Source: Epilithonimonas xixisoli
Lineage (GTDB): Bacteria > Bacteroidota > Bacteroidia > Flavobacteriales > Weeksellaceae
Assembly (NCBI RefSeq): GCF_004365655.1
Contig: NZ_SOEO01000002.1
Location: 124,001 to 188,000, forward strand
Reading direction: 5' to 3'
Length of the DNA: 64,000 bases
Below, piece by piece: positions 1 to 64,000 of the stretch. The first letter of the stretch is position 1; each line of letters opens with the position of its first letter. Position numbers and translations under genes: made by a program. The notes under the pieces were generated by a model. The model saw only the letters and a program-made list of their open reading frames with translations, was not told the DNA's origin and did no database searches.

Positions 1-144
1 AATTATAAACTTTTGATGCCGACTTACAAATCTTTCAGATTGCCAGATTATCCAATTGATAATATCGGAGTTCAGCCGGATATTTATCTTGATGAAAGCG
101 TTGAAAATTGGGAGAAATTTGCAGTTGATTATTTGGAAAATTAA
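1..144 (+). CDS. C-terminal end of a probable S41-family peptidase (partial)
   Basis: An open frame runs from the first base and gives 47 residues ending in DYLEN before a TAA stop. The tail contains PTYKSFRLPDYPIDNIG followed by a PDIYLD stretch. From memory this resembles the C-terminal end of Bacteroidota S41 (C-terminal processing-like) peptidases, where a sentence of this kind follows the catalytic core. The catalytic Ser/Lys would lie upstream, outside the window, so the family call rests only on tail similarity. The stop codon overlaps the stop of the convergent rSAM gene. Confidence 0.45.
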   Translation, partial: NYKLLMPTYKSFRLPDYPIDNIGVQPDIYLDESVENWEKFAVDYLEN

Positions 145-1397
145 AACAAAGTCAATTGCTGAGAAAACTGATTTTGAAATTTTGATTGACTTCCACCGAT
201 AATTAATTTCCTCAAATTCAAATCGGTCAAATGTTTCAAAAATGGATTGCCGTAACTGAAATCAATAAAATATTTTGCGCGATTGACAGCGGCGCCTAAC
301 TTTTTCAAGTTATCAATATTCAAAACTTGGAAACGTCTGGAGCTGACAATTTTCATCGCCGTTTTCACACCAATTCCCGGGATTCTTAGAATCATTTTGT
401 AATCTGCTGTTTGAAGATTGACTGGAAATTGTTCGAGATGTCTCAAAGCCCAACTCAATTTCGGGTCAACTTCCAAATCCAAAAATGGCATATTGGAATC
501 CAAAATCTCATCCGCTTTGAAACCATAAAAACGCATCAACCAATCGGATTGATACAATCGATTTTCCCTCAAAACAGGAACTTCCGCCGTGATTGCCGGC
601 AAACGATTGTCCACAGTTACAGGAATATAACCCGAATAATAGACGCGTTTCATCCCATAATTTTGATAGAAATGGTCAGCAACTTTGATGATTTGCAAAT
701 CATTTTCATTGGTTGCGCCGACAATCATTTGTGTGGATTGTCCGGCTGGAGCGAACTTCGGAACACTTTTGATAGTTTTTTTCTCGTCCTTGTATTGTTG
801 AATTCCTTTTTGCACGATTCGCATTGGTTGCAACATATCTTCCCGATTTTTATCAGGCGCCAGAAGCTTCAATCCAGATTCAGTCGGAATTTCTAGGTTT
901 ACGGAAAGTCGGTCCGCGTAAAGTGCGGCTTCCTGCATCAAAATATCACTCGCTCCCGGAATCGATTTGAGGTGAATGTAACCGTTGAAGTTATGTTCGT
1001 TTCTCAATTTTTTCGCCACCCGGACCAAACGTTCCATCGTCGTGTCCGCATCTTTGAAAATCCCAGAACTTAGAAATAAACCTTCGATATAATTTCGGCG
1101 GTAAAAACTGATGGTCAAATCCACCACTTCTTCCACTGTGAAAGCGGCGCGTTTGATGTCATTTGATTTTCTGGAAACGCAATAGATGCAATCGTAAATA
1201 CAATGGTTGGTCAAAAGGATTTTGAGAAGCGAAACACATCGCCCATCCTCTGTATATGTATGACAAATTCCGCTGGCAGAACTGTCGCCCAATCCGCCAT
1301 TGTTTTTTCTTTTTCCGCCACTTGATGAGCAAGAAACGTCGTACTTAGCAGCATCGGCAAGTATTTCCAGTTTTTCTTTTGTGCGGTCAAAGTTCAT
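141..1397 (-). CDS. Putative DNA modification/repair radical SAM protein
   Basis: This 418-residue protein has a radical SAM cluster-binding motif C66-x3-C70-x2-C73 (CIYDCIYC). Near the C-terminus (about residues 339-356) it has a helix-hairpin-helix-like segment, IPGIGVKTAMKI, which suggests DNA binding. The combination matches the family annotated as 'putative DNA modification/repair radical SAM protein', which is normally encoded beside a uracil-DNA-glycosylase-like partner. No such partner lies downstream here: the gene ends against the convergent peptidase fragment. The substrate of the family is not established. The N-terminal region is also Cys-rich (C23, C45, C54), which could hold a further metal site; that is inference. 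Confidence 0.85.
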   Translation of the reverse strand: MNFDRTKEKLEILADAAKYDVSCSSSGGKRKNNGGLGDSSASGICHTYTEDGRCVSLLKILLTNHCIYDCIYCVSRKSNDIKRAAFTVEEVVDLTISFYRRNYIEGLFLSSGIFKDADTTMERLVRVAKKLRNEHNFNGYIHLKSIPGASDILMQEAALYADRLSVNLEIPTESGLKLLAPDKNREDMLQPMRIVQKGIQQYKDEKKTIKSVPKFAPAGQSTQMIVGATNENDLQIIKVADHFYQNYGMKRVYYSGYIPVTVDNRLPAITAEVPVLRENRLYQSDWLMRFYGFKADEILDSNMPFLDLEVDPKLSWALRHLEQFPVNLQTADYKMILRIPGIGVKTAMKIVSSRRFQVLNIDNLKKLGAAVNRAKYFIDFSYGNPFLKHLTDLNLRKLIIGGSQSKFQNQFSQQLTLF

Positions 1398-1529
1398 ATT
1401 TGGGAGGATTTTATTTAGAAAAAATTATGTTCTAAATGAATGTCAAAAATAAAACCATTTGAGGGAATTGTTGATAGATATTTTGAATTAAGTTACTAAC
1501 AGAAAGTTTTGATTTTAATTTCAAAAACT

Positions 1530-2207
1530 TTAGTAGAAATCAAAATCACTTTCTTTAAGTACAACATTTTGAGTGGTATTTTGATTACTATTGGTTGCTG
1601 GAAGTATAACCTTTGCCATCTGCCTTTTATTGTCCACAGATCTTAATATAAAAAGAGGCTCATTATAATTTTTGGTTCTGTAGAGTCTTTTTACAGCACT
1701 GCCTTTTTCATAAATAAAATAAGAATCATCTTGAAATGTATTTGTTGTCCCGTGATTTATCAATAAAGGAAAAACCGAAATGTCTTGTGTGTTGAACGTC
1801 ACGTCGCAAGGATACAAATTAAACATTCGATTGTTATCATAAATAAAATTAGAGCCAATATTCGTGATTTCAACACCATTCTCATTTTCGCCAAAATATT
1901 TTTGTTCGGTCACAGGAGAAGGTTTAATTACCAATTTGTAAAAATCCCCATTTCCAGTACTCGTAAAAGTCTTCTGATAGTTCCCATTTACATCTGTTGT
2001 TGTAGAATCTATCCACTTAACCAGCTTATCAAAATGTTTATAATAAACATATTCGCCGATCATAATTTTTGCGTTTGGAACAGGATCTCCAGCCTGTTCA
2101 CTAATCTTGCCTGAAACAGAAGTAGTAATGCCCGCATCTATTTTGCGATCATCTCTGTCACAAGATAAAATCAAAAACATTGCGATCAATAGATAATGGT
2201 TTTTCAT
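1530..2207 (-). CDS. Lipoprotein with carboxypeptidase-regulatory-like fold (hypothetical)
   Basis: An open frame starts further upstream, but the start chosen here is the internal ATG at 2207. It begins MKNHYLLIAMFLILSC, a lipoprotein signal peptide with lipobox LILSC. The mature part opens with a GITTSVSGKISEQAGDPVPNAKIMI segment (about residues 25-50) and a TDVNGNYQKTF turn, the usual look of a CarboxypepD_reg-like beta-sandwich. The rest is not recognised. It probably sits in the outer membrane or periplasm. A TATATTTG -7 box about 24 bases upstream supports the internal start. Function unknown; it diverges from mvaA and is not obviously in an operon. Confidence 0.75.
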   Translation of the reverse strand: MKNHYLLIAMFLILSCDRDDRKIDAGITTSVSGKISEQAGDPVPNAKIMIGEYVYYKHFDKLVKWIDSTTTDVNGNYQKTFTSTGNGDFYKLVIKPSPVTEQKYFGENENGVEITNIGSNFIYDNNRMFNLYPCDVTFNTQDISVFPLLINHGTTNTFQDDSYFIYEKGSAVKRLYRTKNYNEPLFILRSVDNKRQMAKVILPATNSNQNTTQNVVLKESDFDFY

Positions 2208-2230
2208 TTTTAAAAGATTAATATTTAAAA

Positions 2231-2238
2231 CAAATATA
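2231..2238 (-). promoter_or_regulatory. -7 promoter box (TATATTTG) for the lipoprotein gene
   Basis: Read on the minus strand this is TATATTTG, a perfect match to the Bacteroidota -7 consensus TAnnTTTG, about 24 bases upstream of the ATG at 2207. A TTG lies 16 bases further upstream and could serve as the -33 element. The predicted leader is short and AT-rich. Confidence 0.5.
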
Positions 2239-2380
2239 CAAACCAATTCCATCACAATCTTCCAAAATCCTTATCTTTACAAAGCATAAAATTCATTTTG
2301 CATTTGAAATAAGTTTAGACTTAATTCTAAGTTTTAAATTATTGAAAATCAAATCAATTATCACTTATTAATTATCACTT

Positions 2381-3709
2381 ATGAACCATCAACCGGTTGA
2401 AGGTTTTTCCAAATTGTCAAAACAAGGAAAAATCGATTGGCTAATCAAAGAATATCTCGACGGAAATAAAGAACACGAAACTGTTCTCACTCAATATTGG
2501 AACGAAAATCCAGACCTGCAAAAACTGCACGACGAATTCTCGGAAAACACAATTTCCAACTTTTTTATGCCATACGGAATTGCCCCAAACTTCCTGATTG
2601 ACGGGAAACTTTTGGCACTTCCAATGGCCGTTGAAGAAAGCTCGGTGGTGGCAGCAGCATCTAAAGCGGCAAAATTTTGGATTGACAAAGGTGGCTTCAA
2701 AACAACCATCATCAATACAGAAAAGCTTGGTCACACGCATTTTATCTTTAAGACCGAGGCTCATAAATTGTTACATTTTTTCAATTTTAAACTGAAGAAA
2801 AAATTGTTGGAAGCGACGGAAGATATTACCAAAAATATGCGCAACCGTGGCGGCGGAATTCTGAATATCAAACTTATCGATAAAACTTCGGAATTGGAAG
2901 ATTATTTTCAACTGAAAGCGAGTTTTGACACCGTAGATTCTATGGGCGCGAATTTCATTAATTCTTGTCTGGAGCAATTCGGAAAAACTTTGAAGGAAGA
3001 AGTTGCCAATGAAGAAAGTTTCTCTCAGGAAGAAAAAGATTCGTTGCAGATTGTGATGAATATTCTTTCCAATTACACGCCGGATTGCATCGTAAGAGCC
3101 GAAGTTTCCTGCAAAATTGAAGATTTGAAAGACGACAGTGGAATTTCCAACGAAGAATTTGCGTGGAAATTCAAACGTGCGGTGACGATTGCAGAAATCG
3201 AGCCTTATAGAGCAACAACGCACAACAAAGGCATTATGAACGGTGTTGATGCTGTGGTCATCGCAACAGGAAATGATTTCCGTGCGACGGAAGCTTGCGC
3301 CCACGCTTATGCTGCGAGAAATGGAAAATATTCTTCGTTGACGCACTGTACTACAGATAATGGGATTTTCAGATTTTGGATTGACTTGCCAATTTCGGTT
3401 GGTGTAGTTGGTGGTTTGACAAATCTTCATCCGTTGGTGAAATTCTCTTTGGCTTTATTAGGAAAACCATCTGCTCAGGAATTGATGAGTATTTTGGCAG
3501 TTTCAGGATTGGCGCAGAACTTTGGAGCGCTTCGTTCGTTGGTGACAACGGGAATCCAGAAAGGTCATATGAAAATGCACCTTTTCAACATTTTGAATCA
3601 ATTTGGCGCGACGGAAGAGGAGAAACAGCATTTTGTGACCTACTTCAAAGACAAAACGGTGAGTCATCACGAGGTGATTTCGGAGTTGGAAAAATTGAGA
3701 AATAGATAG
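2381..3709 (+). CDS. mvaA: Hydroxymethylglutaryl-CoA reductase, degradative (class II type)
   Basis: HMG-CoA reductase interconverts HMG-CoA and mevalonate, the committed step of the mevalonate isoprenoid route used by many Flavobacteriia. The 442-residue protein shows the family motifs: the substrate-site EESSVVAAAS near residues 85-94, DSMGAN at 186-191 (dinucleotide site), NKGIMNG at 282-288, GND at 297-299 with the catalytic Asp, and the class II general-acid histidine in GIQKGHMKMH (H396). The length suits class II bacterial enzymes. Although the family name says degradative, in this lineage it most likely serves biosynthesis (inference). The gene stands alone after a divergent lipoprotein; a small membrane ORF starts 5 bases after its stop. 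Confidence 0.95.
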   Translation: MNHQPVEGFSKLSKQGKIDWLIKEYLDGNKEHETVLTQYWNENPDLQKLHDEFSENTISNFFMPYGIAPNFLIDGKLLALPMAVEESSVVAAASKAAKFWIDKGGFKTTIINTEKLGHTHFIFKTEAHKLLHFFNFKLKKKLLEATEDITKNMRNRGGGILNIKLIDKTSELEDYFQLKASFDTVDSMGANFINSCLEQFGKTLKEEVANEESFSQEEKDSLQIVMNILSNYTPDCIVRAEVSCKIEDLKDDSGISNEEFAWKFKRAVTIAEIEPYRATTHNKGIMNGVDAVVIATGNDFRATEACAHAYAARNGKYSSLTHCTTDNGIFRFWIDLPISVGVVGGLTNLHPLVKFSLALLGKPSAQELMSILAVSGLAQNFGALRSLVTTGIQKGHMKMHLFNILNQFGATEEEKQHFVTYFKDKTVSHHEVISELEKLRNR

Positions 3710-3713
3710 ATTT

Positions 3714-3884
3714 ATGTTTGGACTCGCATTATCAGCATTAATCTTGATTTTCGGAATATTTCTGAAAACGACAAACAATCCCGGATTCGCAAGTTCGAAA
3801 CGGTTTTCTTGGCTGTTCATTATCTTGGGAATCATCACATTGGTTGGAAAAATTATTATTTTATATCAAAAAGGAGAATTGTAA
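3714..3884 (+). CDS. Small two-TM membrane protein (56 aa)
   Basis: This short frame starts at ATG 3714, 5 bases after the mvaA stop, and ends at TAA 3882-3884. It encodes 56 residues with two hydrophobic segments (about 2-17 and 33-52) separated by a polar, basic loop (KTTNNPGFASSKR). The tight spacing after mvaA and the clean membrane topology argue that it is real and co-transcribed. No family or function is recognised. Confidence 0.6.
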   Translation: MFGLALSALILIFGIFLKTTNNPGFASSKRFSWLFIILGIITLVGKIIILYQKGEL

Positions 3885-3933
3885 ATTATGAAAACTGTAA
3901 GTAATTGCAGAATTGAAAGTAGGTAATAAATAA

Positions 3934-4263
3934 ATGTGGTATATCTTTGACAATTCAAATTCAATTGGTAAAAAAGGTTCTGAAGGAGGAATTATTCTTT
4001 CCGATTTTGAAAATAGCAATGGTGCGAGAATAACAATTGAACAAGATGGCAATATTGCACCATTTTCTGTTACAATTGCAATTTACAATTTGATGTTCCA
4101 TACTTATTTTTGTGATTCTGAAATAGATGCTATTTCTTATAGGAAAGAAACTATTGAGAGAATTGATGAAATTTTTGAATTGTTGGAAATTGAGACTGAA
4201 AAGAGAAATGAAGATTGGAAAATAAATTTCAATCATAGAATTGAAGAAATCTGTAAAAATTAA
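3934..4263 (+). CDS. Hypothetical protein (109 aa)
   Basis: The product is a soluble 109-residue protein with no signal peptide or membrane segment. Its first 75 residues look like a beta-rich fold (MWYIFDNSNSIG, GARITIEQDG, FSVTIAIYNLMF). It ends in an acidic, charged helix rich in Glu, Lys and Arg. The stop is 3 bases before the DUF423 gene, so the two are probably co-transcribed. Not recognised as a known family. Confidence 0.65.
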   Translation: MWYIFDNSNSIGKKGSEGGIILSDFENSNGARITIEQDGNIAPFSVTIAIYNLMFHTYFCDSEIDAISYRKETIERIDEIFELLEIETEKRNEDWKINFNHRIEEICKN

Positions 4264-4266
4264 ATT

Positions 4267-4653
4267 ATGAAAAACTTAACTTTAATCATCGGCGGAATCT
4301 ACGGTTTGCTATCCGTAATTCTTGGCGCGTTTGGTGCGCACGCCTTCAAAAAAATATTATCAATCGAAAGATTGGAAAGCTTCGAAACGGGCGTTCGTTA
4401 TCAGATGTACGCGGCGTTTTTTCTTTTGATTGTCGGTTATATTTTGAAATTCGAAACAAGTTCTGAAAAATGGATTTCTATTTTGATGATTGCCGGAACT
4501 TTTATATTTTCTGTGAGCATTTATTGTTTGGCTTTTCAGGATGTTTGGGGCGTTAATTTGAAATTTCTTGGACCAATCACACCTCTTGGCGGATTGTTTA
4601 TGATTATCAGCTGGGCGATGTTGATTTGGTATTTTGCTAAAGCTAAATTTTAA
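4267..4653 (+). CDS. DUF423 family inner-membrane protein
   Basis: This 128-residue protein has four predicted transmembrane helices and the hallmark N-terminal LGAFGAHAFKK and later RYQMYAAFFLL motifs of the DUF423 (YgdD-like) family. It also has GPITPLGGLFMIISWAML at the C-terminal end. The family function is unknown. It lies in a tight plus-strand run, 3 bases after the preceding ORF and 4 bases before the next start. Confidence 0.9.
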   Translation: MKNLTLIIGGIYGLLSVILGAFGAHAFKKILSIERLESFETGVRYQMYAAFFLLIVGYILKFETSSEKWISILMIAGTFIFSVSIYCLAFQDVWGVNLKFLGPITPLGGLFMIISWAMLIWYFAKAKF

Positions 4654-4657
4654 GAAA

Positions 4658-5197
4658 ATGAAAAATCTATTTCTATTATTTTTAATGGTTTCAAATGTTT
4701 TATTTTCTCAAGAATTTAAACAAGTTAAAGTTGGACAAACCTTTAATCTAAGTTATCCATCATCGTACTCCAAGGTGTTTAATTTAAATGAAAGTGCAAG
4801 CATTCAATTATCCAACATCGTTCAGGATAAATATTTAATTGTAATTCAAGAGGAAAAAGAAGCTTTAAAAAGTTTGCAAGTCAACTTTGCAAATATTGAC
4901 GAAGCGGCAGAATTCTATTCAAAAAATATTATTTCAAGCATTCCTGAAAATAAAAATAAAAAAATATCATCATATCGGCATTTTAAAATCAATGGATACA
5001 ATGCAACTGAACTTACTATAGATGGCGATGTAGAAGTGGACGAAGATGGAAAATTTTTAACTATTGCTTACAAATTTGTACTTGCTGAAACACCTAATTA
5101 TTATTACCAATTTTTGTTTTGGTCTGATGTTAACAAACGTGAGAAATACAATGAAGAATTTGAGAAAATCTTGAGTTCTTTCAAAGAAACAAATTAA
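4658..5197 (+). CDS. Secreted hypothetical protein
   Basis: The start chosen is ATG 4658, which gives MKNLFLLFLMVSNVLFSQ, a clear Sec signal peptide ending at a Gln typical of flavobacterial cleavage sites. A longer upstream reading would overlap DUF423 and lose the signal. The mature part of about 160 residues has alternating beta-strand-like segments (FNLSYPSSYSKVF, ASIQLSNIV, GYNATELTIDGDVEVD) and resembles PsbP/DUF1795-like domains in style, but this is not certain. Probably periplasmic or surface. Fourth gene of the small plus-strand run. Confidence 0.7.
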   Translation: MKNLFLLFLMVSNVLFSQEFKQVKVGQTFNLSYPSSYSKVFNLNESASIQLSNIVQDKYLIVIQEEKEALKSLQVNFANIDEAAEFYSKNIISSIPENKNKKISSYRHFKINGYNATELTIDGDVEVDEDGKFLTIAYKFVLAETPNYYYQFLFWSDVNKREKYNEEFEKILSSFKETN

Positions 5198-5216
5198 TTT
5201 TTATTGAGATAACTAA

Positions 5217-5477
5217 ATGTTCTTCATCTTCGGAATCAAAACCAAACTCGTAGGAAAAGAAGACCGTAAAGTCCTGAAAAATGGCTTTATGGCAAATGCG
5301 ATTGTGTCGGTTTACAAGAATTATTTCGAGTTGTTTTTCATTCCGATATTTCCATTTAGTAAAAAGTACAGCATCTATATTCCACATTCCGACGAATATT
5401 ATGAGACCGGATTTGGCTCATCAAATATGCCAAAAGAGTATTTGGAACTTTGTAAAGAAGTAGGGAGAAATTATTGA
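5217..5477 (+). CDS. Hypothetical protein, zinc-ribbon-like family without cysteines
   Basis: The 86-residue protein starts MFFIFGIKTKLVGKED and contains FELFFIPIFPFSKKYSIY. It recalls the small flavobacterial proteins annotated as zinc-ribbon containing (MFFxxGxKTK start, a FxxxFIPxxP core). The Cys pairs that would make a zinc ribbon are absent; only one Cys is present near the end. The stop codon lies inside the stem of a strong terminator. Function unknown. Confidence 0.65.
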   Translation: MFFIFGIKTKLVGKEDRKVLKNGFMANAIVSVYKNYFELFFIPIFPFSKKYSIYIPHSDEYYETGFGSSNMPKEYLELCKEVGRNY

Positions 5478-5493
5478 TTTCTCCCTTTTTTTT
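5463..5493 (+). terminator. Rho-independent terminator of the 3714-5477 run
   Basis: A 9-bp perfect stem GGGAGAAAT / ATTTCTCCC with a 5-base loop is followed by an 8-base T tract. The stop codon of the preceding gene lies in the loop and the start of the second arm. It separates that gene from the convergent TolC gene. Confidence 0.8.
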
Positions 5494-6898
5494 ATCTGAT
5501 GAAATTCTCATTGAACCATTTCAGCTTGTTGTAGCTTTTCAGGAATTTGGTTTTGAGTTCAAGATTTTTTTCTTGCGCCTCCAGCAATTTATTTTCTCTC
5601 GTATTAATTAAAAACAAAGAACTTTCCCCGTTGCTGAATCTCATTTCTTCCGCATTCAAAAGACGTTGATAATTGTTGAGGTTTTTTGTAGAAATATCAA
5701 TTTGCGTAAAATAATTACTCACTTCATTTTTATATGTTTCGATTTTGGTATTGATTTCCCGAAACTTAAGTTGTGAATCCTGCTGGTTTTGTGATATTTT
5801 CAATTTGGCAATTTCATAATCTGCTCGCGCTTGTCTTAGGAAAATTGGGATTTCTAGCTTCAATCCGTACTGGAAATTATTTTCAAAAAAAGGAAGATTG
5901 TCTGCTTTATAGTTTTCTTTGTTAAAGAAATTGTAGGTGAAATCTATTTTTGGCAGAAAACTTTGCCATTTCAATCGCCTTTCACTTTCCAGAATATTCT
6001 GTTTCTGCAAATAATACTCCAGCGAAGCGTGATTTTCCAATTGTTTGGATTGTACATCTTGCACCAAAAACTCATAATCCGAATAGCCAGAATGTTCATC
6101 CAAATTAGAAGAAGGAAAAATCAATTGCGAGATCTCAAACAATTCCTGATTATCTTTCCAAAGAAACATCTGCAAATCCTGCGTGCTTTTGACAAAATTA
6201 AGATAAGCATCACGCTCCTGCAGTTCAAAACTTTGCAATTGTGAAGACGCTTCCACAGTGTCAATCGCAGGTCTTTCTCCATATTCGAAGGTTTTTATGG
6301 TAAGTTCCAGACGTTTTCTATTGATCTCAACTGCAGATTTTTGAAGCTTATAGATTTCGTAATTTTTCACCCATTCCCAAAACGTATTTTCTGCGTCCAA
6401 AAGAAGTTCGTTGGTCAAAACAATTTGCTCGGCTTCGGTCATTTTCAAACCAAATTTTGACTGGTCCAGCATTGCTCTTCTCTTGTCATAAAGCAGATTT
6501 TTGGCCAATGGAATTGTGATTCCAAATTGGTACAAACCGCCCAAAGTTTCGGTATTACTCAGCTTATCTCCTTCAATATAATTGTAGCCTCCGTGGATAT
6601 CAATCCCGTACCAAGTCGGGATTCCCAGTTCCAGATTTTTTTGTTTGTAATAATGAGTTCCGTCAATATTCTTTTCTCCTAATTTTCCTGCTAAAACTGG
6701 GTCGAAATTACCTCTCGCTTTGGTGATTTCTGCATTGGCAATTCTATTTTGAAGCTGATATTTGAAAGCCAGCGGATGATAATTTTTAACAACATTCAAA
6801 AATTCCTGATGCGAAAGCTTGAGCGAATCCTGCGCAAAAGAAAACTGAACAGAAAAGAAAATTAGAAAAATCGAAAATAATTTATTTACTTTTTTCAT
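5492..6898 (-). CDS. TolC-family outer-membrane efflux/secretion protein
   Basis: This 468-residue protein has a signal peptide (MKKVNKLFSIFLIFFSVQFSFAQ) and two long helical repeats with the feel of an outer membrane efflux protein: A-E-I-T-K-A-R-G, LDAENTFWEWVKNYE, and the second-half ANYEIAKLKISQNQQ / LLNAEEMRFSNGESS. It should form the trimeric outer-membrane duct for the exporter encoded just upstream. It overlaps the HlyD gene by 17 bases, showing translational coupling in the order ABC, HlyD, TolC. The exported substrate is not visible from the neighbourhood. Confidence 0.88.
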   Translation of the reverse strand: MKKVNKLFSIFLIFFSVQFSFAQDSLKLSHQEFLNVVKNYHPLAFKYQLQNRIANAEITKARGNFDPVLAGKLGEKNIDGTHYYKQKNLELGIPTWYGIDIHGGYNYIEGDKLSNTETLGGLYQFGITIPLAKNLLYDKRRAMLDQSKFGLKMTEAEQIVLTNELLLDAENTFWEWVKNYEIYKLQKSAVEINRKRLELTIKTFEYGERPAIDTVEASSQLQSFELQERDAYLNFVKSTQDLQMFLWKDNQELFEISQLIFPSSNLDEHSGYSDYEFLVQDVQSKQLENHASLEYYLQKQNILESERRLKWQSFLPKIDFTYNFFNKENYKADNLPFFENNFQYGLKLEIPIFLRQARADYEIAKLKISQNQQDSQLKFREINTKIETYKNEVSNYFTQIDISTKNLNNYQRLLNAEEMRFSNGESSLFLINTRENKLLEAQEKNLELKTKFLKSYNKLKWFNENFIR

Positions 6899-8198
6899 TT
6901 CCTGCAGATTTGTCCGTTGTGTTTACTTCATAATAATCTGGTGGGAAACCGTTGATGTTTCGCCAAAGTTCGTACCAGATTGGCACGTCATTTAGAATCG
7001 CGATTCCTTGAACGCCAGTTCCCATTTTGATTTTCGGAGGCCATTGTTTCTCATTTTTATCCTGGATCAGCAATGCTTTGAACATCCCGTTGGCACTGAT
7101 GTTATTCTCCACCGCAATTACTTTTCCCGCAAAAGTTCCGTAGCTGGAGTTTGGCCAACCTGAGAAAACAATCGCCGGAAAACCATCAAAAATACACATC
7201 ACGCGTTGCCCTTCTTTCACCAAAGGCAAATCTACAGGTTTGATGAAGATTTCCACAGCATAATCTACTTTTTCCGGAACAATGATTCCGATACTTTCCC
7301 CATCTTTCAAAATCTCTCCAATTCCAGCTTTGTTGATTTGCACCACTTGCCCGTCTTGAGACGCAATCACAAAATACAAACCTTGTCTGGCTCGGTAATT
7401 GGCAACTTGATTTTCTAGTTTTGCAATATCGCCATCACTACCTTCAATCTGTCCCATACTTTGAAATCTGTCTCCTTCGGTTTTGCTCAATTTTTCGTTA
7501 TAATCCTGAATGGTTGCATTTTGTTCGATGCTTGTATTCACGATTTCTTGTCTCGTCTGAGCAAGTTTGTTTTCGGTGGAGGTTTTCTTTGCCAAAGCAT
7601 TCTGATAAGACACGCTTCTCTGCTGGAATTGCGTGAGCGAAACCAGACCTTCGTCATACATTTTCTTTTGTCTTTCGTATTGGTCAGAGGTCATCTTGAG
7701 TTCATTGTTTACTGCTACCAGCTCTGCTTCTTCGCCTGCCAGTTTATTGTTGAGCTGGCTGATTTTTACTTTCAGCTGACTCAGTTTCAAATCTCGTGCA
7801 GAATTTAGAGCCTGCATTTGGCTATTGGTGGTTCCAACTTTGGCTTCGTAATATTTCTGCAAACCTTTTTTCGCATCCACTTGTTGCTCGGTTCGTTTTA
7901 CCAAAAGTGGGTCTAGATAATCTTCCTTCACCTCGGAAAGTTGAAGAAGTGTATCACCTTTTTTTACATAATCCCCATTTTTCACATACCATTTGATGAT
8001 TCTTCCCGGAATTGGGGAATTGAGTTGTTGTGGACGTTGTTCTTGATAAAGTGTACTCACATTTCCCATCACTTTTATATTCTGTGTCCAAGGCAGAAAA
8101 AGGACAGTAATGCCACCGAGAAAGATGAATAAAAACCATCTTTTTACTTTCGATTTTTTATCGATAAGGTATATTTTTTTGACTGATTGCAGTTCCAT
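6882..8198 (-). CDS. HlyD-family membrane fusion (periplasmic adaptor) protein
   Basis: The protein of 438 residues has one N-terminal membrane anchor (WFLFIFLGGITVLFLPW, about 21-37) followed by a lipoyl-like half motif (SPIPGRIIKWYVKNGDYVKKGDTLLQL). Then come long coiled-coil hairpins (about 95-260), the second lipoyl half (ASQDGQVVQINKAGIGEILKDGE) and a beta-barrel domain. This is the domain order of HlyD/LapC-type adaptors that bridge an inner-membrane ABC exporter and TolC. It sits 5 bases downstream of the ABC gene and overlaps TolC. Unusually for short adaptors, the C-terminus carries a hydrophilic tail rich in Asp, Lys and Glu. Confidence 0.88.
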   Translation of the reverse strand: MELQSVKKIYLIDKKSKVKRWFLFIFLGGITVLFLPWTQNIKVMGNVSTLYQEQRPQQLNSPIPGRIIKWYVKNGDYVKKGDTLLQLSEVKEDYLDPLLVKRTEQQVDAKKGLQKYYEAKVGTTNSQMQALNSARDLKLSQLKVKISQLNNKLAGEEAELVAVNNELKMTSDQYERQKKMYDEGLVSLTQFQQRSVSYQNALAKKTSTENKLAQTRQEIVNTSIEQNATIQDYNEKLSKTEGDRFQSMGQIEGSDGDIAKLENQVANYRARQGLYFVIASQDGQVVQINKAGIGEILKDGESIGIIVPEKVDYAVEIFIKPVDLPLVKEGQRVMCIFDGFPAIVFSGWPNSSYGTFAGKVIAVENNISANGMFKALLIQDKNEKQWPPKIKMGTGVQGIAILNDVPIWYELWRNINGFPPDYYEVNTTDKSAGNEKSK

Positions 8199-8203
8199 CT
8201 TTC

Positions 8204-9877
8204 TTAGTTTTTATTGAATAGTGTTTTTACAGTTCCTTCTTCAATACGAAGATGCTGGTCTGCGTGACTGATGAGATTTTCATCTTCCGAAACGATGATT
8301 ATTGTAGTTGTTTCTTTCAGTTTCAAGAGATACTCTTTCATTTTGATTTTAAATTCGTCATTCATTCCATCCAATGGGTCTTCCAGAATCAATAATCTTC
8401 TTGCGCCAACCATTGCTCTGAGAAGCAGAATTTTCTTTTTGGAACTGAATGAAATCTCCGTATCCGTCTCGCTGACATTCGTGAAAAATCCGTTGCTGAA
8501 TTGGCTTGAGAAGTTTTCAATCCCAATCTCTTCCGAAATATCCAAAATCTGCTCGGCGGAGGTTTCATTATGACCAAGAATAATGTTTTCGTAAACGGTT
8601 CCTTTGATGATTGTCATATCTTCCAGATAAAGTCCGATTTGATTTCTGAGGGAAACTTTATCAATATTTTTGAGCGGGATTTTATCAAACAAAATACTTC
8701 CGAAACTCGCCTCGTAGAATCCGGTCATCATATTGAGAAGGAGAGATTTTCCTGCACCCAGTTCTCCTGTGATAATATTAATAGAGTTTTCTTTAATCTT
8801 AAAATTGACATTTTCCAAAATCTTCTGAAAGTCATTGAATGCAAAACTCACATCTTTAAACTCAATCTCAAAACCTGATTTCTCTTCTTCAAAAGTGATA
8901 GCGCCCATTTTTTCTTCGGGCAAATCTGTCACTTTCTTAAGTTTTGCCAACGCCGCTATCACATCGTAGTAACTTTCAAGACTAATAATCAGTTTTTCAA
9001 CCGCCATCATAATACTTAGAACCACAATCTCTGTTGCGATAAACGCTCCAATATTAAGTTGCTGATTTACCAAAAGATAAGTTCCAATCACTAGCATCAC
9101 CAGAGTAATAACCACTTTGAATGCGATGATGGTCTTGTATTGAAAAACCAATACCCGGAAGTGCGAGGTCCGGTCATCCAGATATTTTGAAACACGTTCA
9201 TCAACGCCAGCGAGATGAATCTCTGTTTGGGAATTTAATTTGAACGTTTTGATGGATGTCGCAATATCCTCCAGCCAAGATGCGACTTCGTATTTTTTAT
9301 CGCTTTCTTCTATGCTAGATTGGATGCCACTCTCCATTGTAAATCTAAAAATGATGACCACACAAATGATAACCAAAGCGCCAAAAACCAAAAACCACGG
9401 ATGGTAAAATGAAAGCAACAAAATCCCAAAAACAATCTGAATCAAGGCTGTTGGGATTTCTAGTAAAATTTTGGAGATTCCCTTTTGTAAATTTTGGGTA
9501 TCGAAAAAACGATTGACCAACTCTGGCAAGTAATATTTTTTAGTCTCAGAAAGGTTGACTTTCGGAAGTTTTTCAGCAAATGCAATCGAAAATTCTACAA
9601 AAATCTTCTGCTGTATTTTCTCGATAATCTGCATCACCTTCAATCTGAAATAGCCCACCAGCCAAGTTCCCAGCACCACAAATCCTATCAATATATAAAT
9701 AGAAGTCGCCATTGTAGCACCCATCACAAAGCTGACAATAGACTGTATGCCCAGCGGAACGCTCAGTTGCACGAGACCGTTTAGAATAGCGTAAAAATAA
9801 ATATTGGTCACATCTTTCTTTTCTTTCGTCACGTATTTGAAAAGGTTGTAACCGTGCTCTTTGGGAGAGATTTTCAT
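8204..9877 (-). CDS. ABC exporter (TMD-NBD fusion) with degenerate ATPase motifs
   Basis: The 557-residue protein has an N-terminal six-helix exporter domain (about 25-300) and a C-terminal nucleotide-binding domain. Walker A is intact (GELGAGKS, 371-378). The other motifs are altered: the Q-loop region reads LYLEDM with no Gln, the ABC signature position reads ISFSSKKK instead of LSGGQ, Walker B reads LLILEDP with Asp and Glu swapped, and the H-loop histidine is replaced (IIVSEDEN). There is no N-terminal peptidase (C39) domain. It is the first gene of the ABC-HlyD-TolC set, so it likely energises or gates a type I-like export channel. Its ATP hydrolysis may be weak or absent (inference). 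Confidence 0.85.
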   Translation of the reverse strand: MKISPKEHGYNLFKYVTKEKKDVTNIYFYAILNGLVQLSVPLGIQSIVSFVMGATMATSIYILIGFVVLGTWLVGYFRLKVMQIIEKIQQKIFVEFSIAFAEKLPKVNLSETKKYYLPELVNRFFDTQNLQKGISKILLEIPTALIQIVFGILLLSFYHPWFLVFGALVIICVVIIFRFTMESGIQSSIEESDKKYEVASWLEDIATSIKTFKLNSQTEIHLAGVDERVSKYLDDRTSHFRVLVFQYKTIIAFKVVITLVMLVIGTYLLVNQQLNIGAFIATEIVVLSIMMAVEKLIISLESYYDVIAALAKLKKVTDLPEEKMGAITFEEEKSGFEIEFKDVSFAFNDFQKILENVNFKIKENSINIITGELGAGKSLLLNMMTGFYEASFGSILFDKIPLKNIDKVSLRNQIGLYLEDMTIIKGTVYENIILGHNETSAEQILDISEEIGIENFSSQFSNGFFTNVSETDTEISFSSKKKILLLRAMVGARRLLILEDPLDGMNDEFKIKMKEYLLKLKETTTIIIVSEDENLISHADQHLRIEEGTVKTLFNKN

Positions 9878-10237
9878 CTTTATATTTTATTTATATTTTG
9901 GTAATGTGATAAAACTCAAATCATCTAGAAGATATTATTTATGCTTCATTTTGAATTTTAAAATGTCATTTTTTGTGAAGATACTTTCCGAAAATCCGCT
10001 TACCTAGAGCGGACAACATCAAGACATTCACAAAAAAGTTTCCGACGCCAAAATTATAAAAAACTAGCGCAATAAAAATACCACTCCAAATTAGAACTGT
10101 ATTAAAATACGATTATAAAAACTCTTCATAATCACTTTTTTAATGAATATCAAAATATAAAAGCTCCTTTTATCTTTATTAATAGGGTAAATTGCAATTA
10201 TCTGATTTAAGTCATTAAAACTTACGTAATTTTCTTT
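9878..10237. other. Intergenic gap between the ABC gene and sucC
   Basis: The gap is very AT-rich. Apart from the candidate broken small membrane gene at 9966-10129 (minus), no tRNA, convincing repeat or other coding frame is visible. The sucC promoter lies at its right edge. Confidence 0.5.
9966..10129 (-). pseudogene. Probable frameshifted small membrane protein gene
   Basis: In the gap between the ABC gene and sucC, an ATG at 10129 begins MKSFYNRI and hits a stop after 12 codons. The adjacent frame continues without stop as NTVLIWSGIFIALVFYNFGV, then NFFVNVLMLSALGKRIFGKY and a KK end, terminating at TGA 9966. Joining the two with a single-base shift in the ATTTTAAT run gives a coherent protein of about 54 residues with two hydrophobic segments and a basic tail. 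It could also be a short intact gene with a non-ATG start. No homologue is named. Confidence 0.4.
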
Positions 10238-10265
10238 TTGGCGTGGGTCATTTTTCTTAAATTTG
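10238..10265 (+). promoter_or_regulatory. sucC promoter (TTG-17-TAAATTTG)
   Basis: A TTG at 10238-10240 is followed after 17 bases by TAAATTTG at 10258-10265, matching the Bacteroidota -33/-7 consensus (TTG, TAnnTTTG). The sucC ATG is about 40 bases downstream. Spacing and sequence are both good. Confidence 0.65.
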
Positions 10266-10304
10266 TAAATCTTATAAAATCTAAAAATTAATCAATAATA
10301 TATT

Positions 10305-11495
10305 ATGAATCTTCACGAGTATCAATCAAAAGAGATTTTAGCAAAATACGGGGTTAATATCCAACGTGGTTTTGTTGCAAACAATGTGGACGAAGCTGTT
10401 GCTGCTGCCGAAAAACTTACTGCTGAAACTGGAGCGCAAGCTTGGGTAGTAAAAGCTCAGATCCACGCTGGTGGTAGAGGAAAAGGTGGCGGTGTAAAGT
10501 TCTCCCCAAATATGGACAAACTGAAAGAAAACGCTGGAAACATCATCGGAATGCAATTGATTACACCTCAGACTTCTGCTGAAGGTAAAAAAGTACATTC
10601 TGTTTTGGTAGCGGAAGATGTATATTATCCAGGTGAAACTGAAACGAGCGAGTTCTACGTTTCTATCCTTTTGGACAGAGCTCTTGGAAAAAACACAATC
10701 GTTTACTCTACAGAAGGTGGAATGGACATCGAGCACGTTGCAGAAGTAACACCTCATTTGATCCACAAAGAAGTAATTGATCCAGCTTACGGACTTCAAG
10801 GTTTCCAAGCTAGAAAAATTGCTTTCGGACTTGGATTGGAAGGTAACGCCTTCAAAGAATTTACAAAATTCATCACTTCATTATACAACGCTTACGTAGG
10901 AATTGACGCATCTCTTTTTGAGATCAACCCGGTTTTGAAAACTTCTGATAACAAAATCATCGCTGTAGATGCAAAAGTAACTTTGGATGGTAACTCATTG
11001 TTCCGTCACAAAGATCTTGCTGAGTTGAGAGATACAAGAGAAGAAGATCCATTGGATGTAGAAGCTGGCGAAGCTGGTCTTAACTTCGTGAAGTTGGACG
11101 GAAACGTAGCTTGTATGGTAAACGGAGCTGGTCTTGCAATGGCAACTATGGACATCATCAAATTATCTGGCGGAAATCCAGCAAACTTCTTGGACGTTGG
11201 TGGAACTGCTGATGCACAAAGAGTTCAGACTGCTTTCGGAATCATCTTGAGAGACCCGAACGTAAAAGCAATCTTAATCAACATCTTCGGAGGAATCGTA
11301 AGATGTGACAGAGTTGCACAAGGTGTTGTAGATGCATACAACGCAATGGGAAGCCTTCCAGTTCCATTGATCGTAAGATTGCAAGGAACAAACGCTGTAG
11401 AAGCTAAAAAATTGATCGACGAAGCTGGATTGCCAATCCACTCTGCAATCACTTTGGAAGAAGCAGCAAACAAAGTAAAAGAAGTTATAGCTTAA
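10305..11495 (+). CDS. sucC: Succinate--CoA ligase (ADP-forming), beta subunit
   Basis: SucC forms the nucleotide- and CoA-binding heterodimer with SucD and makes succinate plus ATP from succinyl-CoA in the TCA cycle. The 396-residue protein begins MNLHEYQSKEILAKYGV, has the ATP-grasp segment with KAQIHAGGRGKGGGVK (about 50-65), SLFEINPVL near 200 and the C-terminal ligase domain with FLDVGGTAD and FGGIVRCDRVA. All are classical SucC landmarks and the length is typical. sucD is not adjacent, so the two subunits are encoded apart, as is common in Flavobacteriia. The codon use looks like that of a highly expressed gene. A strong terminator follows. Confidence 0.97.
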   Translation: MNLHEYQSKEILAKYGVNIQRGFVANNVDEAVAAAEKLTAETGAQAWVVKAQIHAGGRGKGGGVKFSPNMDKLKENAGNIIGMQLITPQTSAEGKKVHSVLVAEDVYYPGETETSEFYVSILLDRALGKNTIVYSTEGGMDIEHVAEVTPHLIHKEVIDPAYGLQGFQARKIAFGLGLEGNAFKEFTKFITSLYNAYVGIDASLFEINPVLKTSDNKIIAVDAKVTLDGNSLFRHKDLAELRDTREEDPLDVEAGEAGLNFVKLDGNVACMVNGAGLAMATMDIIKLSGGNPANFLDVGGTADAQRVQTAFGIILRDPNVKAILINIFGGIVRCDRVAQGVVDAYNAMGSLPVPLIVRLQGTNAVEAKKLIDEAGLPIHSAITLEEAANKVKEVIA

Positions 11496-11517
11496 GCTTT
11501 AATTTTCAAATAAAATC

Positions 11518-11554
11518 AAAATCCGTTCAATTTTTTTGGACGGATTTTTTTTTT
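11518..11554 (+). terminator. sucC terminator
   Basis: The inverted repeat AAAATCCGT ... ACGGATTTT surrounds a short T-rich loop and is followed by a run of more than eight T residues, starting 22 bases after the sucC stop. Confidence 0.8.
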
Positions 11555-11642
11555 GCACTTTATCAAAGCTATCCACACACTACTTTGTCAAAGTTTTCAG
11601 CGGCATCATTGTACTTTGACAAAGTTTTTAAGATTTTCTAAA

Positions 11643-11757
11643 TTGGGGCAGCTTTTCCGCCTTCCACTCCCAATCTTTTTTGTCGACCATTTCAGTCTAA
11701 ATAGAACTTGAGTACAATCAAAAAAGGATTTCCGTTCAAGTCGGGCTGCGGATTCAC
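11643..11757. repeat. Dispersed long-hairpin element, copy A
   Basis: It opens with TTGGGGCAGC, continues with CCGCCTTCCACTCCC, then CTTTTTTG ... CAAAAAAGG forming the base of a hairpin, and ends with GGATTTCCGTT and GTCGGGCTGC. The same arrangement (GGGC-type start, C-rich tract, T6 arm, variable tip, A5-6 arm, GGAnnTCCG, GC-rich end) recurs in copies B (52489), C (55475, opposite orientation) and D (60412). Copy A is most like copy B. Confidence 0.55.
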
Positions 11758-11874
11758 AAACGGTTAAACATTTCAAATAAAAATACACTTTGATTGAACT
11801 TATCGAACACTATTTCCCAAGCAAATCCACAAACCATTTATTTTTAAATTATATTTGTTTCATAAAACACACCT

Positions 11875-14427
11875 ATGGAACTCGTATTACTCTTTGCCAT
11901 TTTGATTTTTACCTTGATTATCTACAACAGGACCAATCAAAAACCAGCAGATCAGCAACAGGAATTCAAGCAACTGAATGAAAAAATCGACGGCTTGAAA
12001 AGCCAAATCTCAACCTTACAATTCATCCTCAACGATTTGCAAAAACCAGCTGTAAAAGAGGAAACGCTTCCAAACAAAGAAGAACAAAAAGTTGAAGAAA
12101 CTATTGCCAACGAGGAATTAATCGTTGAAGAACCAATCATTGAACAGCAACAAATTGTAGAAGAAATCAATCCGGAAACAGAAGAGATCCAACAAGTTGC
12201 GTTCAGTTCCAATGAAAATCCAGTTGAGCTCAAAGAAGAAATCCTCGAACCTGCAACTCCAATTGTTTCCGAACCAATCGTTCCAAAAAAATCCTGGATA
12301 GAAAACTTCAAAGAGAAAAATCCGGACATCGAGAAATTCATCGGAGAAAACCTCATCAACAAAATCGGAATCTTAATATTAGTCCTCGGAATCAGTTTCT
12401 TCGTGAAATATGCGATTGACAAAGACTGGATCAATGAGCCAGCTCGTGTCGGCATCGGGATTTTAAGTGGAGCTATCGTGATGGTTGTCGCACATCGATT
12501 GAAGAAAAACTACGCCGCGTTCAGTTCCGTTTTTGTGGCTGGAGCGATCAGTATTTTCTATCTCACAATTGGGATTGCCTTCCACGATTATAAATTATTC
12601 AGCCAAACTGTCGCCTTCATTATTATGGTGGTGATTACCATTTTTAGTGTTTTGGTTTCGGTTTCTTATGACAGAAAAGAATTGGCAGTTCTCTCCTTGA
12701 TTGGCGGTTTTGCCGTCCCATTTATGGTTAGCACCGGCGAAGGAAATTATAAAGTTCTCTTCACCTACATTGCAATTTTGAACATCGGAATGCTGATTAT
12801 TGCCTATTTCAAAAAGTGGAATTTGGTGACTTTGCTGGCATTTATTTTCACCTATATTTTGTTTTCCGGCTGGAGCTGGATTGGCTTTGATGACAACAAA
12901 CTTCCGTTCAGAGGCGCTTTATTTTTCGCCACTATCTTTTATATTATTTTCAGCGTTGTGACGGTTATCAACAATCTTAGAAACAAGGGCAGTTTTACCA
13001 AGCTTGAATATTTCATTATAGTTGCTAATACTTTCATTTATTTTGGTATCGGAATTGGTATCATTGAGAATTGGCAACCGCATTACAAAGGGATTTTCAC
13101 AGTGGCGTTGGCTTTGTACAATTTGGTTTACGCGATATTTCTTTACCGAAAATTTGGCTTGGACAAAAATGCGATTTATCTGCTCTTAGGATTGACATTA
13201 ACGTTTGTGACCTTAGCAATCCCGATTCAATTTGAGGGGAATTACATCACATTATTCTGGGCGGGCGAAGCAGTTTTGCTCTTTTGGCTGTCTCAGAAAT
13301 CGAAAATCAGCACGTTCAAATTGGGAGCAATCATCGTTCAGCTTTTGATGATTGGAAGTTTGATAATGGATTGGGAAAAATACTATTCCGGAAACGTGAT
13401 AGAACTAAAACCTGTCCTAAACCGAATGTTTCTCACTGGAATCGTTTCTCTCGCATCATTGATTTTCACTTATTTCTTATTAAAAAAAGAAAAAGAAATC
13501 ACCAATATTTTCGGTTTCGAATTTGACCCAAGTTATTACAGAAATGGCGTATTGGGTGTTTTGATTTTGGTTGGATACTTCACCGGGATGTTGGAAATCA
13601 GTTATCAGTCAGCGGATTATATATTGAATTATCATTCAGCGACATCCTATTGTGTCTTGTATCATTTCGTTTTCAGTGTAGGTTTGATTTATTTCATTCT
13701 AAAACTAAAAAACAAAACTTGGAACAGCGCAATCATCGTTTTGGCTTCGGTTAATATCCTACTCTATATCGCCATTTTCTATAAACTGACTTACAGCGAA
13801 ATGGTGGAAAACTTTGCCCGAAATACAGCGAACAATTCTGCTTTTATCATCCATTATATCTTATTGATTTGTTTAGGATATTTCATTTACAATATCATTA
13901 AAATCAGGAATGAAAGTGACTTTTCAAAGTTCCTCAATCACAAGATTGCACTTTGGGTTTTAGCATTTTGTACAGTTTACATTTTGAGCAACGAAGTGAT
14001 GATTCACGGATTGATTTTCAATAACGACTTGGTTTCTCAAGCGGAACTGGCGAAATTCTCAAACTTGAAAAACAATGAATACAACTTTGACAAAGAGATT
14101 TTGATTGAGACTAAATATGACAATGTAAAAACTCAGATTATCAAAATTGGTTATCCAATTCTTTGGGGCGTTTTGTCCTTTGTTTACCTAATTATCGGCA
14201 TCAAAAAGCAGAACAAAACTTTGCGAATTATTGCCTTGTCGTTATTAGGTTTAACGATTGCGAAACTCTTCTTGTTCGACATCAAGAATGTGTCTGAAAC
14301 TGGGAAAATCATCGCATTTATTTTGCTGGGCGTTCTTATTTTAATTATTTCATTCGTTTATCAGAAAATCAAAAAATTGGTGATTGATGAGCAACCAAAA
14401 AACACAGACAATGAAGAAAATATTTAG
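11875..14427 (+). CDS. DUF2339 polytopic membrane protein
   Basis: The 850-residue protein begins with a membrane helix (MELVLLFAILIFTLIIY), followed by a coiled coil (about 25-60) and a very acidic Glu-rich linker (60-140). After that come more than twenty hydrophobic segments beginning ENLINKIGILILVLGISFFVKYAIDKDWI, the signature entry to the DUF2339 family. The function of the family is unknown; it is often linked to cell-envelope processes. It overlaps the next gene by 17 bases, a DUF3999-like protein. DUF2339 and DUF3999 proteins are known neighbours in other phyla, supporting a two-component membrane system. Confidence 0.88.
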   Translation: MELVLLFAILIFTLIIYNRTNQKPADQQQEFKQLNEKIDGLKSQISTLQFILNDLQKPAVKEETLPNKEEQKVEETIANEELIVEEPIIEQQQIVEEINPETEEIQQVAFSSNENPVELKEEILEPATPIVSEPIVPKKSWIENFKEKNPDIEKFIGENLINKIGILILVLGISFFVKYAIDKDWINEPARVGIGILSGAIVMVVAHRLKKNYAAFSSVFVAGAISIFYLTIGIAFHDYKLFSQTVAFIIMVVITIFSVLVSVSYDRKELAVLSLIGGFAVPFMVSTGEGNYKVLFTYIAILNIGMLIIAYFKKWNLVTLLAFIFTYILFSGWSWIGFDDNKLPFRGALFFATIFYIIFSVVTVINNLRNKGSFTKLEYFIIVANTFIYFGIGIGIIENWQPHYKGIFTVALALYNLVYAIFLYRKFGLDKNAIYLLLGLTLTFVTLAIPIQFEGNYITLFWAGEAVLLFWLSQKSKISTFKLGAIIVQLLMIGSLIMDWEKYYSGNVIELKPVLNRMFLTGIVSLASLIFTYFLLKKEKEITNIFGFEFDPSYYRNGVLGVLILVGYFTGMLEISYQSADYILNYHSATSYCVLYHFVFSVGLIYFILKLKNKTWNSAIIVLASVNILLYIAIFYKLTYSEMVENFARNTANNSAFIIHYILLICLGYFIYNIIKIRNESDFSKFLNHKIALWVLAFCTVYILSNEVMIHGLIFNNDLVSQAELAKFSNLKNNEYNFDKEILIETKYDNVKTQIIKIGYPILWGVLSFVYLIIGIKKQNKTLRIIALSLLGLTIAKLFLFDIKNVSETGKIIAFILLGVLILIISFVYQKIKKLVIDEQPKNTDNEENI

Positions 14428-15637
14428 TCTAATTTCTGCTCTTTTTATAGTGAGTTTTTCTTTTGCACAAAATTATAAAGGGAAATTAAATCAAGTTTCG
14501 GAAAGCGGTTTGAATCAGATTTTGCTTTCTCCGGAAGTGCGTTCTGCTTCTCAGAATAATTTAGATTACTTAAGAATTTTTGATGCAAAAAACATTGAAG
14601 TTCCTTATGTTCTTTTTGAAGGAAAATCAATGGATTCTCAATATGAAAATCTTTCAATCCTATCAAAAAATTCGGTTCCAAACAAAGTAACTTCCGTGAT
14701 TGTTTCCAACGAAAAAGCCCTGAATCTGGAACATCTCATTTTGAAAATTGCTAATACTGATGTTGATAAAACCTACAGCATCAGCGGAAGCAATGACAAC
14801 TTGGAATGGTTTGGCTTGGTCATTAATCAAACCATCACAGATTTGAATGACAGCGGAAAAACCTCTGTGGAGCGCAGTTTTTCTTTTCCATTGAATAATT
14901 ATAAGTTTCTGAAATTTGATTTCGTTGATAAGAATTCGCTTCCAATCAATGTTTTGGAAGTTGGTTTCGAGAAGAATTTCGCTGTTAAAAAATCGAAAAT
15001 AGAACTTCAAGATTTCGAACAAAAAATAACGACTGACAAAAAGAATAAGCAAACGAAAATCCATATCAGCTTCAAAAATCCGCAGGTGATTGATGCGATT
15101 GGTTTTGATATTTCTGCTCCGAATTTTTATTTGAGAGACGCAAGAATTGTCATTAATAAAACCAAAACTCAGAAAAGAACAGAAGTCAATTACGCTGAAA
15201 CGGTTAGCAATTTTCAATTGAATTCGAAAGTTAAAAATAGCTTTGAAATTTCAGAATTGTTCGTTAAAGAGTTTACGATTGAAATTGATAATCAAGACAA
15301 TCCGGAATTGGAAATCAAAAAAATCTCATTGTTTCAAAAACCAATTAGCATTCTAGCAGACTTGAAAGCGAATGAAAATTATACTTTGAAAATCGATTCC
15401 AAACTTTCTGCTCCAGCTTATGATTTGGCTCAGTCAGGAATTAATTTTAACCAAAATTATCCGATAGCAACGATTTCAAATTTAGAACAAATTGACAATC
15501 CTAAAGACTCAGAAACTGCCGATAGCTTTTGGCAAACGCCTTTGTTTATGTGGCTTTGCATTGGTCTTGCTGTTTTGATTATTGGTTATTTTGCTGTGGC
15601 TATGATAAAGGATATGAATAAGGAAAGCTCTTCATAA
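14411..15637 (+). CDS. DUF3999-like exported protein with C-terminal membrane anchor
   Basis: The start chosen is ATG 14411, giving MKKIFSLISALFIVSFSFAQ, a clean signal peptide; a further-upstream start would destroy it. The 408-residue product is mostly beta-sandwich-like, with two discoidin-like repeats (SVIVSNEKALNLEHLILKI, ISGSNDNLEWFG). It ends with one transmembrane helix (PLFMWLCIGLAVLIIGYFAVAM) and a short cytosolic tail. The plan and its overlap with a DUF2339 gene fit the DUF3999 family. Probably anchored in the inner membrane with a large periplasmic domain that partners the DUF2339 protein (inference). Confidence 0.7.
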   Translation: MKKIFSLISALFIVSFSFAQNYKGKLNQVSESGLNQILLSPEVRSASQNNLDYLRIFDAKNIEVPYVLFEGKSMDSQYENLSILSKNSVPNKVTSVIVSNEKALNLEHLILKIANTDVDKTYSISGSNDNLEWFGLVINQTITDLNDSGKTSVERSFSFPLNNYKFLKFDFVDKNSLPINVLEVGFEKNFAVKKSKIELQDFEQKITTDKKNKQTKIHISFKNPQVIDAIGFDISAPNFYLRDARIVINKTKTQKRTEVNYAETVSNFQLNSKVKNSFEISELFVKEFTIEIDNQDNPELEIKKISLFQKPISILADLKANENYTLKIDSKLSAPAYDLAQSGINFNQNYPIATISNLEQIDNPKDSETADSFWQTPLFMWLCIGLAVLIIGYFAVAMIKDMNKESSS

Positions 15638-15645
15638 GAAAATAA

Positions 15646-15719
15646 GCTTTAGCCGAAATTTGTAATAGATTTCGGCTAAAGCCATTTTCAAAAACAATTC
15701 TGAAAATGGGCTAAAGCCC
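15646..15719. terminator. Tandem hairpins between convergent genes, likely bidirectional terminator
   Basis: A perfect 14-bp stem (GCTTTAGCCGAAAT at 15646-15659 with its complement at 15669-15682) is followed directly by a 9-bp stem (CCATTTTCA / TGAAAATGG) and then by the palindrome GGGCTAAAGCCC. The word GGCTAAAGCC recurs in all three parts. It lies between the ends of the DUF3999-like and mscS genes. It may also be a mobile intergenic repeat rather than a terminator evolved in place. Confidence 0.6.
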
Positions 15720-15793
15720 ATTCCTATTGATATTTTAAAAAATTTAAGAACTCAGCTTATTTACTAAACAATAAAAAATTATTCTTTTGTAGG

Positions 15794-16630
15794 TTAGGAA
15801 TTTGTGATGTTAATGCTGTTTGGCGAAACGAGATCGATGCCTTCTTTCATCAATCTGTCATTAATTTTAATGATGGCTTCACTTTTTAATTTGCCAAAAT
15901 CGCTTCCAATCTCCAGCCAGAATTTGACCTGCAAAGTAAAGACGCCTTGCTTCACATTGGTAATGATGACATCGGCAGAATCTGCTTTATCCACGTGGTG
16001 CAGTTTTTTGATCTCGTCCAATATCGCATCTTTTGCCTTGCTGATGTCCTCGCCCATCGGAACTTCGAAGTCGAAAATAATTCTGCGCTGAGGCGATGCT
16101 GTGATGTTGAAAAATGGTGAATTGAAGATGACCTGATTTGGAATATAAACTTTCTTTCCGTCGTCGGTAATCAACTTCGTAGTGAGCAATCCGATGTCTT
16201 GGACCGTTCCTGAATTGCCTCCAATTGTGACGTAGTCTCCAATCTTGAAAGCCTTGTCCACGCTTACCAACATTCCGGAAAACATACTGGAAACCAAATC
16301 TTTGAGCGCAACCCCGGCAATCACCCCGGCAACTCCCAAACTTCCTAAGAATTTCATAAAGAAACCGCTGAATCCCATAATTTCCAATGCGATGAAAGTT
16401 CCCATCAAAATAATGAGGAATTTGAAAACTGAAATCAATGTAACGACTGACTCGTTTTTGGTTTTTGGGAAAAACTTATGAAAAAGTATTACAGACCAAC
16501 GGCTAAGATAGGTACTGGTCGTAAGGAAAAAGAGAAATACTAAGATTCCCACAACCAATCTTGGAGTGAGCTCCGCAAAGCTAATGTACCATCTTTGAAG
16601 TACGTTGTAAACCGTATTTAAATACTCCAT
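15794..16630 (-). CDS. Small-conductance mechanosensitive channel, MscS family
   Basis: This is a 278-residue minimal MscS: three N-terminal transmembrane helices, with the pore-lining TM3 reading GVAGVIAGVALKDLVSSMFSGMLV (about 97-120). The MscS beta domain follows (FKIGDYVTIGGNSGTVQDIGLLTTKL), and the mixed alpha-beta vestibule lies at the C-terminus. It releases solutes on hypo-osmotic shock in the inner membrane. The length is that of E. coli MscS. It stands alone, convergent with the DUF3999-like gene. Confidence 0.93.
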   Translation of the reverse strand: MEYLNTVYNVLQRWYISFAELTPRLVVGILVFLFFLTTSTYLSRWSVILFHKFFPKTKNESVVTLISVFKFLIILMGTFIALEIMGFSGFFMKFLGSLGVAGVIAGVALKDLVSSMFSGMLVSVDKAFKIGDYVTIGGNSGTVQDIGLLTTKLITDDGKKVYIPNQVIFNSPFFNITASPQRRIIFDFEVPMGEDISKAKDAILDEIKKLHHVDKADSADVIITNVKQGVFTLQVKFWLEIGSDFGKLKSEAIIKINDRLMKEGIDLVSPNSINITNS

Positions 16631-16666
16631 TGGATTAATTTTAATGATAAACTGATTTCATTATTA

Positions 16667-16694
16667 ATAAAAAAACCGACAAAAGCCGGTTTTA
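16667..16694 (-). terminator. Terminator of the outer-membrane protein gene
   Basis: On the minus strand the sequence reads AAAACCG, then a short loop and CGGTTTTTTTA. This is a 7-bp stem followed by a T run, just downstream of the stop at 16717. Confidence 0.65.
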
Positions 16695-16716
16695 ATATGA
16701 ATGTACAAATTTAGAA

Positions 16717-17307
16717 TTATTTTGCTTCGTTGGCAATTCTTTTTGCTTGTCCTGTTGGCAAATAAATGCTGAAACCTACATTGAAACTTACTTTAGAAGT
16801 CAATCCTTCGTTTCCAAATCCGGTAACACCATTGTATTTAACCAATCCTTCCACTCCAATGTTTGGTGTGATGAAGTATGAATAACCAGGACCAACACCG
16901 AAGTCAAGACCTGTTGTAGAGATTCCGTTTTCTACAGAAGTTCCTCCAATTCCTACATTACCTTCGAAGAACCAACGTCCGTGGTTTAGAAGATTATCTA
17001 CGCCAGCTTCTCCCGGAGAGATGAAGTAACGTCCCAAAGCACCAACAGCATAGTTAAATTGTGTAGGAGAACCTTTCGCTGCTTTCAGGAAACCTAGATT
17101 CACATATCCTCCCAATGCTACATTATCTTTGATGAAATAAGCTGCTTTTGGCTGAATTGCGAAATCATAACCTGCACCAGAATTCAATCCGAAGTTACTT
17201 GCTACCAAGCTGCTTCCAACCATCCAGTTTCCTTCTTGTATCTGCGCATTTGCTGTGGAGAATAATCCTGCTGCCAAGACTATTGCTCCAAAAAATAATT
17301 TTTTCAT
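16717..17307 (-). CDS. Small outer-membrane beta-barrel protein
   Basis: The 196-residue protein has a signal peptide (MKKLFFGAIVLAAGLFSTANAQ) and then alternating amphipathic strands with Gly/aromatic girdles, such as NWMVGSSLVASNFGL, NVALGGYVNLGFL and VGPGYSYFITPNIGVEGLVKY. It fits an eight-stranded OmpW/OprF-like barrel. There is no OmpA peptidoglycan-binding domain. Function unknown, probably a structural or small-solute barrel. Independent unit with its own terminator. Confidence 0.8.
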   Translation of the reverse strand: MKKLFFGAIVLAAGLFSTANAQIQEGNWMVGSSLVASNFGLNSGAGYDFAIQPKAAYFIKDNVALGGYVNLGFLKAAKGSPTQFNYAVGALGRYFISPGEAGVDNLLNHGRWFFEGNVGIGGTSVENGISTTGLDFGVGPGYSYFITPNIGVEGLVKYNGVTGFGNEGLTSKVSFNVGFSIYLPTGQAKRIANEAK

Positions 17308-17461
17308 ATTGTTAAATTTTTCGTTAATAATTATATTTTCTATAATTTACAAAGGTTGTGCCATTTCTAAAAAACACAGTGAGAAATACAAGTTCTACCT
17401 ATTTAAGAAAATTTAATAAAAATGAAAAATATCTTAAAATAAGCCAATTGTTATCTATAAA

Positions 17462-17493
17462 ATAAAAAAGCCAATCTTAAAAAAGACTGGCTT
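17462..17493 (-). terminator. Terminator of the T9SS cargo gene
   Basis: On the minus strand an 11-bp stem AAGCCAGTCTT / AAGATTGGCTT (one G-T pair) with a T-rich loop is followed by TTTTTTATT, starting about 25 bases after the stop. Confidence 0.75.
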
Positions 17494-17517
17494 GTTGATT
17501 ATTAAAAAAACTAATCG

Positions 17518-19725
17518 TTAGATGATTACTTTTTTGGTTGTAATTCCTTTGGCTGTAGTGATTTTCAAAATATAAACGCCTTTGTTCAAACCAACTGTAT
17601 TGATTCTGATTTCTTTGGTGTTGTTTCCTACTGCATTTTTAATCATTCTTCCAGACACATCAAAGACTTCCACATTGGAAATATTGACATTACTTTTTGC
17701 CACTAGCTCGTTGTTTTGCTTGTAAACTGATACTTCCTGAGCTTTTGTCGTGTTGGTAGAAAGTACATTGTTTTCATACATTATTGAAAATCTTGTATCG
17801 TTGAATTGCTTAGCTGTGTTGAAAGTATAATATCCTTCTTGTAGATTGGTAACTGTTCCCGTTTGGCTATCTTTCAGATAGATTGCTTTTGATTCTGTTT
17901 TGAAGACACCTTCTTTATCATCCAATGCAATGATTGCCTCACCTGCTTCTGATGATACATAACCCAATGCAAAGGAATCTGAGTTCATTACAGGCAAACT
18001 ACGCGCCTGAATCTGAAACTTGTATGGATCTACCACAGAGAAAAACGCATCATCTCCTAAAGAGAAAAGATTGACTTCGTAATCCTCATCATAACCATTG
18101 GTTGCATAAGGGATATGAGCTACCAAAATAGTGTTCGCAATGTTTTTCGGATTCACAAACTTGAGCCAGAATCTATCGATTGTTGGTTGTGGCTCCTCAT
18201 CATCTTCGTCTTCATCATCACCTTCTTTATTTGCAGATTTGTTGAAAAATATTGAATCTACAGTATTGGAAGAACGGATTGAATTATTAAAAGTCAAAAG
18301 TGCATTGTTGTATCTTGCTTGTACCAAAAACCCTTGCCCAACTTTCGTAAAACCTAGCGGTCTAAGAGAAGGCTCTTCAATATTTCCAGATACGTAAGAC
18401 GGACCTACTCCGCCCACACCAGCAACGAATGTTGCATAGTTGTTTCCCGCATAGTTTGAACCCTGCTGAGTTACGACCTCATTCAAAGTGGTCCAAAACC
18501 ATTGTTTGTTGAATATTGATGTTCTATTAGTCCCATAATTAAAAAGATTTTGGAAATTAATATTAGAAGGATAAGGATTTCCTATTAAATTGTATCCTTT
18601 ATCATCACCCGCTGTTCGATTTAAATTAACCGTAATATTACCGTTATGATCTTTACCTTCGAAAGTAAATATTTCTGTTGCAGGAGAAGTCGGTGAATAT
18701 GTATCTTTTCCCTTGATCGCATAACCTACCCCTGGTGAGAAAGTAGAAGCAGCATTAAGTCCTGTAGAATGAAATCTGTCATTAGCTTCATTGTAAAGAT
18801 AAAATCTATTCGTCGGTGTTCCTACAGAGAAATTGTACAAATTCTGGCCACTCACCGGACTGCTCCAATAGGTGTAATCATCTTTTCTGAGATTAGCTTC
18901 TCTTCTTACGATTACTTTACCTGTTCCCGTACTTGTAGAACCATCTACCAACAAGTATGTCGCATCATTGTTTACGATGATGGTTCCGTTGTTTACTACA
19001 TTACCATTAATTTTTAGAGACCTCTCGGATTGCAAAGATACTGTAACGCCAGAATTGACTGTAATATTATTAACAGACAAACTCTCTCCTGACATGTTGA
19101 AATTGCCAGCGAAAATAGCATTGGATTGCAAAGCAGGTTTGCCATAATTCCAAGCAGTTCCATTCCAAGTTGTGTCTGCTGTTATAATAAATGACGCTTT
19201 GTAATTTGCTCCAGCATTATTCAATAGAATTGTGCCTGTAGAAGTCGTAATTGAATAATACATCTCCAATGTATATGCTCCTGGCGTTGCAAATCCAGTT
19301 GCCAGTGAAGTACCATCACCAGAATAAGCAGCATTCCAAGGTTCATTTGTACCTCCACAACCATTCGGGGTTGTAGTTCCTTTTGCCAAAGCAGCAGCCG
19401 TGAAGCCTAGTGAACCTGGCCCAGAAGCTGTAAGGTAAGACCGAAAATGAGCAGTAACTGCCGTCACCGTTTGTCCTGCACATCTATTCACCACAGACTG
19501 AATGCCCGCCAATCTCAAGATATTACCTCCAGAAACGAAAGTACCCAAATTAGCCCCTTCGAAAGCTGGATTTCCACTACACGAACCACCATTATTTACG
19601 CAATAAGCCGTGGTGGCACTTTCGTGTCTTTTTTTAAATATTGGATAGACGTTCAGAATAGACTGCGCCTCTATCGTGATAAAGCCGAAAAGCATTATCG
19701 TAAAAAGTATTAATTTCTTATTCAT
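17518..19725 (-). CDS. T9SS type A sorting-domain surface/secreted protein
   Basis: The start chosen is ATG 19725 (MNKKLILFTIMLFGFITIEAQ, a signal peptide). The protein of about 735 residues has an N-terminal Cys-containing segment, a repeated-strand region (INGNVVNNGTIIVNNDATYLLV) and a large domain with YWSSPVSG and NLIGNPYPSNI motifs. These motifs are common in flavobacterial secreted proteins. A highly acidic tract (EGDDEDEDDEEPQP) follows, then a C-terminal domain ending in NVEVFDVSGRMIKN and KGVYILKITT ... KKVII, the type A signal recognised by the type IX secretion system. It is thus exported and probably anchored on the cell surface. The ligand is unknown. It is a separate unit beside the polysaccharide locus. 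Confidence 0.9.
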   Translation of the reverse strand: MNKKLILFTIMLFGFITIEAQSILNVYPIFKKRHESATTAYCVNNGGSCSGNPAFEGANLGTFVSGGNILRLAGIQSVVNRCAGQTVTAVTAHFRSYLTASGPGSLGFTAAALAKGTTTPNGCGGTNEPWNAAYSGDGTSLATGFATPGAYTLEMYYSITTSTGTILLNNAGANYKASFIITADTTWNGTAWNYGKPALQSNAIFAGNFNMSGESLSVNNITVNSGVTVSLQSERSLKINGNVVNNGTIIVNNDATYLLVDGSTSTGTGKVIVRREANLRKDDYTYWSSPVSGQNLYNFSVGTPTNRFYLYNEANDRFHSTGLNAASTFSPGVGYAIKGKDTYSPTSPATEIFTFEGKDHNGNITVNLNRTAGDDKGYNLIGNPYPSNINFQNLFNYGTNRTSIFNKQWFWTTLNEVVTQQGSNYAGNNYATFVAGVGGVGPSYVSGNIEEPSLRPLGFTKVGQGFLVQARYNNALLTFNNSIRSSNTVDSIFFNKSANKEGDDEDEDDEEPQPTIDRFWLKFVNPKNIANTILVAHIPYATNGYDEDYEVNLFSLGDDAFFSVVDPYKFQIQARSLPVMNSDSFALGYVSSEAGEAIIALDDKEGVFKTESKAIYLKDSQTGTVTNLQEGYYTFNTAKQFNDTRFSIMYENNVLSTNTTKAQEVSVYKQNNELVAKSNVNISNVEVFDVSGRMIKNAVGNNTKEIRINTVGLNKGVYILKITTAKGITTKKVII

Positions 19726-19745
19726 AACCATAAATTTTCTGGTTA

Positions 19746-19753
19746 CAAAATTA
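19746..19753 (-). promoter_or_regulatory. -7 box (TAATTTTG) for the T9SS cargo gene
   Basis: Read on the minus strand this is TAATTTTG, matching TAnnTTTG, about 20 bases before the ATG at 19725. No TTG is seen at the expected -33 spacing, so the assignment is tentative. The position supports the short-leader start chosen. Confidence 0.35.
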
Positions 19754-19823
19754 AAAAAAATAATCATAATTAAATGCTAAAAAAACACCAATAGTGACGA
19801 AAACACCCAAGAATGTATAAATA

Positions 19824-21002
19824 TTAATTTTTATTACTATTCAATTCGAAACCTTGCGAATTCAAAAGAGATTTGTAATTTTCTTTTAATAATTCCCAAA
19901 TTAATTCCTGTCTGTACTTCATTACACTCGGTCTTGAAGCGGATCGAAGTTGTTGATAAAATTCCTGATTCATCAAATCATTCATTGCTTTCTGAAGCGA
20001 CTCCGCATCCTTTACAGGAACTATGAGCCCATTTTCATTATGAGTAATAATTTCATTACACCCGTTTATATCCGATACAATCGCAGGAATTCCCAGCGCC
20101 AGAGCCTGGAGTACAACATTGGGGAAACCCTCTCTGTAACTCGGAAATGCCAATGCATCACTGACTGCAAAATACGGTCTTACATCTTTTTGGAATCCCA
20201 CCGACTTGATGTTTGGATTGGTTTCAATTTCACTCAAAACCTCTGGAGACAATGGATCCAAATCTTGTTCTAAAGGGCCAACCAAGAGGAGTTTGAGGAT
20301 TGGAGCGTTGGAGGACTGGAGCGTCTTGAAGGCTGAAATCAGTTCATTGATGCCTTTGTCCTTTACCAATCTGCCAACAAATACGAAAACAAAATCCTCT
20401 TTTGAAAAACCCAGGTTTTTCCTTAATTGCTGTTTTGATTCTGAGGAGAATAATGCGGGATCAAAGTGACTGGTATCGATGCCGTTGGTACTTCCGTTTC
20501 CAATGACTTTCAGCTTATTGGGCTTGCCTAATTTTTCGTTTAAAATAAAATCATACAACCCTTGTGAGTTGGGATAGACATGCGTGGCACAACTGTAAGT
20601 GAACTTTTCTACGGCATTCAAAACTTTTCTTTTACTGCCAGAAGCTTCCATTAATGGTAATCCTGCAACGGTGTGCAGTCGGATTTTCACGCCGGCTAAT
20701 TTTGCCGCCATCATTCCTATTAAGCCTGCTTTCGGGGTATGTGTATGGACTATTTCTGGTTTTTCTTTTTTGATGTACCGGTACATTTCCCATAGTGATC
20801 TGAGATCCTGAAGCGGTGTGATCTTGCGCGTCATCTCAATCGGATGGGTTTTGATTCCCAATTCTGCGCCTACTCTTTCCAAATATTCTCTGTCTGCTGA
20901 AATGGCTGTGACCTCAAAATACTGATTCATAAAAGACAACTGCCGGCCTAGTAATTTTTCTACAGAAATAGGAACTGTGGTAATGCGAAAGAGTTTTGCC
21001 AT
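19824..21002 (-). CDS. Glycosyltransferase family 4 protein
   Basis: This is a 392-residue GT-B enzyme. The N-terminal donor/acceptor domain has EIVHTHTPKAGLIGMMAAKLAGV and LHTVAGLPLM, and the C-terminal domain begins FVFVFVGRLVKDKGINELISAF. The nucleotide-sugar site reads PSYREGFPNVVLQALALGIP. Here the second Glu of the classical E-x7-E is Gln, as I recall for the subgroup with REGFPNVVLQ. It probably adds a sugar to an undecaprenyl-linked polysaccharide intermediate. It lies beyond the repeat island from the main capsule operon and may be its detached distal gene. Its codons for TLQSSNAPIL contain two copies of a TGGAGCGT word also seen in the adjacent noncoding repeats. Confidence 0.85.
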   Translation of the reverse strand: MAKLFRITTVPISVEKLLGRQLSFMNQYFEVTAISADREYLERVGAELGIKTHPIEMTRKITPLQDLRSLWEMYRYIKKEKPEIVHTHTPKAGLIGMMAAKLAGVKIRLHTVAGLPLMEASGSKRKVLNAVEKFTYSCATHVYPNSQGLYDFILNEKLGKPNKLKVIGNGSTNGIDTSHFDPALFSSESKQQLRKNLGFSKEDFVFVFVGRLVKDKGINELISAFKTLQSSNAPILKLLLVGPLEQDLDPLSPEVLSEIETNPNIKSVGFQKDVRPYFAVSDALAFPSYREGFPNVVLQALALGIPAIVSDINGCNEIITHNENGLIVPVKDAESLQKAMNDLMNQEFYQQLRSASRPSVMKYRQELIWELLKENYKSLLNSQGFELNSNKN

Positions 21003-21152
21003 TTAAAGGAAAATTTTTGCAAATATAGGAAAAGGGAGGGAGGTTCGAGGTTTTAGGTTTTAGGTGGGAGGTTGGAGGAGGAAAGTTGGGAGGTTTGAGA
21101 GTTTGAGGGTGAATGAGGGAATGTTCTTGTCTCAACTTACGGGCTGGGAACA

Positions 21153-21192
21153 GTGAAAATTTTTGTCCCTACCCTAAAGGGAGAATTTTCAC
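21153..21192. repeat. Island hairpin element, copy 1
   Basis: GTGAAAATT at 21153-21161 pairs with AATTTTCAC at 21184-21192 (9 bp). The loop contains CCCTACCCTAAAGGGAG, which can form an inner CCCT/AGGG stem. This is the best preserved of six related copies in 21.1-23.2 kb. Confidence 0.75.
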
Positions 21193-21310
21193 TGGGGGAT
21201 TGGGCGAAGATGGAGGTTGGTGGTTTTAGGTGGGAGGAGGAAGGTTGGAGCGTCTGAGAGTTTGAGGGTGAATGAGGGAATGTTCTTGTCTCAACTTATG
21301 GGTGGGAACA

Positions 21311-21344
21311 GTGAAAATTTTTGCCCCCCTACCCTAAAGGGAGG
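21311..21344. repeat. Island hairpin element, copy 2 (3' arm missing)
   Basis: The copy has the GTGAAAATTTTTG arm and the CCCTACCCTAAAGGGAG loop but stops before the AATTTTCAC arm. It therefore looks truncated at about 21344. Confidence 0.65.
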
Positions 21345-21439
21345 TACCAGACTTTAGGTGAAAGTTTGTAGAAGTAAAGTGTGAAAATTTTAATCTACTC
21401 ATAATAATACTAATAACAATACTAATAATATCCATTGAT

Positions 21440-21494
21440 CAAAAATCCCACTCCTGAGGAATGGGACTTAGAAACCGAGCCTACTGGCTCGCTG
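21440..21494 (-). terminator. Two stem-loops downstream of the DUF6266 gene
   Basis: ATCCCACTCC ... GGAATGGGAC forms one interrupted stem and CGAGCC-tact-GGCTCG forms a second 6-bp stem, 15-70 bases past the DUF6266 stop. No clear T run follows on the minus strand, so a transcription end is only likely. The GGCTCGCT word echoes the tandem array at 22261. Confidence 0.4.
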
Positions 21495-21510
21495 AAATAA
21501 TTGTGATGCG

Positions 21511-22155
21511 CTACAAAATCACCACACTACCAGCATACGCTGAGATAGACACTTCCATCCCATCCTGAGAGCGGAACGCTATCCACACGTGCACCTCTTT
21601 GCCTGAAAAATACGGTGGCACATTGACCGTAATGGTCGTGTCTGTGCGTTCGCCCAAGTTTTCCAAGAAGACGGGGCTCTTCTGCGATTCATCATAGTAG
21701 AGCAGTTGCAACTGATCTTGCAATCGGTCTGGATTGCCTCCCGCATTGTTGTACCACTCGACTGTTAATGCCCCCACGGCTGCTGAATCCACTCCAGTGG
21801 GAACGGCAGCAAGGAGATTCCCTAATGAGAACTCGATCTCCGAGAACACTGGTGTGATGGTCATCTGTGCAAAATCTAACTTGAAGGCATTCAACAGATT
21901 TGTAATCGCCTGGTTGTAGCTGGACCTCATCCCTTGTTTGTAGCCAAAGTGCATAGATGCATAGCCTTTGTACGGGAGGATAAAATCATAACATCGCTTC
22001 ATCCTTTCCTGGATCAAAGCCTGCTTAGGAGACAGCGGCGTGTTCTTCTTACGCGGACGTACTCTTAAGATTTCAGTTCCGGCAACGTTTGCCACGACTA
22101 GTCGTCCAGTTCTTCCACTGGATCCTGACAATAAAGAATCATTAAGTTTTCCCAT
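21511..22155 (-). CDS. DUF6266 family protein
   Basis: The 214-residue protein starts MGKLNDSLLSGSSGRTGRLV, followed by NVAGTEILRVRPRKKNTPLSPKQ. This recalls the DUF6266 opening (MG-x-G-x-x-G-x-x-G-x-x-G-x-V and a later PRT/LS-x-x-Q segment). The middle has MHFGYKQGMRSSYNQAITNLL, and the C-terminal half is beta-rich (TDTTITVNVPPYFSGKEVHVWIAF). The family is restricted to Bacteroidota, has no known function and often occurs in variable or repeat-rich regions. No signal peptide. The gene has higher GC than its surroundings and is flanked by tandem and hairpin repeats, which suggests it arrived as part of a cassette. Confidence 0.75.
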   Translation of the reverse strand: MGKLNDSLLSGSSGRTGRLVVANVAGTEILRVRPRKKNTPLSPKQALIQERMKRCYDFILPYKGYASMHFGYKQGMRSSYNQAITNLLNAFKLDFAQMTITPVFSEIEFSLGNLLAAVPTGVDSAAVGALTVEWYNNAGGNPDRLQDQLQLLYYDESQKSPVFLENLGERTDTTITVNVPPYFSGKEVHVWIAFRSQDGMEVSISAYAGSVVIL

Positions 22156-22260
22156 GATAATTATTTTACGGGGTTAAACATGTCAAAGGTAGAATGTCTC
22201 TGAGGCTGTTTTTCGAAAGCTTCCGAAATTTGCCGATATTTTCCTTTTTGAAGTAATTTC

Positions 22261-22345
22261 TATAGGCTCGCTATAGAGTTTGTATAGGCTCGCTATAGGC
22301 TTTATATAGGCTCGCTATAGGCTCTGGATAGGGCTTGTATAGGAT
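22261..22345. repeat. 22-bp tandem array (TATAGGCTCGCTATAG core)
   Basis: Three units begin at 22261, 22283 and 22305 with an exact 22-bp period: TATAGGCTCGCTATAG plus 6 variable bases. They are followed by two decayed pieces (TAGGGCTTG, TATAGGATTGG). Each core is itself an inverted repeat, TATAG-gctcg-CTATA. The array lies 106-190 bases upstream of the DUF6266 start, so it could act as a set of operator sites or as hairpins in the leader. Confidence 0.8.
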
Positions 22346-22371
22346 TGGTTCGATGATGGATGATGGATAGT

Positions 22372-22412
22372 GTAAATTTGTACCCCGACCCTAAAAGGAG
22401 AATTTTCACTGG
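22372..22412. repeat. Island hairpin element, copy 3
   Basis: GTAAATTTGTACCCCGACCC ... AGGAGAATTTTCACTGGG. The right arm AATTTTCAC is intact and the left arm has lost bases, so the stem is shortened. Confidence 0.65.
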
Positions 22413-22441
22413 GATGCTGGTGGGAGGATGGGAACGTACAA

Positions 22442-22490
22442 ATGAAAATTTTTACCCCAACCATGAAGGGTGAATTTTCATTGGGGTAAA
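22442..22490. repeat. Island hairpin element, copy 4 (two interleaved stems)
   Basis: ATGAAAATT (22442) pairs with AATTTTCAT, and TTTACCCCAA (22451) pairs with TTGGGGTAAA (22481). The order of the arms is 1-2-1'-2', which is pseudoknot topology. Both pairings are perfect over 9-10 bp. Confidence 0.65.
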
Positions 22491-22645
22491 TCCAATAAAT
22501 TGTGAGTTTTTCTGTATTGGAAAGTTGGCTTGTGTCGGGATTTGGAAGTTCTTTTTTTATCATCAATTGTAGCATGGTGGGTTTGGCAGGTTTCATTGAA
22601 CATCATCAGCATTATTATTTAATTTATTAAAAAAATTATTCAAAA

Positions 22646-22659
22646 TACGGATAACCGTA
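22646..22659. promoter_or_regulatory. Candidate operator TACGG-ataa-CCGTA
   Basis: A perfect 5-bp dyad with a 4-base spacer lies about 40 bases upstream of the HTH gene start, followed by an AT-rich stretch (AAAATTTTTTTGGCAT). It could be the binding site of the HTH protein itself; this is inference from position. Confidence 0.35.
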
Positions 22660-22698
22660 AAATTTTTTTGGCATAGCTTACTAATTTGGTTTAATAAA

Positions 22699-22992
22699 AT
22701 GCAAACCATCATGAAACAATTTTTGCTTTTCAGTGAGAGCCAAATCAATGAATGGATTTTGAATCTCAGACAAACCATTGAAAACATTCTATCCAATGGC
22801 ATCCAGCTCGATCGGACGATGCTTATGACCGAAAAGGAGGTCGCCCAGCTTCTGAGGGTGAGCGAGCGGACAATGCGCACTTACCGTACTCATAAATATT
22901 TTCATCACATCAAAATTGAAGGCAACGTTTATTATCTGACACTTATCCTTTTTCTAGACTTGATTGTTTTGAGTTTGGAGAGTTGTGTTTAG
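22699..22992 (+). CDS. Small helix-turn-helix (excisionase/MerR-like) DNA-binding protein
   Basis: The 97-residue protein contains LMTEKEVAQLLRVSERTMRTYRTHKYFHHIKIEGNVYYL (about 42-80), a classical winged HTH of the HTH_17/excisionase type often found in Bacteroidota mobile elements. An N-terminal helix (about 10-35) precedes it. The last 18 residues are unusually hydrophobic and their DNA runs into the purine-rich repeat that follows, so the native C-terminus may have been replaced by repeat sequence. The start could also be the ATG at 22711. No integrase lies nearby. It may control the neighbouring DUF6266 gene or a lost element. Confidence 0.65.
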   Translation: MQTIMKQFLLFSESQINEWILNLRQTIENILSNGIQLDRTMLMTEKEVAQLLRVSERTMRTYRTHKYFHHIKIEGNVYYLTLILFLDLIVLSLESCV

Positions 22993-23203
22993 GTGGCGGG
23001 TTGCTAGGTGCGAGGTGGCGGGGTTGGAGCGTGCAAGTGTGGGAGTGAAATTTTTCGTCTCAATCTTACTGGTTGGGAACAGTGAAAATTTTCGCCCGAC
23101 CCTAAACCCTAAGGGATTGAGTGAAGGTGTGAAGATTGGTGATGGATGATGGATGATGGGTAGATGAAAATCTTTGCCCAAGCTTAGTGGGAGAATTTTC
23201 ACT
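22975..23203. repeat. Degenerate repeat unit plus hairpin elements, copies 5 and 6
   Basis: The stretch repeats the purine-rich theme (GGGTTGGAGCGTGCAAG, CTGGTTGGGAACAGTGAAAA). It then gives copy 5 of the hairpin (from 23082, right arm decayed), a GATGGATGATGGATGATGGG stutter, and copy 6 (ATGAAAATC at 23164 with AATTTTCAC ending at 23202). It closes the repeat-bounded island on the right. Confidence 0.65.
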
Positions 23204-23241
23204 GGAGATTGTGAATTTTCTGAGATTGTTGAATCATTCGA

Positions 23242-24303
23242 TTATGCTTTATCTCTGGGTGGTGATTTGATTTGTGTGATGATCTGGAGAGCTGCTATTA
23301 ACAGGAATGGCAGGTACATTATTTTTGTCCGGACGAAAATACCGAGGCAGGAATAACGCTGGATGAAAAACAAGGAGGAAATGATGAAAAAGAACCATGC
23401 TATTTTAGCAAAATTATTCAATTTCACTTTTCGAAAATTCTTGATATAGACTCCTACTGCACCCATCAAAATCATCAACACAATTAGATTCTCCACACTT
23501 AGAATCACCGAAAACCAGGAAAAGGGCGTTTCAAAAAGCGGCCGGAAGTTGAGTGCCAATATTCTTTCGAACCAATTGTAATCTATCATTGGGACATAAG
23601 AACCTGCCCGTTTAAAGGCTATTAATGAGGCCTTGTTGCGCTCTAAGATGTAGGCCAAATCAAACGGATTGCGGTTGAGCAGCTGCATTGTCATCAGGTA
23701 TAATCCAGAGACCACCAAAACACCGCCGATTACTAAACCCGACTTTTTCCAATTCCATTTTTTACTATCCCAAACTGTCGTCAGTAATATGGCCATCAAA
23801 AGAAACATGGCCACGTGCGGGCGAATGAGTATCAGCAACAAGCTACCCAATGCGAATTTGAGACTAAAATACTTGTTTTCTGAACACTTGGTGATTATCC
23901 AAGTGGTGGCTAGAAATACCAAAGGTTCTTTTCCGATGATTGAAGTCCAAAAGTGTAGATTTGGGAGCAGAAAGACCAGCATCAACAAATATTTGCTCCA
24001 TTTTTTTTTTGGACTGATGTATTTTAAAGCCCATCTATAAAGCTCTAAGATTGCATAATACCCAACCAAACTATGAATTACAAAACCTGCCCAAAATGGC
24101 AACTGCAGTATTTTTGAAAATGGGTAGTTAAAAAACTTGATGAAGTCTGTTCCTACATTAAAATATGAGAACCAATCTCCTGTAAAATGCCAGTATCTGT
24201 AAGCATCTGAGGGATTCTGTAGATTGTACTGCCAAGCCAAGACGGCAAACAAGAGGTGGTAAACCAATAAAAAGGCAGGGAAAACCTGTTCTTTGTTTTT
24301 CAT
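23242..24303 (-). CDS. Polytopic membrane protein, possible polysaccharide polymerase (Wzy-like)
   Basis: The 353-residue protein has about nine to ten transmembrane helices. It shares several motifs with the product of 24509-25690: LPNLHFWTSIIGKEPLVFLATT, LIRPHVAMFLLM, LSVENLIVLMIL and VRTKIMYLPFLLIAA. The two are therefore paralogues of one family. Position at the distal end of a capsule locus and the lack of another obvious Wzy suggest a polymerase or O-antigen-ligase-like role, but no family name is certain. A 205-base gap with repeats separates it from its paralogue, so it may be transcribed separately. Confidence 0.65.
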   Translation of the reverse strand: MKNKEQVFPAFLLVYHLLFAVLAWQYNLQNPSDAYRYWHFTGDWFSYFNVGTDFIKFFNYPFSKILQLPFWAGFVIHSLVGYYAILELYRWALKYISPKKKWSKYLLMLVFLLPNLHFWTSIIGKEPLVFLATTWIITKCSENKYFSLKFALGSLLLILIRPHVAMFLLMAILLTTVWDSKKWNWKKSGLVIGGVLVVSGLYLMTMQLLNRNPFDLAYILERNKASLIAFKRAGSYVPMIDYNWFERILALNFRPLFETPFSWFSVILSVENLIVLMILMGAVGVYIKNFRKVKLNNFAKIAWFFFIISSLFFIQRYSCLGIFVRTKIMYLPFLLIAALQIITQIKSPPRDKA

Positions 24304-24508
24304 CTCGGAGCTTTTGCTAATATTTTGTCTAATCAGTAATGAATGCGAAGTTAAGGAATTTTAGGATTTGGAAGTGCTTTGTTAAGATGCTTCGAGAACC
24401 TCAGCAGGACATTTTTATTGAACAAATAAATATTAATTAATTTAAGTGCTTCGAGAGCATCAGCATGACAGGTTAATTAAAAATTTGTCAAAATGATTTA
24501 AAACTATC
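24304..24508. repeat. Gap with two CTTCGAGA-type repeats
   Basis: AAGATGCTTCGAGAACCTCA (24384 onward, then GCAGGACA) and AAGTGCTTCGAGAGCATCAG (24444 onward, then CATGACA) are two copies of one short repeat. A third copy is at 49513-49537 after an unrelated gene. No coding frame is visible in this gap. Confidence 0.6.
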
Positions 24509-25690
24509 TTATTTTACTTTTGGTCGTGTCTTTGAAGCCCTAATTCTTTGCTGCTGATAAGAGAAGACCCACATCATATAGATGATTAATCCCGGGAGGA
24601 ACATATTTCGCATCCTGATCATAATTCCTACATTACCCAATGATTGCGAGAAGGCCAAGGTTCCTACAATTAAGAATATCACAAGGCCTTTGATTACAAA
24701 TGGTGCTGCTTTGAACGCACCAATTGGGTTGGTTCGCATCGCTTTGATAAATACAATCACTAAGACCAAGTTCTCCAGCGACGCAATGAGTCCGTTGATG
24801 TTTCTAACGTCAAAAAAGAAAGGTCTGAACCAAAATGTAAGCACTTTAAGCGGGAAAGGATATGATGAAATATCGATAGCTGAGCCCGTGCTTGCGCGGC
24901 TCAGCACCTCCGCTTTTCCTGTCGCAAATTTATCGAAACCTTCTGCAGAAGCTTCTTCTATCTTTGCGAACTCCATCACGCTTGGTAAAATAGCTATTCC
25001 TATTCCTATCATTACGGCAGAAAATAAAAACCTCTGAAAAGGTGACACCTTTCCACCAAATACATAAGCTAATCCGAAACCTAACATTAAGAATAATGTG
25101 ATATGGGGACGGATGGCCATAGATAACAAAATAGAAATTACTAATAAAGGAATTCTCTGAAAAGGTTTCATTAAACCGTAGGTAAACATTCCAATGCAAA
25201 GGAAAAGCAAAGTATCTTTTCCAACTCCAGCACTCCAAAAATGTAGGTTGGGCAAGAAGAAAATCAAAGGAAATAAAACGTATCCACGGATCATTATGTT
25301 ATAAGGAACCAATCTTGCTGCAATTAAGAAAAAGTAAGTTATGCCAAACGATCCCAGCATACTATAGAACATTGTATTTGACAAAAAAGACATACCCATC
25401 AGATTTGCAGGAATAAAATTAAACGCTCTCATAAACGCTGTTCCTTCTCCTCCAGTGATATCTGCCATAAACTGTAAATAGTTCATGTTTTTTGCAACGA
25501 CCCAATACCCCCATGCGTCCCCACCACCATTGTTAGTAGTAAGAAAATATGCAATTCCTAATAAAAAATGAAATAATGCAAGTTTTTTAAGTGATGGATA
25601 GAACAAATATTCCTTATCCTCCATTAGGAGTTTAGGGAATTGCAAAGCAAGCAAAACAAAAAGCGGGATATAAAGAATATCTAAAATCAC
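24509..25690 (-). CDS. Polytopic membrane protein, possible polysaccharide polymerase (Wzy-like)
   Basis: The 393-residue protein has about ten to eleven transmembrane helices. It has a loop LTTNNGGGDAWGYWVVAKNM early on, LPNLHFWSAGVGKDTLLFL, MAIRPHITLFLML and IASLENLVLVIVFIKAM. The last three stretches recur in the paralogue at 23242. The GDAxGYW segment resembles the early loop of EpsG/Wzy-like polymerases. It lies 1 base downstream of a GT4 gene in the capsule operon, which suits a Wzy polymerase that joins repeat units in the periplasm. The assignment is from context and topology, not from a diagnostic motif. Confidence 0.65.
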   Translation of the reverse strand: MILDILYIPLFVLLALQFPKLLMEDKEYLFYPSLKKLALFHFLLGIAYFLTTNNGGGDAWGYWVVAKNMNYLQFMADITGGEGTAFMRAFNFIPANLMGMSFLSNTMFYSMLGSFGITYFFLIAARLVPYNIMIRGYVLFPLIFFLPNLHFWSAGVGKDTLLFLCIGMFTYGLMKPFQRIPLLVISILLSMAIRPHITLFLMLGFGLAYVFGGKVSPFQRFLFSAVMIGIGIAILPSVMEFAKIEEASAEGFDKFATGKAEVLSRASTGSAIDISSYPFPLKVLTFWFRPFFFDVRNINGLIASLENLVLVIVFIKAMRTNPIGAFKAAPFVIKGLVIFLIVGTLAFSQSLGNVGIMIRMRNMFLPGLIIYMMWVFSYQQQRIRASKTRPKVK

Positions 25691-25691
25691 A

Positions 25692-26924
25692 TCAATGTAT
25701 TAAATTTGTGATGAATTGTGCGTAAGTCAAATTATCTAAGGTATGCTGTGCCGAATCTGCGAAGTCGGTAGCTAGCTTATTGTATTCATTAATAGACTGT
25801 CTCATTTTACTTATCAAATCATTCACATCAGATGGTGTAAATAGCAGTGACAACTGTTTAGCCTGATTAATCTCTGCCACACTTTTAAAATTACCATTGA
25901 TTACTATTTTACCCGAAACTAAAGCATCCAAATATTTGACATGAACAATTAGGTCAGAGAATAGATTTTGACGATCCGGACATACGAGAACATTGGCTAC
26001 TTCCTGAAACGATGACAAATAATCGTAGGGTTGTCTTCCCAACATAAATATTTTGTCCGTATTAGCAGCAGTATCCTTAATTCTCCTGCAATCTTCGAAG
26101 GTAGGACCGTCGCCCACCAAAATGAGTCTTGCATGTGGAAACTCGGAAGCTACTTTATCAAAAGCAATAATCAAATCCTGAATTCCACCTGTTTCTTTGT
26201 AAGCACCCGCAAATAAAAAGACAAAATTTTCTGAACTTAGATTCAGATCTTTTTTAATTTTCTCTACAACCTCATCCTGTGGAGGTTTTATATTCCCATT
26301 ATTAAGCACATAAGGCAAATAATAATTTTTTTTAGTAGAAAGTGATGGATATAATTTTTTAAAATATTGATCCATTGCATCACTTGCATAGATGATTCCA
26401 TCTGCATTTCCAAATACTTTACGATCTACATTTTTAGACACTTTTTCCTTCAGACGGAATAAAAGTTTTGATTTTAATGAAGTCGCTTTTCGTGCCTGAA
26501 AATCAAACTCGTTGCTTGCAATTCCGTGAATGTCATTAATATAAGCTTTAATAACATTATTCTTCTGCAACCAATAACCTATAGAATTGTCGAGATATTC
26601 AAAGAATACGATTTGTGTATCTTGCTCGAATGAAGAGAACTTATTACGAAGTTCATTTAAGAGTTGGAGAAATTCTTTATTCAATCTCTTGTAACCAAAT
26701 ACACCCAAAAGAAACTGAAACTTTCTTTTATTTTCCGGTGTAAACTTGGTATCTAATGCAATGGTTTTAACAGTGCTATCAATTTTGGAATGATCTTCCA
26801 AATTAGAAATCAATGTGATATCTGAATGAATCTTAGCCAGTTCATTTATGATTCCCAACATACGGATGGTACCACCACCCTCTTTGCGAAAATCATTCAT
26901 CGTGAAGAACACTATTTTTTTCAT
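25692..26924 (-). CDS. Glycosyltransferase family 4 protein
   Basis: The product is a 410-residue GT-B protein with N-terminal DFRKEGGGTIRMLGIINELAKIH and a C-terminal domain opening FVFLFAGAYKETGGIQDLIIAF, then ARLILVGDGPTFED. The phosphate-binding region reads LIVHVKYLDALVSGKIVI, in place of the usual E-x7-E; this is seen in some GT4 enzymes of capsule loci. Overlaps the SDR gene upstream by 4 bases (ATGA) and is followed within 1 base by the Wzy-like gene. Acts on the cytoplasmic side of the inner membrane. Donor sugar unknown. Confidence 0.85.
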   Translation of the reverse strand: MKKIVFFTMNDFRKEGGGTIRMLGIINELAKIHSDITLISNLEDHSKIDSTVKTIALDTKFTPENKRKFQFLLGVFGYKRLNKEFLQLLNELRNKFSSFEQDTQIVFFEYLDNSIGYWLQKNNVIKAYINDIHGIASNEFDFQARKATSLKSKLLFRLKEKVSKNVDRKVFGNADGIIYASDAMDQYFKKLYPSLSTKKNYYLPYVLNNGNIKPPQDEVVEKIKKDLNLSSENFVFLFAGAYKETGGIQDLIIAFDKVASEFPHARLILVGDGPTFEDCRRIKDTAANTDKIFMLGRQPYDYLSSFQEVANVLVCPDRQNLFSDLIVHVKYLDALVSGKIVINGNFKSVAEINQAKQLSLLFTPSDVNDLISKMRQSINEYNKLATDFADSAQHTLDNLTYAQFITNLIH

Positions 26925-28051
26925 TTGAACAAGCCTTTGGATTTCATTTCCTCAATCGATTTCTCATACTGATCTTTTTGTACCTCTTGTGTGTTTACCC
27001 ATTCTGCAAATTTTTCTACCCCTTGCTGGAAGGTAAAATTTGGTGTGAACTTTAATTTGTCTTTAATTTTAGTTAAATCTGCATAATTGTGTCTGATGTC
27101 GCCTAATCTAAAGTTGCCTGAAATATTAATGTTGACATCGGAATTATACAATCTTTTCAGCGCTTCTGCCACTTCGATAACCGAAGTACAAACACCACTT
27201 CCAACATTGAATACTTCACTCGTCACCTCATCATTCTCAATTCCTGCAATGGTGGCATCTACTACATCGTCGATGAATACAAAATCACGACTTTCCAATC
27301 CATCTTCAAAAATATTGATGTCATTTCCATTTTTAATCTGTGTTGAAAATATGGAGAGAATACCTGTATATGGGTTTTTGAGAGATTGCCCAGGGCCATA
27401 TACATTTTGGTAACGATATGCCACTGCGCCAACCCCTATAGATTTGCAAACATTCAGAACCATTTGTTCCTGATTTTGCTTCGTAATCCCATAGACTGAT
27501 GACGGATGTATTGTTGAAGTTTCGTCTGTTGCCAAAAGTATCAAATTCTGATTACAGATTGAACACTTAGGTTCAAATTCGCCTTTAGCAAGGTTTTCTT
27601 CCAAACGCTCATCTGGATATTGGAAACCGTGCGTTTCACATTGATATTTACCTTCTCCATAAATGGCTCTGGAAGAAGCAATAATGACTTTTTTGACAGA
27701 GTGCTCTCTATTAACGAGGTAATCTAAAAAAATACCAGTTCCATTAATATTAACATCCACATATTTCTGAACCTCGTACATCGACTGACCAGTTCCTGTT
27801 TCTGCTGCCAAATGCACCACAACATCCTGATTAACCAATGCTTTTTCCCAATCTTCAATGTTTCTAACATCGCCCTTTATAAAATTAACCTTACCTTCGA
27901 TTGATTTCAGAAGATCAGAATCATCTCCATGAATTTGTTCTGAAAGATTATCCAATACTGTAATTTCGCAGCCCTTCTCTATTAATTTAAGTGACAAATT
28001 GGATCCGATAAAACCGGCACCTCCCGTAATTAGGACTCTGTTATTTTTCAT
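26921..28051 (-). CDS. NAD-dependent SDR epimerase, dTDP-L-rhamnose 4-epimerase-like
   Basis: The 376-residue extended SDR has an N-terminal TGGAGFIGS nucleotide-binding loop (about 9-17) and the catalytic YGITK (Tyr-x3-Lys). A Cys-containing insertion after SSRAIYGEGKYQC reads CETHG and PKCSICNQN and looks like a small zinc ribbon. That insertion is what I recall in dTDP-L-rhamnose 4-epimerases (WbiB-like, giving dTDP-6-deoxy-L-talose). No rmlABCD genes are in the window, so the donor would have to come from elsewhere; UDP-sugar epimerisation remains possible. Four-base overlaps with both neighbours place it firmly in the operon. Confidence 0.8.
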   Translation of the reverse strand: MKNNRVLITGGAGFIGSNLSLKLIEKGCEITVLDNLSEQIHGDDSDLLKSIEGKVNFIKGDVRNIEDWEKALVNQDVVVHLAAETGTGQSMYEVQKYVDVNINGTGIFLDYLVNREHSVKKVIIASSRAIYGEGKYQCETHGFQYPDERLEENLAKGEFEPKCSICNQNLILLATDETSTIHPSSVYGITKQNQEQMVLNVCKSIGVGAVAYRYQNVYGPGQSLKNPYTGILSIFSTQIKNGNDINIFEDGLESRDFVFIDDVVDATIAGIENDEVTSEVFNVGSGVCTSVIEVAEALKRLYNSDVNINISGNFRLGDIRHNYADLTKIKDKLKFTPNFTFQQGVEKFAEWVNTQEVQKDQYEKSIEEMKSKGLFK

Positions 28052-29244
28052 ATATTTCTTAAAACAATTTGGTATGATTCTGCAGATGCCTCCAGAGAGA
28101 AATAATCCTGGGCTTTAACTGCAATATTATTTTTATCGGCAAATATAGCCTTTTCTAAAAAGTGATTGATACTTTCTGCCTGGATATCTAAACCTAATGA
28201 ATGATCATAGAGAAAGCATTCTTGAAAGTTTTTCAAAATATCATCTGTATCTCCAATTCCTTTGCTGGCAATCACAGGCAAACCGCAAAGAAGATATTCC
28301 CCTAATTTGATTGGCGCAACGCCTTGCATACTGAAGCTTGGCTGGCGCAATGCAAAAGCAACATCTCCAGCATTAAGATAAAAGGGAACTTCATCCGATT
28401 TTACAGATTTCAAAATAATGTTTGATTGCAGTTCTATAGGAATATTCTGTTTTGCAAATTCTATATTTCCTGTTAGGATTAGAAACTTTGAATTATTTTT
28501 ATCCGAATGCTTTTTAAATATTTCCAGCATTTCAGGAAAACAATATTGTGGGCCTAATGAACCGGCATATACAAAAAGAAACTCTGACGCTATTCCTAAT
28601 TCTTCACGTGCTAATGTCCTGGACGAATCATCCTTCGTGAATTTGTTCTTATCTCTCCCATTCAATACCACCGAAAACTTATTTCTATGCTGTTCGCCAA
28701 TATTTTGAATATGCACATCGATTGCTTTTTGAGATCTTGTGATTACAGCATCTGCATTTTTCAGCATTTTTGTTTCTGTTGCTTTCATCAATTTATATTG
28801 GAAGGAACCCTTTTTTAAACCAGCGAAATCTATCCGTTCTTCGATTGGCAGTCCGTCTGCGTCGAAAATAATCCTCCTAAATCCTCCAAAGGAGGACTTA
28901 ATTTGGTTGACCATCATTGCTGGGAATGTACTTCTCGGCATAACGATGTCAATCCTGTTTTTCTCAATGTATTTTTTGATTTTGTTTGATGAGGTAAAAA
29001 CGGTCAAAAGGCTTCCAAAGGATACGTTTGGTTTCCTAATGATTGGAAAAGCAGAGTATTGAATTCCCATTTTTTCTGCGACATTCTTGGTTTGGTTGAT
29101 TTTTTTCTCATCTGCCCAAGTGAACTGTAAGACATGAAACTTTAAATCTTCATTCTTTGCTATTTCTTGAAAAATGGGCATAAAAAGACCTTCCATGTAT
29201 GAGGTCTGTGGTCCGTCCCAAGTGATGAAGAGGAGGTTTTTCAT
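28048..29244 (-). CDS. Glycosyltransferase family 4 protein
   Basis: The protein has 398 residues and a GT-B fold. N-terminal MKNLLFITWDGPQTSYMEGL is typical of WcaI/WbuB-like transferases. The C-terminal domain starts LFVYAGSLGPQYCFPEMLEIF and the donor region reads VAPIKLGEYLLCGLPVIASKGIGD. The E-x7-E is reduced to a single conserved Glu in the KLGEYLLCG segment, as in related enzymes that keep P-x-K-x-x-E. Overlaps the SDR gene by 4 bases and starts 19 bases after the preceding GT4 stop. Donor and acceptor unknown. Confidence 0.85.
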   Translation of the reverse strand: MKNLLFITWDGPQTSYMEGLFMPIFQEIAKNEDLKFHVLQFTWADEKKINQTKNVAEKMGIQYSAFPIIRKPNVSFGSLLTVFTSSNKIKKYIEKNRIDIVMPRSTFPAMMVNQIKSSFGGFRRIIFDADGLPIEERIDFAGLKKGSFQYKLMKATETKMLKNADAVITRSQKAIDVHIQNIGEQHRNKFSVVLNGRDKNKFTKDDSSRTLAREELGIASEFLFVYAGSLGPQYCFPEMLEIFKKHSDKNNSKFLILTGNIEFAKQNIPIELQSNIILKSVKSDEVPFYLNAGDVAFALRQPSFSMQGVAPIKLGEYLLCGLPVIASKGIGDTDDILKNFQECFLYDHSLGLDIQAESINHFLEKAIFADKNNIAVKAQDYFSLEASAESYQIVLRNI

Positions 29245-29263
29245 AATTTATTAGAAATGCAGA

Positions 29264-30343
29264 TTATATTGGTGGATTAAATGACTCATAAAATTTTTCA
29301 AGGTTATTAACATACATTTTAACTGTAAACTTTTCTATGACATCTTCATAAGCTTTTTTTCCAATTTTCTCCCTATCAGCATCATCCATAGACATAATCA
29401 TTTTTAGCTTAGACTCAAGTTCATTCTGATTTTTAGGATCAAACAACCATCCGTTTTTATTATCACTTATAAATTCTGGAATCCCACCAACACGGGAACC
29501 TAAGACGGGAACTTTTAAAAACATTGCTTCAACTGCGGCAATCCCGAATCCTTCTGAGAACGATGGCAAAACAAATAAGTTCGCCGATGATACATATTTT
29601 GATGGTTCAGAAGAAAATCCAGCAAATGTAATTCTAGACTTTAAATTCAATTTTTTTACAAGCAATTCCAAATTTGATCGTTCTCTACCGTCTCCTACAA
29701 TTGTTAAAATTGCATTATTATTTTCAATATTAGAAAATGCTTTGATTAAAATCTCAACATTTTTAACACTTTCCAAACGTCCGACATAAACTATTTTGAA
29801 GTTGTCTGATTTTTGCTGAGGAAATTGACTAGGAATGCTGACTGGATTGTAAATAACCTCTCCTTTATATGAAGGTATCTCTCCTATTATAATCAAGTGA
29901 TCTTTCACTGACTTAGAGACACAGATTATTTTATCTGCTAACTTATAAACTAATTTAAAAATTTTTATAGCGATTGGCGAATGATTAGGAATTCCAATTT
30001 CTTCTCCAACGATTATTTTGACACCCGCTAGCTTTGCTGCAATGATACCATGAAAATTAGCTTCCGCTGCTGCTGTGTGCACAACGTCTGGTTTGATTTT
30101 TTTAATAAATTTATAAACAGTCCATATATTTAAAATATTTTTTATTGCAAATTTTCTATTAAAGATGTAAACTTCAAATCCTCTTTCTCTAAGAATCCCT
30201 TCTGCATTTCCACCAAAACCAATTGCTGCAAACACATAATGATGCTGCAATAATTCAGGTTTTTCTGTGAAACTCAGATATTGTTTTTCTTGACCACCAA
30301 AATCCAACAATGTAGTTAGTCGGAGAATTTTTTTCTTTTGCAT
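29264..30343 (-). CDS. Glycosyltransferase family 4 protein
   Basis: A 359-residue GT4 enzyme: N-terminal KILRLTTLLDFGGQEKQYLSF, the PDVVHTAAAEANFHGIIAAKLAGV segment, then FKIVYVGRLESVKNVEILIKAF. The donor site PSFSEGFGIAAVEAMFLKVPVLG carries a canonical E-x7-E. Spacing to its neighbours is 9 and 19 bases. Markedly AT-rich, like the genes that follow up to wzx. Probably one of the sequential transferases that build the repeat unit. Confidence 0.88.
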   Translation of the reverse strand: MQKKKILRLTTLLDFGGQEKQYLSFTEKPELLQHHYVFAAIGFGGNAEGILRERGFEVYIFNRKFAIKNILNIWTVYKFIKKIKPDVVHTAAAEANFHGIIAAKLAGVKIIVGEEIGIPNHSPIAIKIFKLVYKLADKIICVSKSVKDHLIIIGEIPSYKGEVIYNPVSIPSQFPQQKSDNFKIVYVGRLESVKNVEILIKAFSNIENNNAILTIVGDGRERSNLELLVKKLNLKSRITFAGFSSEPSKYVSSANLFVLPSFSEGFGIAAVEAMFLKVPVLGSRVGGIPEFISDNKNGWLFDPKNQNELESKLKMIMSMDDADREKIGKKAYEDVIEKFTVKMYVNNLEKFYESFNPPI

Positions 30344-30352
30344 TTTCTAAAA

Positions 30353-31432
30353 CTAAGCATTTAAAACTTCTATAATATCTTTTAATTCACTTATATTTTT
30401 TGGAAAGAATATTTTCGCCGGATTTCGACAGCTTTTTTGAAATTTTTTAAAAAATAAATTTATATCTTCTGACAAAGAGAAATGTGTTTTAAACTCTTCC
30501 ATTTCATATAAAAATATAATTGGCATCTCAACATCGAATATGAGTTTATTCGTAATTGCCCCTGTAGAGTAATAAGTGACTAATACTTGATTCTGAAAAT
30601 TTGAGTTTAAAGAGATTATTTCCCAAGGTACATCAGAATTGCAAAAATTATTAAACTCTTCATATTGCTCGCTTTTACTTCTAGGGTGTATCTTAATTAT
30701 GTGACTATAAGATTTAATTTCCATAAAAGTCGAAAACTGAATCTCATTAATATAAGGCTTAAAATCCAAGGGCTGTTCTAAAATAATAAATTTATCCGTC
30801 ACCTTGCTATCATTAAAATTAAAAACGGCATTAAGCTGTTTAGAAAATATGTAATTCGTTTTATTAATTTTGGGCATTTTCACAATGGGTATGGTAGTTT
30901 GATACATTAATTCTGGTGCAAATGCATATAAATCTACATAATTTTCTAAACCATTTGAGTTTGTCAGTCTATTAAATAATTTTTTCTTTTGAGTTGTAGT
31001 CGTTCCAAATTTTAAATAACCACCAACGCCATCTTCAAAAAGATGAATCTTACAATTTCTATTATTAAAAAGAATTTTTTTTAACCCTAATTGAATAATT
31101 ACATCTGCATAAGAAAAGAATACATCATCATAAATCTGAGTGTCTATATCAAAAAAACGACTTGCACTCTTTTTATAATTATAATAACTGAAAAATTTTA
31201 TAAAATGTCTTTTTCGCGATTTTTGGGATAATGATTTTGTAAAGTTTAAAGAATCTGGTACTTCTTTTACTGTCCTAAAAATATTTTGAGAGGATAGGTT
31301 TTTTACTAATTTACTTGAATTTGCGAAATGATTTAATATATAAATATCTGCATTTACATTCTTAAAAAATGTTGTTTTAATATGTATGGAAACTAGAACC
31401 TGATAAGGAGTGGCACAAAAAAAAGCTACCAT
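30353..31432 (-). CDS. Putative sialyltransferase-like glycosyltransferase (GT52/polysialyltransferase-like)
   Basis: The 359-residue protein starts MVAFFCATPYQVLVSIHI, resembling the N-terminus of bacterial lipooligosaccharide sialyltransferases. Three spaced motifs then follow in the order expected for the GT-B sialyltransferase groups: FEDGVGGY (D/E-D-G), IIKIHPRS (HP) and VTYYSTGAITNKLIF (S-S/T). This would transfer a nonulosonic acid from its CMP-activated form. The presence of a full CMP-nonulosonate pathway 5 kb upstream in the same operon supports this. It overlaps the upstream GT4 by 7 bases. Assignment rests on motif pattern and context. Confidence 0.6.
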   Translation of the reverse strand: MVAFFCATPYQVLVSIHIKTTFFKNVNADIYILNHFANSSKLVKNLSSQNIFRTVKEVPDSLNFTKSLSQKSRKRHFIKFFSYYNYKKSASRFFDIDTQIYDDVFFSYADVIIQLGLKKILFNNRNCKIHLFEDGVGGYLKFGTTTTQKKKLFNRLTNSNGLENYVDLYAFAPELMYQTTIPIVKMPKINKTNYIFSKQLNAVFNFNDSKVTDKFIILEQPLDFKPYINEIQFSTFMEIKSYSHIIKIHPRSKSEQYEEFNNFCNSDVPWEIISLNSNFQNQVLVTYYSTGAITNKLIFDVEMPIIFLYEMEEFKTHFSLSEDINLFFKKFQKSCRNPAKIFFPKNISELKDIIEVLNA

Positions 31433-32574
31433 GGTTTCTTGATTTTTCTTGCTGTTAACAATTCATCGTAAAGATTGGCTACTTTTTGCACATAGTTTTC
31501 TTCTGTATATTCCAGCACGGCTTTTTCGAATCCTGCTCGAGAAAATTTCTCTCTCAGATTACTATCATTATAAAGTATATTAAATTTTAATGCTAAATCA
31601 GTAACATCAGATTTTTCTATCAAAAATCCTGTTTTGTTATCATCTACAATATACTTCATACCACCAACTCTGGTAGCTACTATTGGTAAATTATTTAACA
31701 TTGCTTCTGCCAATACCAATCCAAAAGCTTCTCTTGCCGAAACTAATGAAAATACATTCATTAGTTTGTAAAACAAGGTAACATCTGCTTGATATCCTGC
31801 GAATATAACTTTATCTTTGATATCCAATTCTGCAACTTTTTTTAGGTATTTGGCTTTTTCCGGTCCCTCTCCAATTAATAATAATTTGACATTCGTTTTA
31901 TTTTTTGCAAAAATTGCAAATGCATCAATTAAATCTGAGAATCGTTTATGTTCATCACTTAACATTCTACCGACTGAGCCGATTACAAAATCTTTTTCTT
32001 GAATGTTGAATTGTAATTTGGCATTTGAAATTTCTGCATTGTTAACTTCTCGTGGGAGAACAACTCCATTATTAATTAATTGTACTTTACAAGCTGGTAT
32101 TTTGAGTTTTTCTTTAAGATATTCTTCGGTAATTCCTTCCGAAACTCCAACTATTTTATCAGATAATTTTGCAAATATTTTCATCAAAAAATCTCCTTTC
32201 CAAGATCTGTTCTGAGGATCCGATGTTTCTTCTATAATTATTATTGGAACCTTCCGGAGCCAACCATTTACAGCAGCCAAAGTAACCCCTTCGAAAACAG
32301 CACCATGAATAATATCGGGTCTGTAATCATCAATAATTTTCTGCACTTTTTTGTGCAATTTAATATTAAATGGTGATCCAAGCTCTCCAATTTCTATTAT
32401 TTCAACTCCATTTTTTCTGATTTCTTCTGGTATGTATCTTAATGCTTGACTGCAAATGATTACTTGCGTAAATTTATTCTTATCTAACAATTTTGCTAAA
32501 GACAATCTTCTTTTTTCTACGCCACCTCCTGTAACAGACTCTAGGATATGTAAAATTTTAATTTTGTTTTCCAT
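31426..32574 (-). CDS. Glycosyltransferase family 4 protein
   Basis: The 382-residue GT4 enzyme has the glycine-rich N-terminal VTGGGVEKRRLSLAKLL loop, a PDIIHGAVFEGVTLAAV segment and the C-terminal-domain start FVIGSVGRMLSDEHKRFSDLIDAF. Its E-x7-E is intact in SAREAFGLVLAEAMLNNLPIVA. The start codon overlaps the stop of the upstream GT4 by one base, and the end overlaps the sialyltransferase-like gene. Sugar specificity unknown. Confidence 0.88.
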   Translation of the reverse strand: MENKIKILHILESVTGGGVEKRRLSLAKLLDKNKFTQVIICSQALRYIPEEIRKNGVEIIEIGELGSPFNIKLHKKVQKIIDDYRPDIIHGAVFEGVTLAAVNGWLRKVPIIIIEETSDPQNRSWKGDFLMKIFAKLSDKIVGVSEGITEEYLKEKLKIPACKVQLINNGVVLPREVNNAEISNAKLQFNIQEKDFVIGSVGRMLSDEHKRFSDLIDAFAIFAKNKTNVKLLLIGEGPEKAKYLKKVAELDIKDKVIFAGYQADVTLFYKLMNVFSLVSAREAFGLVLAEAMLNNLPIVATRVGGMKYIVDDNKTGFLIEKSDVTDLALKFNILYNDSNLREKFSRAGFEKAVLEYTEENYVQKVANLYDELLTARKIKKPW

Positions 32575-33728
32575 TATTCTATTAGTAGTTTCAAAAGTTT
32601 TTCATTCAAATTTTCCTGACAATAACTACTTTGTACTGTGATAATTGCATTTTTTCTAATTTCCAACATTTCATTGGATGTATAGTTTTGTACTATCCAT
32701 CTCAATTTGTCTACAAACTGATTGACATTACCAGGTTCACATAGAAATCCGTTCACATTATCAATCAAATAATCTGGAATTCCACCTAAAGCAGACGATA
32801 ATACAATTTTTCCTTGCGCCATCGCTTCTAAAACCGAGGTTGCTTGGTTTTCACATCTTCCTTCGGAATCATATACTCCTGAATACAAATATGTGATACT
32901 GTTTTGTAATTCGGAAATGACTTCGTGGTGATTTTTCATCCCTAGTAGATTTATTTTCTTGTCAATTTTTTTTAATTTGATGTAATTAGCAATCTCAGAA
33001 AAAAGAGGTCCATCGCCTATTATTTCGAATTTAACATTATCATCATTAAGCTTTGACAAGATATCGACAGCAAGCCGGTGTCCTTTTAACTCAATAAATC
33101 TGCCGACTGACAACACTTTAAAATCACCAATACAAATGCCATAATTAGACAAATTTTTGATGGATACTATGTTATTTCTGCTAATACCTACAGGAAGTTT
33201 AACAAGTTGCCTTGTCAATCCATATTTTGACAATTTACTTTTTGCCATCTGAGTACCATAAAGTACTATGTCTGCATGTGTTCGTAATATTTTATAAAAA
33301 CCAATATTATATTTCTCAAAATTCATGTCCAAGCCATGAAACCTAATGATTAACTTGGTCGTTTTGGGAATAACTCCTATGGCTTTCAGTTGTGCAATTA
33401 GTTTTCCATTAGTTCCAAAATGACAATATATAGTGTCGAACTTACGTTCCCTAAAGAAATTGATTAAATATCCCAGAGACCCATTCAGTCCGTTCTTAAA
33501 TTTTAAACTTTTAAAATAATACAAAGAAAATTTTGCGGGGTTTTGGACAAATCTTTTTAATGTAGACGTTGGCATGTCTAAACCAGAAATTCGATCATTC
33601 GACTTTCCGTAATGCAGTATTTCTAAGCTTATTTCTGATTTTGTAAAAAGAAATTGAAGTTCATCCGCAATAAAGGTTTCGGATGATTTTCCATAATAAT
33701 TCATGAAAACTAAAACTTTTTTCTCCAT
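32574..33728 (-). CDS. Glycosyltransferase family 4 protein (WcaL/AmsK-like)
   Basis: The protein has 384 residues. N-terminal MNYYGKSSETFIADELQFL matches the SETFI opening of colanic-acid type transferases (WcaL, AmsK, KfoC-like). It continues with FDTIYCHFGTNGKLIAQL and FKVLSVGRFIELKGHRLAVDIL, and has an E-x7-E donor site in EGRCENQATSVLEAMAQGKIVLS. It lies 12 bases after the GT-B-like gene and overlaps the next GT4 by one base. It probably acts late in repeat-unit assembly (inference from family). Confidence 0.87.
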   Translation of the reverse strand: MEKKVLVFMNYYGKSSETFIADELQFLFTKSEISLEILHYGKSNDRISGLDMPTSTLKRFVQNPAKFSLYYFKSLKFKNGLNGSLGYLINFFRERKFDTIYCHFGTNGKLIAQLKAIGVIPKTTKLIIRFHGLDMNFEKYNIGFYKILRTHADIVLYGTQMAKSKLSKYGLTRQLVKLPVGISRNNIVSIKNLSNYGICIGDFKVLSVGRFIELKGHRLAVDILSKLNDDNVKFEIIGDGPLFSEIANYIKLKKIDKKINLLGMKNHHEVISELQNSITYLYSGVYDSEGRCENQATSVLEAMAQGKIVLSSALGGIPDYLIDNVNGFLCEPGNVNQFVDKLRWIVQNYTSNEMLEIRKNAIITVQSSYCQENLNEKLLKLLIE

Positions 33729-33740
33729 TTAATTTTTCGG

Positions 33741-34907
33741 TTAAATTTGTGAATTTAATAAAGAATCAATTTCATTTTGAACGATTTCAAAATTAGTTTT
33801 GTCACTACCTAGTTCTCCAAAATAATTTTTCACAATTTCATCATAGGATGTTTTATCAACTTCCAGATTATTAAGAGGTGGCAAATTGGAAGATTCTGAG
33901 TTCATGACTAATGTATGAATTTTTGTTGCATAAATATCCATATAATCTATCATATATTGTAACGCAGAGCTTTTGAATAAACTCGGTGTATGAAAAAATA
34001 GGACTGGTTTATGAGAAAACAAGGCATAGTCTATTGATATACTTAGATGCGTAATCAGTAATTTACAATGTTTTATAAGATTTAAAGTCTGTCCGGCTAT
34101 TACTTTTCTACTGCCAAATTCAGTACTATAATTTGCTTTCGGATGCGCCGCTATCACCACTTCGAAACCATACTGTTTCTCAATTTTATCAAAAAAATGA
34201 TTTAGCTCTTTAAAGTAGTTGGTTGGATTGATAAATTCTGAACCTTTATTTCTTGCTTGCAAATCAGGGTGAAATGGAAGGTAGATATCGTTAAATACAA
34301 TGTAATCTTTTTCTAAAATAGCTGGCTCATTCTTCCTTAGGTTGTATTCTTCCAAGTCAAAATAATTGATTGTAATCATTTTTTTCGATTTTGGAAAATT
34401 GGAGTCATTTTGTCCGGTTTTAAAAGTGATGTGGGACTGGGTGATCTTGTTGATCCTTTTACTAAAAAGCTTTACAAAAAGAGCGAATTTTACATAACTA
34501 ATACTCTTGTATCTTTTTACTCTTTGGATTGTCTGTATTGTATTTCTTTTATACAAGTTAACAGCAGGATTTGTATAGTAGCTTAATCTTCCCCATATTA
34601 ACTTAAGGTTATATAGATATTTAAAAATAAAATAAGTATTTCTATTAAAATGCAATTCTACAAAAACAAAGGTATTGCTGGCATCAATAGATCTGAGCAT
34701 TTTTTTTATTTCTTTCTTTGTATCTAGATAAAATGCTAACTCTGACTTTGTTGTATTTGTATAATGTACGGCATTTGGCGGTGAAATAAAATTGGTCAGA
34801 CTGTAGTGCTTGACATTGTACCCACGACTTAAAAATTCTTCTACAAAAAAATTTCTTTTTCTAATCAAAGAAAATGGTTCTGTATCAATTATTATAATAT
34901 TATTCAA
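33741..34907 (-). CDS. Unassigned GT-B-like capsule protein
   Basis: I do not recognise the family of this 388-residue protein with certainty. It has no signal peptide or membrane segment. Its C-terminal half has FEVVIAAHPKANY, followed by LNLIKHCKLLITHLSISIDYALFSHKPVLFFHTP. This resembles the HP motif and the S/T-x3-D-A donor-phosphate motif of GT-B enzymes such as polysialyl- and capsule glycerophosphotransferases. The N-terminal half begins MNNIIIIDTEPFSLIRKRNFFVEEF like a Rossmann strand. It sits between wzx (4-base overlap) and a GT4 gene, so a transferase role in the repeat unit is likely. Very AT-rich. Confidence 0.6.
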   Translation of the reverse strand: MNNIIIIDTEPFSLIRKRNFFVEEFLSRGYNVKHYSLTNFISPPNAVHYTNTTKSELAFYLDTKKEIKKMLRSIDASNTFVFVELHFNRNTYFIFKYLYNLKLIWGRLSYYTNPAVNLYKRNTIQTIQRVKRYKSISYVKFALFVKLFSKRINKITQSHITFKTGQNDSNFPKSKKMITINYFDLEEYNLRKNEPAILEKDYIVFNDIYLPFHPDLQARNKGSEFINPTNYFKELNHFFDKIEKQYGFEVVIAAHPKANYSTEFGSRKVIAGQTLNLIKHCKLLITHLSISIDYALFSHKPVLFFHTPSLFKSSALQYMIDYMDIYATKIHTLVMNSESSNLPPLNNLEVDKTSYDEIVKNYFGELGSDKTNFEIVQNEIDSLLNSQI

Positions 34908-36340
34908 GGCTTACTTTTAATTTTAGGGATGTATTTTGATAGAGGAAAAATTTTATTTATGAAATAAATTAATAAGCCCAAAATAACACTTATGCACAAT
35001 ATCCATATTTTAACTATGATATCAAACTCTACAATGTAAGATAGTAAACAAGTCAACGCTAAAGTTACTGCAAGCCAAAATATAGGATAATGTTGTGTCC
35101 CATTATTATCTTTAAATTCTTTAATGAAAAATCCAGAATATCCCATGTACATTAGCGATAAAAACATCGCTATTACAGCACCCATTATCCCTAAAAAATA
35201 AATTAAGATAAAATTTAAAGCTACCGAAAGAATCGCAGCTATAGTTGTAACTTTCAACAAGGCTTTGGTTTTTTCCACATAAAATAATCTTTGATTTGCG
35301 GCAACATACATAGGTCTATAGTTATATGCCATAATTATTAACACAGCATAGGTGTAAATATTTTCTAATCCTTTACTCCTAATAAGCAATGGCAACCATT
35401 CTTTACTAAACAGTGACATAATTGAGGTGATAAATAATACGCTTATAATCACCGTAAAATTTAGTTGTCGCTCAGTTTTCCTATCATTATTCTTGTAGCA
35501 TTGCAATAGCATCGGACCTACTGCTTGATTTGAAGCTGCTACGCCTGAAGCCATTAAATTTCCAGGTATTTGAGCAGCATTATATATGCCTATTTGCGGC
35601 GTGGGTACTGCTAAAATTTTTAGGATAACTTTATCAAAACTATTTAAAAAATAGCTACTATAGTAATGTGGCAGCGTTGGCAAAGCAATTTTCAATGATT
35701 TTAAAATTGTTCTTCTTTTAAAATTGAAAATTGGATTTAAGCCATAACGGAAATTTAAAGGCACAAAGTAACTAACTTGATAAAGAACTGAAGAAATTGC
35801 TGCACTTGTGAACCATCCCATATATCCCATCCGCAGGTACTTAATAAAATATAAATTTAATGCAAGGACGATGAAACCAATTGTTACCGAACGCGTAACT
35901 ATATTAATGGGCTTTTGCTTGAGCTGGTAATACAAACTTCCTATTGTTGCAGAGGCTCCAAAACAGACTAGCGGTAGGACATTCAGTATAATTATCCAGA
36001 TGCGATTAACTTCTGCTTCCTTTGGAATAAAGAACCATATTACCACTCCAATAATCACTGCATAAACTAAATTCCAGAGCATCATGAAAGCGTAAATCTG
36101 ACGCCAAAGCCATTTAAATTGACCTGGTGATTTGTAAAATGAATTTGAAAGAATCATATTTAATCCTAATCCCTGAAAAACAGAGATAGCACCTACAACA
36201 GCTGTCACAACTCCAGCAACTCCATAATCAAGAGGAGATAAAAAAGGTGTTGTAAGTGGTAAGATAAAAATCTGCGCAACTTTGACTATCTGAGGTGCAA
36301 ATCCATAAATTGCAGTATGGGAAAATAACTTCTTAATCAT
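34904..36340 (-). CDS. Wzx-type oligosaccharide flippase
   Basis: The 478-residue protein has about 12-14 transmembrane helices and starts MIKKLFSHTAIYGFAPQIVKVAQIFILPLTTPFLSPLDYGVAGVV. That is the usual opening of polysaccharide-biosynthesis (Wzx/MOP superfamily) flippases. It would move undecaprenyl-diphosphate-linked repeat units across the inner membrane before Wzy polymerises them. Overlaps legF by 4 bases upstream and the GT-B-like gene by 4 downstream. It is the only flippase in the locus. Confidence 0.9.
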   Translation of the reverse strand: MIKKLFSHTAIYGFAPQIVKVAQIFILPLTTPFLSPLDYGVAGVVTAVVGAISVFQGLGLNMILSNSFYKSPGQFKWLWRQIYAFMMLWNLVYAVIIGVVIWFFIPKEAEVNRIWIIILNVLPLVCFGASATIGSLYYQLKQKPINIVTRSVTIGFIVLALNLYFIKYLRMGYMGWFTSAAISSVLYQVSYFVPLNFRYGLNPIFNFKRRTILKSLKIALPTLPHYYSSYFLNSFDKVILKILAVPTPQIGIYNAAQIPGNLMASGVAASNQAVGPMLLQCYKNNDRKTERQLNFTVIISVLFITSIMSLFSKEWLPLLIRSKGLENIYTYAVLIIMAYNYRPMYVAANQRLFYVEKTKALLKVTTIAAILSVALNFILIYFLGIMGAVIAMFLSLMYMGYSGFFIKEFKDNNGTQHYPIFWLAVTLALTCLLSYIVEFDIIVKIWILCISVILGLLIYFINKIFPLSKYIPKIKSKP

Positions 36341-37023
36341 TGTTCTTTTTTAGTCATTTGCCACTGTGCTAATTCAAAATCTTCTTGAGTATCAATATCA
36401 ATCGACACGTTCTTATCCATAATGTACGCATAAGAACCCTCATTATAATAATTACCTGACAAAAGCACGTCTTTTTTTAATATATATATAGCACCATTTG
36501 GATGATAAGTTGACCTAATGTCTTGTCTATTCTTTTGGTAATCATTAGAAAAAATCTCTTCGAACTTACCATCTTCAGTAATGAACTTGTGCCAGAATAT
36601 GGGATGATCTTCTTTGCAATAACTGATTACCGAGTCTGCATTTTTTTCTAAGTAAGTATCTATCGCTTCATCTATATGTTGAGCTGTACGAAGAGGACTT
36701 GTGGGTTGCAAAACTACAATTTCATTAATATCTGTATTCTCCTCAGTTTCTAATCTTTCTATAGTATAATTGTAAACATCTATTGACTTAGCATTATCAT
36801 TTGCTAAAAAATCAGGTCGCATAAAAGGGATTTCAGCCCCATAGTTCTTTGCTATCTCTGCAATTTCGGCATCGTCTGTACTTACTATCACACGTGATAT
36901 TTTTTTTGCATTTAAAGCGGCGTCAATAGTATAGGCAATCAGTGGCTTTCCATTTAATAATTTTATGTTTTTGCCAGGTAAGCCTTTGGAACCTCCTCTT
37001 GCAGGAATAATAGCAATCATCAA
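36337..37023 (-). CDS. legF: CMP-nonulosonate cytidylyltransferase (LegF/NeuA type)
   Basis: This 228-residue enzyme has the CMP-sialate synthase motif IPARGGSKGLPGKNIKLL (about 5-22), VVLQPTSPLRTAQHI near 100, and FWHKF and RSTYHPNGAIYI later. It activates a nonulosonic acid with CTP to the CMP donor. The gene context (LegC- and LegH-type enzymes) points to a legionaminic-type acid rather than plain sialic acid, hence the name LegF; the motifs cannot separate it from NeuA. Overlaps wzx by 4 bases; 1 base after the ptmE stop. Confidence 0.85.
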   Translation of the reverse strand: MMIAIIPARGGSKGLPGKNIKLLNGKPLIAYTIDAALNAKKISRVIVSTDDAEIAEIAKNYGAEIPFMRPDFLANDNAKSIDVYNYTIERLETEENTDINEIVVLQPTSPLRTAQHIDEAIDTYLEKNADSVISYCKEDHPIFWHKFITEDGKFEEIFSNDYQKNRQDIRSTYHPNGAIYILKKDVLLSGNYYNEGSYAYIMDKNVSIDIDTQEDFELAQWQMTKKEQ

Positions 37024-37024
37024 T

Positions 37025-38074
37025 TTAAAACTTTATATGTTTAATATCCTCCTGCGCCTTCTTAAAATCCTCGTGCTTCCCAATGTCCAGCCAATAGCCA
37101 TTGATAGGATAAGTAATCAGCTTATGATCCATTTCAATCACTTTTTCCATGAGATCTGTGATGTCATAGAATTCTCCTTTGGGAATCATACTCAGTAGTT
37201 TTTTCTTGATAATATAAATTCCTGCATTTGAAAAATAAGTATATCGAGGCTTTTCTTTCAGCGTTTTTACATTTTGATTTTCGTCTGTTTCTAACACGGC
37301 ATAAGGAACATCTACGTGGTATGATGTTGCAGCCACCGCCATATCTGCACCCGAATCTTTAAATGATTTGTAGAAATCTGCGAAGTCAATATTCGTCAGC
37401 AAATCACTATTCATTACCAAAACATCTTCGTGTTCAAATTCTTCAACTAACAAAACAGAACCAATTGTCCCCAACGGTTTTTCTTCTCTAAGATAATTGA
37501 CCTTGATGTTTTTCGAACTTCCATCTCCAAAATATGCTTCTAATTGCTCGCCTAAATAATTGATGCTCAAATAAACATTCTCAATTCCTACATTCGCCAA
37601 TCTGTCAATATTATATTCGATGATTGGCTTCTCTCCCACTTTCAACAAAGGTTTCGGGATCGTTTCTGTTAAAGGACGAAGTCTTTTTCCTTCTCCGCCA
37701 GCCATCAAAACAGCATCTAGAGGAAGCAATGTGCTTCTGAATCGGAAATTCAGCACATCTACAATTTGATTTTCCTTATTTAGGATTGGAATAATTTTTA
37801 TCAAATTATCCTTGAATTCTTTTAATCTTTCCTGATTGAATTCCTTGTCAAATATGAACTTAGGGTTGGGCTGAATAAAATCTGTAATCGGATTTTCAAA
37901 CCCTAAACCACGGATAAATCCTCTTCTTAAATCACCATCTGTAAGCGATCCTAAAAGTGTATTTCTATCATCTACGACAAACAATATAGCATCCGAAGCC
38001 AGTTTATCCAGATGGATAAGAGTCTCACGAACACTTTGATTTTTTGATATAAGATGTTCTTTAAATGAATCCAT
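37025..38074 (-). CDS. ptmE: CBS-domain nucleotidyltransferase, PtmE-like
   Basis: The 349-residue protein has two CBS-domain halves at the N-terminus (LISKNQSVRETLIHLDKLASDAILFVVD and SLTDGDLRRGF, about 8-55; IIPILNKENQIVDVL, about 93-107). A nucleotidyltransferase domain follows, with LMAGGEGKRLRPLTETIPKPLLKVGEKPI (about 122-150) and VMNSDLL. The layout matches Campylobacter PtmE, which makes GDP-glucosamine for legionaminic acid synthesis. Its place between legG and legF, with gaps of 1-2 bases, supports that role. Whether it uses GTP cannot be told from sequence alone. Confidence 0.78.
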   Translation of the reverse strand: MDSFKEHLISKNQSVRETLIHLDKLASDAILFVVDDRNTLLGSLTDGDLRRGFIRGLGFENPITDFIQPNPKFIFDKEFNQERLKEFKDNLIKIIPILNKENQIVDVLNFRFRSTLLPLDAVLMAGGEGKRLRPLTETIPKPLLKVGEKPIIEYNIDRLANVGIENVYLSINYLGEQLEAYFGDGSSKNIKVNYLREEKPLGTIGSVLLVEEFEHEDVLVMNSDLLTNIDFADFYKSFKDSGADMAVAATSYHVDVPYAVLETDENQNVKTLKEKPRYTYFSNAGIYIIKKKLLSMIPKGEFYDITDLMEKVIEMDHKLITYPINGYWLDIGKHEDFKKAQEDIKHIKF

Positions 38075-38076
38075 AT

Positions 38077-39234
38077 TTAGTTATTTGAATCGTAAAATTG
38101 TTTTGTTCTAAAAGCTTCTAAATTAACTTTTCTTAATTCAGTCATTATTTTTTCCGTTGTATCCCCACTCCCATAAGGGTTTACACAATTTTCAACTTTA
38201 TTTTTAAATTTTTCGGACTTTACTTTCTCAAAAGCTTCTAAAATTTCAATTTCGGAAACCTTTGTATTGATAATACTTTCTGCCTGAATTCTCCCTTTCT
38301 GTCTGTCGCCAATATTAATGGTTGCCGTTTTAAGAGAAGGAACTTCCAGAATTCCGCTGGAACTATTTCCTACCGCCGCATCACAAAACGTCACCAATGA
38401 TAAAAATCTTAGATTTCCTAATGAAGAAAACGCTCTTGCCTTATTACTATTTGTTGATACATAATCATCAATCATCTTATTAATGATTCTCCCGCCTGTA
38501 TCTGCGTTGGCTTTTGTGAAGACAAAAAAACTATCTTCCTGTTTGTCAATTGCATCAAGCAAAATTTGAAACTGTTTTTCAGGTAATTCTTTATCTAAAG
38601 TCGAAGGATGAAAAGTCACTTGATAATTGTATTTTTTGAATTGAAAGTTTAATTCTTTCTCCAATTGATCTTGACTGAGCAAAGGTAATTTTTTTACACT
38701 ATCCAAACCAATCGCTCCCACATTATGTACAAACTTTGGATTCTCGCCTAATTGAATAATCCTGTTTTTATATTCCTCTGTGGAAGCAAAATGAAAGTGG
38801 CTCATTTTGCTTATAGAATGGCGAATAGCATCATCATAAGCGCCTTCAGTAATTTCGCCACCGTGAAGATGTATTATTGGGATTGTAAAGATCAAAGCTG
38901 AGGATGCCAAGGCAAGCATTTCGTATCGGTCTCCAAGAATTACCAAAAGATCGGGATTCAAATCTCGCAAAGCATCGGAGAATCCAATCATTCCCAATCC
39001 CATCGACTTTACAATGGAGGATGCTGTATCAGATGATAAAAGCATTTCCACTTTTTTATCAATTTGGAAACCGTCTTTTTCAATTTCCTGAAAAGTCAAT
39101 CCAAATTCAGGTGAAAGATGCGCACCAGTCACCAAAATCTGCAATTGCCAGTTTGGTTCGTTTTTGATTGCCGTCATCAATGGTCTCAGTAAACCATATT
39201 CAGCACGCGTTCCTGTTGCTACACAAATTTTCAT
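38077..39234 (-). CDS. legG: NDP-sugar 2-epimerase, hydrolysing (LegG/NeuC type)
   Basis: This 385-residue protein belongs to the UDP-GlcNAc 2-epimerase family: MKICVATGTRAEYGLLRPL, LLVILGDRYEMLALASSA, IIHLHGGEITEGAYDDAIRHSISKMSH, and the C-terminal VGNSSSGILEVPSL substrate loop. The long hydrolysing type removes the nucleotide and inverts C2 to give the free manno-configured sugar that feeds the NeuB/LegI aldolase. With LegB/LegC/LegH-type genes present, the substrate is probably a 2,4-diamino-trideoxy sugar. One base separates it from legI. Confidence 0.87.
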   Translation of the reverse strand: MKICVATGTRAEYGLLRPLMTAIKNEPNWQLQILVTGAHLSPEFGLTFQEIEKDGFQIDKKVEMLLSSDTASSIVKSMGLGMIGFSDALRDLNPDLLVILGDRYEMLALASSALIFTIPIIHLHGGEITEGAYDDAIRHSISKMSHFHFASTEEYKNRIIQLGENPKFVHNVGAIGLDSVKKLPLLSQDQLEKELNFQFKKYNYQVTFHPSTLDKELPEKQFQILLDAIDKQEDSFFVFTKANADTGGRIINKMIDDYVSTNSNKARAFSSLGNLRFLSLVTFCDAAVGNSSSGILEVPSLKTATINIGDRQKGRIQAESIINTKVSEIEILEAFEKVKSEKFKNKVENCVNPYGSGDTTEKIMTELRKVNLEAFRTKQFYDSNN

Positions 39235-39235
39235 C

Positions 39236-40246
39236 TTATAATTGGATTAATTCATCTACTTTATATTCTCTGTCAGCCACTTTACCAATCACTTCATCCC
39301 ATTTCATTGGCGAAATTCCGGTTCCGGGTCTTTTGATGGTTAAATTTTCTTCTGTGAAAATTGCTCCTTTTGAAATCGATGTCAAAGCTACGATGCTTTT
39401 GCGTGCGATTTCTATATTTTTCATTTCCGATTCACTTGGCTTTTTAATTCCGTCGCCAGAAATAGCCTGTTCTATATTGCGAATGGCTTTTACCATTTCT
39501 TTCAATTGCTGAGGTTCCAAAGACGCCGCGTGGTCCGGACCTCCCATTGTGTTGTCCAATGTAAAATGTTTCTCAATCACAGAAGCTCCCAAAGCAGCAG
39601 CTGCAACCGGAACTTCAATTCCTAAAGTATGGTCGGAATATCCGATGTCTGTTCCAAACTCTTTCTGAATGGTAAGCATTGCCTTCAAATTCACATCATT
39701 CATTGGCGTTGGATATTCTGTGTTGCAATGAAGAATCGTGATGTTATCTTTTGAAATATTTTCTGCTAAAAAAACATTGATTGCAGCTTCTATGTCCTCC
39801 ATTGTACACATTCCTGTGGAAAGAATTACTTTGTTAAAAAGTTGTGCTGCTTTTCTAAGATAGGGCAGATTGGTAATTTCTCCTGAAGGAATTTTTACTA
39901 AATCTAAACCAATTTCTTTTAAATATTGTAATGAATCTAAATCAAAAGCGGTGGAAAAAAATTGAATATTTTTCTGTTTGCAATAGTCAATTAATAATTC
40001 GTGATTTTCGTGAGAAAGTTCGAGCTTCTTCAACATTTCATATTGTGAGTCTGTTGAATTGCCTGTATTTTGAATTTGATAATCCGCTTTTTTAGCAGAT
40101 TTGGAAACTAAATTTTCAGATTTAAACGTCTGAAATTTAACATAATCAACACCGGCATCTACTGCTACGTCAATTAGTTTAAAGGCATTATCTAAACTTC
40201 CATTATGATTAACACCTGCTTCGGCGATAATTAAAACTTTACTCAT
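39236..40246 (-). CDS. legI: Nonulosonic acid synthase (LegI/NeuB type)
   Basis: The 336-residue enzyme condenses a six-carbon sugar with phosphoenolpyruvate. It shows IIAEAGVNHNGSLDNAFKLIDVAVDAGVDYVKFQTF (about 5-40), ILSTGMCTMEDIE, HCNTEYPTPMNDVNL, IGYSDHTLGIEVPVAA and EKHFTLDNTMGGPDHAASLEP. The C-terminal antifreeze-like SAF domain starts after SIVALTSISKGAIFTEENLTIKRPGTGI. All are diagnostic of the NeuB family. Context suggests legionaminic acid synthase. Its stop is 1 base before legG; its start abuts legH. Confidence 0.88.
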   Translation of the reverse strand: MSKVLIIAEAGVNHNGSLDNAFKLIDVAVDAGVDYVKFQTFKSENLVSKSAKKADYQIQNTGNSTDSQYEMLKKLELSHENHELLIDYCKQKNIQFFSTAFDLDSLQYLKEIGLDLVKIPSGEITNLPYLRKAAQLFNKVILSTGMCTMEDIEAAINVFLAENISKDNITILHCNTEYPTPMNDVNLKAMLTIQKEFGTDIGYSDHTLGIEVPVAAAALGASVIEKHFTLDNTMGGPDHAASLEPQQLKEMVKAIRNIEQAISGDGIKKPSESEMKNIEIARKSIVALTSISKGAIFTEENLTIKRPGTGISPMKWDEVIGKVADREYKVDELIQL

Positions 40247-40873
40247 CTACTTCAATTTTTTTGCAGGATTTCCTGCCCAAATTTCATTATCCGGAATATC
40301 TTTAATGACTACACTTCCTGCTCCTACTGTAACTCCGTTTCCTATTTTCACGCCTTGTTTTACTACAGAATTCGCTCCGATGAAGGAATTTTCTCCAACA
40401 AATACATTTCCTGCTAAAACTGCTCCAGGTGCAATGTGTGCTCCACTTTCAATAACACATTCGTGTTCAATGATGCATCCTGTATTTAAAATACAATTGT
40501 TTCCAATTTTGGCTAAAGCATTAATGGTAACATTAGCAGCTACAAAATTTCCAACTCCAAAGGTCGCATAATTACTGATGACTGAGGAAGGATGAACAAC
40601 ATTTAATAGTATCTTTTTTTTAGATAAAATTAAATCCGCTACTTTCTGACGAATTTTGTTGTCTCCAATTCCTAAAATAAACTGGTCGATAGAATTCCAA
40701 TCAAAAGAATCACTTCCTTCGTCTCCTAAATAGTTAATTTCAAAAGGATTGAAAGTAGCCTGATTTCTTTCGCAATAATATTTCACATCCAGATTCATCT
40801 GTTTTGCTGCATCTAAAACAACAAACGAATGTCCGGAATAGCCTATGATTGCTATAGAATTTTTATCTGGCAC
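40247..40873 (-). CDS. legH: Nucleotide-sugar N-acetyltransferase, NeuD/PglD/LegH type
   Basis: The 208-residue protein has an N-terminal Rossmann-like part (IAIIGYSGHSFVVLDAAKQMN) and a C-terminal left-handed beta helix of hexapeptide repeats (NYATFGVGNFVAANVTINALAKIGNNCILNTGCIIEH, then GAVLAGNVFVGENSFIGANSVV). This is the PglD/NeuD layout. It should acetylate the 4-amino group made by LegC. A His (HECVI) near the start of the repeats fits the catalytic base. Overlaps legC by 11 bases and abuts legI. Confidence 0.83.
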   Translation of the reverse strand: MPDKNSIAIIGYSGHSFVVLDAAKQMNLDVKYYCERNQATFNPFEINYLGDEGSDSFDWNSIDQFILGIGDNKIRQKVADLILSKKKILLNVVHPSSVISNYATFGVGNFVAANVTINALAKIGNNCILNTGCIIEHECVIESGAHIAPGAVLAGNVFVGENSFIGANSVVKQGVKIGNGVTVGAGSVVIKDIPDNEIWAGNPAKKLK

Positions 40874-42005
40874 TGCTTGGTATATTTACAATTCTTTCTT
40901 CTAAAAATTCAGCATTTTTCTGTGCATCGCGTTGACAATTCGCATACATTGGAAGGCGATACATTAAATTCCAAATCGGACGTGTCATTACGCCTTGGTC
41001 ATTGGTATTTTTAAGAAATTCTTCTCTTTCAGCTTTATTATTCAGCTCAACACACATCAACCAATAATTTGCTTTTGTGTCGGCAGTTTCTTGTCTGAAT
41101 TTAATTCCTGAACCATTGAAAAACTCAGCATATTTGTTCGCTAAAATTCTTTTGTCTTCAAGAAAACCGTTTAGAGATTCTAATTGCGCACAAGCTAAAG
41201 CTGCATTCAGATTGGGCATTCTGAAATTATATCCTAATTCGTCGTGGAAAAACTCGTAAGGATGTGGTCGTTTTGCTGTGGTCGTTAAATATTTTGCTTG
41301 TGTTCCTAATTCAATATCATTTGTAACAATTGCGCCACCGCCACCGCTGGTTACCACTTTGTTTCCATTAAATGAAAAACCACTGATTAATCCGATGGTT
41401 CCTGTATGTTTTCCTTTGTAAAAACTCCCTAAAGATTCGGCAGCATCTTCTACCAACGGAATTTGCCATTTGTTGCAAACCGCCATCAATTCATCTAAAT
41501 GAACCGGAAAACCGAATGTGTGCATCGGCATACAAGCCGAAATCCTGCGACCGGTAGATTTGTTGTAGCAACCATCTTCACGAAGTTCCCCGAATTCTTC
41601 TAAAAAATCTTCGAGTGCTTTCGGCGAAAGTCCCATTGTATCTAAATCTACATCTACAAACACCGGAATTGCATTATTATAAACAATTGCATTGGCTGTA
41701 GCGATGAAAGTAAGTGCTTGAGTGATGACTTCTTCGTCTTTTTTCACACCTGCCAATCGCAAAGCCACCTGCAACGATGCTGAACCATTGACTACTGCAA
41801 CAGATTTTGCTGCACCAGTAATGTCCTGCATCATATTTTCGAATTGGTCAACAAATGCACCTACGGAAGAAACGAAAGTAGAATCAATTGTTTCTGCTAA
41901 ATATTTTTTTTCATTGCCTCTGAATCGCGGTTCGTGAAGCGGAATGAATTGATCTGAATTGAAATGTTCTCTTACAAAAGAGACCATATTTTGAATATTC
42001 TCCAT
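40863..42005 (-). CDS. legC: PLP-dependent sugar aminotransferase, LegC family
   Basis: The protein has 380 residues and belongs to the DegT/DnrJ/EryC1 aminotransferases. N-terminal FIPLHEPRFRGNEKKYLAETIDSTFVSSVGAFVDQFE is characteristic of the LegC group. VNGSASLQVALRLAGV follows, and the PLP-binding lysine lies in SGFSFNGNKVVTSGGGGAIVTND. It transfers an amino group to C4 of the 4-keto-6-deoxy sugar made by the dehydratase upstream (2-base gap). This enzyme marks the pathway as legionaminic/bacillosamine-type rather than plain sialic acid. Confidence 0.88.
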   Translation of the reverse strand: MENIQNMVSFVREHFNSDQFIPLHEPRFRGNEKKYLAETIDSTFVSSVGAFVDQFENMMQDITGAAKSVAVVNGSASLQVALRLAGVKKDEEVITQALTFIATANAIVYNNAIPVFVDVDLDTMGLSPKALEDFLEEFGELREDGCYNKSTGRRISACMPMHTFGFPVHLDELMAVCNKWQIPLVEDAAESLGSFYKGKHTGTIGLISGFSFNGNKVVTSGGGGAIVTNDIELGTQAKYLTTTAKRPHPYEFFHDELGYNFRMPNLNAALACAQLESLNGFLEDKRILANKYAEFFNGSGIKFRQETADTKANYWLMCVELNNKAEREEFLKNTNDQGVMTRPIWNLMYRLPMYANCQRDAQKNAEFLEERIVNIPSSAR

Positions 42006-42007
42006 TG

Positions 42008-43195
42008 TTACATTTTAGAATCTAAATACTTACCAGTTTCCTTGTGTCCGAAATCCGGAATCATTGTAAAGAATAAATCAACGATTTCTTCTTTATTCCA
42101 TTTTCGTGCGGATTTTAATCCATTGATTTTCGTTTCAAATAAATGGAGTTTATCTTCTTCGATATTTAGTTCGTTTTCAATCACGCCTAAATTTTCGAAA
42201 CGTTCCATATCCAAAGTTTCTTTGTCTGTAAAGAATTCTTCGAAATCTTTTTCACCCGTTGTATCACTTGTGGTAAATAAACACGGCCATTTTCCTTCTT
42301 GTGGTAAAGTTTCAACGAGAACTCTTGCCTCATCTTCGTCTTTGCATAAATAAGGTTCGTAACCGATTTCTGCAAGATATTTTTCAGCGATTTCTGCAAA
42401 AGTAATCAGGTGTAAGTTTTCACTTAATTTTGGAAAGAAAATATCTCTGTTTTCTCCAAAAATACAAGACATTAAACACAATTCTCCCGATTCTTTCGGA
42501 ATCACGAAATAACGTTTGATGTCATTTGGTGCAACGATTGGTTGTTTTTTTTCAATTCTCTTATTAAATCCGTGCAATAATGAGCCATCTGAAAAAGCCA
42601 CATTAGCAAAACGTGCTGTGGAAATTGTAATTTCTTTGCTTTTACGCATTAGAAACATTTCCATAATTCGTTTTGAAGCGCCCATCATATTCACAGGGTT
42701 GGCAGCTTTGTCGGTAGAAACGCAAAAATATTTTTTCACGCCTTTGTTAATTGATTGTTGTAATGTTTTATCTGTATTGAAAACATTGACATCAATCATT
42801 CTCATCAAAGTGTAAGGATCTTTTTCGCTACGTACGTGCTTTAGCGCAGAAAGATTTAATACATAATCATAATCTCCGTCTGCTTCCCAAAAGGCGTCAT
42901 ACTCAATCGAACCGATATCTAAAGCAAAGGTTTGAAAATCGCCATCAATATACCCAAAAGAACTTCGGATATCACGCACCAGTTCAACCATATTGTTTTC
43001 ACTAATGTCAACAACGTGTAGTTTTTTTGGATTGCGTTTAAATATTTCCTTAGTAGTAGCAGATCCAATAGATCCGGCTCCACCAATGACTAGAAATTTG
43101 GAATTTGAAACAATTGAAGATAGTTCTTTTTCATGGTTTTTTATATCCATTTCAAACAACTCTTTTTGCCTTCCTATAAGATTTAAGGTGTTCAT
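42008..43195 (-). CDS. legB: NDP-GlcNAc 4,6-dehydratase, CapD/FlaA1-type SDR in the LegB role
   Basis: The 395-residue SDR has FLVIGGAGSIGSATTKEIF (about 34-52), LNLSALKHVRSEKDP and the active-site segment STDKAANPVNMMGASKRIMEMFL, where Met replaces the usual Tyr of Tyr-x3-Lys. These are features of polysaccharide-biosynthesis type (Polysacc_synt_2) 4,6-dehydratases. The C-terminal 130 residues are a charged extension not seen in minimal FlaA1. It begins the nonulosonate segment, 2 bases before legC. The gene symbol reflects role; by sequence type it differs from the RmlB-like LegB I recall in Campylobacter. Confidence 0.8.
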   Translation of the reverse strand: MNTLNLIGRQKELFEMDIKNHEKELSSIVSNSKFLVIGGAGSIGSATTKEIFKRNPKKLHVVDISENNMVELVRDIRSSFGYIDGDFQTFALDIGSIEYDAFWEADGDYDYVLNLSALKHVRSEKDPYTLMRMIDVNVFNTDKTLQQSINKGVKKYFCVSTDKAANPVNMMGASKRIMEMFLMRKSKEITISTARFANVAFSDGSLLHGFNKRIEKKQPIVAPNDIKRYFVIPKESGELCLMSCIFGENRDIFFPKLSENLHLITFAEIAEKYLAEIGYEPYLCKDEDEARVLVETLPQEGKWPCLFTTSDTTGEKDFEEFFTDKETLDMERFENLGVIENELNIEEDKLHLFETKINGLKSARKWNKEEIVDLFFTMIPDFGHKETGKYLDSKM

Positions 43196-43227
43196 ATTGT
43201 ATTGGGGATTGATAAAAATTGGATTTC

Positions 43228-45537
43228 TTACTTTTTCCTTTTTTCATCTGCAAAATATCCATAGCCATACTTACTACCATATCGGCTGTCCTCTGGCTTA
43301 ACATTATTTAGTACAAATGAAATATTATTGAACTCGTGCGACTGTTGGAATTCCTCTGCAAAATCTAACATTTTCATATCTGTGTAGCCAGACTTGATCA
43401 CATACAATATGGAATCTGCCTTACTCATCAAATGCAAAGTGTCGCTCACCAGCATCACTGGTGCAGAGTCCAAAATAATATATTCATATTTCTGCTTTAG
43501 ATTCTTAATCATCAGATCGAATTTCTTCATATCCAGCAGCACATTGGGATTGGGTGCAATTGCCCCACTGAATAACACGTCTAAGTTGGGATGAAGGCCA
43601 GAAGGCACAATGTAAGACTCGGGCGATGAATCATCAGAAATCAAATAGTCTGTAAGACCTTTTTTGCTCTCCTTAATGAAACGGTGTAGCTGCGGACTGC
43701 GAATATCTGCGCCGATAATTAAAACTTTGGATGCTCCGGCAAACGCTAAAGCTGTATTGATGGCTATGGTTGTTTTTCCTTCGCCTTTGATAGAGGATGT
43801 CACGAGAAGTACGCCTCCATTGGTTCCATTCTCTCGTGATCTCAAAATAAATTTGACATTGGAGGTCAGCATTCTAAATGATTCTGCGAATACTGTGAAA
43901 TCATTTTTGGATAAGGCTTTGGCATCATTTTCATTAGAAGGTATCTCTGCGATGACGGAAGCATTTGCAATGTGTGCCAGCACCTGATCTCTTGTATGTA
44001 CTTTTGTATCCGAAGCATATATCGCAAACATAATCGCTAATGGTAATAACAAACCAGCCAAAGTTGCCCCTAAAGTAATCTGTTGCTTATCCGGCTTTAC
44101 GATCCCGATGGTGTATGCCGGATTGATCACCTTTGCTTTTGGCGCCGTAACCGCCAAAGTAATGGCATTCTCTTCTCTTTTTTGTAATAAATACAAATAT
44201 AATTGCTCTTTGAGGTTTTGCTGACGCTCAATCCCTCTGAATACTTTCTCCTGAGTAGGGTAATTATAAATCTTTGTACGATCTGCATTCAGCTGTCCCT
44301 GCAATTGTGCGATCTGCATTTGCAAAGTCGATTTGGACTCCATCAGATTGTCACGAATCAGCCCCCGCATTTCACTTATATCTCGGTTTAATTGAATGAC
44401 AGATGGATTTTGTGCAGTTGCTTGTTTTAAGGTTTTGTTCCTCGTCAGCAACATTTCATTATACTTCGCAATGTAACCTTCTGTGACAGAAGAAAGCCCC
44501 ATATTAGATGGTAACAATCTTTCGGCGGAACTAGCCTTATATATAGAATTTACCAAATCCAACTGGGTGGTATAAACCACCAACTGCTGATTATTGGTAT
44601 TTGCATTATTGACCGCTAAATTGGCTTGCGTATCCAAATCTGTAATCTCGTTTTGGCGTTTGAAACTTTCCTTTTCACCTTCTATACCAGACAAATCTCC
44701 AGAAATAATCTCCAGTCTTCCATTGATGAAATCCTGAGTGTTCTGCGCTTCCAAGTTGCGATCTTTGACTCCTTCCACATTATAAAGCGAAGTGATGCTA
44801 TTCAAAATATCCTCTGACTTCCCAGGAACTGGCCCCGTGAGACTCAACTCCATCATCAATCCTTTATTGGGTGGCAAGGTGACTGAAACCGATTTTTCTA
44901 ATGATGAAACGATGCTAGCCGTGCTTCTAAAAATTACTTTAACGGCTTCAAAAGATTTTCTTCCTGGCTTCAAATTTAAAATCACTTTCCCAAAAGGTAA
45001 TTCTGCTACTTGTCCAAAACTGAACTCGCTTTTGTTTTTGCTAAGCGCTCCTTCTGAAAGTTTGTATTTGTTATTACCGATAGGGGTTACGATGTATGAA
45101 GCTGCAGAAAATTTAGGATTGGATATCGACAAAATCTTTGCCTGCAAAGGCGAGGATGTGTAGAGTTCGTTTTCTTTAATAGCCCCCACCCCATAGAAAC
45201 TCGTATTTAAATCCAACTGCCCTACTACTTTTGCCAAAATGGGTTTGGATAAAATAGCAGTCGCCTCTCCCTGCAGTTCAGAGTCACCACCCAAACCGTT
45301 CCCTAAAGTCGTTAAATCCGTAAGCGGCACACCACCTTTGGTTTTGGACTGTGGAAATTGCAAAGTGGTTTTTGAAAGGTATTGTGGTGTGGTGTAACGC
45401 AAATAAATCTTAGCTCCAGCATAAAATATGAGCATACTCAACAGAATCCAATACCAATAGCGCAGGTATTTTAACACCTCTTTTTTGAGGTTGAGTTTTG
45501 TCTTCTTCACCGCCGTCTGGCTCTCCATTAACTCCAT
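43228..45537 (-). CDS. wzc: Wzc-type polysaccharide co-polymerase and tyrosine autokinase
   Basis: The 769-residue protein has two membrane helices (about 28-45 and near 498-515) flanking a large periplasmic coiled-coil Wzz domain. A cytoplasmic BY-kinase domain follows, with Walker A SSIKGEGKTT (about 581-590), Walker A' VLIIGADIR (605-613) and Walker B IILDSAP (687-693). The C-terminus carries four tyrosines, Y753, Y757, Y759 and Y761, as expected for autophosphorylation. It governs chain length and export with Wza, 5 bases upstream. No cognate low-molecular-weight tyrosine phosphatase gene is seen in the window. Confidence 0.92.
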   Translation of the reverse strand: MELMESQTAVKKTKLNLKKEVLKYLRYWYWILLSMLIFYAGAKIYLRYTTPQYLSKTTLQFPQSKTKGGVPLTDLTTLGNGLGGDSELQGEATAILSKPILAKVVGQLDLNTSFYGVGAIKENELYTSSPLQAKILSISNPKFSAASYIVTPIGNNKYKLSEGALSKNKSEFSFGQVAELPFGKVILNLKPGRKSFEAVKVIFRSTASIVSSLEKSVSVTLPPNKGLMMELSLTGPVPGKSEDILNSITSLYNVEGVKDRNLEAQNTQDFINGRLEIISGDLSGIEGEKESFKRQNEITDLDTQANLAVNNANTNNQQLVVYTTQLDLVNSIYKASSAERLLPSNMGLSSVTEGYIAKYNEMLLTRNKTLKQATAQNPSVIQLNRDISEMRGLIRDNLMESKSTLQMQIAQLQGQLNADRTKIYNYPTQEKVFRGIERQQNLKEQLYLYLLQKREENAITLAVTAPKAKVINPAYTIGIVKPDKQQITLGATLAGLLLPLAIMFAIYASDTKVHTRDQVLAHIANASVIAEIPSNENDAKALSKNDFTVFAESFRMLTSNVKFILRSRENGTNGGVLLVTSSIKGEGKTTIAINTALAFAGASKVLIIGADIRSPQLHRFIKESKKGLTDYLISDDSSPESYIVPSGLHPNLDVLFSGAIAPNPNVLLDMKKFDLMIKNLKQKYEYIILDSAPVMLVSDTLHLMSKADSILYVIKSGYTDMKMLDFAEEFQQSHEFNNISFVLNNVKPEDSRYGSKYGYGYFADEKRKK

Positions 45538-45542
45538 AAAAA

Positions 45543-46328
45543 TTATTTTGCTATTGCAATCACAAAGGTTACTAATCCTATCACTACCCCCATAATCTGT
45601 AAAAACAAAGCTCGATTTGGATTCGTGGTATTGGCCGCAATCTGCTTGTTGCGATCGGGCTCTACATACAGGATGTCATTCTGTTGTAAATAATAATAGG
45701 GCGAATTGACAATAGCTGCCTCAGAAAGGTCTAAAGAATAGGTAATGTCTTTTCCAGACTCTTCCGAATAACGAATTAACTTAACGCGTGTTCTATCCGC
45801 AGAATCTCTCATATCTCCTGCCAATGCCAATGCCTGTAAAATATTTAGTTTTTCGGTAGGGCTGCTTTTTTGCCCAGGACTGCCAACATCTCCTAATACG
45901 CTAATGTTAAAATTGATGTGTCTAATTGTAACAACCGGGTCTGTAAGGTATTGTTTCAAACGGTCATCCAGCTCTGCTTTGAGTTGCTGTTTTGTCATCC
46001 CTTTGCAGTAGATATTACCCAAAACAGGGAATACCATATAGCCTTCAGAAGTAATCTGATATTCATTATTTCCCAATCTCATTCCGCCACCTCTTCCTTC
46101 TTCACCAGTCTGTTGCATCGTAGTCTTGTTAAAAGGTTTAACAGCTAAATCATCTAATGCAGTCACTACAACCTCCAAAACGTCACCTTCCTGAATGCGA
46201 AGCCCTTCATAACGTGCCTGCGACACTTCCTGCTCAAAGTTGTGGTTGCTCATATAAATCATATTCTGCTTTGGCTTGCAAGACCAAACTAAGAACATGA
46301 TAAGCAAAAAAAATAATGGTTTTTTCAT
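45543..46328 (-). CDS. wza: Wza-type polysaccharide export lipoprotein
   Basis: The 261-residue lipoprotein has a signal peptide with lipobox LVWSC (C17). The Poly_export domain follows (YRIQEGDVLEVVVTAL-like stretch, YQITSEGYMVFPVLGNIYCKGMTKQQLKAEL) and then a SLBB domain (FNISVLGDVGSPGQKSSPTEKLNILQALALAG). A C-terminal hydrophobic segment (ALFLQIMGVVIGLVTFVIAIA) would be the outer-membrane helix of the Wza barrel. This is the short Bacteroidota form. First gene of the capsule operon on this reading, 5 bases before wzc. Confidence 0.9.
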   Translation of the reverse strand: MKKPLFFLLIMFLVWSCKPKQNMIYMSNHNFEQEVSQARYEGLRIQEGDVLEVVVTALDDLAVKPFNKTTMQQTGEEGRGGGMRLGNNEYQITSEGYMVFPVLGNIYCKGMTKQQLKAELDDRLKQYLTDPVVTIRHINFNISVLGDVGSPGQKSSPTEKLNILQALALAGDMRDSADRTRVKLIRYSEESGKDITYSLDLSEAAIVNSPYYYLQQNDILYVEPDRNKQIAANTTNPNRALFLQIMGVVIGLVTFVIAIAK

Positions 46329-46338
46329 TGGAATCCTG

Positions 46339-46346
46339 CAAAGATA
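46339..46346 (-). promoter_or_regulatory. -7-like box (TATCTTTG) just upstream of wza
   Basis: On the minus strand TATCTTTG matches TAnnTTTG, ending only 10 bases before the wza ATG. No TTG lies at the usual -33 distance and the leader would be almost absent, so this is a weak candidate for the capsule operon promoter. Confidence 0.3.
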
Positions 46347-46377
46347 TTGATAATCTATTACAGTTTATTAATAAATA

Positions 46378-47076
46378 TTAGTAGTTAGACTCTCCTATGT
46401 AATAGTTGATCCCGATGCCTAACATTCTATTGTAAGTGTTATACTTGGTGTAATCTGGGTAGACTTTTGAAAGCCCTCTGTCAAATCTTATAAATACATT
46501 CCATTTTTCATCTATTTTCACACCCGCTACCAGAGAAACGCCATAACCAAATTTTGCTATCTTATTATCCAAACCTATACTACTAAGGGACTTCGCCCCC
46601 ATAGCAATGGCTGTTGGATTATTCGTATAGCCTCTAGCGTTGGCATATTCTATCGCCTCCTTTTCATCTACTTTATTAGAAGCAAGAAATTCCAATTTCG
46701 GACCCACCATCACATAAATATCTGATTTATATCCATGATTTTTAAAAAAATATTTGATATAAAGCGGCATCGCAATGTAATAATTGTTGTACTTCTGTAC
46801 CGCTACATCTGCATTATTCCACGCCTGCCCTCTCTCGCCTTCCATACTAAACTCTAATTGCGGACTAAAATACAACCACGCCGAGTCGTAAATATCATTC
46901 TCTACTAAAGAAAAATCTGCAAACGCTCCAATACCTCCCCCAAAATTTCCTTTGGATCTGTCATGGATATTCACCGTTGAGCCTTTATGAAAATTAGCAG
47001 TAACCCCATACTTAAAGGACTGAGCGCTTGTAAACCCTAATGCAAAGAGAGACAATATGATTGATAGTTTTTTCAT
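46378..47076 (-). CDS. Outer-membrane beta-barrel protein, PorT-like
   Basis: The 232-residue protein has a signal peptide (MKKLSIILSLFALGFTSAQS) and a PorT/outer-membrane beta-barrel pattern: KYGVTANFHKGSTVNI, FGGGIGAFADFSLVEN, YFSPQLEFSMEGE, YYIAMPLYIKYFFKN, FGYGVSLVAGVKI and MLGIGINYYIGE. It fits eight transmembrane strands. The family is broad and the function here is unknown. It lies 49 bases upstream of wza in the same direction, so it may share a transcript with the capsule genes. Confidence 0.8.
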   Translation of the reverse strand: MKKLSIILSLFALGFTSAQSFKYGVTANFHKGSTVNIHDRSKGNFGGGIGAFADFSLVENDIYDSAWLYFSPQLEFSMEGERGQAWNNADVAVQKYNNYYIAMPLYIKYFFKNHGYKSDIYVMVGPKLEFLASNKVDEKEAIEYANARGYTNNPTAIAMGAKSLSSIGLDNKIAKFGYGVSLVAGVKIDEKWNVFIRFDRGLSKVYPDYTKYNTYNRMLGIGINYYIGESNY

Positions 47077-47189
47077 CGAATTTTTAGTTAATCAAATTTG
47101 GGACGAAATTAAGAATTTTTTATTAATTTTAAGAAAATATTTTAATGCCCTCATTAATTTGCTATATTAATTTAAGTTAATGTTAGAAT

Positions 47190-47654
47190 CTAATCTTTAT
47201 TCATAAGGTCTAAAACTACATCGTATTCGAATCCGCGCGACAGTAAATATTTGATTGTCTTGCTTTTTTTCTGATATTCTTTCAAGCCTTTCTGTTTGGA
47301 AAAATAATCTTCGTAGATTTTTCTGATCGTTTTTTCGTAATCCTCGTCATCAATCTCATCCATCGATTTAGAAATCAGTTTTTCTGTCACGCCTTTCTGC
47401 TTGAGGTTTATTTTGATTTTGGTCTTGCCCCAATGTTTGATGTAAAATTTGCCCCGGATGTAACTCCTCGTAAAACGCTCTTCGTTCAGATAGTTTTCCT
47501 TCATCAAATAGAGAAAAATCTCATCCTTGGCTTCCGGAATCAATAAGAAGTCTCGCATCTTCTGCTCGACCTCCGCGTGGCAACGATCTTGGTACACGCA
47601 ATAGTTGACCAGCTTTTGTTTGATTTCGTCAAATGTATAAGATTTCTTCTCCAT
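47190..47654 (-). CDS. recX: RecX-family regulatory protein
   Basis: RecX limits RecA filament growth. The 154-residue protein is all-helical with repeated three-helix units. Family-like segments are KLVNYCVYQDRCHAEVEQKM, LNEERFTRSYIRGKFYIKHWGKTKIKINLKQKGV and KTIKYLLSRGFEYDVVLDLM. The length is normal. recA is not adjacent. It follows glyA with its own spacing, after the glyA terminator. Confidence 0.9.
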   Translation of the reverse strand: MEKKSYTFDEIKQKLVNYCVYQDRCHAEVEQKMRDFLLIPEAKDEIFLYLMKENYLNEERFTRSYIRGKFYIKHWGKTKIKINLKQKGVTEKLISKSMDEIDDEDYEKTIRKIYEDYFSKQKGLKEYQKKSKTIKYLLSRGFEYDVVLDLMNKD

Positions 47655-47666
47655 TTTGATTCCAAC

Positions 47667-47699
47667 AAAAAAGAATGAACGAAACTGTCCATTCTTTTA
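47667..47699 (-). terminator. glyA terminator
   Basis: On the minus strand TAAAAGAATG ... CATTCTTTTT forms a stem of about 9 bp followed by a T run, 20 bases after the glyA stop and just before recX. Confidence 0.7.
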
Positions 47700-47719
47700 T
47701 TGTGGTATTTATATTTTAA

Positions 47720-48988
47720 TTAATAGTTGAAAAGCTCTTTTCCTTCCATCAATTGATTGACTTTCTTTTTAACCGCCTCCAACGCATTATCATTCTTGAT
47801 ATCATCTACCACTTCAGAAATCAATCCCGCAATGGTTTCCATATCATTTTCTTTAAGTCCTCTTGTCGTAATAGCTGCTGTTCCCAATCTGATTCCAGAA
47901 GTTGTAAAAGGTGATTTATCATCAAACGGTACCATATTTTTGTTACAAGTAATGTCCGCTTTTACCAAAGCTTTTTCGGTTTCTTTTCCGTTTACGTTTT
48001 TGTTTCGTAAATCGATTAGCATCAGATGATTGTCCGTTCCGCCACTTACGATTTCGAAACCTAAACCTACCATTGCTTTTGAAAGTGCCTGTGCGTTTGC
48101 TTTCACTTGTTTTGCATAGGTTTCGAATTTGGAATCAATCGCTTCTGCAAAGGCTACTGCTTTTGCCCCAATCACGTGTTCCAAAGGACCACCTTGGATT
48201 CCTGGGAATACTGCGCTATCAAGTACTGCGCTCATCAATTTGGTTTCGCCTTTCGGTGTTTTGTGTCCGTAGGTATTTTCGAAATCTTTGCCCATCATAA
48301 TCATTCCTCCTCTTGGACCTCTCAGGGTTTTGTGAGTCGTCGTCGTCACTACATGGCAATGTTCGAATGGATTATTTAAAAGCCCTTTTGCCACCAAACC
48401 TGCAGGATGTGCAATATCAGCCCAAAGTGTTGCACCGATTTCATCTGCCACTTCACGGAATTTGGCATAATCCAAATCTCTGGAATAAGCAGAGAATCCA
48501 GCAATCAACATCTTAGGTCTTTCTCTCAAAGCCATTTCTCTCATTTGGTCATAATCAATCAAACCCGTTTCTCTTTGAACCCCATAAGAGCAAACTTCGT
48601 ACTGAATTCCTGAGAAATTAACCGCAGAACCGTGTGTCAAATGCCCGCCCATAGAAAGATCCATTCCCATCACTTTGTCGCCTGGTTTCAAGATTGAAAG
48701 ATAAATTGCTGCGTTGGCCTGAGAACCAGAATGTGGCTGAACGTTCACATAATCTACGCCGAAAAGCTCTTTAGCTCTGTCGATTGCTAACTGTTCTACC
48801 TCATCTACCACTTCGCAACCGCCATAATAACGTCTGCCCGGATAGCCTTCTGCATATTTGTTGGTGAGCACGCTTCCCATTGCTTTCATCACATTTTCGG
48901 AAACAAAATTTTCCGAAGCAATCAATTCAATTCCGTGGGTTTGTCTTTGTCTTTCTTTCTCAATAAGGTCGAAAATTGGGTCCTGCAT
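47720..48988 (-). CDS. glyA: Serine hydroxymethyltransferase
   Basis: GlyA interconverts serine and glycine with tetrahydrofolate, feeding one-carbon metabolism. The 422-residue protein has [21 protein letters not shown] (about 19-39), [43 protein letters not shown], and the PLP lysine K220 in [15 protein letters not shown]. All key residues are present and the length is typical. Single gene with its own terminator. Confidence 0.97.
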
Positions 48989-49207
48989 TTTTTAGATTTA
49001 TTTTTCCCAAAAGTAAGAAATTTTCGAGATATTTTTATAACTTTAAGTCTGAATTAAAATCATTCTTTTGAATACGCAACCGGATTCTATTCATTTTAAA
49101 ATGACTTGTAACAAGTTAGAAATGCCCAAAAGCTGATGGTTTTAAAAAAGTTATTTGATACTCCAGATATTATTAACTAAGTTTACATCCCATTAATAAA
49201 AAAAGTT

Positions 49208-49504
49208 ATGAAATCTAAAAAACAATATAAAAAAGAACTCCTGAAATCTCTGAAACATATGGAAGCTGCCGAAAGTACAGCTCTAAAAGTGATGACCAAT
49301 CTTATGCTTCTGAAAGAATTGAAAGAAAATAATATCAGTTTCAAAAAAGGTGATGTTTTTTCTTTTGAAGACACAATTTTTGATTACAGCGATGACAAAA
49401 ACGTCCGTATCCTTGCAAAACTTCGCAAGCAAACAATGAAGGCGATGAACAAATTGGTTGAGAATAATAATTTCAAGGATAAAGAGCTGAAGTTTTTGGC
49501 TTAA
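49208..49504 (+). CDS. Hypothetical small basic protein
   Basis: The 98-residue protein is highly charged and mainly helical (KKQYKKELLKSLKHMEAAESTALKVMTNLMLLKEL). The middle reads ISFKKGDVFSFEDTIFDYSDDKNVRILAKL. No membrane segment, signal or Cys. An in-frame ATG with an AAAGTT purine stretch just before it supports the start. A clean terminator follows, which indicates a real transcription unit. Family not recognised. Confidence 0.7.
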   Translation: MKSKKQYKKELLKSLKHMEAAESTALKVMTNLMLLKELKENNISFKKGDVFSFEDTIFDYSDDKNVRILAKLRKQTMKAMNKLVENNNFKDKELKFLA

Positions 49505-49512
49505 TTTTTATT

Positions 49513-49537
49513 GTCTTCGAGAGCCTCAGACTGACAC
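49513..49537. repeat. CTTCGAGA-type repeat, third copy
   Basis: GTCTTCGAGAGCCTCAGACT, then GACAC, matches the two copies at 24384 and 24444. It sits directly after a stop codon and before a terminator, as such repeats often do. Confidence 0.5.
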
Positions 49538-49548
49538 TTTTCAAAATA

Positions 49549-49580
49549 AAATTCCCTTCAGATTGAAGGGAATTTTTGTT
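49549..49580. terminator. Bidirectional terminator between convergent genes
   Basis: A perfect 12-bp stem AAATTCCCTTCA / TGAAGGGAATTT with a 3-base loop is followed by TTTT on the plus strand and preceded by an A-rich run that serves the minus-strand DUF72 gene. Confidence 0.8.
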
Positions 49581-49594
49581 TTCTTGAATATCTT

Positions 49595-50482
49595 TTAGAA
49601 TAAAGTCGGTTGGCCATCTGCCATTACAGGAATGTGAATATCAGTCTTCCAATCTTCATTCATTTTTTGAATTAAATGTGATGATAATAACGGCGATGCT
49701 TTTTCGATATTTTGATGAACAAAGAAATAAAGATTTTGTAAACCTTCTTTTTTCCATTTGGTCAATCTTTCCAGCCAATCTTCCAATCTTTCATAATCGC
49801 TGTCGGCATTGGCACCAACGTAGCGGATGAAAGCATTCGGTGTTGTCAATCGCATATGAAGCATATCTCGTCGTCCGGCTGTATCAACGATGATATTTGT
49901 AATTTGATTCATTTCAAACAATTCGCAAACCGTATTGAAAACTTCTTCGTCTGTGAACCATTCCGTATTTCTGAGTTCGATTGCTAACGGAACTTCTTTT
50001 GGCCAATCCTGAACGAATTTTTCCAAACGCTCATAATCTTTTGGTTTAAAGTTATCGTGAAGCTGAAGAAAAACCATTCCTAACTTTTCATCAAAATTCA
50101 AAACTGCCGAAGCGAATTGTGTAACCACATCTGTAATATTAAGCAATCTTCGAAAGTGGGAAACCGTATTAGTAATCTTCGGGAAGAATTTGAAATCTTT
50201 CGGTGTTTTCTCTTTCCACGTCTGAACTTGTTCTGCAGTTGGCATTCCGTAGAAAGTCGCATTCAACTCAATTGAATTGAATTGTGTGGAATAATACGTC
50301 AGCTCATCTTTAGTTCCTTTCGGATAAAAACCTTTGAGATCGGTTTTGTTCCATTTTGCACAACCGATGGAGATATTTTCCAAACCTTTTTTATTCTGCT
50401 CGAGAATGAATTTGGTTTGAGAATGATCTTTTGGTAATGTAAAATCTATCTGCGAAGGATCTGGGACTTGTCCGAATTTCAT
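49595..50482 (-). CDS. DUF72 domain-containing (YecE-like) protein
   Basis: The 295-residue protein has the TIM-barrel-like DUF72 pattern: ISIGCAKWNKTDLKGFYPKGT, YYSTQFNSIELNATFYGMPTAEQVQTWKEKTPKDFKFFPKI, VFLQLHDNFKPKDYERLEKFV and VPLAIELRNTEWFTDEEVF. It also has YFFVHQNIEKASPLLSSHL near the end. The biochemical role of the family is unsettled. Single gene. Confidence 0.92.
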   Translation of the reverse strand: MKFGQVPDPSQIDFTLPKDHSQTKFILEQNKKGLENISIGCAKWNKTDLKGFYPKGTKDELTYYSTQFNSIELNATFYGMPTAEQVQTWKEKTPKDFKFFPKITNTVSHFRRLLNITDVVTQFASAVLNFDEKLGMVFLQLHDNFKPKDYERLEKFVQDWPKEVPLAIELRNTEWFTDEEVFNTVCELFEMNQITNIIVDTAGRRDMLHMRLTTPNAFIRYVGANADSDYERLEDWLERLTKWKKEGLQNLYFFVHQNIEKASPLLSSHLIQKMNEDWKTDIHIPVMADGQPTLF

Positions 50483-50518
50483 TGGAATTTGATTTAAAGT
50501 TCGAGGTTTAAAGTTAAC

Positions 50519-50549
50519 AAAAAAACCACAGAAAATTCTGTGGTTTTAA
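50519..50549 (-). terminator. Terminator after the 75-aa ORF
   Basis: AAAACCACAG ... CTGTGGTTTT forms a 10- to 12-bp perfect stem, with a T-rich end on the minus strand, just past the stop at 50552. Confidence 0.75.
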
Positions 50550-50551
50550 AA

Positions 50552-50779
50552 TCATTTTTTATAGCACTCATTAAATGCATTTTCAATTTTATTCTTAATT
50601 TCTAAAGGTATTTCTTCATCAATCTTAAATAATCCAATTCCTGTTGCTGTATGAGTAGTAACTATATAATCTAAAATTTTCCTATTCTCGAAGAAAACTT
50701 TAAAATCCTCTTGAATCATTAATAATTTATCATCAAAGCAACTTCTCCTCTCTTTTATAATTTCAAAACTATTATCCAT
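50552..50779 (-). CDS. Hypothetical protein (75 aa) downstream of nrdA
   Basis: The 75-residue protein is acidic, soluble and of unknown family. It has a single Cys pair at distance (C14, C72) and a central beta-like segment RKILDYIVTTHTATGIGLFKI. It starts 10 bases after the nrdA stop and is followed by a strong terminator, which argues for co-transcription with nrdA. Confidence 0.6.
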   Translation of the reverse strand: MDNSFEIIKERRSCFDDKLLMIQEDFKVFFENRKILDYIVTTHTATGIGLFKIDEEIPLEIKNKIENAFNECYKK

Positions 50780-50788
50780 TATAAGATA

Positions 50789-52447
50789 TTAAGCTTCACA
50801 AGCAGAGCAAGTCACAAAGTTCACCATCATCTCCTTGGAAACTGATGAACTTCTTTGGTAATACAAGGTTTTAACACCTTTCTTCCAAGCTTCAATCATT
50901 ACGTAGTTCACGTCTTTTACTGGCATTGTAGATGGAATCTGCAAGTTAAGCGACTGCGCTTGGTCAATATATTGTTGCCTTTGCGCCGCCTGAGAAACAA
51001 TCTCCATTGGAGAGATCTCTCTAAACGTTTTGAATACCGCTTTTTCCTCATCAGACAATCCTTCAAGATGCTGTACAGAACCGTGGTTTAGCATAATCGT
51101 TCTCCAAGTTTCTTCGTTATCAAGACCTTTTTCGTCTAACAATTTCGCCAAATATTTGTTCTTACGCATAAAGTTTCCTTTTGCCAAACCAGCTTTGTAA
51201 TAGTTGGAAGCAAATGGCTCTATTCCAGGAGAAGTTTGTCCAAGGATTGCAGAACTTGAAGTTGTTGGTGCAATAGCCATCAACGTCGTGTTTCTCAATC
51301 CGTAACCTTTCAACATATCTGGCTCTCCATAGATGTTTGCCAATTCTTTGGAAGCAATCTCAGATTGTTCTTTGATGTGACGGAACGCTCTCGCATTGAA
51401 CTGAGTCGCCTCGAAACTTTCGAACGGAATCATATTTTTCTGCAAATAAGAATGGTATCCAAGAACACCCAAACCTAAAGCTCTGTGACGCATTGCAAAA
51501 TTTCTAGCTGAAGTCAGGTAATAATTTCCTTCAGTTTTCTCAATGAATTCTGATAAAACTGCGTCTAAGAAATAGATTGCCAATTTCACAGCGTTTGTAT
51601 CTTTCCACTCGTCGTATAATTCCAAATTCATAGAAGACAGACAGCAAATGAAAGATTCGTTAGCCGTAGAAGGCAACATAATCTCGGAACAAAGGTTACT
51701 TGCATTGACCATCAATCCTGCATCTTTATAAACTTGAGGCTTATTTCTGTTCACATTATCTGTGAAGAAAATATAAGGCAAACCTTTTTGTTGACGGCTT
51801 TCCAAAACTCTCGCCCAGATTTTACGTTTGTCCGCATCACCATCAATCATATCCTGCATCCAATAATCTGGAACGCAAACACCTGTAAACAAGTTCTGGA
51901 TTGGACTTCCAATATCTTTGATACTCAAGAATTCCTCAATATCACCGTGGTCGATGTCAAGATACGCAGCAAACGCACCTCTTCTCACGCCACCTTGCGA
52001 CACAACATCCATCGCCGTGTCATATAATTTCATAAAAGATACTGCTCCGGAAGATTTTCCGTTGTCTGTCACTGCAGTTCCTCTGTTTCTTAATTCACCA
52101 AAATAACCAGACGTTCCACCACCGATTTTCGTCTGCATAATGACCTCTCCCAACTTGTGCGTGATGCCTTCGATATTATCCGGAACGTGGACGTTGAAAC
52201 AAGAGATCGGCAAACCACGCTGCGTTCCCATATTCGCCCAAACAGGAGAAGAGAAACTAATCCAGCCTTTCACAATCATTTCTTTGAAAGCCGGTTGCAA
52301 TTCCGGTTTGTAAAGACGTTTTGCCGCTGCCGTTGTGATACGGTCGATTGCGCCATCTACAGTTTCACCTTTCAAAAGGTAGCCTCTGTTCAACATTTGT
52401 TCAGACTCTTCGTTGAGCCACCAGATATCTATATTTTCGTCCATCAT
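50789..52447 (-). CDS. nrdA: Ribonucleoside-diphosphate reductase, alpha subunit
   Basis: NrdA reduces ribonucleotides using a radical supplied by NrdB. At 552 residues it is short: the N-terminal ATP-cone is absent. Catalytic features are present: C83 in LPISCFNVHV, N251-x-C253-x-E255 in NASNLCSEIM, C268/C269 in ESFICCLSS, the radical-transfer Tyr pair Y529-Y530 in TLYYQRSS, and the C-terminal redox CxxC (C547, C550). The start is one of two adjacent ATG codons. nrdB lies about 440 bases upstream with a repeat element between them. A short ORF follows 10 bases downstream. Confidence 0.95.
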   Translation of the reverse strand: MMDENIDIWWLNEESEQMLNRGYLLKGETVDGAIDRITTAAAKRLYKPELQPAFKEMIVKGWISFSSPVWANMGTQRGLPISCFNVHVPDNIEGITHKLGEVIMQTKIGGGTSGYFGELRNRGTAVTDNGKSSGAVSFMKLYDTAMDVVSQGGVRRGAFAAYLDIDHGDIEEFLSIKDIGSPIQNLFTGVCVPDYWMQDMIDGDADKRKIWARVLESRQQKGLPYIFFTDNVNRNKPQVYKDAGLMVNASNLCSEIMLPSTANESFICCLSSMNLELYDEWKDTNAVKLAIYFLDAVLSEFIEKTEGNYYLTSARNFAMRHRALGLGVLGYHSYLQKNMIPFESFEATQFNARAFRHIKEQSEIASKELANIYGEPDMLKGYGLRNTTLMAIAPTTSSSAILGQTSPGIEPFASNYYKAGLAKGNFMRKNKYLAKLLDEKGLDNEETWRTIMLNHGSVQHLEGLSDEEKAVFKTFREISPMEIVSQAAQRQQYIDQAQSLNLQIPSTMPVKDVNYVMIEAWKKGVKTLYYQRSSSVSKEMMVNFVTCSACEA

Positions 52448-52488
52448 AACTTTTATATTTTAGGGAATTAGCAACTTATTAATTTTAT

Positions 52489-52620
52489 TTTGGGCGCCTT
52501 TATCCGTCTTCCGTTCCCGCTTTTTTCTGACATTCCGAACGACGTGAATCTTTCCATTTGAACATTTCCACATCGCAATGCCAGAAAAAGAGCTCCACTC
52601 AAGCCGGGGCGCGCTTCGCC
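52489..52620. repeat. Dispersed long-hairpin element, copy B
   Basis: It reads GGGCGCCTTTATCCGTCTTC, then CGTTCCCG, a T6 arm (GCTTTTTTCTGACATT), a variable tip and the complementary arm (AATGCCAGAAAAAGAGC), then CCACTCAAGCCGGGGCGC. The stem can reach about 14 bp with few mismatches. The flanks align with copy A at 11643. Confidence 0.6.
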
Positions 52621-52885
52621 ATTTTTGACGATTTCACATAAAAAAGAAAACTCCAAGATTTATCAACTATTTCTTAAAATTTTCTTTTTTACACCTTTCT
52701 CCGTTTGAAACTTTGAAAGGATTTGTTTATAAATTCAAGCTCATTATGTCGGTGCTTCGCACCTTAAATCTGCTGTGTCTGAATTTTCTACCAATATGTC
52801 ACGACTTCGTCGCTTTCAAATTCCATATCCAAAACTTGCAGTCAAAAAACTTCCATCTTCCGACATCCAAGCTTCCAGCAGAAAT
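52621..52885. other. Rest of the gap between nrdB and nrdA
   Basis: The stretch is noncoding. It holds two small GC hairpins with TTC loops, GGTGC-TTC-GCACC near 52751 and CGAC-TTC-GTCG near 52803, and C/A-rich sequence otherwise. No promoter match to TAnnTTTG is seen before nrdA. Confidence 0.45.
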
Positions 52886-53860
52886 CTAAAACAAATCGTT
52901 CGCCGTAATACTCTTATCGTGTTTCGTATAATCTACCGGACGCTTTGCGAAGAAATCATCCATAGAGTTGGCGAAAACTTCTTCTTCGAACCAGATCATC
53001 GGTTTGTAATCTTCACCAGAAATGTTATATCTCGTTTTCATCCCGATTTTCTTCAAAGAGTCATCTACTCTGTATTTCATAAAATCGAGAAGGTTCTTTT
53101 TGGAAATCTTGTTCAGTTCTCCTAATTCGAAAATCCAATCCAAGATGTTAGATTCCATCTCGATGGATTCATCTACCAAATCGTAAATGGATTCTATATC
53201 AGCATTCGTCAAAAGGTCTGGTTGCTCTTCGCGGATTTTATTAATCAAATAAATTCCTCCATTCGCGTGGATTTGCTCATCTACAGAAGTCCAAGCGATG
53301 ATGTTGGACACATTTTTCATATAGCCTTGGAATCTCGTGAACGACAAAATAATCGCAAACTGACTGAACAAAGACACATTTTCTATCAAAATACTGAATA
53401 GCAACAATGAAGAAACGTAAGCTTTCGGATCTTGAGAATTCGCATTTTTCAACATTTTCCCAAGATATTCGATTCTGTCTTTTACGGCTGGAACATTTAC
53501 CACATCCAAAAACTCATCATTATAACCTAGAACTTCCAACAATCTGGAGTAAGCCTCGGAATGGCGAAACTCGCACTCAGCGAATGTTGCTCCCAACCCA
53601 TTCAATTCTGGTTTTGGAAGGTGGTCGTAAAGATTTCCCCAAAAGGTTTTCACGTTCACTTCGATCTGAGCAATTGCCAGCAAGGCATTTTTAACTGCAT
53701 TTTTCTCGTGTGGTTCTAATTGAGAATGAAAATCCTGAACATCTGCCGTAAAATCTACCTCGGAGTGAACCCAGTAAGACTTGTTGATGGCCTCTATAAA
53801 TTGTAATACTTCTGGATATTCAAAAGGTTTGTAGTTTATTCTTTTCTCAAAAATTCCCAT
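52886..53860 (-). CDS. nrdB: Ribonucleoside-diphosphate reductase, beta subunit
   Basis: NrdB houses the di-metal centre and radical for NrdA. The start used is the second ATG (MGIFEKRINYKPFEYPEVL); an ATG two codons earlier is possible. Metal and radical residues are visible: E67 in IEVNVKTFWG, E97-x2-H100 in AECEFRHSEAYSRL with the radical Tyr at Y104 (H+4, as in E. coli Y122), and E-x2-H in SVDEQIHANGG. The tail ITANDLF is the NrdA-docking peptide. No ATP-cone is fused at the N-terminus. At 324 residues it is short compared with E. coli NrdB. Confidence 0.94.
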   Translation of the reverse strand: MGIFEKRINYKPFEYPEVLQFIEAINKSYWVHSEVDFTADVQDFHSQLEPHEKNAVKNALLAIAQIEVNVKTFWGNLYDHLPKPELNGLGATFAECEFRHSEAYSRLLEVLGYNDEFLDVVNVPAVKDRIEYLGKMLKNANSQDPKAYVSSLLLFSILIENVSLFSQFAIILSFTRFQGYMKNVSNIIAWTSVDEQIHANGGIYLINKIREEQPDLLTNADIESIYDLVDESIEMESNILDWIFELGELNKISKKNLLDFMKYRVDDSLKKIGMKTRYNISGEDYKPMIWFEEEVFANSMDDFFAKRPVDYTKHDKSITANDLF

Positions 53861-53866
53861 TAGCAT

Positions 53867-54223
53867 TCAGTTTTATCAATTAATATTTTTGTTTTGTGAA
53901 GTGAGAAGCGCTGTAAGTTGTTCGTTTATAAGTAGGAAACAAAATCGTTTTTAGCTTCTGACGTGAGATACAAAAGTAGAAATAGATGTGTGAAAATAAA
54001 AGGGCAAAGCGCGGAAAAAAGTCAAAAAACTGACAATCATCTGTAAAAGTTTTCCACATTATGTTAAAAGGTGGATGGATAGGGATTTCTTTGGATTTTG
54101 TAATTCTTAAAGGCGATTATTTCGTTTAAATTAAATTAAACATTAATCAAATTTACGCTTTAGAACCTAATCAAAACAACTAAACAAAACAATCAAATCT
54201 TACAAATCCAATATTAACAAATC
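53867..54223. other. Gap upstream of nrdB
   Basis: The gap is AT-rich and noncoding. It contains a TACTTTTG -7-like box on the minus strand at 53971-53978. A TTG lies 26 bases beyond it, slightly too far for the usual -33 spacing. The box would give an nrdB leader of about 110 bases. Nothing else is recognised. Confidence 0.4.
53971..53978 (-). promoter_or_regulatory. -7 box (TACTTTTG), possible nrdB promoter
   Basis: Minus-strand TACTTTTG matches TAnnTTTG about 110 bases before the nrdB start. Long leaders are possible for regulated nrd operons. Spacing to an upstream TTG (26 bases) is a little long. Confidence 0.35.
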
Positions 54224-54247
54224 GAAAAAAGGTTAAAAATATTAACC
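54224..54247 (-). terminator. Terminator overlapping the stop codon of the CarboxypepD_reg gene
   Basis: On the minus strand GGTTAA-tattt-TTAACC is followed by TTTTTT. The first arm includes the TAA stop codon of the gene ending at 54242. Confidence 0.6.
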
Positions 54248-55093
54248 TTCTGTCACTTTCTTGGAGAAATTATGGGTCTTGATATATTCTTCGAATGCCA
54301 TTTTGAGTTGAGATTCTATCGCGGCTCTGTTGAAATTCTTCCTGTAGTTCTTAGAAAGCCCGTGCGCCTCATCTGCAAAAGCGAGAAAGATGTCGAAGTC
54401 GTACTCATCCAAGCCATATTTTGCATAATCTAGCGTGATAACAGATTTTACGCGTTTGTAGAACTCCTGCTTCTCCGCATAGTTTGCGGTGGTTTTAGGC
54501 GAACTCACCGATTTTTTCGCCAATCCAGCAAGCGCTCCCACGAGTCCGCCACCGCCAGATCCGATGGAAAATAAACTGAGCTGACCTTCTCCCGGATTTT
54601 TTGGTGCAAAAGCTGACGGGATTTTCGCCGTTGGCGCCACCTCGTTCATTGGTGTTCTCATATAATTGTTCATCGCCATATTGAGTGCGGTGACTTTTGC
54701 AGGCGGATTGAGCTTTGGAACGTCTTTTTTGAGATTTCCAGTTGGATTGAAACCGATAGCTACTTCTTCAATTTCTAAGGGGATGACCGTGAGTTTTACA
54801 TCCAGACTTTTGGAAAAGCTCTCGGGTGTGAGCACGACTGTTTGTCTCTCGTAGCCTTCTTTCACAATCCGCAATTCGTCTGACGTCTTTGCGAGAATGG
54901 CGAAGTTTCCCATCTTGTCCGCCAGCACTACCTGATCTGTGCGCAAGTTGTAAATCCGGGTCGTGGGCAACTTGTCGCCGTCCTGATTGGCCACGTTGCC
55001 GAGAATATAATCTGACTGCGCCAAGATCTTAACTGAACTAAAGAATATGAGGAGGAAGAGTAATTTTATTTTCACGGTTTTAAAGTTTTGCAC
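54242..55093 (-). CDS. Exported CarboxypepD_reg-like domain protein
   Basis: The 283-residue protein has a signal peptide (about 8-26, LLFLLIFFSSVKILAQ). A CarboxypepD_reg-like beta-sandwich follows (YILGNVANQDGDKLPTTRIYNL, KMGNFAILAKTSDELRIVKEGYERQTVVL; about 28-105). Then come a Pro/Ala-rich linker, a Gly-rich hydrophobic stretch (SIGSGGGGLVGALAGLAKK) and a charged helical C-terminus. It resembles stand-alone relatives of the TonB-receptor plug-preceding domain. Probably periplasmic or outer-membrane associated. The partner is unknown. Single gene. Confidence 0.8.
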   Translation of the reverse strand: MQNFKTVKIKLLFLLIFFSSVKILAQSDYILGNVANQDGDKLPTTRIYNLRTDQVVLADKMGNFAILAKTSDELRIVKEGYERQTVVLTPESFSKSLDVKLTVIPLEIEEVAIGFNPTGNLKKDVPKLNPPAKVTALNMAMNNYMRTPMNEVAPTAKIPSAFAPKNPGEGQLSLFSIGSGGGGLVGALAGLAKKSVSSPKTTANYAEKQEFYKRVKSVITLDYAKYGLDEYDFDIFLAFADEAHGLSKNYRKNFNRAAIESQLKMAFEEYIKTHNFSKKVTEG

Positions 55094-55474
55094 AAAATTA
55101 ATTCTAATTTGAGTTGCTATGCTGAATCTGATTTGTATGAATCAGTAGTTTAACCGACTTTAAGGAGTTTTGTGATTTTTTTAGAAATTGAGGTTTTGGA
55201 TTTTGTTAAAATTATTGGCTATGGTTAAGGATTTTAAACGCAAAGAGCACTAAGATTTTTTGTCATTATTGAAAATATTTTTGAGGTCCGCAAAGGCGCT
55301 TCGCTTAGCAGAGTTTGGAGTCTCTTGTAGATTTGGCTGGTTGTGCGGATTTTTTTTGTTTTGATGAGAAGGTTGTGAAGGAAATTTGGTGGTTGTTTAT
55401 TTTGTTTAAATTTCTGAACCTTCATTTTTTTGAGTGAAGCTCAAAATGTTGGGAATGGTGGATTTTTGCGAAGC
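55094..55474. other. Noncoding gap upstream of the tmRNA gene
   Basis: The gap carries remnants of short dispersed repeats: AACGCAAAGAGCACTAAGAT with a following T run (near 55238), and GTCCGCAAAGGCGCTTCGCT near 55289. No coding frame with plausible composition is seen. Element copy C follows. Confidence 0.45.
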
Positions 55475-55615
55475 TGCGTAAGGGATGGTAGTGGAAATCC
55501 TTTTTGTCTTTTTGAAATCGTCTTTCGTAAATTTAGTGTGGGAAGACAAAAAGATTGTAGCGGACAGCCCGACCCGAGCGGTGGGAAAAGCTTGGCGAGG
55601 GATACGCCCAGATAT
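55475..55615. repeat. Dispersed long-hairpin element, copy C (reverse orientation)
   Basis: Reads AGGGATGGTAGTGGAAATCC, a CTTTTTGTCTT arm, a tip of about 35 bases, the AAGACAAAAAG arm, then ATTGTAGCGGACAGCCCGAC and CCGAGC, and ends with GGCGAGGGATACGCCCA. Nearly the same words occur in reverse complement in copy D at 60412, so C and D are clear homologues. Confidence 0.7.
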
Positions 55616-55696
55616 TTATGAATGATAAGTGATGATTGATAAATGATTTTGTTTGACTGCTTTTTTTGTATAAATTTGTTGTCTTATTTTACAATT

Positions 55697-56093
55697 GGGG
55701 TTGACTGGTTTCGACAGCAAGGTCAATGGGTAAGTAAGCATGCAGAGAACCGTAGCGCGATCTCTTAAATCCCTTGCTACAAAATTTTAACTGGCAACGA
55801 AGAGTTCGCTCTTGCAGCTTAATCCGAAGTTTAGTAGGTTTCAAGCGCTTTCCCGAAGATAGTAAGGAAGCAAGATGTCTCACAAACGCTCTGTTCTGCG
55901 GCGTTTGATTCTGGGGCATAGCAATGCAGAAATAAGGTTTTGGGCACTTCGACCAAGATTCGAAAATTTTAGAAGATAAGGTTTAGGTTGGGTGTTTGCT
56001 CTCTGCCTGGGCTCGAAAATCAATAGCGAAATAAGCATGTAGAAATCTTATGTATTGCTTGTTTGGACGAGGGTTCGAATCCCTCCAACTCCA
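55697..56093 (+). ncRNA. ssrA: Transfer-messenger RNA (tmRNA)
   Basis: tmRNA rescues stalled ribosomes. The 5' end GGGGTTGACTGGTTTCGACA is the hallmark and pairs with the 3' end CAACTCC to form the acceptor stem. The T-arm GGGTTCGAATCCC is at 56071-56083. The tag reading frame (GGC at 55793 to TAA at 55820-55822) encodes GNEEFALAA, ending in the LAA degradation signal. After the discriminator A (56093) the DNA reads CTT, so the final CCA is not encoded. A strong terminator follows within 10 bases. Confidence 0.96.
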
Positions 56094-56102
56094 CTTTACA
56101 GA

Positions 56103-56141
56103 ACAAAAACCACTGATTGTCAGTGGTTTTTGTTTTTTTTT
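56103..56141 (+). terminator. ssrA terminator
   Basis: A perfect 14-bp stem ACAAAAACCACTGA / TCAGTGGTTTTTGT with a TTG loop, then a T run of eight or more. Confidence 0.85.
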
Positions 56142-56163
56142 AGTTGAATACTATTTATTTCGT

Positions 56164-56361
56164 TCAATAAATAATTTCAAATTCATCATCAAAAAATGTA
56201 CTTCTTTTACTTTTATCAGATTCAAGATAACAATTATATTCAAAGCTCTTTTGCATATCACTATGTAAAGAACTTATTATAAAAATACTTCCTGCCGAAT
56301 AGCCTTGCACATAATCTGTTAATCGAATTCTTGTTCCAAATTTTAATACTTCTTTTTTCAT
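56164..56361 (-). CDS. Hypothetical small protein (65 aa)
   Basis: The start used is ATG 56361 (MKKEVLKFGTRIRLTDYVQG); an upstream extension is hydrophobic and AT-rich and probably not translated. The 65-residue product is soluble and beta-rich (FGTRIRLTDYVQGYSAGSIFIISSL) with an acidic end (FFDDEFEIIY). Family not recognised. Convergent with ssrA. Confidence 0.55.
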   Translation of the reverse strand: MKKEVLKFGTRIRLTDYVQGYSAGSIFIISSLHSDMQKSFEYNCYLESDKSKRSTFFDDEFEIIY

Positions 56362-56438
56362 TTTGATTTTTTTATAATTAATCAAACAAAAGTAATACAG
56401 CATACACAGAAACAAGTTTTTGCTTAAATTTTGAGAAT

Positions 56439-57431
56439 TTACTTCTTCGAAGAATTATTCTTAATAATCATATAAGACAATCCCAATCCGATTCCTGCTA
56501 ACAAAGCTAATTTGGTTTTTCTACTCGGGACTGGCAAACTGGTTTCGCCGTAGATTCTGTGGGGTTTTGGAGATGGCCACATAATGTTTCCTGGGGTTGG
56601 GTCTGCATTTTTGATTTTCATCATAGTGCGCATAGCTGCGGACGCAGTATTCATAATCGTTTTTGGAAAAAGTCCGTAAAGGTTTTTTATGATGAGTGAT
56701 TGAACATCTGGGAAAAGTCCTTTTCGTGGATTCTTCGCTAGCTCAACTATTTTAGAAGCTGTGTCTCTTGGATCCGCCGCGAAAGGTGGTACTTTGAAAT
56801 CCAATCCTGAGAATTTTGCAGAATGTGCATTTCCTGTCGAGCGTTGAATTTGAGGAAAGAGATTACAAATATGAATGTTCGCAAAATCCGAAATTTCGCC
56901 TTGCAAACCTTCCATCATTCCACGGATTCCAAATTTTGTAGAGGAATAAACGGCACTGTACGGCGCGGGCATAAACCCACCAATTGAAACATTATTAATC
57001 AAGATTCCTTCTTCCTGTTTTTTGAAAATCGGTAGAACGCTGTAGGCGCCGTGCATATAACCGAAAAGATTAGTTTTAATAACCTGCTCGTTGATTGCCA
57101 TTGGGATTTCTTCAAATTTTCCGCTGGACATCACACCAGCATTATTCACCCAAATATCGATTCGCCCATTGAATTGCAAAGCTTCTTCAGCTAGTTTTTG
57201 AACATCTTCTGCAACAGAAACGTCGGTCGGAACACCTAACGCGATCGCACCCAAATCACGACACAAGCTGACTGTTTCATCCAAAGCTTCCTGTCCTCTG
57301 GACGCAATAACAACGTTGCAACCTTCCAAAGCAAATGCCTCAGCCGTCGCTCTTCCTACACCACTGCTTCCGCCTGTGATGACGACTGTTTTTCCTGCTA
57401 AACTTCTTGTTAAATTATGATTAGAATTCAT
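56439..57431 (-). CDS. SDR-family oxidoreductase with C-terminal hydrophobic tail
   Basis: The 330-residue classical SDR has TGGSSGVGRATAEAF (about 19-33), NNAGVM near 97, and the catalytic YSSTK (Tyr-x3-Lys) near 159. It is longer than a minimal SDR: after residue 245 it continues with a proline-rich stretch (NADPTPGNIMWPSPKPHRIYG) and ends in a hydrophobic segment (LALLAGIGLGLSYMII) that may anchor it to the membrane. The substrate is not predictable. Single gene. Confidence 0.87.
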   Translation of the reverse strand: MNSNHNLTRSLAGKTVVITGGSSGVGRATAEAFALEGCNVVIASRGQEALDETVSLCRDLGAIALGVPTDVSVAEDVQKLAEEALQFNGRIDIWVNNAGVMSSGKFEEIPMAINEQVIKTNLFGYMHGAYSVLPIFKKQEEGILINNVSIGGFMPAPYSAVYSSTKFGIRGMMEGLQGEISDFANIHICNLFPQIQRSTGNAHSAKFSGLDFKVPPFAADPRDTASKIVELAKNPRKGLFPDVQSLIIKNLYGLFPKTIMNTASAAMRTMMKIKNADPTPGNIMWPSPKPHRIYGETSLPVPSRKTKLALLAGIGLGLSYMIIKNNSSKK

Positions 57432-57526
57432 AGTAGTATATTTTGAATTAAAAAAATTTTAGAAATAATTTTTATAACTCCTTAGCAATCAATTCTAATA
57501 CCACAATAATTTTTCTGCAGTTGTAA

Positions 57527-57775
<249 letters not shown>

Positions 57776-57814
57776 ATTTACCAAATGACACTTGCAACAT
57801 TTTGCAAACGAAAA

Positions 57815-57842
57815 TCTAACCCACAAATTTGTGGGTTTTTTC
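57815..57842 (+). terminator. Terminator of the small membrane protein gene
   Basis: AACCCACAAA directly followed by TTTGTGGGTT (10-bp inverted repeat, tight loop) and a TTTTTT tail. Confidence 0.75.
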
Positions 57843-57855
57843 GTGACCAAAATCA

Positions 57856-57889
57856 TTGATGTATCGAAAAAAATAATGCTTTATATTTG
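57856..57889 (+). promoter_or_regulatory. Promoter of the Cys-motif/YHS/SCO genes (TTG-23-TATATTTG)
   Basis: TTG at 57856-57858 and TATATTTG at 57882-57889 with a 23-base spacer match the Bacteroidota consensus. The next gene's TTG start lies only 15 bases after the -7 box, so its mRNA would be leaderless or nearly so. Confidence 0.55.
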
Positions 57890-57904
57890 TAGTAATTTTT
57901 AGTA

Positions 57905-58273
57905 TTGAAAGTATTTATCACATTTTTCGTCATCTTTTCCCTTGCATTGCGTCCGCTGATGCCATTGATGAATTATGCGGTAAATTACAAGTTCATTTCA
58001 AAAAATCTCTGCGAAAACAAAAAGAAACCAGAATTGCTTTGCAACGGTAAATGTTATTTGAAAAAGGAAATCGCAAAGTCTTCTACAGACCAATCTAAGA
58101 ATGATTCCCGAATCAACATTTCCGCTTTAGCAGATACTTTTATCATTAATGAAACATTCACTTTTTCATCTAATGATTTTATTCTAATTGAAAACTTAAA
58201 AATCAATTCTGATTTTTCAACTTCTTATAATTTCTCCCTATTCTCACAAATTTTCCATCCGCCGTTGGTTTGA
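57905..58273 (+). CDS. Small exported Cys-motif protein (TTG start), copy 1
   Basis: The 122-residue protein uses a TTG start (no ATG is available before the signal peptide MKVFITFFVIFSLALRPLM). It shares with the product of 60034-60399 a core with PEL-x-CNGKCYL-x-KE-x-AK preceded by LCENKKK, and a C-terminus IFHPPLV. The spaced cysteines (C50, C60, C64 by count from the start) could bind copper or form disulfides. It lies at the head of the YHS/SCO genes, which favours a copper role. I know no named family. The -7 box 15 bases upstream suggests leaderless translation. Confidence 0.65.
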   Translation: MKVFITFFVIFSLALRPLMPLMNYAVNYKFISKNLCENKKKPELLCNGKCYLKKEIAKSSTDQSKNDSRINISALADTFIINETFTFSSNDFILIENLKINSDFSTSYNFSLFSQIFHPPLV

Positions 58274-58338
58274 TTTAATAGTCTAATTCTCTTCTACAAG
58301 AGCAATTTTTTAAATTATTAAAATTAAAATCAACATCA

Positions 58339-58614
58339 ATGAAAATATTCGTTTTAGCGATACTCCTTTCCGTATCTGCATTTTCCTGCGCTCAGGAAAC
58401 GCCAAAGGTAAAACACGTTTCGAAAATGAAACCAGCGACCGACCTCAAAAATGTCAAAGTCGTCAACACCGAAGACCCTATCTGTAAAATGAAAACTGCA
58501 GATTATCTGAAAGATACCGCCGACTACAAAGGAAAAAAGTACGGTTTTTGCAGTGACCATTGCAAAGCGGAATTCAAAAAGAATCCTGAGAAATATGCCC
58601 AAAATGCGAAATAA
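58339..58614 (+). CDS. YHS-domain lipoprotein
   Basis: The 91-residue lipoprotein has lipobox AFSC (C17 of MKIFVLAILLSVSAFSC). A YHS/TRASH-like metal-binding domain follows: DPICKMKTADYLKDTADYKGKKYGFCSDHCKAEFKKNPEKY (about 46-86), with Cys at the CKM, FC and HC positions. YHS domains bind copper or other soft metals. It overlaps the SCO gene, which suggests a shared role in copper handling outside the inner membrane. Confidence 0.85.
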   Translation: MKIFVLAILLSVSAFSCAQETPKVKHVSKMKPATDLKNVKVVNTEDPICKMKTADYLKDTADYKGKKYGFCSDHCKAEFKKNPEKYAQNAK

Positions 58615-59287
58615 GAAAGCAAAGCAAAACCCGAAGAGCAAAATCATCATTCCGATTGTTGTTTTAGCTTTGATTTTTGTAACAATTGGCGCTGGAATGA
58701 GCTATTTTAAAAAAAGTCTTTTTACTGTGATGAAAGTTCCTGATTTTGAACTGACAAATCAAAACAATCAGAAAATCAGCAACAAAGATATGCTTGGCAA
58801 AGTCTATCTGGTAGAGTTTTTCTTCAGCAAATGTCCAACGATTTGTCCCGTGATGAATTCCAATATGAAACACATCGAAGAAAACATCAATGACAAAAAT
58901 TTCGGAATCATATCAATCAGCATCGACCCAACGAATGACACGCCGGAAGTTTTGAAAAACCACGCTAAAAAACTGGGAACTAAATCTGAAAACTGGCATT
59001 TTCTTTCCGGCGACAGAGATTACATCGGAAAATTGGCAGAGCAATTTGATATTTTTGTTGGCGATAAAGAAGATGAAGCGGAAAGCCTGAACCACAGCGG
59101 AATGATTGCTCTGGTTGACCAAGAAGGAAATCTCCGTTCCAGATTTGATGAAAACAACAGCCCGATTTTATACTACTCTGGCTTGAATTATGAAGACCCA
59201 GAAGGTAAAACAACTTCGCTCGTCGGCAAATATCATCCCGACCGTGAAAAGTTGATAGAAGACATTAGAAAATTATTAAAACAATAA
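58604..59287 (+). CDS. SCO1/SenC-family copper-binding protein
   Basis: The start used is ATG 58604; an ATG at 58595 in the same frame is equally possible. One N-terminal membrane helix (IIIPIVVLALIFVTIGAGMSYF) anchors a thioredoxin-like domain. That domain has the copper-binding CPTIC (C-x3-C) in EFFFSKCPTICPVM, a GIISISIDPTNDTPEVL strand, and the conserved His in NHSGMIALVDQEG. SCO proteins deliver copper to cytochrome oxidase or act in thiol redox. It overlaps the YHS lipoprotein gene by 11 bases. Confidence 0.88.
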   Translation: MRNKKAKQNPKSKIIIPIVVLALIFVTIGAGMSYFKKSLFTVMKVPDFELTNQNNQKISNKDMLGKVYLVEFFFSKCPTICPVMNSNMKHIEENINDKNFGIISISIDPTNDTPEVLKNHAKKLGTKSENWHFLSGDRDYIGKLAEQFDIFVGDKEDEAESLNHSGMIALVDQEGNLRSRFDENNSPILYYSGLNYEDPEGKTTSLVGKYHPDREKLIEDIRKLLKQ

Positions 59288-59357
59288 AGAGCGATTCTCT
59301 TATGGCTATTAGCTTTTTTGCATTTAAAAAATTAAATATTAATCTAAATCCAATATT

Positions 59358-60026
59358 ATGAAAATCAAGAAATTATTTCTCGCAAGTGCGCTTTCTGTAG
59401 CCACTTTCGCGACGGCACAATTCAAACAAACGCCTTTACCTTACGCTTACAACGCTTTGGAAGGTTCTATTGATGCGGAGACGATGGAAATTCATTACTC
59501 CAAACACGCCGCAGCTTACGTTTCCAATTTGAACAAAGCCATCGCCGGAACACCTTTGGAAAAAGAAAGCATCACCAAAATCCTTTCGCACATTTCCAAA
59601 GAAACGCCAGCCGTGAGAAACAACGCCGGTGGACATTACAACCACGAATTGTTCTGGACCGTTTTGACGCCTGAGAAAAACACGCAACCATCCGCAAAAC
59701 TGACGAAAGCCATTAACGAATCTTTCGGAAGTTTGGACGCTTTGAAAGAGAAATTAAGCAAAGCTGGCGCAGACCGTTTCGGTTCTGGTTGGGCTTGGTT
59801 GGTCGTGACGGCTGACAAAAAATTGGCAGTCACTTCCAGCGGAAATCAAGACAATCCATTGATGGACATTGCCGAAATCAAAGGAACGCCAATCTTGGGC
59901 ATCGATGTTTGGGAACACGCGTATTACCTTAAATATCAGAACAAAAGAGCCGATTATTTGACCGCATTCTGGAACGTGACCAACTGGAAAGAAGTGAGCA
60001 AACGTTACGAAGAAGCTACAAAATAA
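59358..60026 (+). CDS. Exported Fe/Mn superoxide dismutase
   Basis: The 222-residue enzyme has a Sec signal peptide ([21 protein letters not shown]), unusual for this normally cytosolic family. Metal ligands are all present: H46 ([12 protein letters not shown]), H96 ([10 protein letters not shown]), D183 and H187 ([10 protein letters not shown]). The NNAGGHYNH context and the Gln in SGNQDNP match Mn-type or cambialistic enzymes rather than Fe-type. It would remove superoxide in the periplasm. Eight bases before the next Cys-motif gene, so the two are coupled. Confidence 0.92.
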
Positions 60027-60033
60027 TCCCTCC

Positions 60034-60399
60034 TTGAAATTAATTTGCAACATATTCCTCATCCTTTATTTGGTGTGCAAACCCGCATTTCCACTGGCGG
60101 AATATGTTGTAAATTATAATCAAATTCAGGTTCTCTGCATCAACAAGGCGCGACCCGAACTCAATTGCAACGGAAAATGCTACCTCGGAAAAGAACTGGC
60201 AAAATCCACCGAATCCGATTCATCGCCACTTTCCAAAGGCAAAAACCAAGTCCAAAAAGTATTGGATTTTTACATTCCGACTGAGATTTTCAAAGCCTCA
60301 ATCGAGCACAATTTCTCCCTCCCAAACCTGACTTTCACGTACAAAACAGGTTATACATTCCTCTTTCTGAGACACATTTTCAGACCTCCAATTTTTTAG
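60034..60399 (+). CDS. Small exported Cys-motif protein (TTG start), copy 2
   Basis: The 121-residue protein again begins with TTG (TTGAAA), 8 bases after the superoxide dismutase stop. It has a signal peptide (MKLICNIFLILYLVCKPAFPLAE). The core LCINKARPELNCNGKCYLGKELAKST and the end RHIFRPPIF mirror copy 1 at 57905. Conserved features are the C-x5-8-PEL-x-CNGKC motif and the terminal IF-x-PP. Probably a periplasmic metal- or redox-active small protein. No named family is known to me. It is followed by repeat copy D. Confidence 0.65.
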   Translation: MKLICNIFLILYLVCKPAFPLAEYVVNYNQIQVLCINKARPELNCNGKCYLGKELAKSTESDSSPLSKGKNQVQKVLDFYIPTEIFKASIEHNFSLPNLTFTYKTGYTFLFLRHIFRPPIF

Positions 60400-60411
60400 T
60401 TGAACATATTA

Positions 60412-60548
60412 ATTTGGGCGATTCCCTCTCCAACGCTAAGGCCTTAGCTCGGGTCGGGCTGTCCGCTACTATCTTTTTTCATTGCCTTCGACTACGCTCA
60501 GGCAACGAAAAAAGGATATCCGCTACCATCCCTATCGCGGGATACAGT
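60412..60548. repeat. Dispersed long-hairpin element, copy D
   Basis: TTGGGCGATTCCCTC, then CTCGGGTCGGGCTGTCCGCT, ACTATC, arm CTTTTTTCATTGCCT, tip, arm AGGCAACGAAAAAAG, then GATATCCGCTACCATCCCTA and TCGCGGGATAC. The two arms pair over about 14 bp with one mismatch. It is homologous to copy C in inverse orientation. Confidence 0.75.
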
Positions 60549-60650
60549 ATAAAATCAACGTTTCAACTAAAAAATCATTATTGTCCAATAATATTAAAAT
60601 ACAATTATCAGGTCGCTCTTCCAGAGCTTTAATTCTATGATATCTATTTG

Positions 60651-60757
60651 CTATTAACAGTTCGCTTCTAACGAAGCTTTGTAAAGTCCCATCAGGACAT
60701 ACTGTTAATAGAAAAAAGAAGTCCCAAAAACAAAGCTCCATAGGAGCGAACTGTTAA
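60651..60757. repeat. Inverted-repeat element with AACAGTTCGCT termini
   Basis: TTAACAGTTCGCTTC at the left and GAGCGAACTGTTAA at the right are inverted copies. Inside, GAAGCTTTGTAAAGTCCC and GTCCCAAAAACAAAGCTCC also match in inverse orientation, so the whole 107 bases folds into one imperfect hairpin. It lies upstream of the MbnP gene. Confidence 0.65.
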
Positions 60758-60832
60758 TTTATCTTATAAAGATTGAGTTCTTCAATTTGTTTATATTTTT
60801 TATCGGACAACCATTAAAAAAATAAAAATCAT

Positions 60833-61660
60833 ATGAAAATTTATAAATTTTTATCATTATTACTTATTGCTTTTACCTTAATAACAATCTCATCTTGTTC
60901 AAATAACGACGACGATGAAGTACAAAACACAGAACCAGGAAATCTCCAAATCAAATTCGAAAACGGATTCAACAACCTCGGAAACATCGTTTTAAATCAA
61001 ACGATACAAACATCTTCCAGCGGGCAAAAGCACCAATTTTCCACTTTGAAATATGTCATCAGCAACATTTCCCTCATCGATGAAAACGGCACCGAGTTCA
61101 AATACAATTACAACAATCCAGACAAAGGCGCCTTCATCATCAACCAAGCCGATGCAAAAGGCGGAATAGTCTATGCCAATCTCACAGAAATCCCAAAAGG
61201 AAATTACAAGAAAATCAAACTCGGATTGGGAATCAGCCCAACAGCTTATTTGATTGGACAAGACGGACAAGGGATTTTCTGGGACAAAGCCAAGCAGGAA
61301 GGAATGGCTTGGTCTTGGTCAGCCGGCTATATTTTTGCCAGAATCGAAGGGAAATATGGAACTTCATCTGCCGACACAGAATTTATGAATCACACCGGAA
61401 ATATGGGCGATACAACTGTCAACGGAACTGCAGACTTGTACAGAGAAGTGGTTTTGGATTTGCCAACAACGGCGAGAGTCAGCAAAGAAATCACACCTTC
61501 GATTCATATTCTGGCAGATTTCAATCAATATTTGAGTGGACAAACCGCTTTGACATTAACCCAAGCGAACCAAATGGCGATGGGAAGCAGTCCGCATCTG
61601 GTGAGTGTGAGCAACAACTTAATCCAAATGTTCAAAGTTGACCACGTTCATAATGATTAA
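60833..61660 (+). CDS. MbnP-family lipoprotein
   Basis: The 275-residue lipoprotein has a signal peptide with lipobox ISSC (C22) and an acidic NNDDDE linker. The MbnP-like domain shows GNLQIKFENGFNNLGNIVLNQ, FSTLKYVISNISLIDENG, ADAKGGIVYANLTEIPKGNYKKIKLGLGI and MAWSWSAGYIFARIEGKYG (W160, W162). In studied MbnP proteins a Trp is oxidised to kynurenine by the partner MbnH and then takes part in copper binding; one of these Trp residues may be that site (inference). It overlaps the MbnH-type peroxidase gene by 8 bases. Confidence 0.83.
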   Translation: MKIYKFLSLLLIAFTLITISSCSNNDDDEVQNTEPGNLQIKFENGFNNLGNIVLNQTIQTSSSGQKHQFSTLKYVISNISLIDENGTEFKYNYNNPDKGAFIINQADAKGGIVYANLTEIPKGNYKKIKLGLGISPTAYLIGQDGQGIFWDKAKQEGMAWSWSAGYIFARIEGKYGTSSADTEFMNHTGNMGDTTVNGTADLYREVVLDLPTTARVSKEITPSIHILADFNQYLSGQTALTLTQANQMAMGSSPHLVSVSNNLIQMFKVDHVHND

Positions 61661-62729
61661 TCCATTTCAACAATTCCAGAGAGGACGATTGCGTTCTCTT
61701 TGGATTTTCCTTGTTTTAGTTGCAGGAATTTTAACGTCCTGCTCCAACGAAATAGAAGGCGAAGTTTTCGAGGAAGACAAAGCTTACAATCTGGAAATCC
61801 CAACTTATTTTCCGGCTTTGGCTTTTGATTTAGATAAAAATCCGGTGACTGTCAATGGCGTTGCGTTGGGGAAAAAATTATTTTATGAAGGAAAATTGTC
61901 CCGAAATAATACAATTTCCTGTGGATTTTGCCACATTCAGGAATATGCTTTCACACACCACGGCCATCCTGTAAGTCACGGCATCGACGACAAATTGGGA
62001 ATACGAAATGCGCCGGCGATTCAAAATATGGCTTGGCTGAAAAATTACACTTGGGACGGCGTGAGTCATAATTTGGATGAGCGTTCGCTGGTTCCAATCA
62101 CCACAGATTTTGAAATGGACAGCTCGATTCCGGAAGTGATTTCGAAGTTAAGTGCGGATGCGAATTATAAAAAAATGTTCAAATCGGCTTTTGGCGATGA
62201 CCAAATTAATGGCGAAAGAATTCTGAAAGCTTTATCCCAATTTATGGTCACGATGGTTTCTGCGGAGTCCAAATACGACCAAGTCAAAAATGGAACAGCG
62301 AATTTCACAATTGAAGAATCTCAGGGAAAAACTTTATTCGAAAACAAATGTTCGAGTTGCCATTCAGGAGAATTATTCACGGATGAAAGTTATCGAAATA
62401 CTGGAATGTACTACAATTCGCAGTACGATGACCGCGGACGATATCGCGTGACTTTGGACTGGAGTGACAATATGAAATTCCGTGTTCCGAGTTTGAGAAA
62501 TGTAGAATTGACCGCGCCTTATATGCACGACGGAAGATTTTATTCTTTGGAAGCCGTTCTGAATTTCTATTCCGACAATGTGGAAAATCAGCCAAACCTT
62601 GACCCGATTTTAAAACAAAACGGACACATCGGAATCTCAATGACAAACTTGGAAAAACAATACATCATCGCTTTTCTGAAAACCTTGACCGACCAAAATT
62701 TCATCAAAAACAAAAAATTTGCAGAATAA
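61653..62729 (+). CDS. Dihaem cytochrome c peroxidase-family protein, MbnH-like
   Basis: The start used is ATG 61653, which overlaps the MbnP stop. The 358-residue lipoprotein has lipobox LTSC (C30) and two c-type haem motifs, CGFCH at 90-94 and CSSCH at 233-237. It fits the bacterial dihaem peroxidase/MauG superfamily: LGKKLFYEGKLSRNNTISC, RNAPAIQN, KFRVPSLRNVELTAPYMHDGRF. Adjacent to MbnP, it is most likely the MbnH that modifies a Trp in MbnP rather than a peroxide scavenger; this is inference from the gene pair. Its stop overlaps the next start (TAATG). Confidence 0.88.
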   Translation: MINPFQQFQRGRLRSLWIFLVLVAGILTSCSNEIEGEVFEEDKAYNLEIPTYFPALAFDLDKNPVTVNGVALGKKLFYEGKLSRNNTISCGFCHIQEYAFTHHGHPVSHGIDDKLGIRNAPAIQNMAWLKNYTWDGVSHNLDERSLVPITTDFEMDSSIPEVISKLSADANYKKMFKSAFGDDQINGERILKALSQFMVTMVSAESKYDQVKNGTANFTIEESQGKTLFENKCSSCHSGELFTDESYRNTGMYYNSQYDDRGRYRVTLDWSDNMKFRVPSLRNVELTAPYMHDGRFYSLEAVLNFYSDNVENQPNLDPILKQNGHIGISMTNLEKQYIIAFLKTLTDQNFIKNKKFAE

Positions 62730-63679
62730 TGAAGAAGCTTATTTTAATTATATTTTTAATCCTTAATATTTCAATTTCGGCGAATGAGAAAGACAGTCTC
62801 TATATTCCGAAGTATGAAACACAGAATCTTTTGAAATCTCAGGAATTCTTTTGTGACGCTTGTGGTTGCGGTGCGGGAAATGGTTCTTCCGGTTTTGAAT
62901 CTTTATTAAATCCACAATTCATCGGCATCAAATATTTTTCACAACATTACAAAGCGAAGGAAAATCTCTTTACAAATGAGTTGACGCAAGACCAATATTT
63001 CAACACGATTCAGATTTGGGGAAAGATTCCGATTACGGAAAAGCTGAGTGTTTATGGAAGTTTGCCATTTCAGTTTCACGAGAAAAAGACTTTGCAAGGC
63101 GACATCAGAATCAATGGAATCGGCGATGCGAGTTTGATGGGAATTTATCAAATCCTTAATTCTAAAAATACATTTCATCAATTGAATGGTGGTTTCGGAG
63201 TAAAAATTCCGATTGGTAAATTTGATGAAAGAGGAATTTCGGGCGTGAATCCAAGTTTTCAATTGGGAACGGGAAGTTGGGATTATCAGCTGGCTCTTAA
63301 TTATAAATTTCAGAAAAATCTTTTCGCATTGCTCATTAATACAGATTACACTTTAAAAACTGAAAATAAAAAACATTATCAATTTGGTAATCAATGGAAT
63401 TATGCGATGACTGGATTTCAGCGGATTTGGCGAAATGAAAACAGTATTATTTCCGGAAAATTGGGATTGCAAGGCGAAGTTTACGATTGGAACAAACAGT
63501 TTGGCGAAGTGATGCCGAGAACCGCTGGAAGTGCGCTTTACGGAAAAATCGGTTTCGAAGCTTCTTATAAAAAATGGAGCATCGGAAGTGAAGTGATGTT
63601 GCCGGCTTATACGAATCTTGCCAGTGGCGATATTGAGGCTAAATCGAGGTTTGGGTTGTTTGTGAATTTTGGAATTTAA
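62729..63679 (+). CDS. Outer-membrane transporter-like beta-barrel with N-terminal Cys motif
   Basis: The 316-residue protein has a signal peptide (MKKLILIIFLILNISISAN). Soon after cleavage comes the Cys motif CDACGCG (C42, C45, C47), which could bind a metal. A beta-barrel follows with alternating strands: FIGIKYFSQHY, LSVYGSLPFQF, GFGVKIPIGKF, WNYAMTGFQRIW, RFGLFVNFGI. It is coupled to MbnH by a TAATG overlap. It likely completes the MbnP/MbnH system as the outer-membrane partner or a metal sensor. The exact substrate is unknown. Confidence 0.78.
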   Translation: MKKLILIIFLILNISISANEKDSLYIPKYETQNLLKSQEFFCDACGCGAGNGSSGFESLLNPQFIGIKYFSQHYKAKENLFTNELTQDQYFNTIQIWGKIPITEKLSVYGSLPFQFHEKKTLQGDIRINGIGDASLMGIYQILNSKNTFHQLNGGFGVKIPIGKFDERGISGVNPSFQLGTGSWDYQLALNYKFQKNLFALLINTDYTLKTENKKHYQFGNQWNYAMTGFQRIWRNENSIISGKLGLQGEVYDWNKQFGEVMPRTAGSALYGKIGFEASYKKWSIGSEVMLPAYTNLASGDIEAKSRFGLFVNFGI

Positions 63680-63768
63680 TTAAATTAAACAAAAAAAATA
63701 CGCTCGCAGATTGAGCAGATTTTGAGATAATATTTAAGACCAGTCATCCTTCATAAATTATGATAGGC

Positions 63769-63776
63769 TAAGTTTG
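63769..63776 (+). promoter_or_regulatory. -7 box (TAAGTTTG), possible deoD promoter
   Basis: TAAGTTTG matches TAnnTTTG about 53 bases before the deoD start. A weaker TATCTTCA with a TTG 21 bases before it lies closer to the gene and is an alternative. Confidence 0.35.
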
Positions 63777-63828
63777 GCTCAGATTGGAAATTAATTTTAT
63801 CTTCACGTTCTTAAAAAAATTCATAAAA

Positions 63829-64000
63829 ATGAGTGTTCACATTAGTGCTAAAAAAGGAGAAATTGCCAAAACGGTTTTGATGCCGGGCGATCCCTTGAGA
63901 GCAAAATACATTGCAGATAATTATCTGACTGATTCTAAATTGGTAAGCAAAACGAGAAATATTTTCTTCTACACGGGTTTTTACAAAGGCAAAGAAATTA
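63829..64000 (+). CDS. deoD: Purine-nucleoside phosphorylase, DeoD type (5' part)
   Basis: The frame starts at ATG 63829 and is cut by the window end after 57 residues. It reads [20 protein letters not shown], then [15 protein letters not shown] and [12 protein letters not shown]. The [14 protein letters not shown] stretch, with the phosphate-binding GDP-x-R, is diagnostic of hexameric DeoD phosphorylases that split purine nucleosides into base and (deoxy)ribose 1-phosphate. The rest lies outside the window. Confidence 0.93.

Follow-up and report, generated by a model that had tools for sequence, protein, structure and literature searches.

A phased direct-repeat array at DUF6266 promoters, linked to a dedicated BldC-like helix-turn-helix protein, in Epilithonimonas xixisoli and other Bacteroidota

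The stretch of DNA analyzed here (the window, 64 kb in length) corresponds to C2:124001-188000 of the 3.39-Mb genome of Epilithonimonas xixisoli. Next to a glycosyltransferase (GT) gene at 19824-21002, two small genes were found. The first (21511..22155, minus strand) encodes a 214-amino-acid (aa) protein of the family DUF6266 (Pfam PF19781; E = 2.7e-20; 73.2 bits versus a curated cutoff of 23.4), and the second (22711..22992, plus strand) encodes a 93-aa helix-turn-helix (HTH) protein of the family HTH_17 (PF12728; E = 3.5e-7; 30.8 bits versus a curated cutoff of 27). Both genes had been recognized in a first-pass annotation of the sequence and were confirmed by these scores. The start and end of the HTH_17 gene were placed by alignment with 22 relatives; the open reading frame (ORF) is open from 22699, and the start is probably at 22711 rather than at 22699, as judged from the alignment. 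The same gene had been described as running out into repeat sequence at its 3' end. Its C terminus (SLESCV before the stop codon) aligns with the ends of orthologues (e.g., SLESLL before the stop codon), and truncation was rejected on that basis. No transposase or integrase was seen among the ORFs between the neighboring genes, in agreement with the first-pass annotation, and no known RNA families were found in the region. The main proposal of that annotation, an island bounded by repeats, was not supported, and a tandem array that it listed as a side remark proved to be the significant part of the locus. Its treatment of DUF6266, the HTH gene, and the array as one unit was borne out by a conserved, linked layout.

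The array consists of two blocks on the minus strand. The 11-bp block (22257..22344) contains eight direct repeats and was identified by TRF (22257-22332, score 110), as the strongest lag-11 and lag-22 stretch in the 64 kb, and by equivalents at orthologous loci. Its units, TCGCTATAGGC or TTTnTATAGGC on the plus strand, correspond to GCCTATAnnnn when read towards DUF6266. The block had previously been called a 22-bp tandem array; the array itself is real but is made up of eight units of 11 bp with alternating sequences. The 10-bp block (22211..22244; TTTCGAAAGC TTCCGAAATT TGCCGATATT TTCC on the plus strand) holds approximately 3.4 units, is weak alone, and was recognized by comparison with relatives. 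A putative Bacteroidota-type -7 box of DUF6266, TACCTTTG, was assigned by sequence at 22184..22191 on the minus strand, at -36 from the start codon. The order towards DUF6266 is the 11-bp block, the 10-bp block, and the -7 box.

Repeated elements with the arms GTGAAAATT and AATTTTCAC are also present around the two genes, as noted in the first-pass annotation, which counted six hairpins; four of the six have two arms, and two are half copies. The four two-armed elements, identified by repeat comparison and DNA folding, are a complete one at 21151..21194, one with a degenerate left arm at 22368..22411, one at 22440..22483, and one with imperfect arms at 23165..23204. The half copies, both without a right arm, lie at 21309..21343 (left arm and loop only; at the widest, 21308-21352) and 23080..23115 (left arm only; at the widest, 23079-23118). 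Compared to shuffled sequences, DNA folding was clearly better for one of the six elements (folded as 21150-21196; z = -4.25), borderline for two (folded as 22438-22486 and 23163-23206), and no better for three. Sites resembling AATTTTCACTG were enriched in the window (11 matches versus 4.9 expected; 0/100 shuffles), and the left arm AGTGAAAATTTTNGNCC was confined to the region, which held all three of its matches in the genome. The loop core ACCCTAAAGGGAG occurred 14 times genome-wide, versus a single hit for the backward control, mostly at a distance from any DUF6266 gene and within hairpins that have different arms; the window elements are therefore local copies of a genome-wide intergenic repeat. 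They are members of this CCCTAAAGGG family and not boundaries. The duplicated purine-rich unit reported in the first-pass annotation was confirmed at 21046..21143 (followed by the complete hairpin element) and 21205..21302 (followed by the first half hairpin), with 83% identity between the copies and a third, diverged copy near 22988-23106. With a spacing of 159 bp, the two hairpin elements at 21.1-21.35 kb and the purine-rich copies that precede them stem from a single duplication of approximately 159 bp.

The GT was searched for in 23 Epilithonimonas genomes (one genome per species), and the DNA 5' of it was compared. The DUF6266-HTH pair was kept in place and in orientation beside the same GT, with DUF6266 on the same strand and the HTH gene on the opposite strand, in six other genomes of the genus (G016, E. 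tenax DSM 16811 [G019], E. hominis [G006], G004, G018, and E. mollis [G009]), the DUF6266 gene of E. mollis being frame-broken and decayed. The pair was absent from this site in others: G014 and G021 had nothing between the GT and a wzy-like neighbor, and G005 carried other sequence at the DUF6266-HTH site. The absence from close relatives that was foreseen for an island thus held for G014 and G021 and failed for the six genomes with the pair in place. Intergenic DNA around the empty sites was strongly diverged among these species. Identities to the window copies of the GT and DUF6266, respectively, were 89 and 76% in G016, 86 and 74% in E. tenax, 76 and 64% in E. hominis, 73 and 51% in G004, and 64 and 46% in G018, and a DUF6266 identity that falls in step with GT identity is as expected for vertical descent. 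Differences from G016 at first, second, and third codon positions numbered 27, 12, and 102 in DUF6266 and 11, 10, and 25 in the HTH gene; as these lie mainly at third positions, both genes are under purifying selection.

The first-pass annotation also led to the expectation that the hairpins would repeatedly flank DUF6266 genes, which was contradicted by their absence from the stretches examined at the other two DUF6266 loci of this genome and from the orthologous locus of E. hominis. At the orthologous locus of E. tenax only two CCCTAAAGGG cores with other arms were present, and that of G016 had one hairpin, 3' of the HTH gene. The arrangement of a miniature inverted-repeat transposable element (MITE)-like unit, with the same hairpins at both ends of other copies, was found at neither orthologous nor other DUF6266 loci. 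The locus is a resident module of two genes, one for a small HTH_17 protein resembling BldC and excisionases and one for a DUF6266 protein, and not a hairpin-bounded island. Some modular behavior remains: this genome carries the unit at three unrelated places (in the two others, DUF6266 is likewise preceded by an HTH_17 gene), G014 and G021 lack the unit at the site of the window copy, and solo arrays without genes exist. In a sample of the phylum, DUF6266 was present in 26 of 395 genomes. No DUF6266 relatives were found in phage, plasmid, or viral collections, including IMG/VR, and the PADLOC defense models gave short, weak matches only (SduA, 5e-4; mad1, 1e-4); a role as a defense system or as phage or plasmid cargo was unsupported by these searches.

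Alignment of upstream regions revealed direct repeats with an 11-bp period before most DUF6266 genes, with a unit that differed by group. Across 125 DUF6266 upstream regions, z-scores relative to dinucleotide shuffles averaged 3.4 at lag 10 and 3.9 at lag 11 and were also raised at lags 20, 22, and 30; the control regions, comprising 330 bp of DNA directly downstream of the gene (n = 66) and DNA 1 kb upstream (n = 123), were flat. An array was detected in 104 of 148 loci by the combined shuffle test (P ≤ 0.01). Of the 45 loci having both blocks, 43 had the 11-bp block on the 5' side; the start of the 10-bp block was at -112 (median), and a -7 box (TAnnTTTG or TAnnTTCG) was at a median of -36 among 87 relatives (quartiles, -36.5 to -35). 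Units of 11 bp included TATAGGCTTTC (the window), CTTCGGATCAT (beside cas9), GATACAGAACG, and GGTACAGAAAA in different groups, and in the subfamily of the copy beside cas9 the 11-bp block was an inverted pair around AAAAAACATCTTTTTT. The two-block layout recurred with other unit sequences in Niabella (approximately 13 copies of GATACAGAAAG and then approximately eight of GGGATCAGAA) and in Flavobacterium and Myroides (GGATATAGAAA and then GGCAAATCAC-like units). The cleanest two-block examples came from genera other than Epilithonimonas. This helically phased layout is recurrent before DUF6266 genes across the Bacteroidota and apparently has not been described before.

Within the genus, a search for four GTCA words at 10-bp spacing (≤1 mismatch) returned 15 places, 12 of which were upstream of DUF6266 genes. 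The other three were a match in G004:C21 that looks like chance, one in G010:C45 that is cut by a contig edge, and one in G018:C44 that is near a contig end and had no DUF6266 gene within the stretch examined. The CTAT 11-bp pattern also matched solo arrays that lacked both DUF6266 and the HTH gene. Short solo arrays were present at a shared site in G004, G008, and G014, and three dispersed copies of about 65 bp each were found in E. bovis; a further solo array in G004 lies at the chromosomal site that is occupied by DUF6266 in the genome of the window and is therefore probably a remnant. Since most GTCA places are upstream of DUF6266 and solo arrays also exist, the arrays are mostly, not exclusively, tied to DUF6266.

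Of 123 DUF6266 loci, 67 had an HTH relative no more than 1.3 kb upstream, whereas the downstream count was 2 of 65; in Niabella, Weeksella, and Empedobacter the HTH gene was instead downstream of DUF6266. A profile search of the genus gave 16 strong HTH matches (≥69 bits), 15 of them beside DUF6266, below which came a fragment at one such locus and then a drop to generic HTH_17 proteins (<49 bits). The HTH subfamily is dedicated to DUF6266. Arrays were significantly more common at loci with a linked HTH gene (66/77 versus 15/37; P = 1.5e-6), as they were among type B loci (18/21 with versus 1/5 without; P = 0.01), with shared ancestry inflating both associations. The AlphaFold2 model of the HTH protein (pLDDT, 86) comprised an N-terminal helix and a BldC-like winged HTH with a wing and no effector domain. 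Its best fold match in the PDB was BldC on smeA-ssfA DNA (6ama, chain P; 1.0 Å over 40 columns), with weak Foldseek E values for so small a domain (0.07), and RdfS appeared further down the list. Sequence search of the PDB gave nothing useful for the HTH protein, and its matches to excisionase families were weak and far below the cutoff.

The DUF6266 protein contains a glycine-rich basic N-terminal arm, a helical hairpin (residues 43 to 90), and a C-terminal FN3-like domain for which PDB fold matches were obtained. The AlphaFold2 model (mean pLDDT, 85.7) was confident from residue 40 on and left the arm unstructured at low confidence; few parts of the protein are as well conserved as this arm. 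Only matches with E values of ≥0.5 were returned by a PDB sequence search. The modeled fold (basic arm, helical hairpin, and FN3) suggests a protein for binding or assembly inside the cell. Of five loci read for core DUF6266 members without a linked HTH gene, three had DUF6943, another family with no assigned function, as the neighbor. The Pfam entry PF19781, which includes every DUF6266 protein discussed here, gives no function, operator, or partner, and a literature search on DUF6266, DUF6943, and comparable repeats yielded nothing relevant.

Arrays of this geometry have counterparts in known systems. In the ParR/parC centromeres of plasmids, arrays of direct repeats of approximately 11 bp near the operon promoter are bound on one face of the DNA. 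The DUF6266 locus, in contrast, is chromosomal, lacks a partition ATPase or filament gene, and carries an HTH protein instead of a ribbon-helix-helix protein. The best solved match in fold is Streptomyces BldC, a small MerR-like winged HTH_17 protein that binds a variable number of direct repeats beside promoters in head-to-tail order, each molecule one helical turn from the next (PMC5859096, PMC11963761). The direct repeats described here are likewise spaced at about one helical turn. BldC is pleiotropic, has no N-terminal extension, and uses a few 9-bp repeats (9 bp in crystals; PMC5859096), whereas the HTH protein here is dedicated to one neighboring gene and bears an N-terminal helix, and the array comprises one block of 11-bp and one of 10-bp repeats, with up to approximately 13 copies. 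Xis and RdfS, of the same HTH class, also form filaments along DNA, driven in RdfS by an extra N-terminal helix that promotes oligomerization (PMC5859096, PMC11963761); unlike in those systems (PMC11963761), no linked integrase or att site was noticed between the neighboring genes, and the array is at the DUF6266 promoter.

The favored mechanism, in which DUF6266 would be controlled by a filament of the BldC-like HTH protein on the array, is about as likely as not. HTH subunits would occupy the repeats in head-to-tail order, with one subunit per turn of DNA and all on a single face, so that a cooperative filament would form next to the promoter and would sharply switch DUF6266 either on or off. 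Partial Mantel tests bear on this. Unit sequence was significantly correlated with DUF6266 relatedness when the HTH protein was controlled for (r = 0.45 for 11 bp and 0.53 for 10 bp; P = 5e-4) and was not correlated with HTH relatedness when DUF6266 was controlled for (r of about 0). For the HTH recognition helix and the 11-bp unit, given DUF6266, r was 0.08 to 0.22 (P = 0.03 to 0.23, uncorrected), and these tests did not support the helix as a determinant of the repeat unit. Several distant loci had arrays with no HTH gene detectable within 1.5 kb, which also counts against the filament model, as do the 9-bp (instead of 10- or 11-bp) sites in BldC crystals, the weak Foldseek E values, and the confounding of the HTH-array association by shared ancestry. 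Because unit sequence tracks DUF6266 and not the HTH protein, the model is held no higher and autoregulation by DUF6266 is an alternative. The array may merely be inherited with the adjacent DUF6266 gene while the HTH protein reads DNA shape, as has been proposed for BldC and RdfS, or DUF6266 may read its own array.

Autoregulation, in which DUF6266 would bind its own array, for example, through the glycine-rich basic arm, and the HTH protein would be accessory or act elsewhere, is an unlikely explanation with points in its favor: the unit follows DUF6266 relatedness, loci in which no HTH gene is detectable still have arrays, and the arm is highly conserved. The array physically adjoins DUF6266, however, so shared ancestry alone gives the correlation between the two. 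The DUF6266 model has no known DNA-binding fold, the arm is of low confidence, and FN3 domains usually bind proteins or sugars.

It is distinctly unlikely that a general chromosomal factor reads the array or that phased DNA provides intrinsic curvature at an activator-dependent promoter. The 10- and 11-bp periods with their multiples, the fixed position beside the promoter, and the frequent AAAA tract of the 10-bp unit (GTCAAAACCG) are consistent with such a reading, but 11-bp units such as CCGAAGAAGAC lack an A-tract, units vary widely among loci, and the dedicated HTH protein is left unexplained. Highly unlikely, in turn, is a mobile unit that uses the array as an accessory recombination site, the Xis-like HTH protein being the directionality factor and the recombinase acting in trans. 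The presence of the unit at three unrelated sites in one genome and its absence here in some relatives, the solo arrays without genes (dispersed in E. bovis), and the weak HTH matches to excisionase families point that way; against it, the pair is kept in place across divergent species with identities that fall in step with those of the GT, no linked integrase was among the ORFs seen between the neighbors, no matches were found in phages, plasmids, or IMG/VR, and the position of the two-block array is at the promoter of DUF6266. A nonautonomous cassette bounded by the GTGAAAATT hairpins, elements of which lie left of, between, and right of both genes, was rejected as scarcely credible given the orthologous loci of E. 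tenax and E. hominis without these hairpins, the genome-wide core, and the genes conserved in place. Slippage can generate tandem repeats, but an origin as neutral slippage repeats without function is extremely improbable in view of the same two periods, block order, and promoter distance across orders with unrelated units and flat controls.

The window array exemplifies a control region that recurs with precise geometry and is tied to DUF6266 and to a dedicated BldC-like HTH protein; its architecture and linkage are demonstrated here, and its mechanism and purpose are inferred. In a broader reading, which is possible with the balance leaning against it, the dedicated HTH protein, or DUF6266 itself, would polymerize on a two-pitch array (11 and then 10 bp per turn) in a phylum-wide, undescribed system. 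As units diverge between loci while the helical spacing is kept, this system would be specified by DNA geometry, each locus having a private sequence code, and might act as a bistable on/off switch for an FN3-fold protein. DUF6266, a family of unknown function, acquires a partner and a control region, along with a mechanism that can be tested. With more than 100 natural loci in which spacing is kept and sequence is not, these loci are a good system for studying how head-to-tail HTH filaments read DNA, and also for studying how a single promoter combines helical pitches of 10 and 11 bp.

Core DUF6266 genes in three genomes were adjoined by a DUF6943 (PF22105) or DUF6943-like gene (stretches L241, 5487-5927; L242, 6128-6568; and L246, 4876-5301). 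The second DUF6266/HTH unit of E. xixisoli was carried on L001 (G000:C1:270568-274158) and was immediately followed, from about position 2334 of that stretch, by a gene with a start resembling that of a type II cas9. Two side-by-side hydrophobic, wzy-like proteins encoded on the minus strand of the window (23242-25690) shared about 25% identity, and neither had a match in Pfam. Hairpins with the core CCCCAACCCTAAAGGGAG were intergenic, spread over the whole E. xixisoli genome (G000:C1, C2, and C3; L251-L264), and frequently paired back-to-back, with A/T-rich, variable arms.

The 11-bp repeats upstream of one DUF6266 subfamily (L088-L114) were arranged as two inverted arrays flanking a conserved AAAAAACATCTTTTTT centre, at about -230 to -130. 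Arrays were also found at sites without DUF6266. A gene-free array of seven TATAGGCTTTC units on G004:C33 (L302, about 2401-2481), adjoined by an hsdM-like gene, lay at the chromosomal position that is occupied by a DUF6266 gene (L002) in E. xixisoli. Short, three-unit arrays, unaccompanied by DUF6266, shared one conserved intergenic site in the Epilithonimonas genomes G008, G014, and G004 (L293, L296, and L291, respectively). The E. bovis genome (G002) contained three dispersed copies of an 11-bp array, CTATGGCTTTG, of about 65 bp (L290, L301, and L313), with neither DUF6266 nor HTH genes nearby; these copies are solo arrays and are possibly mobile or targets in trans.
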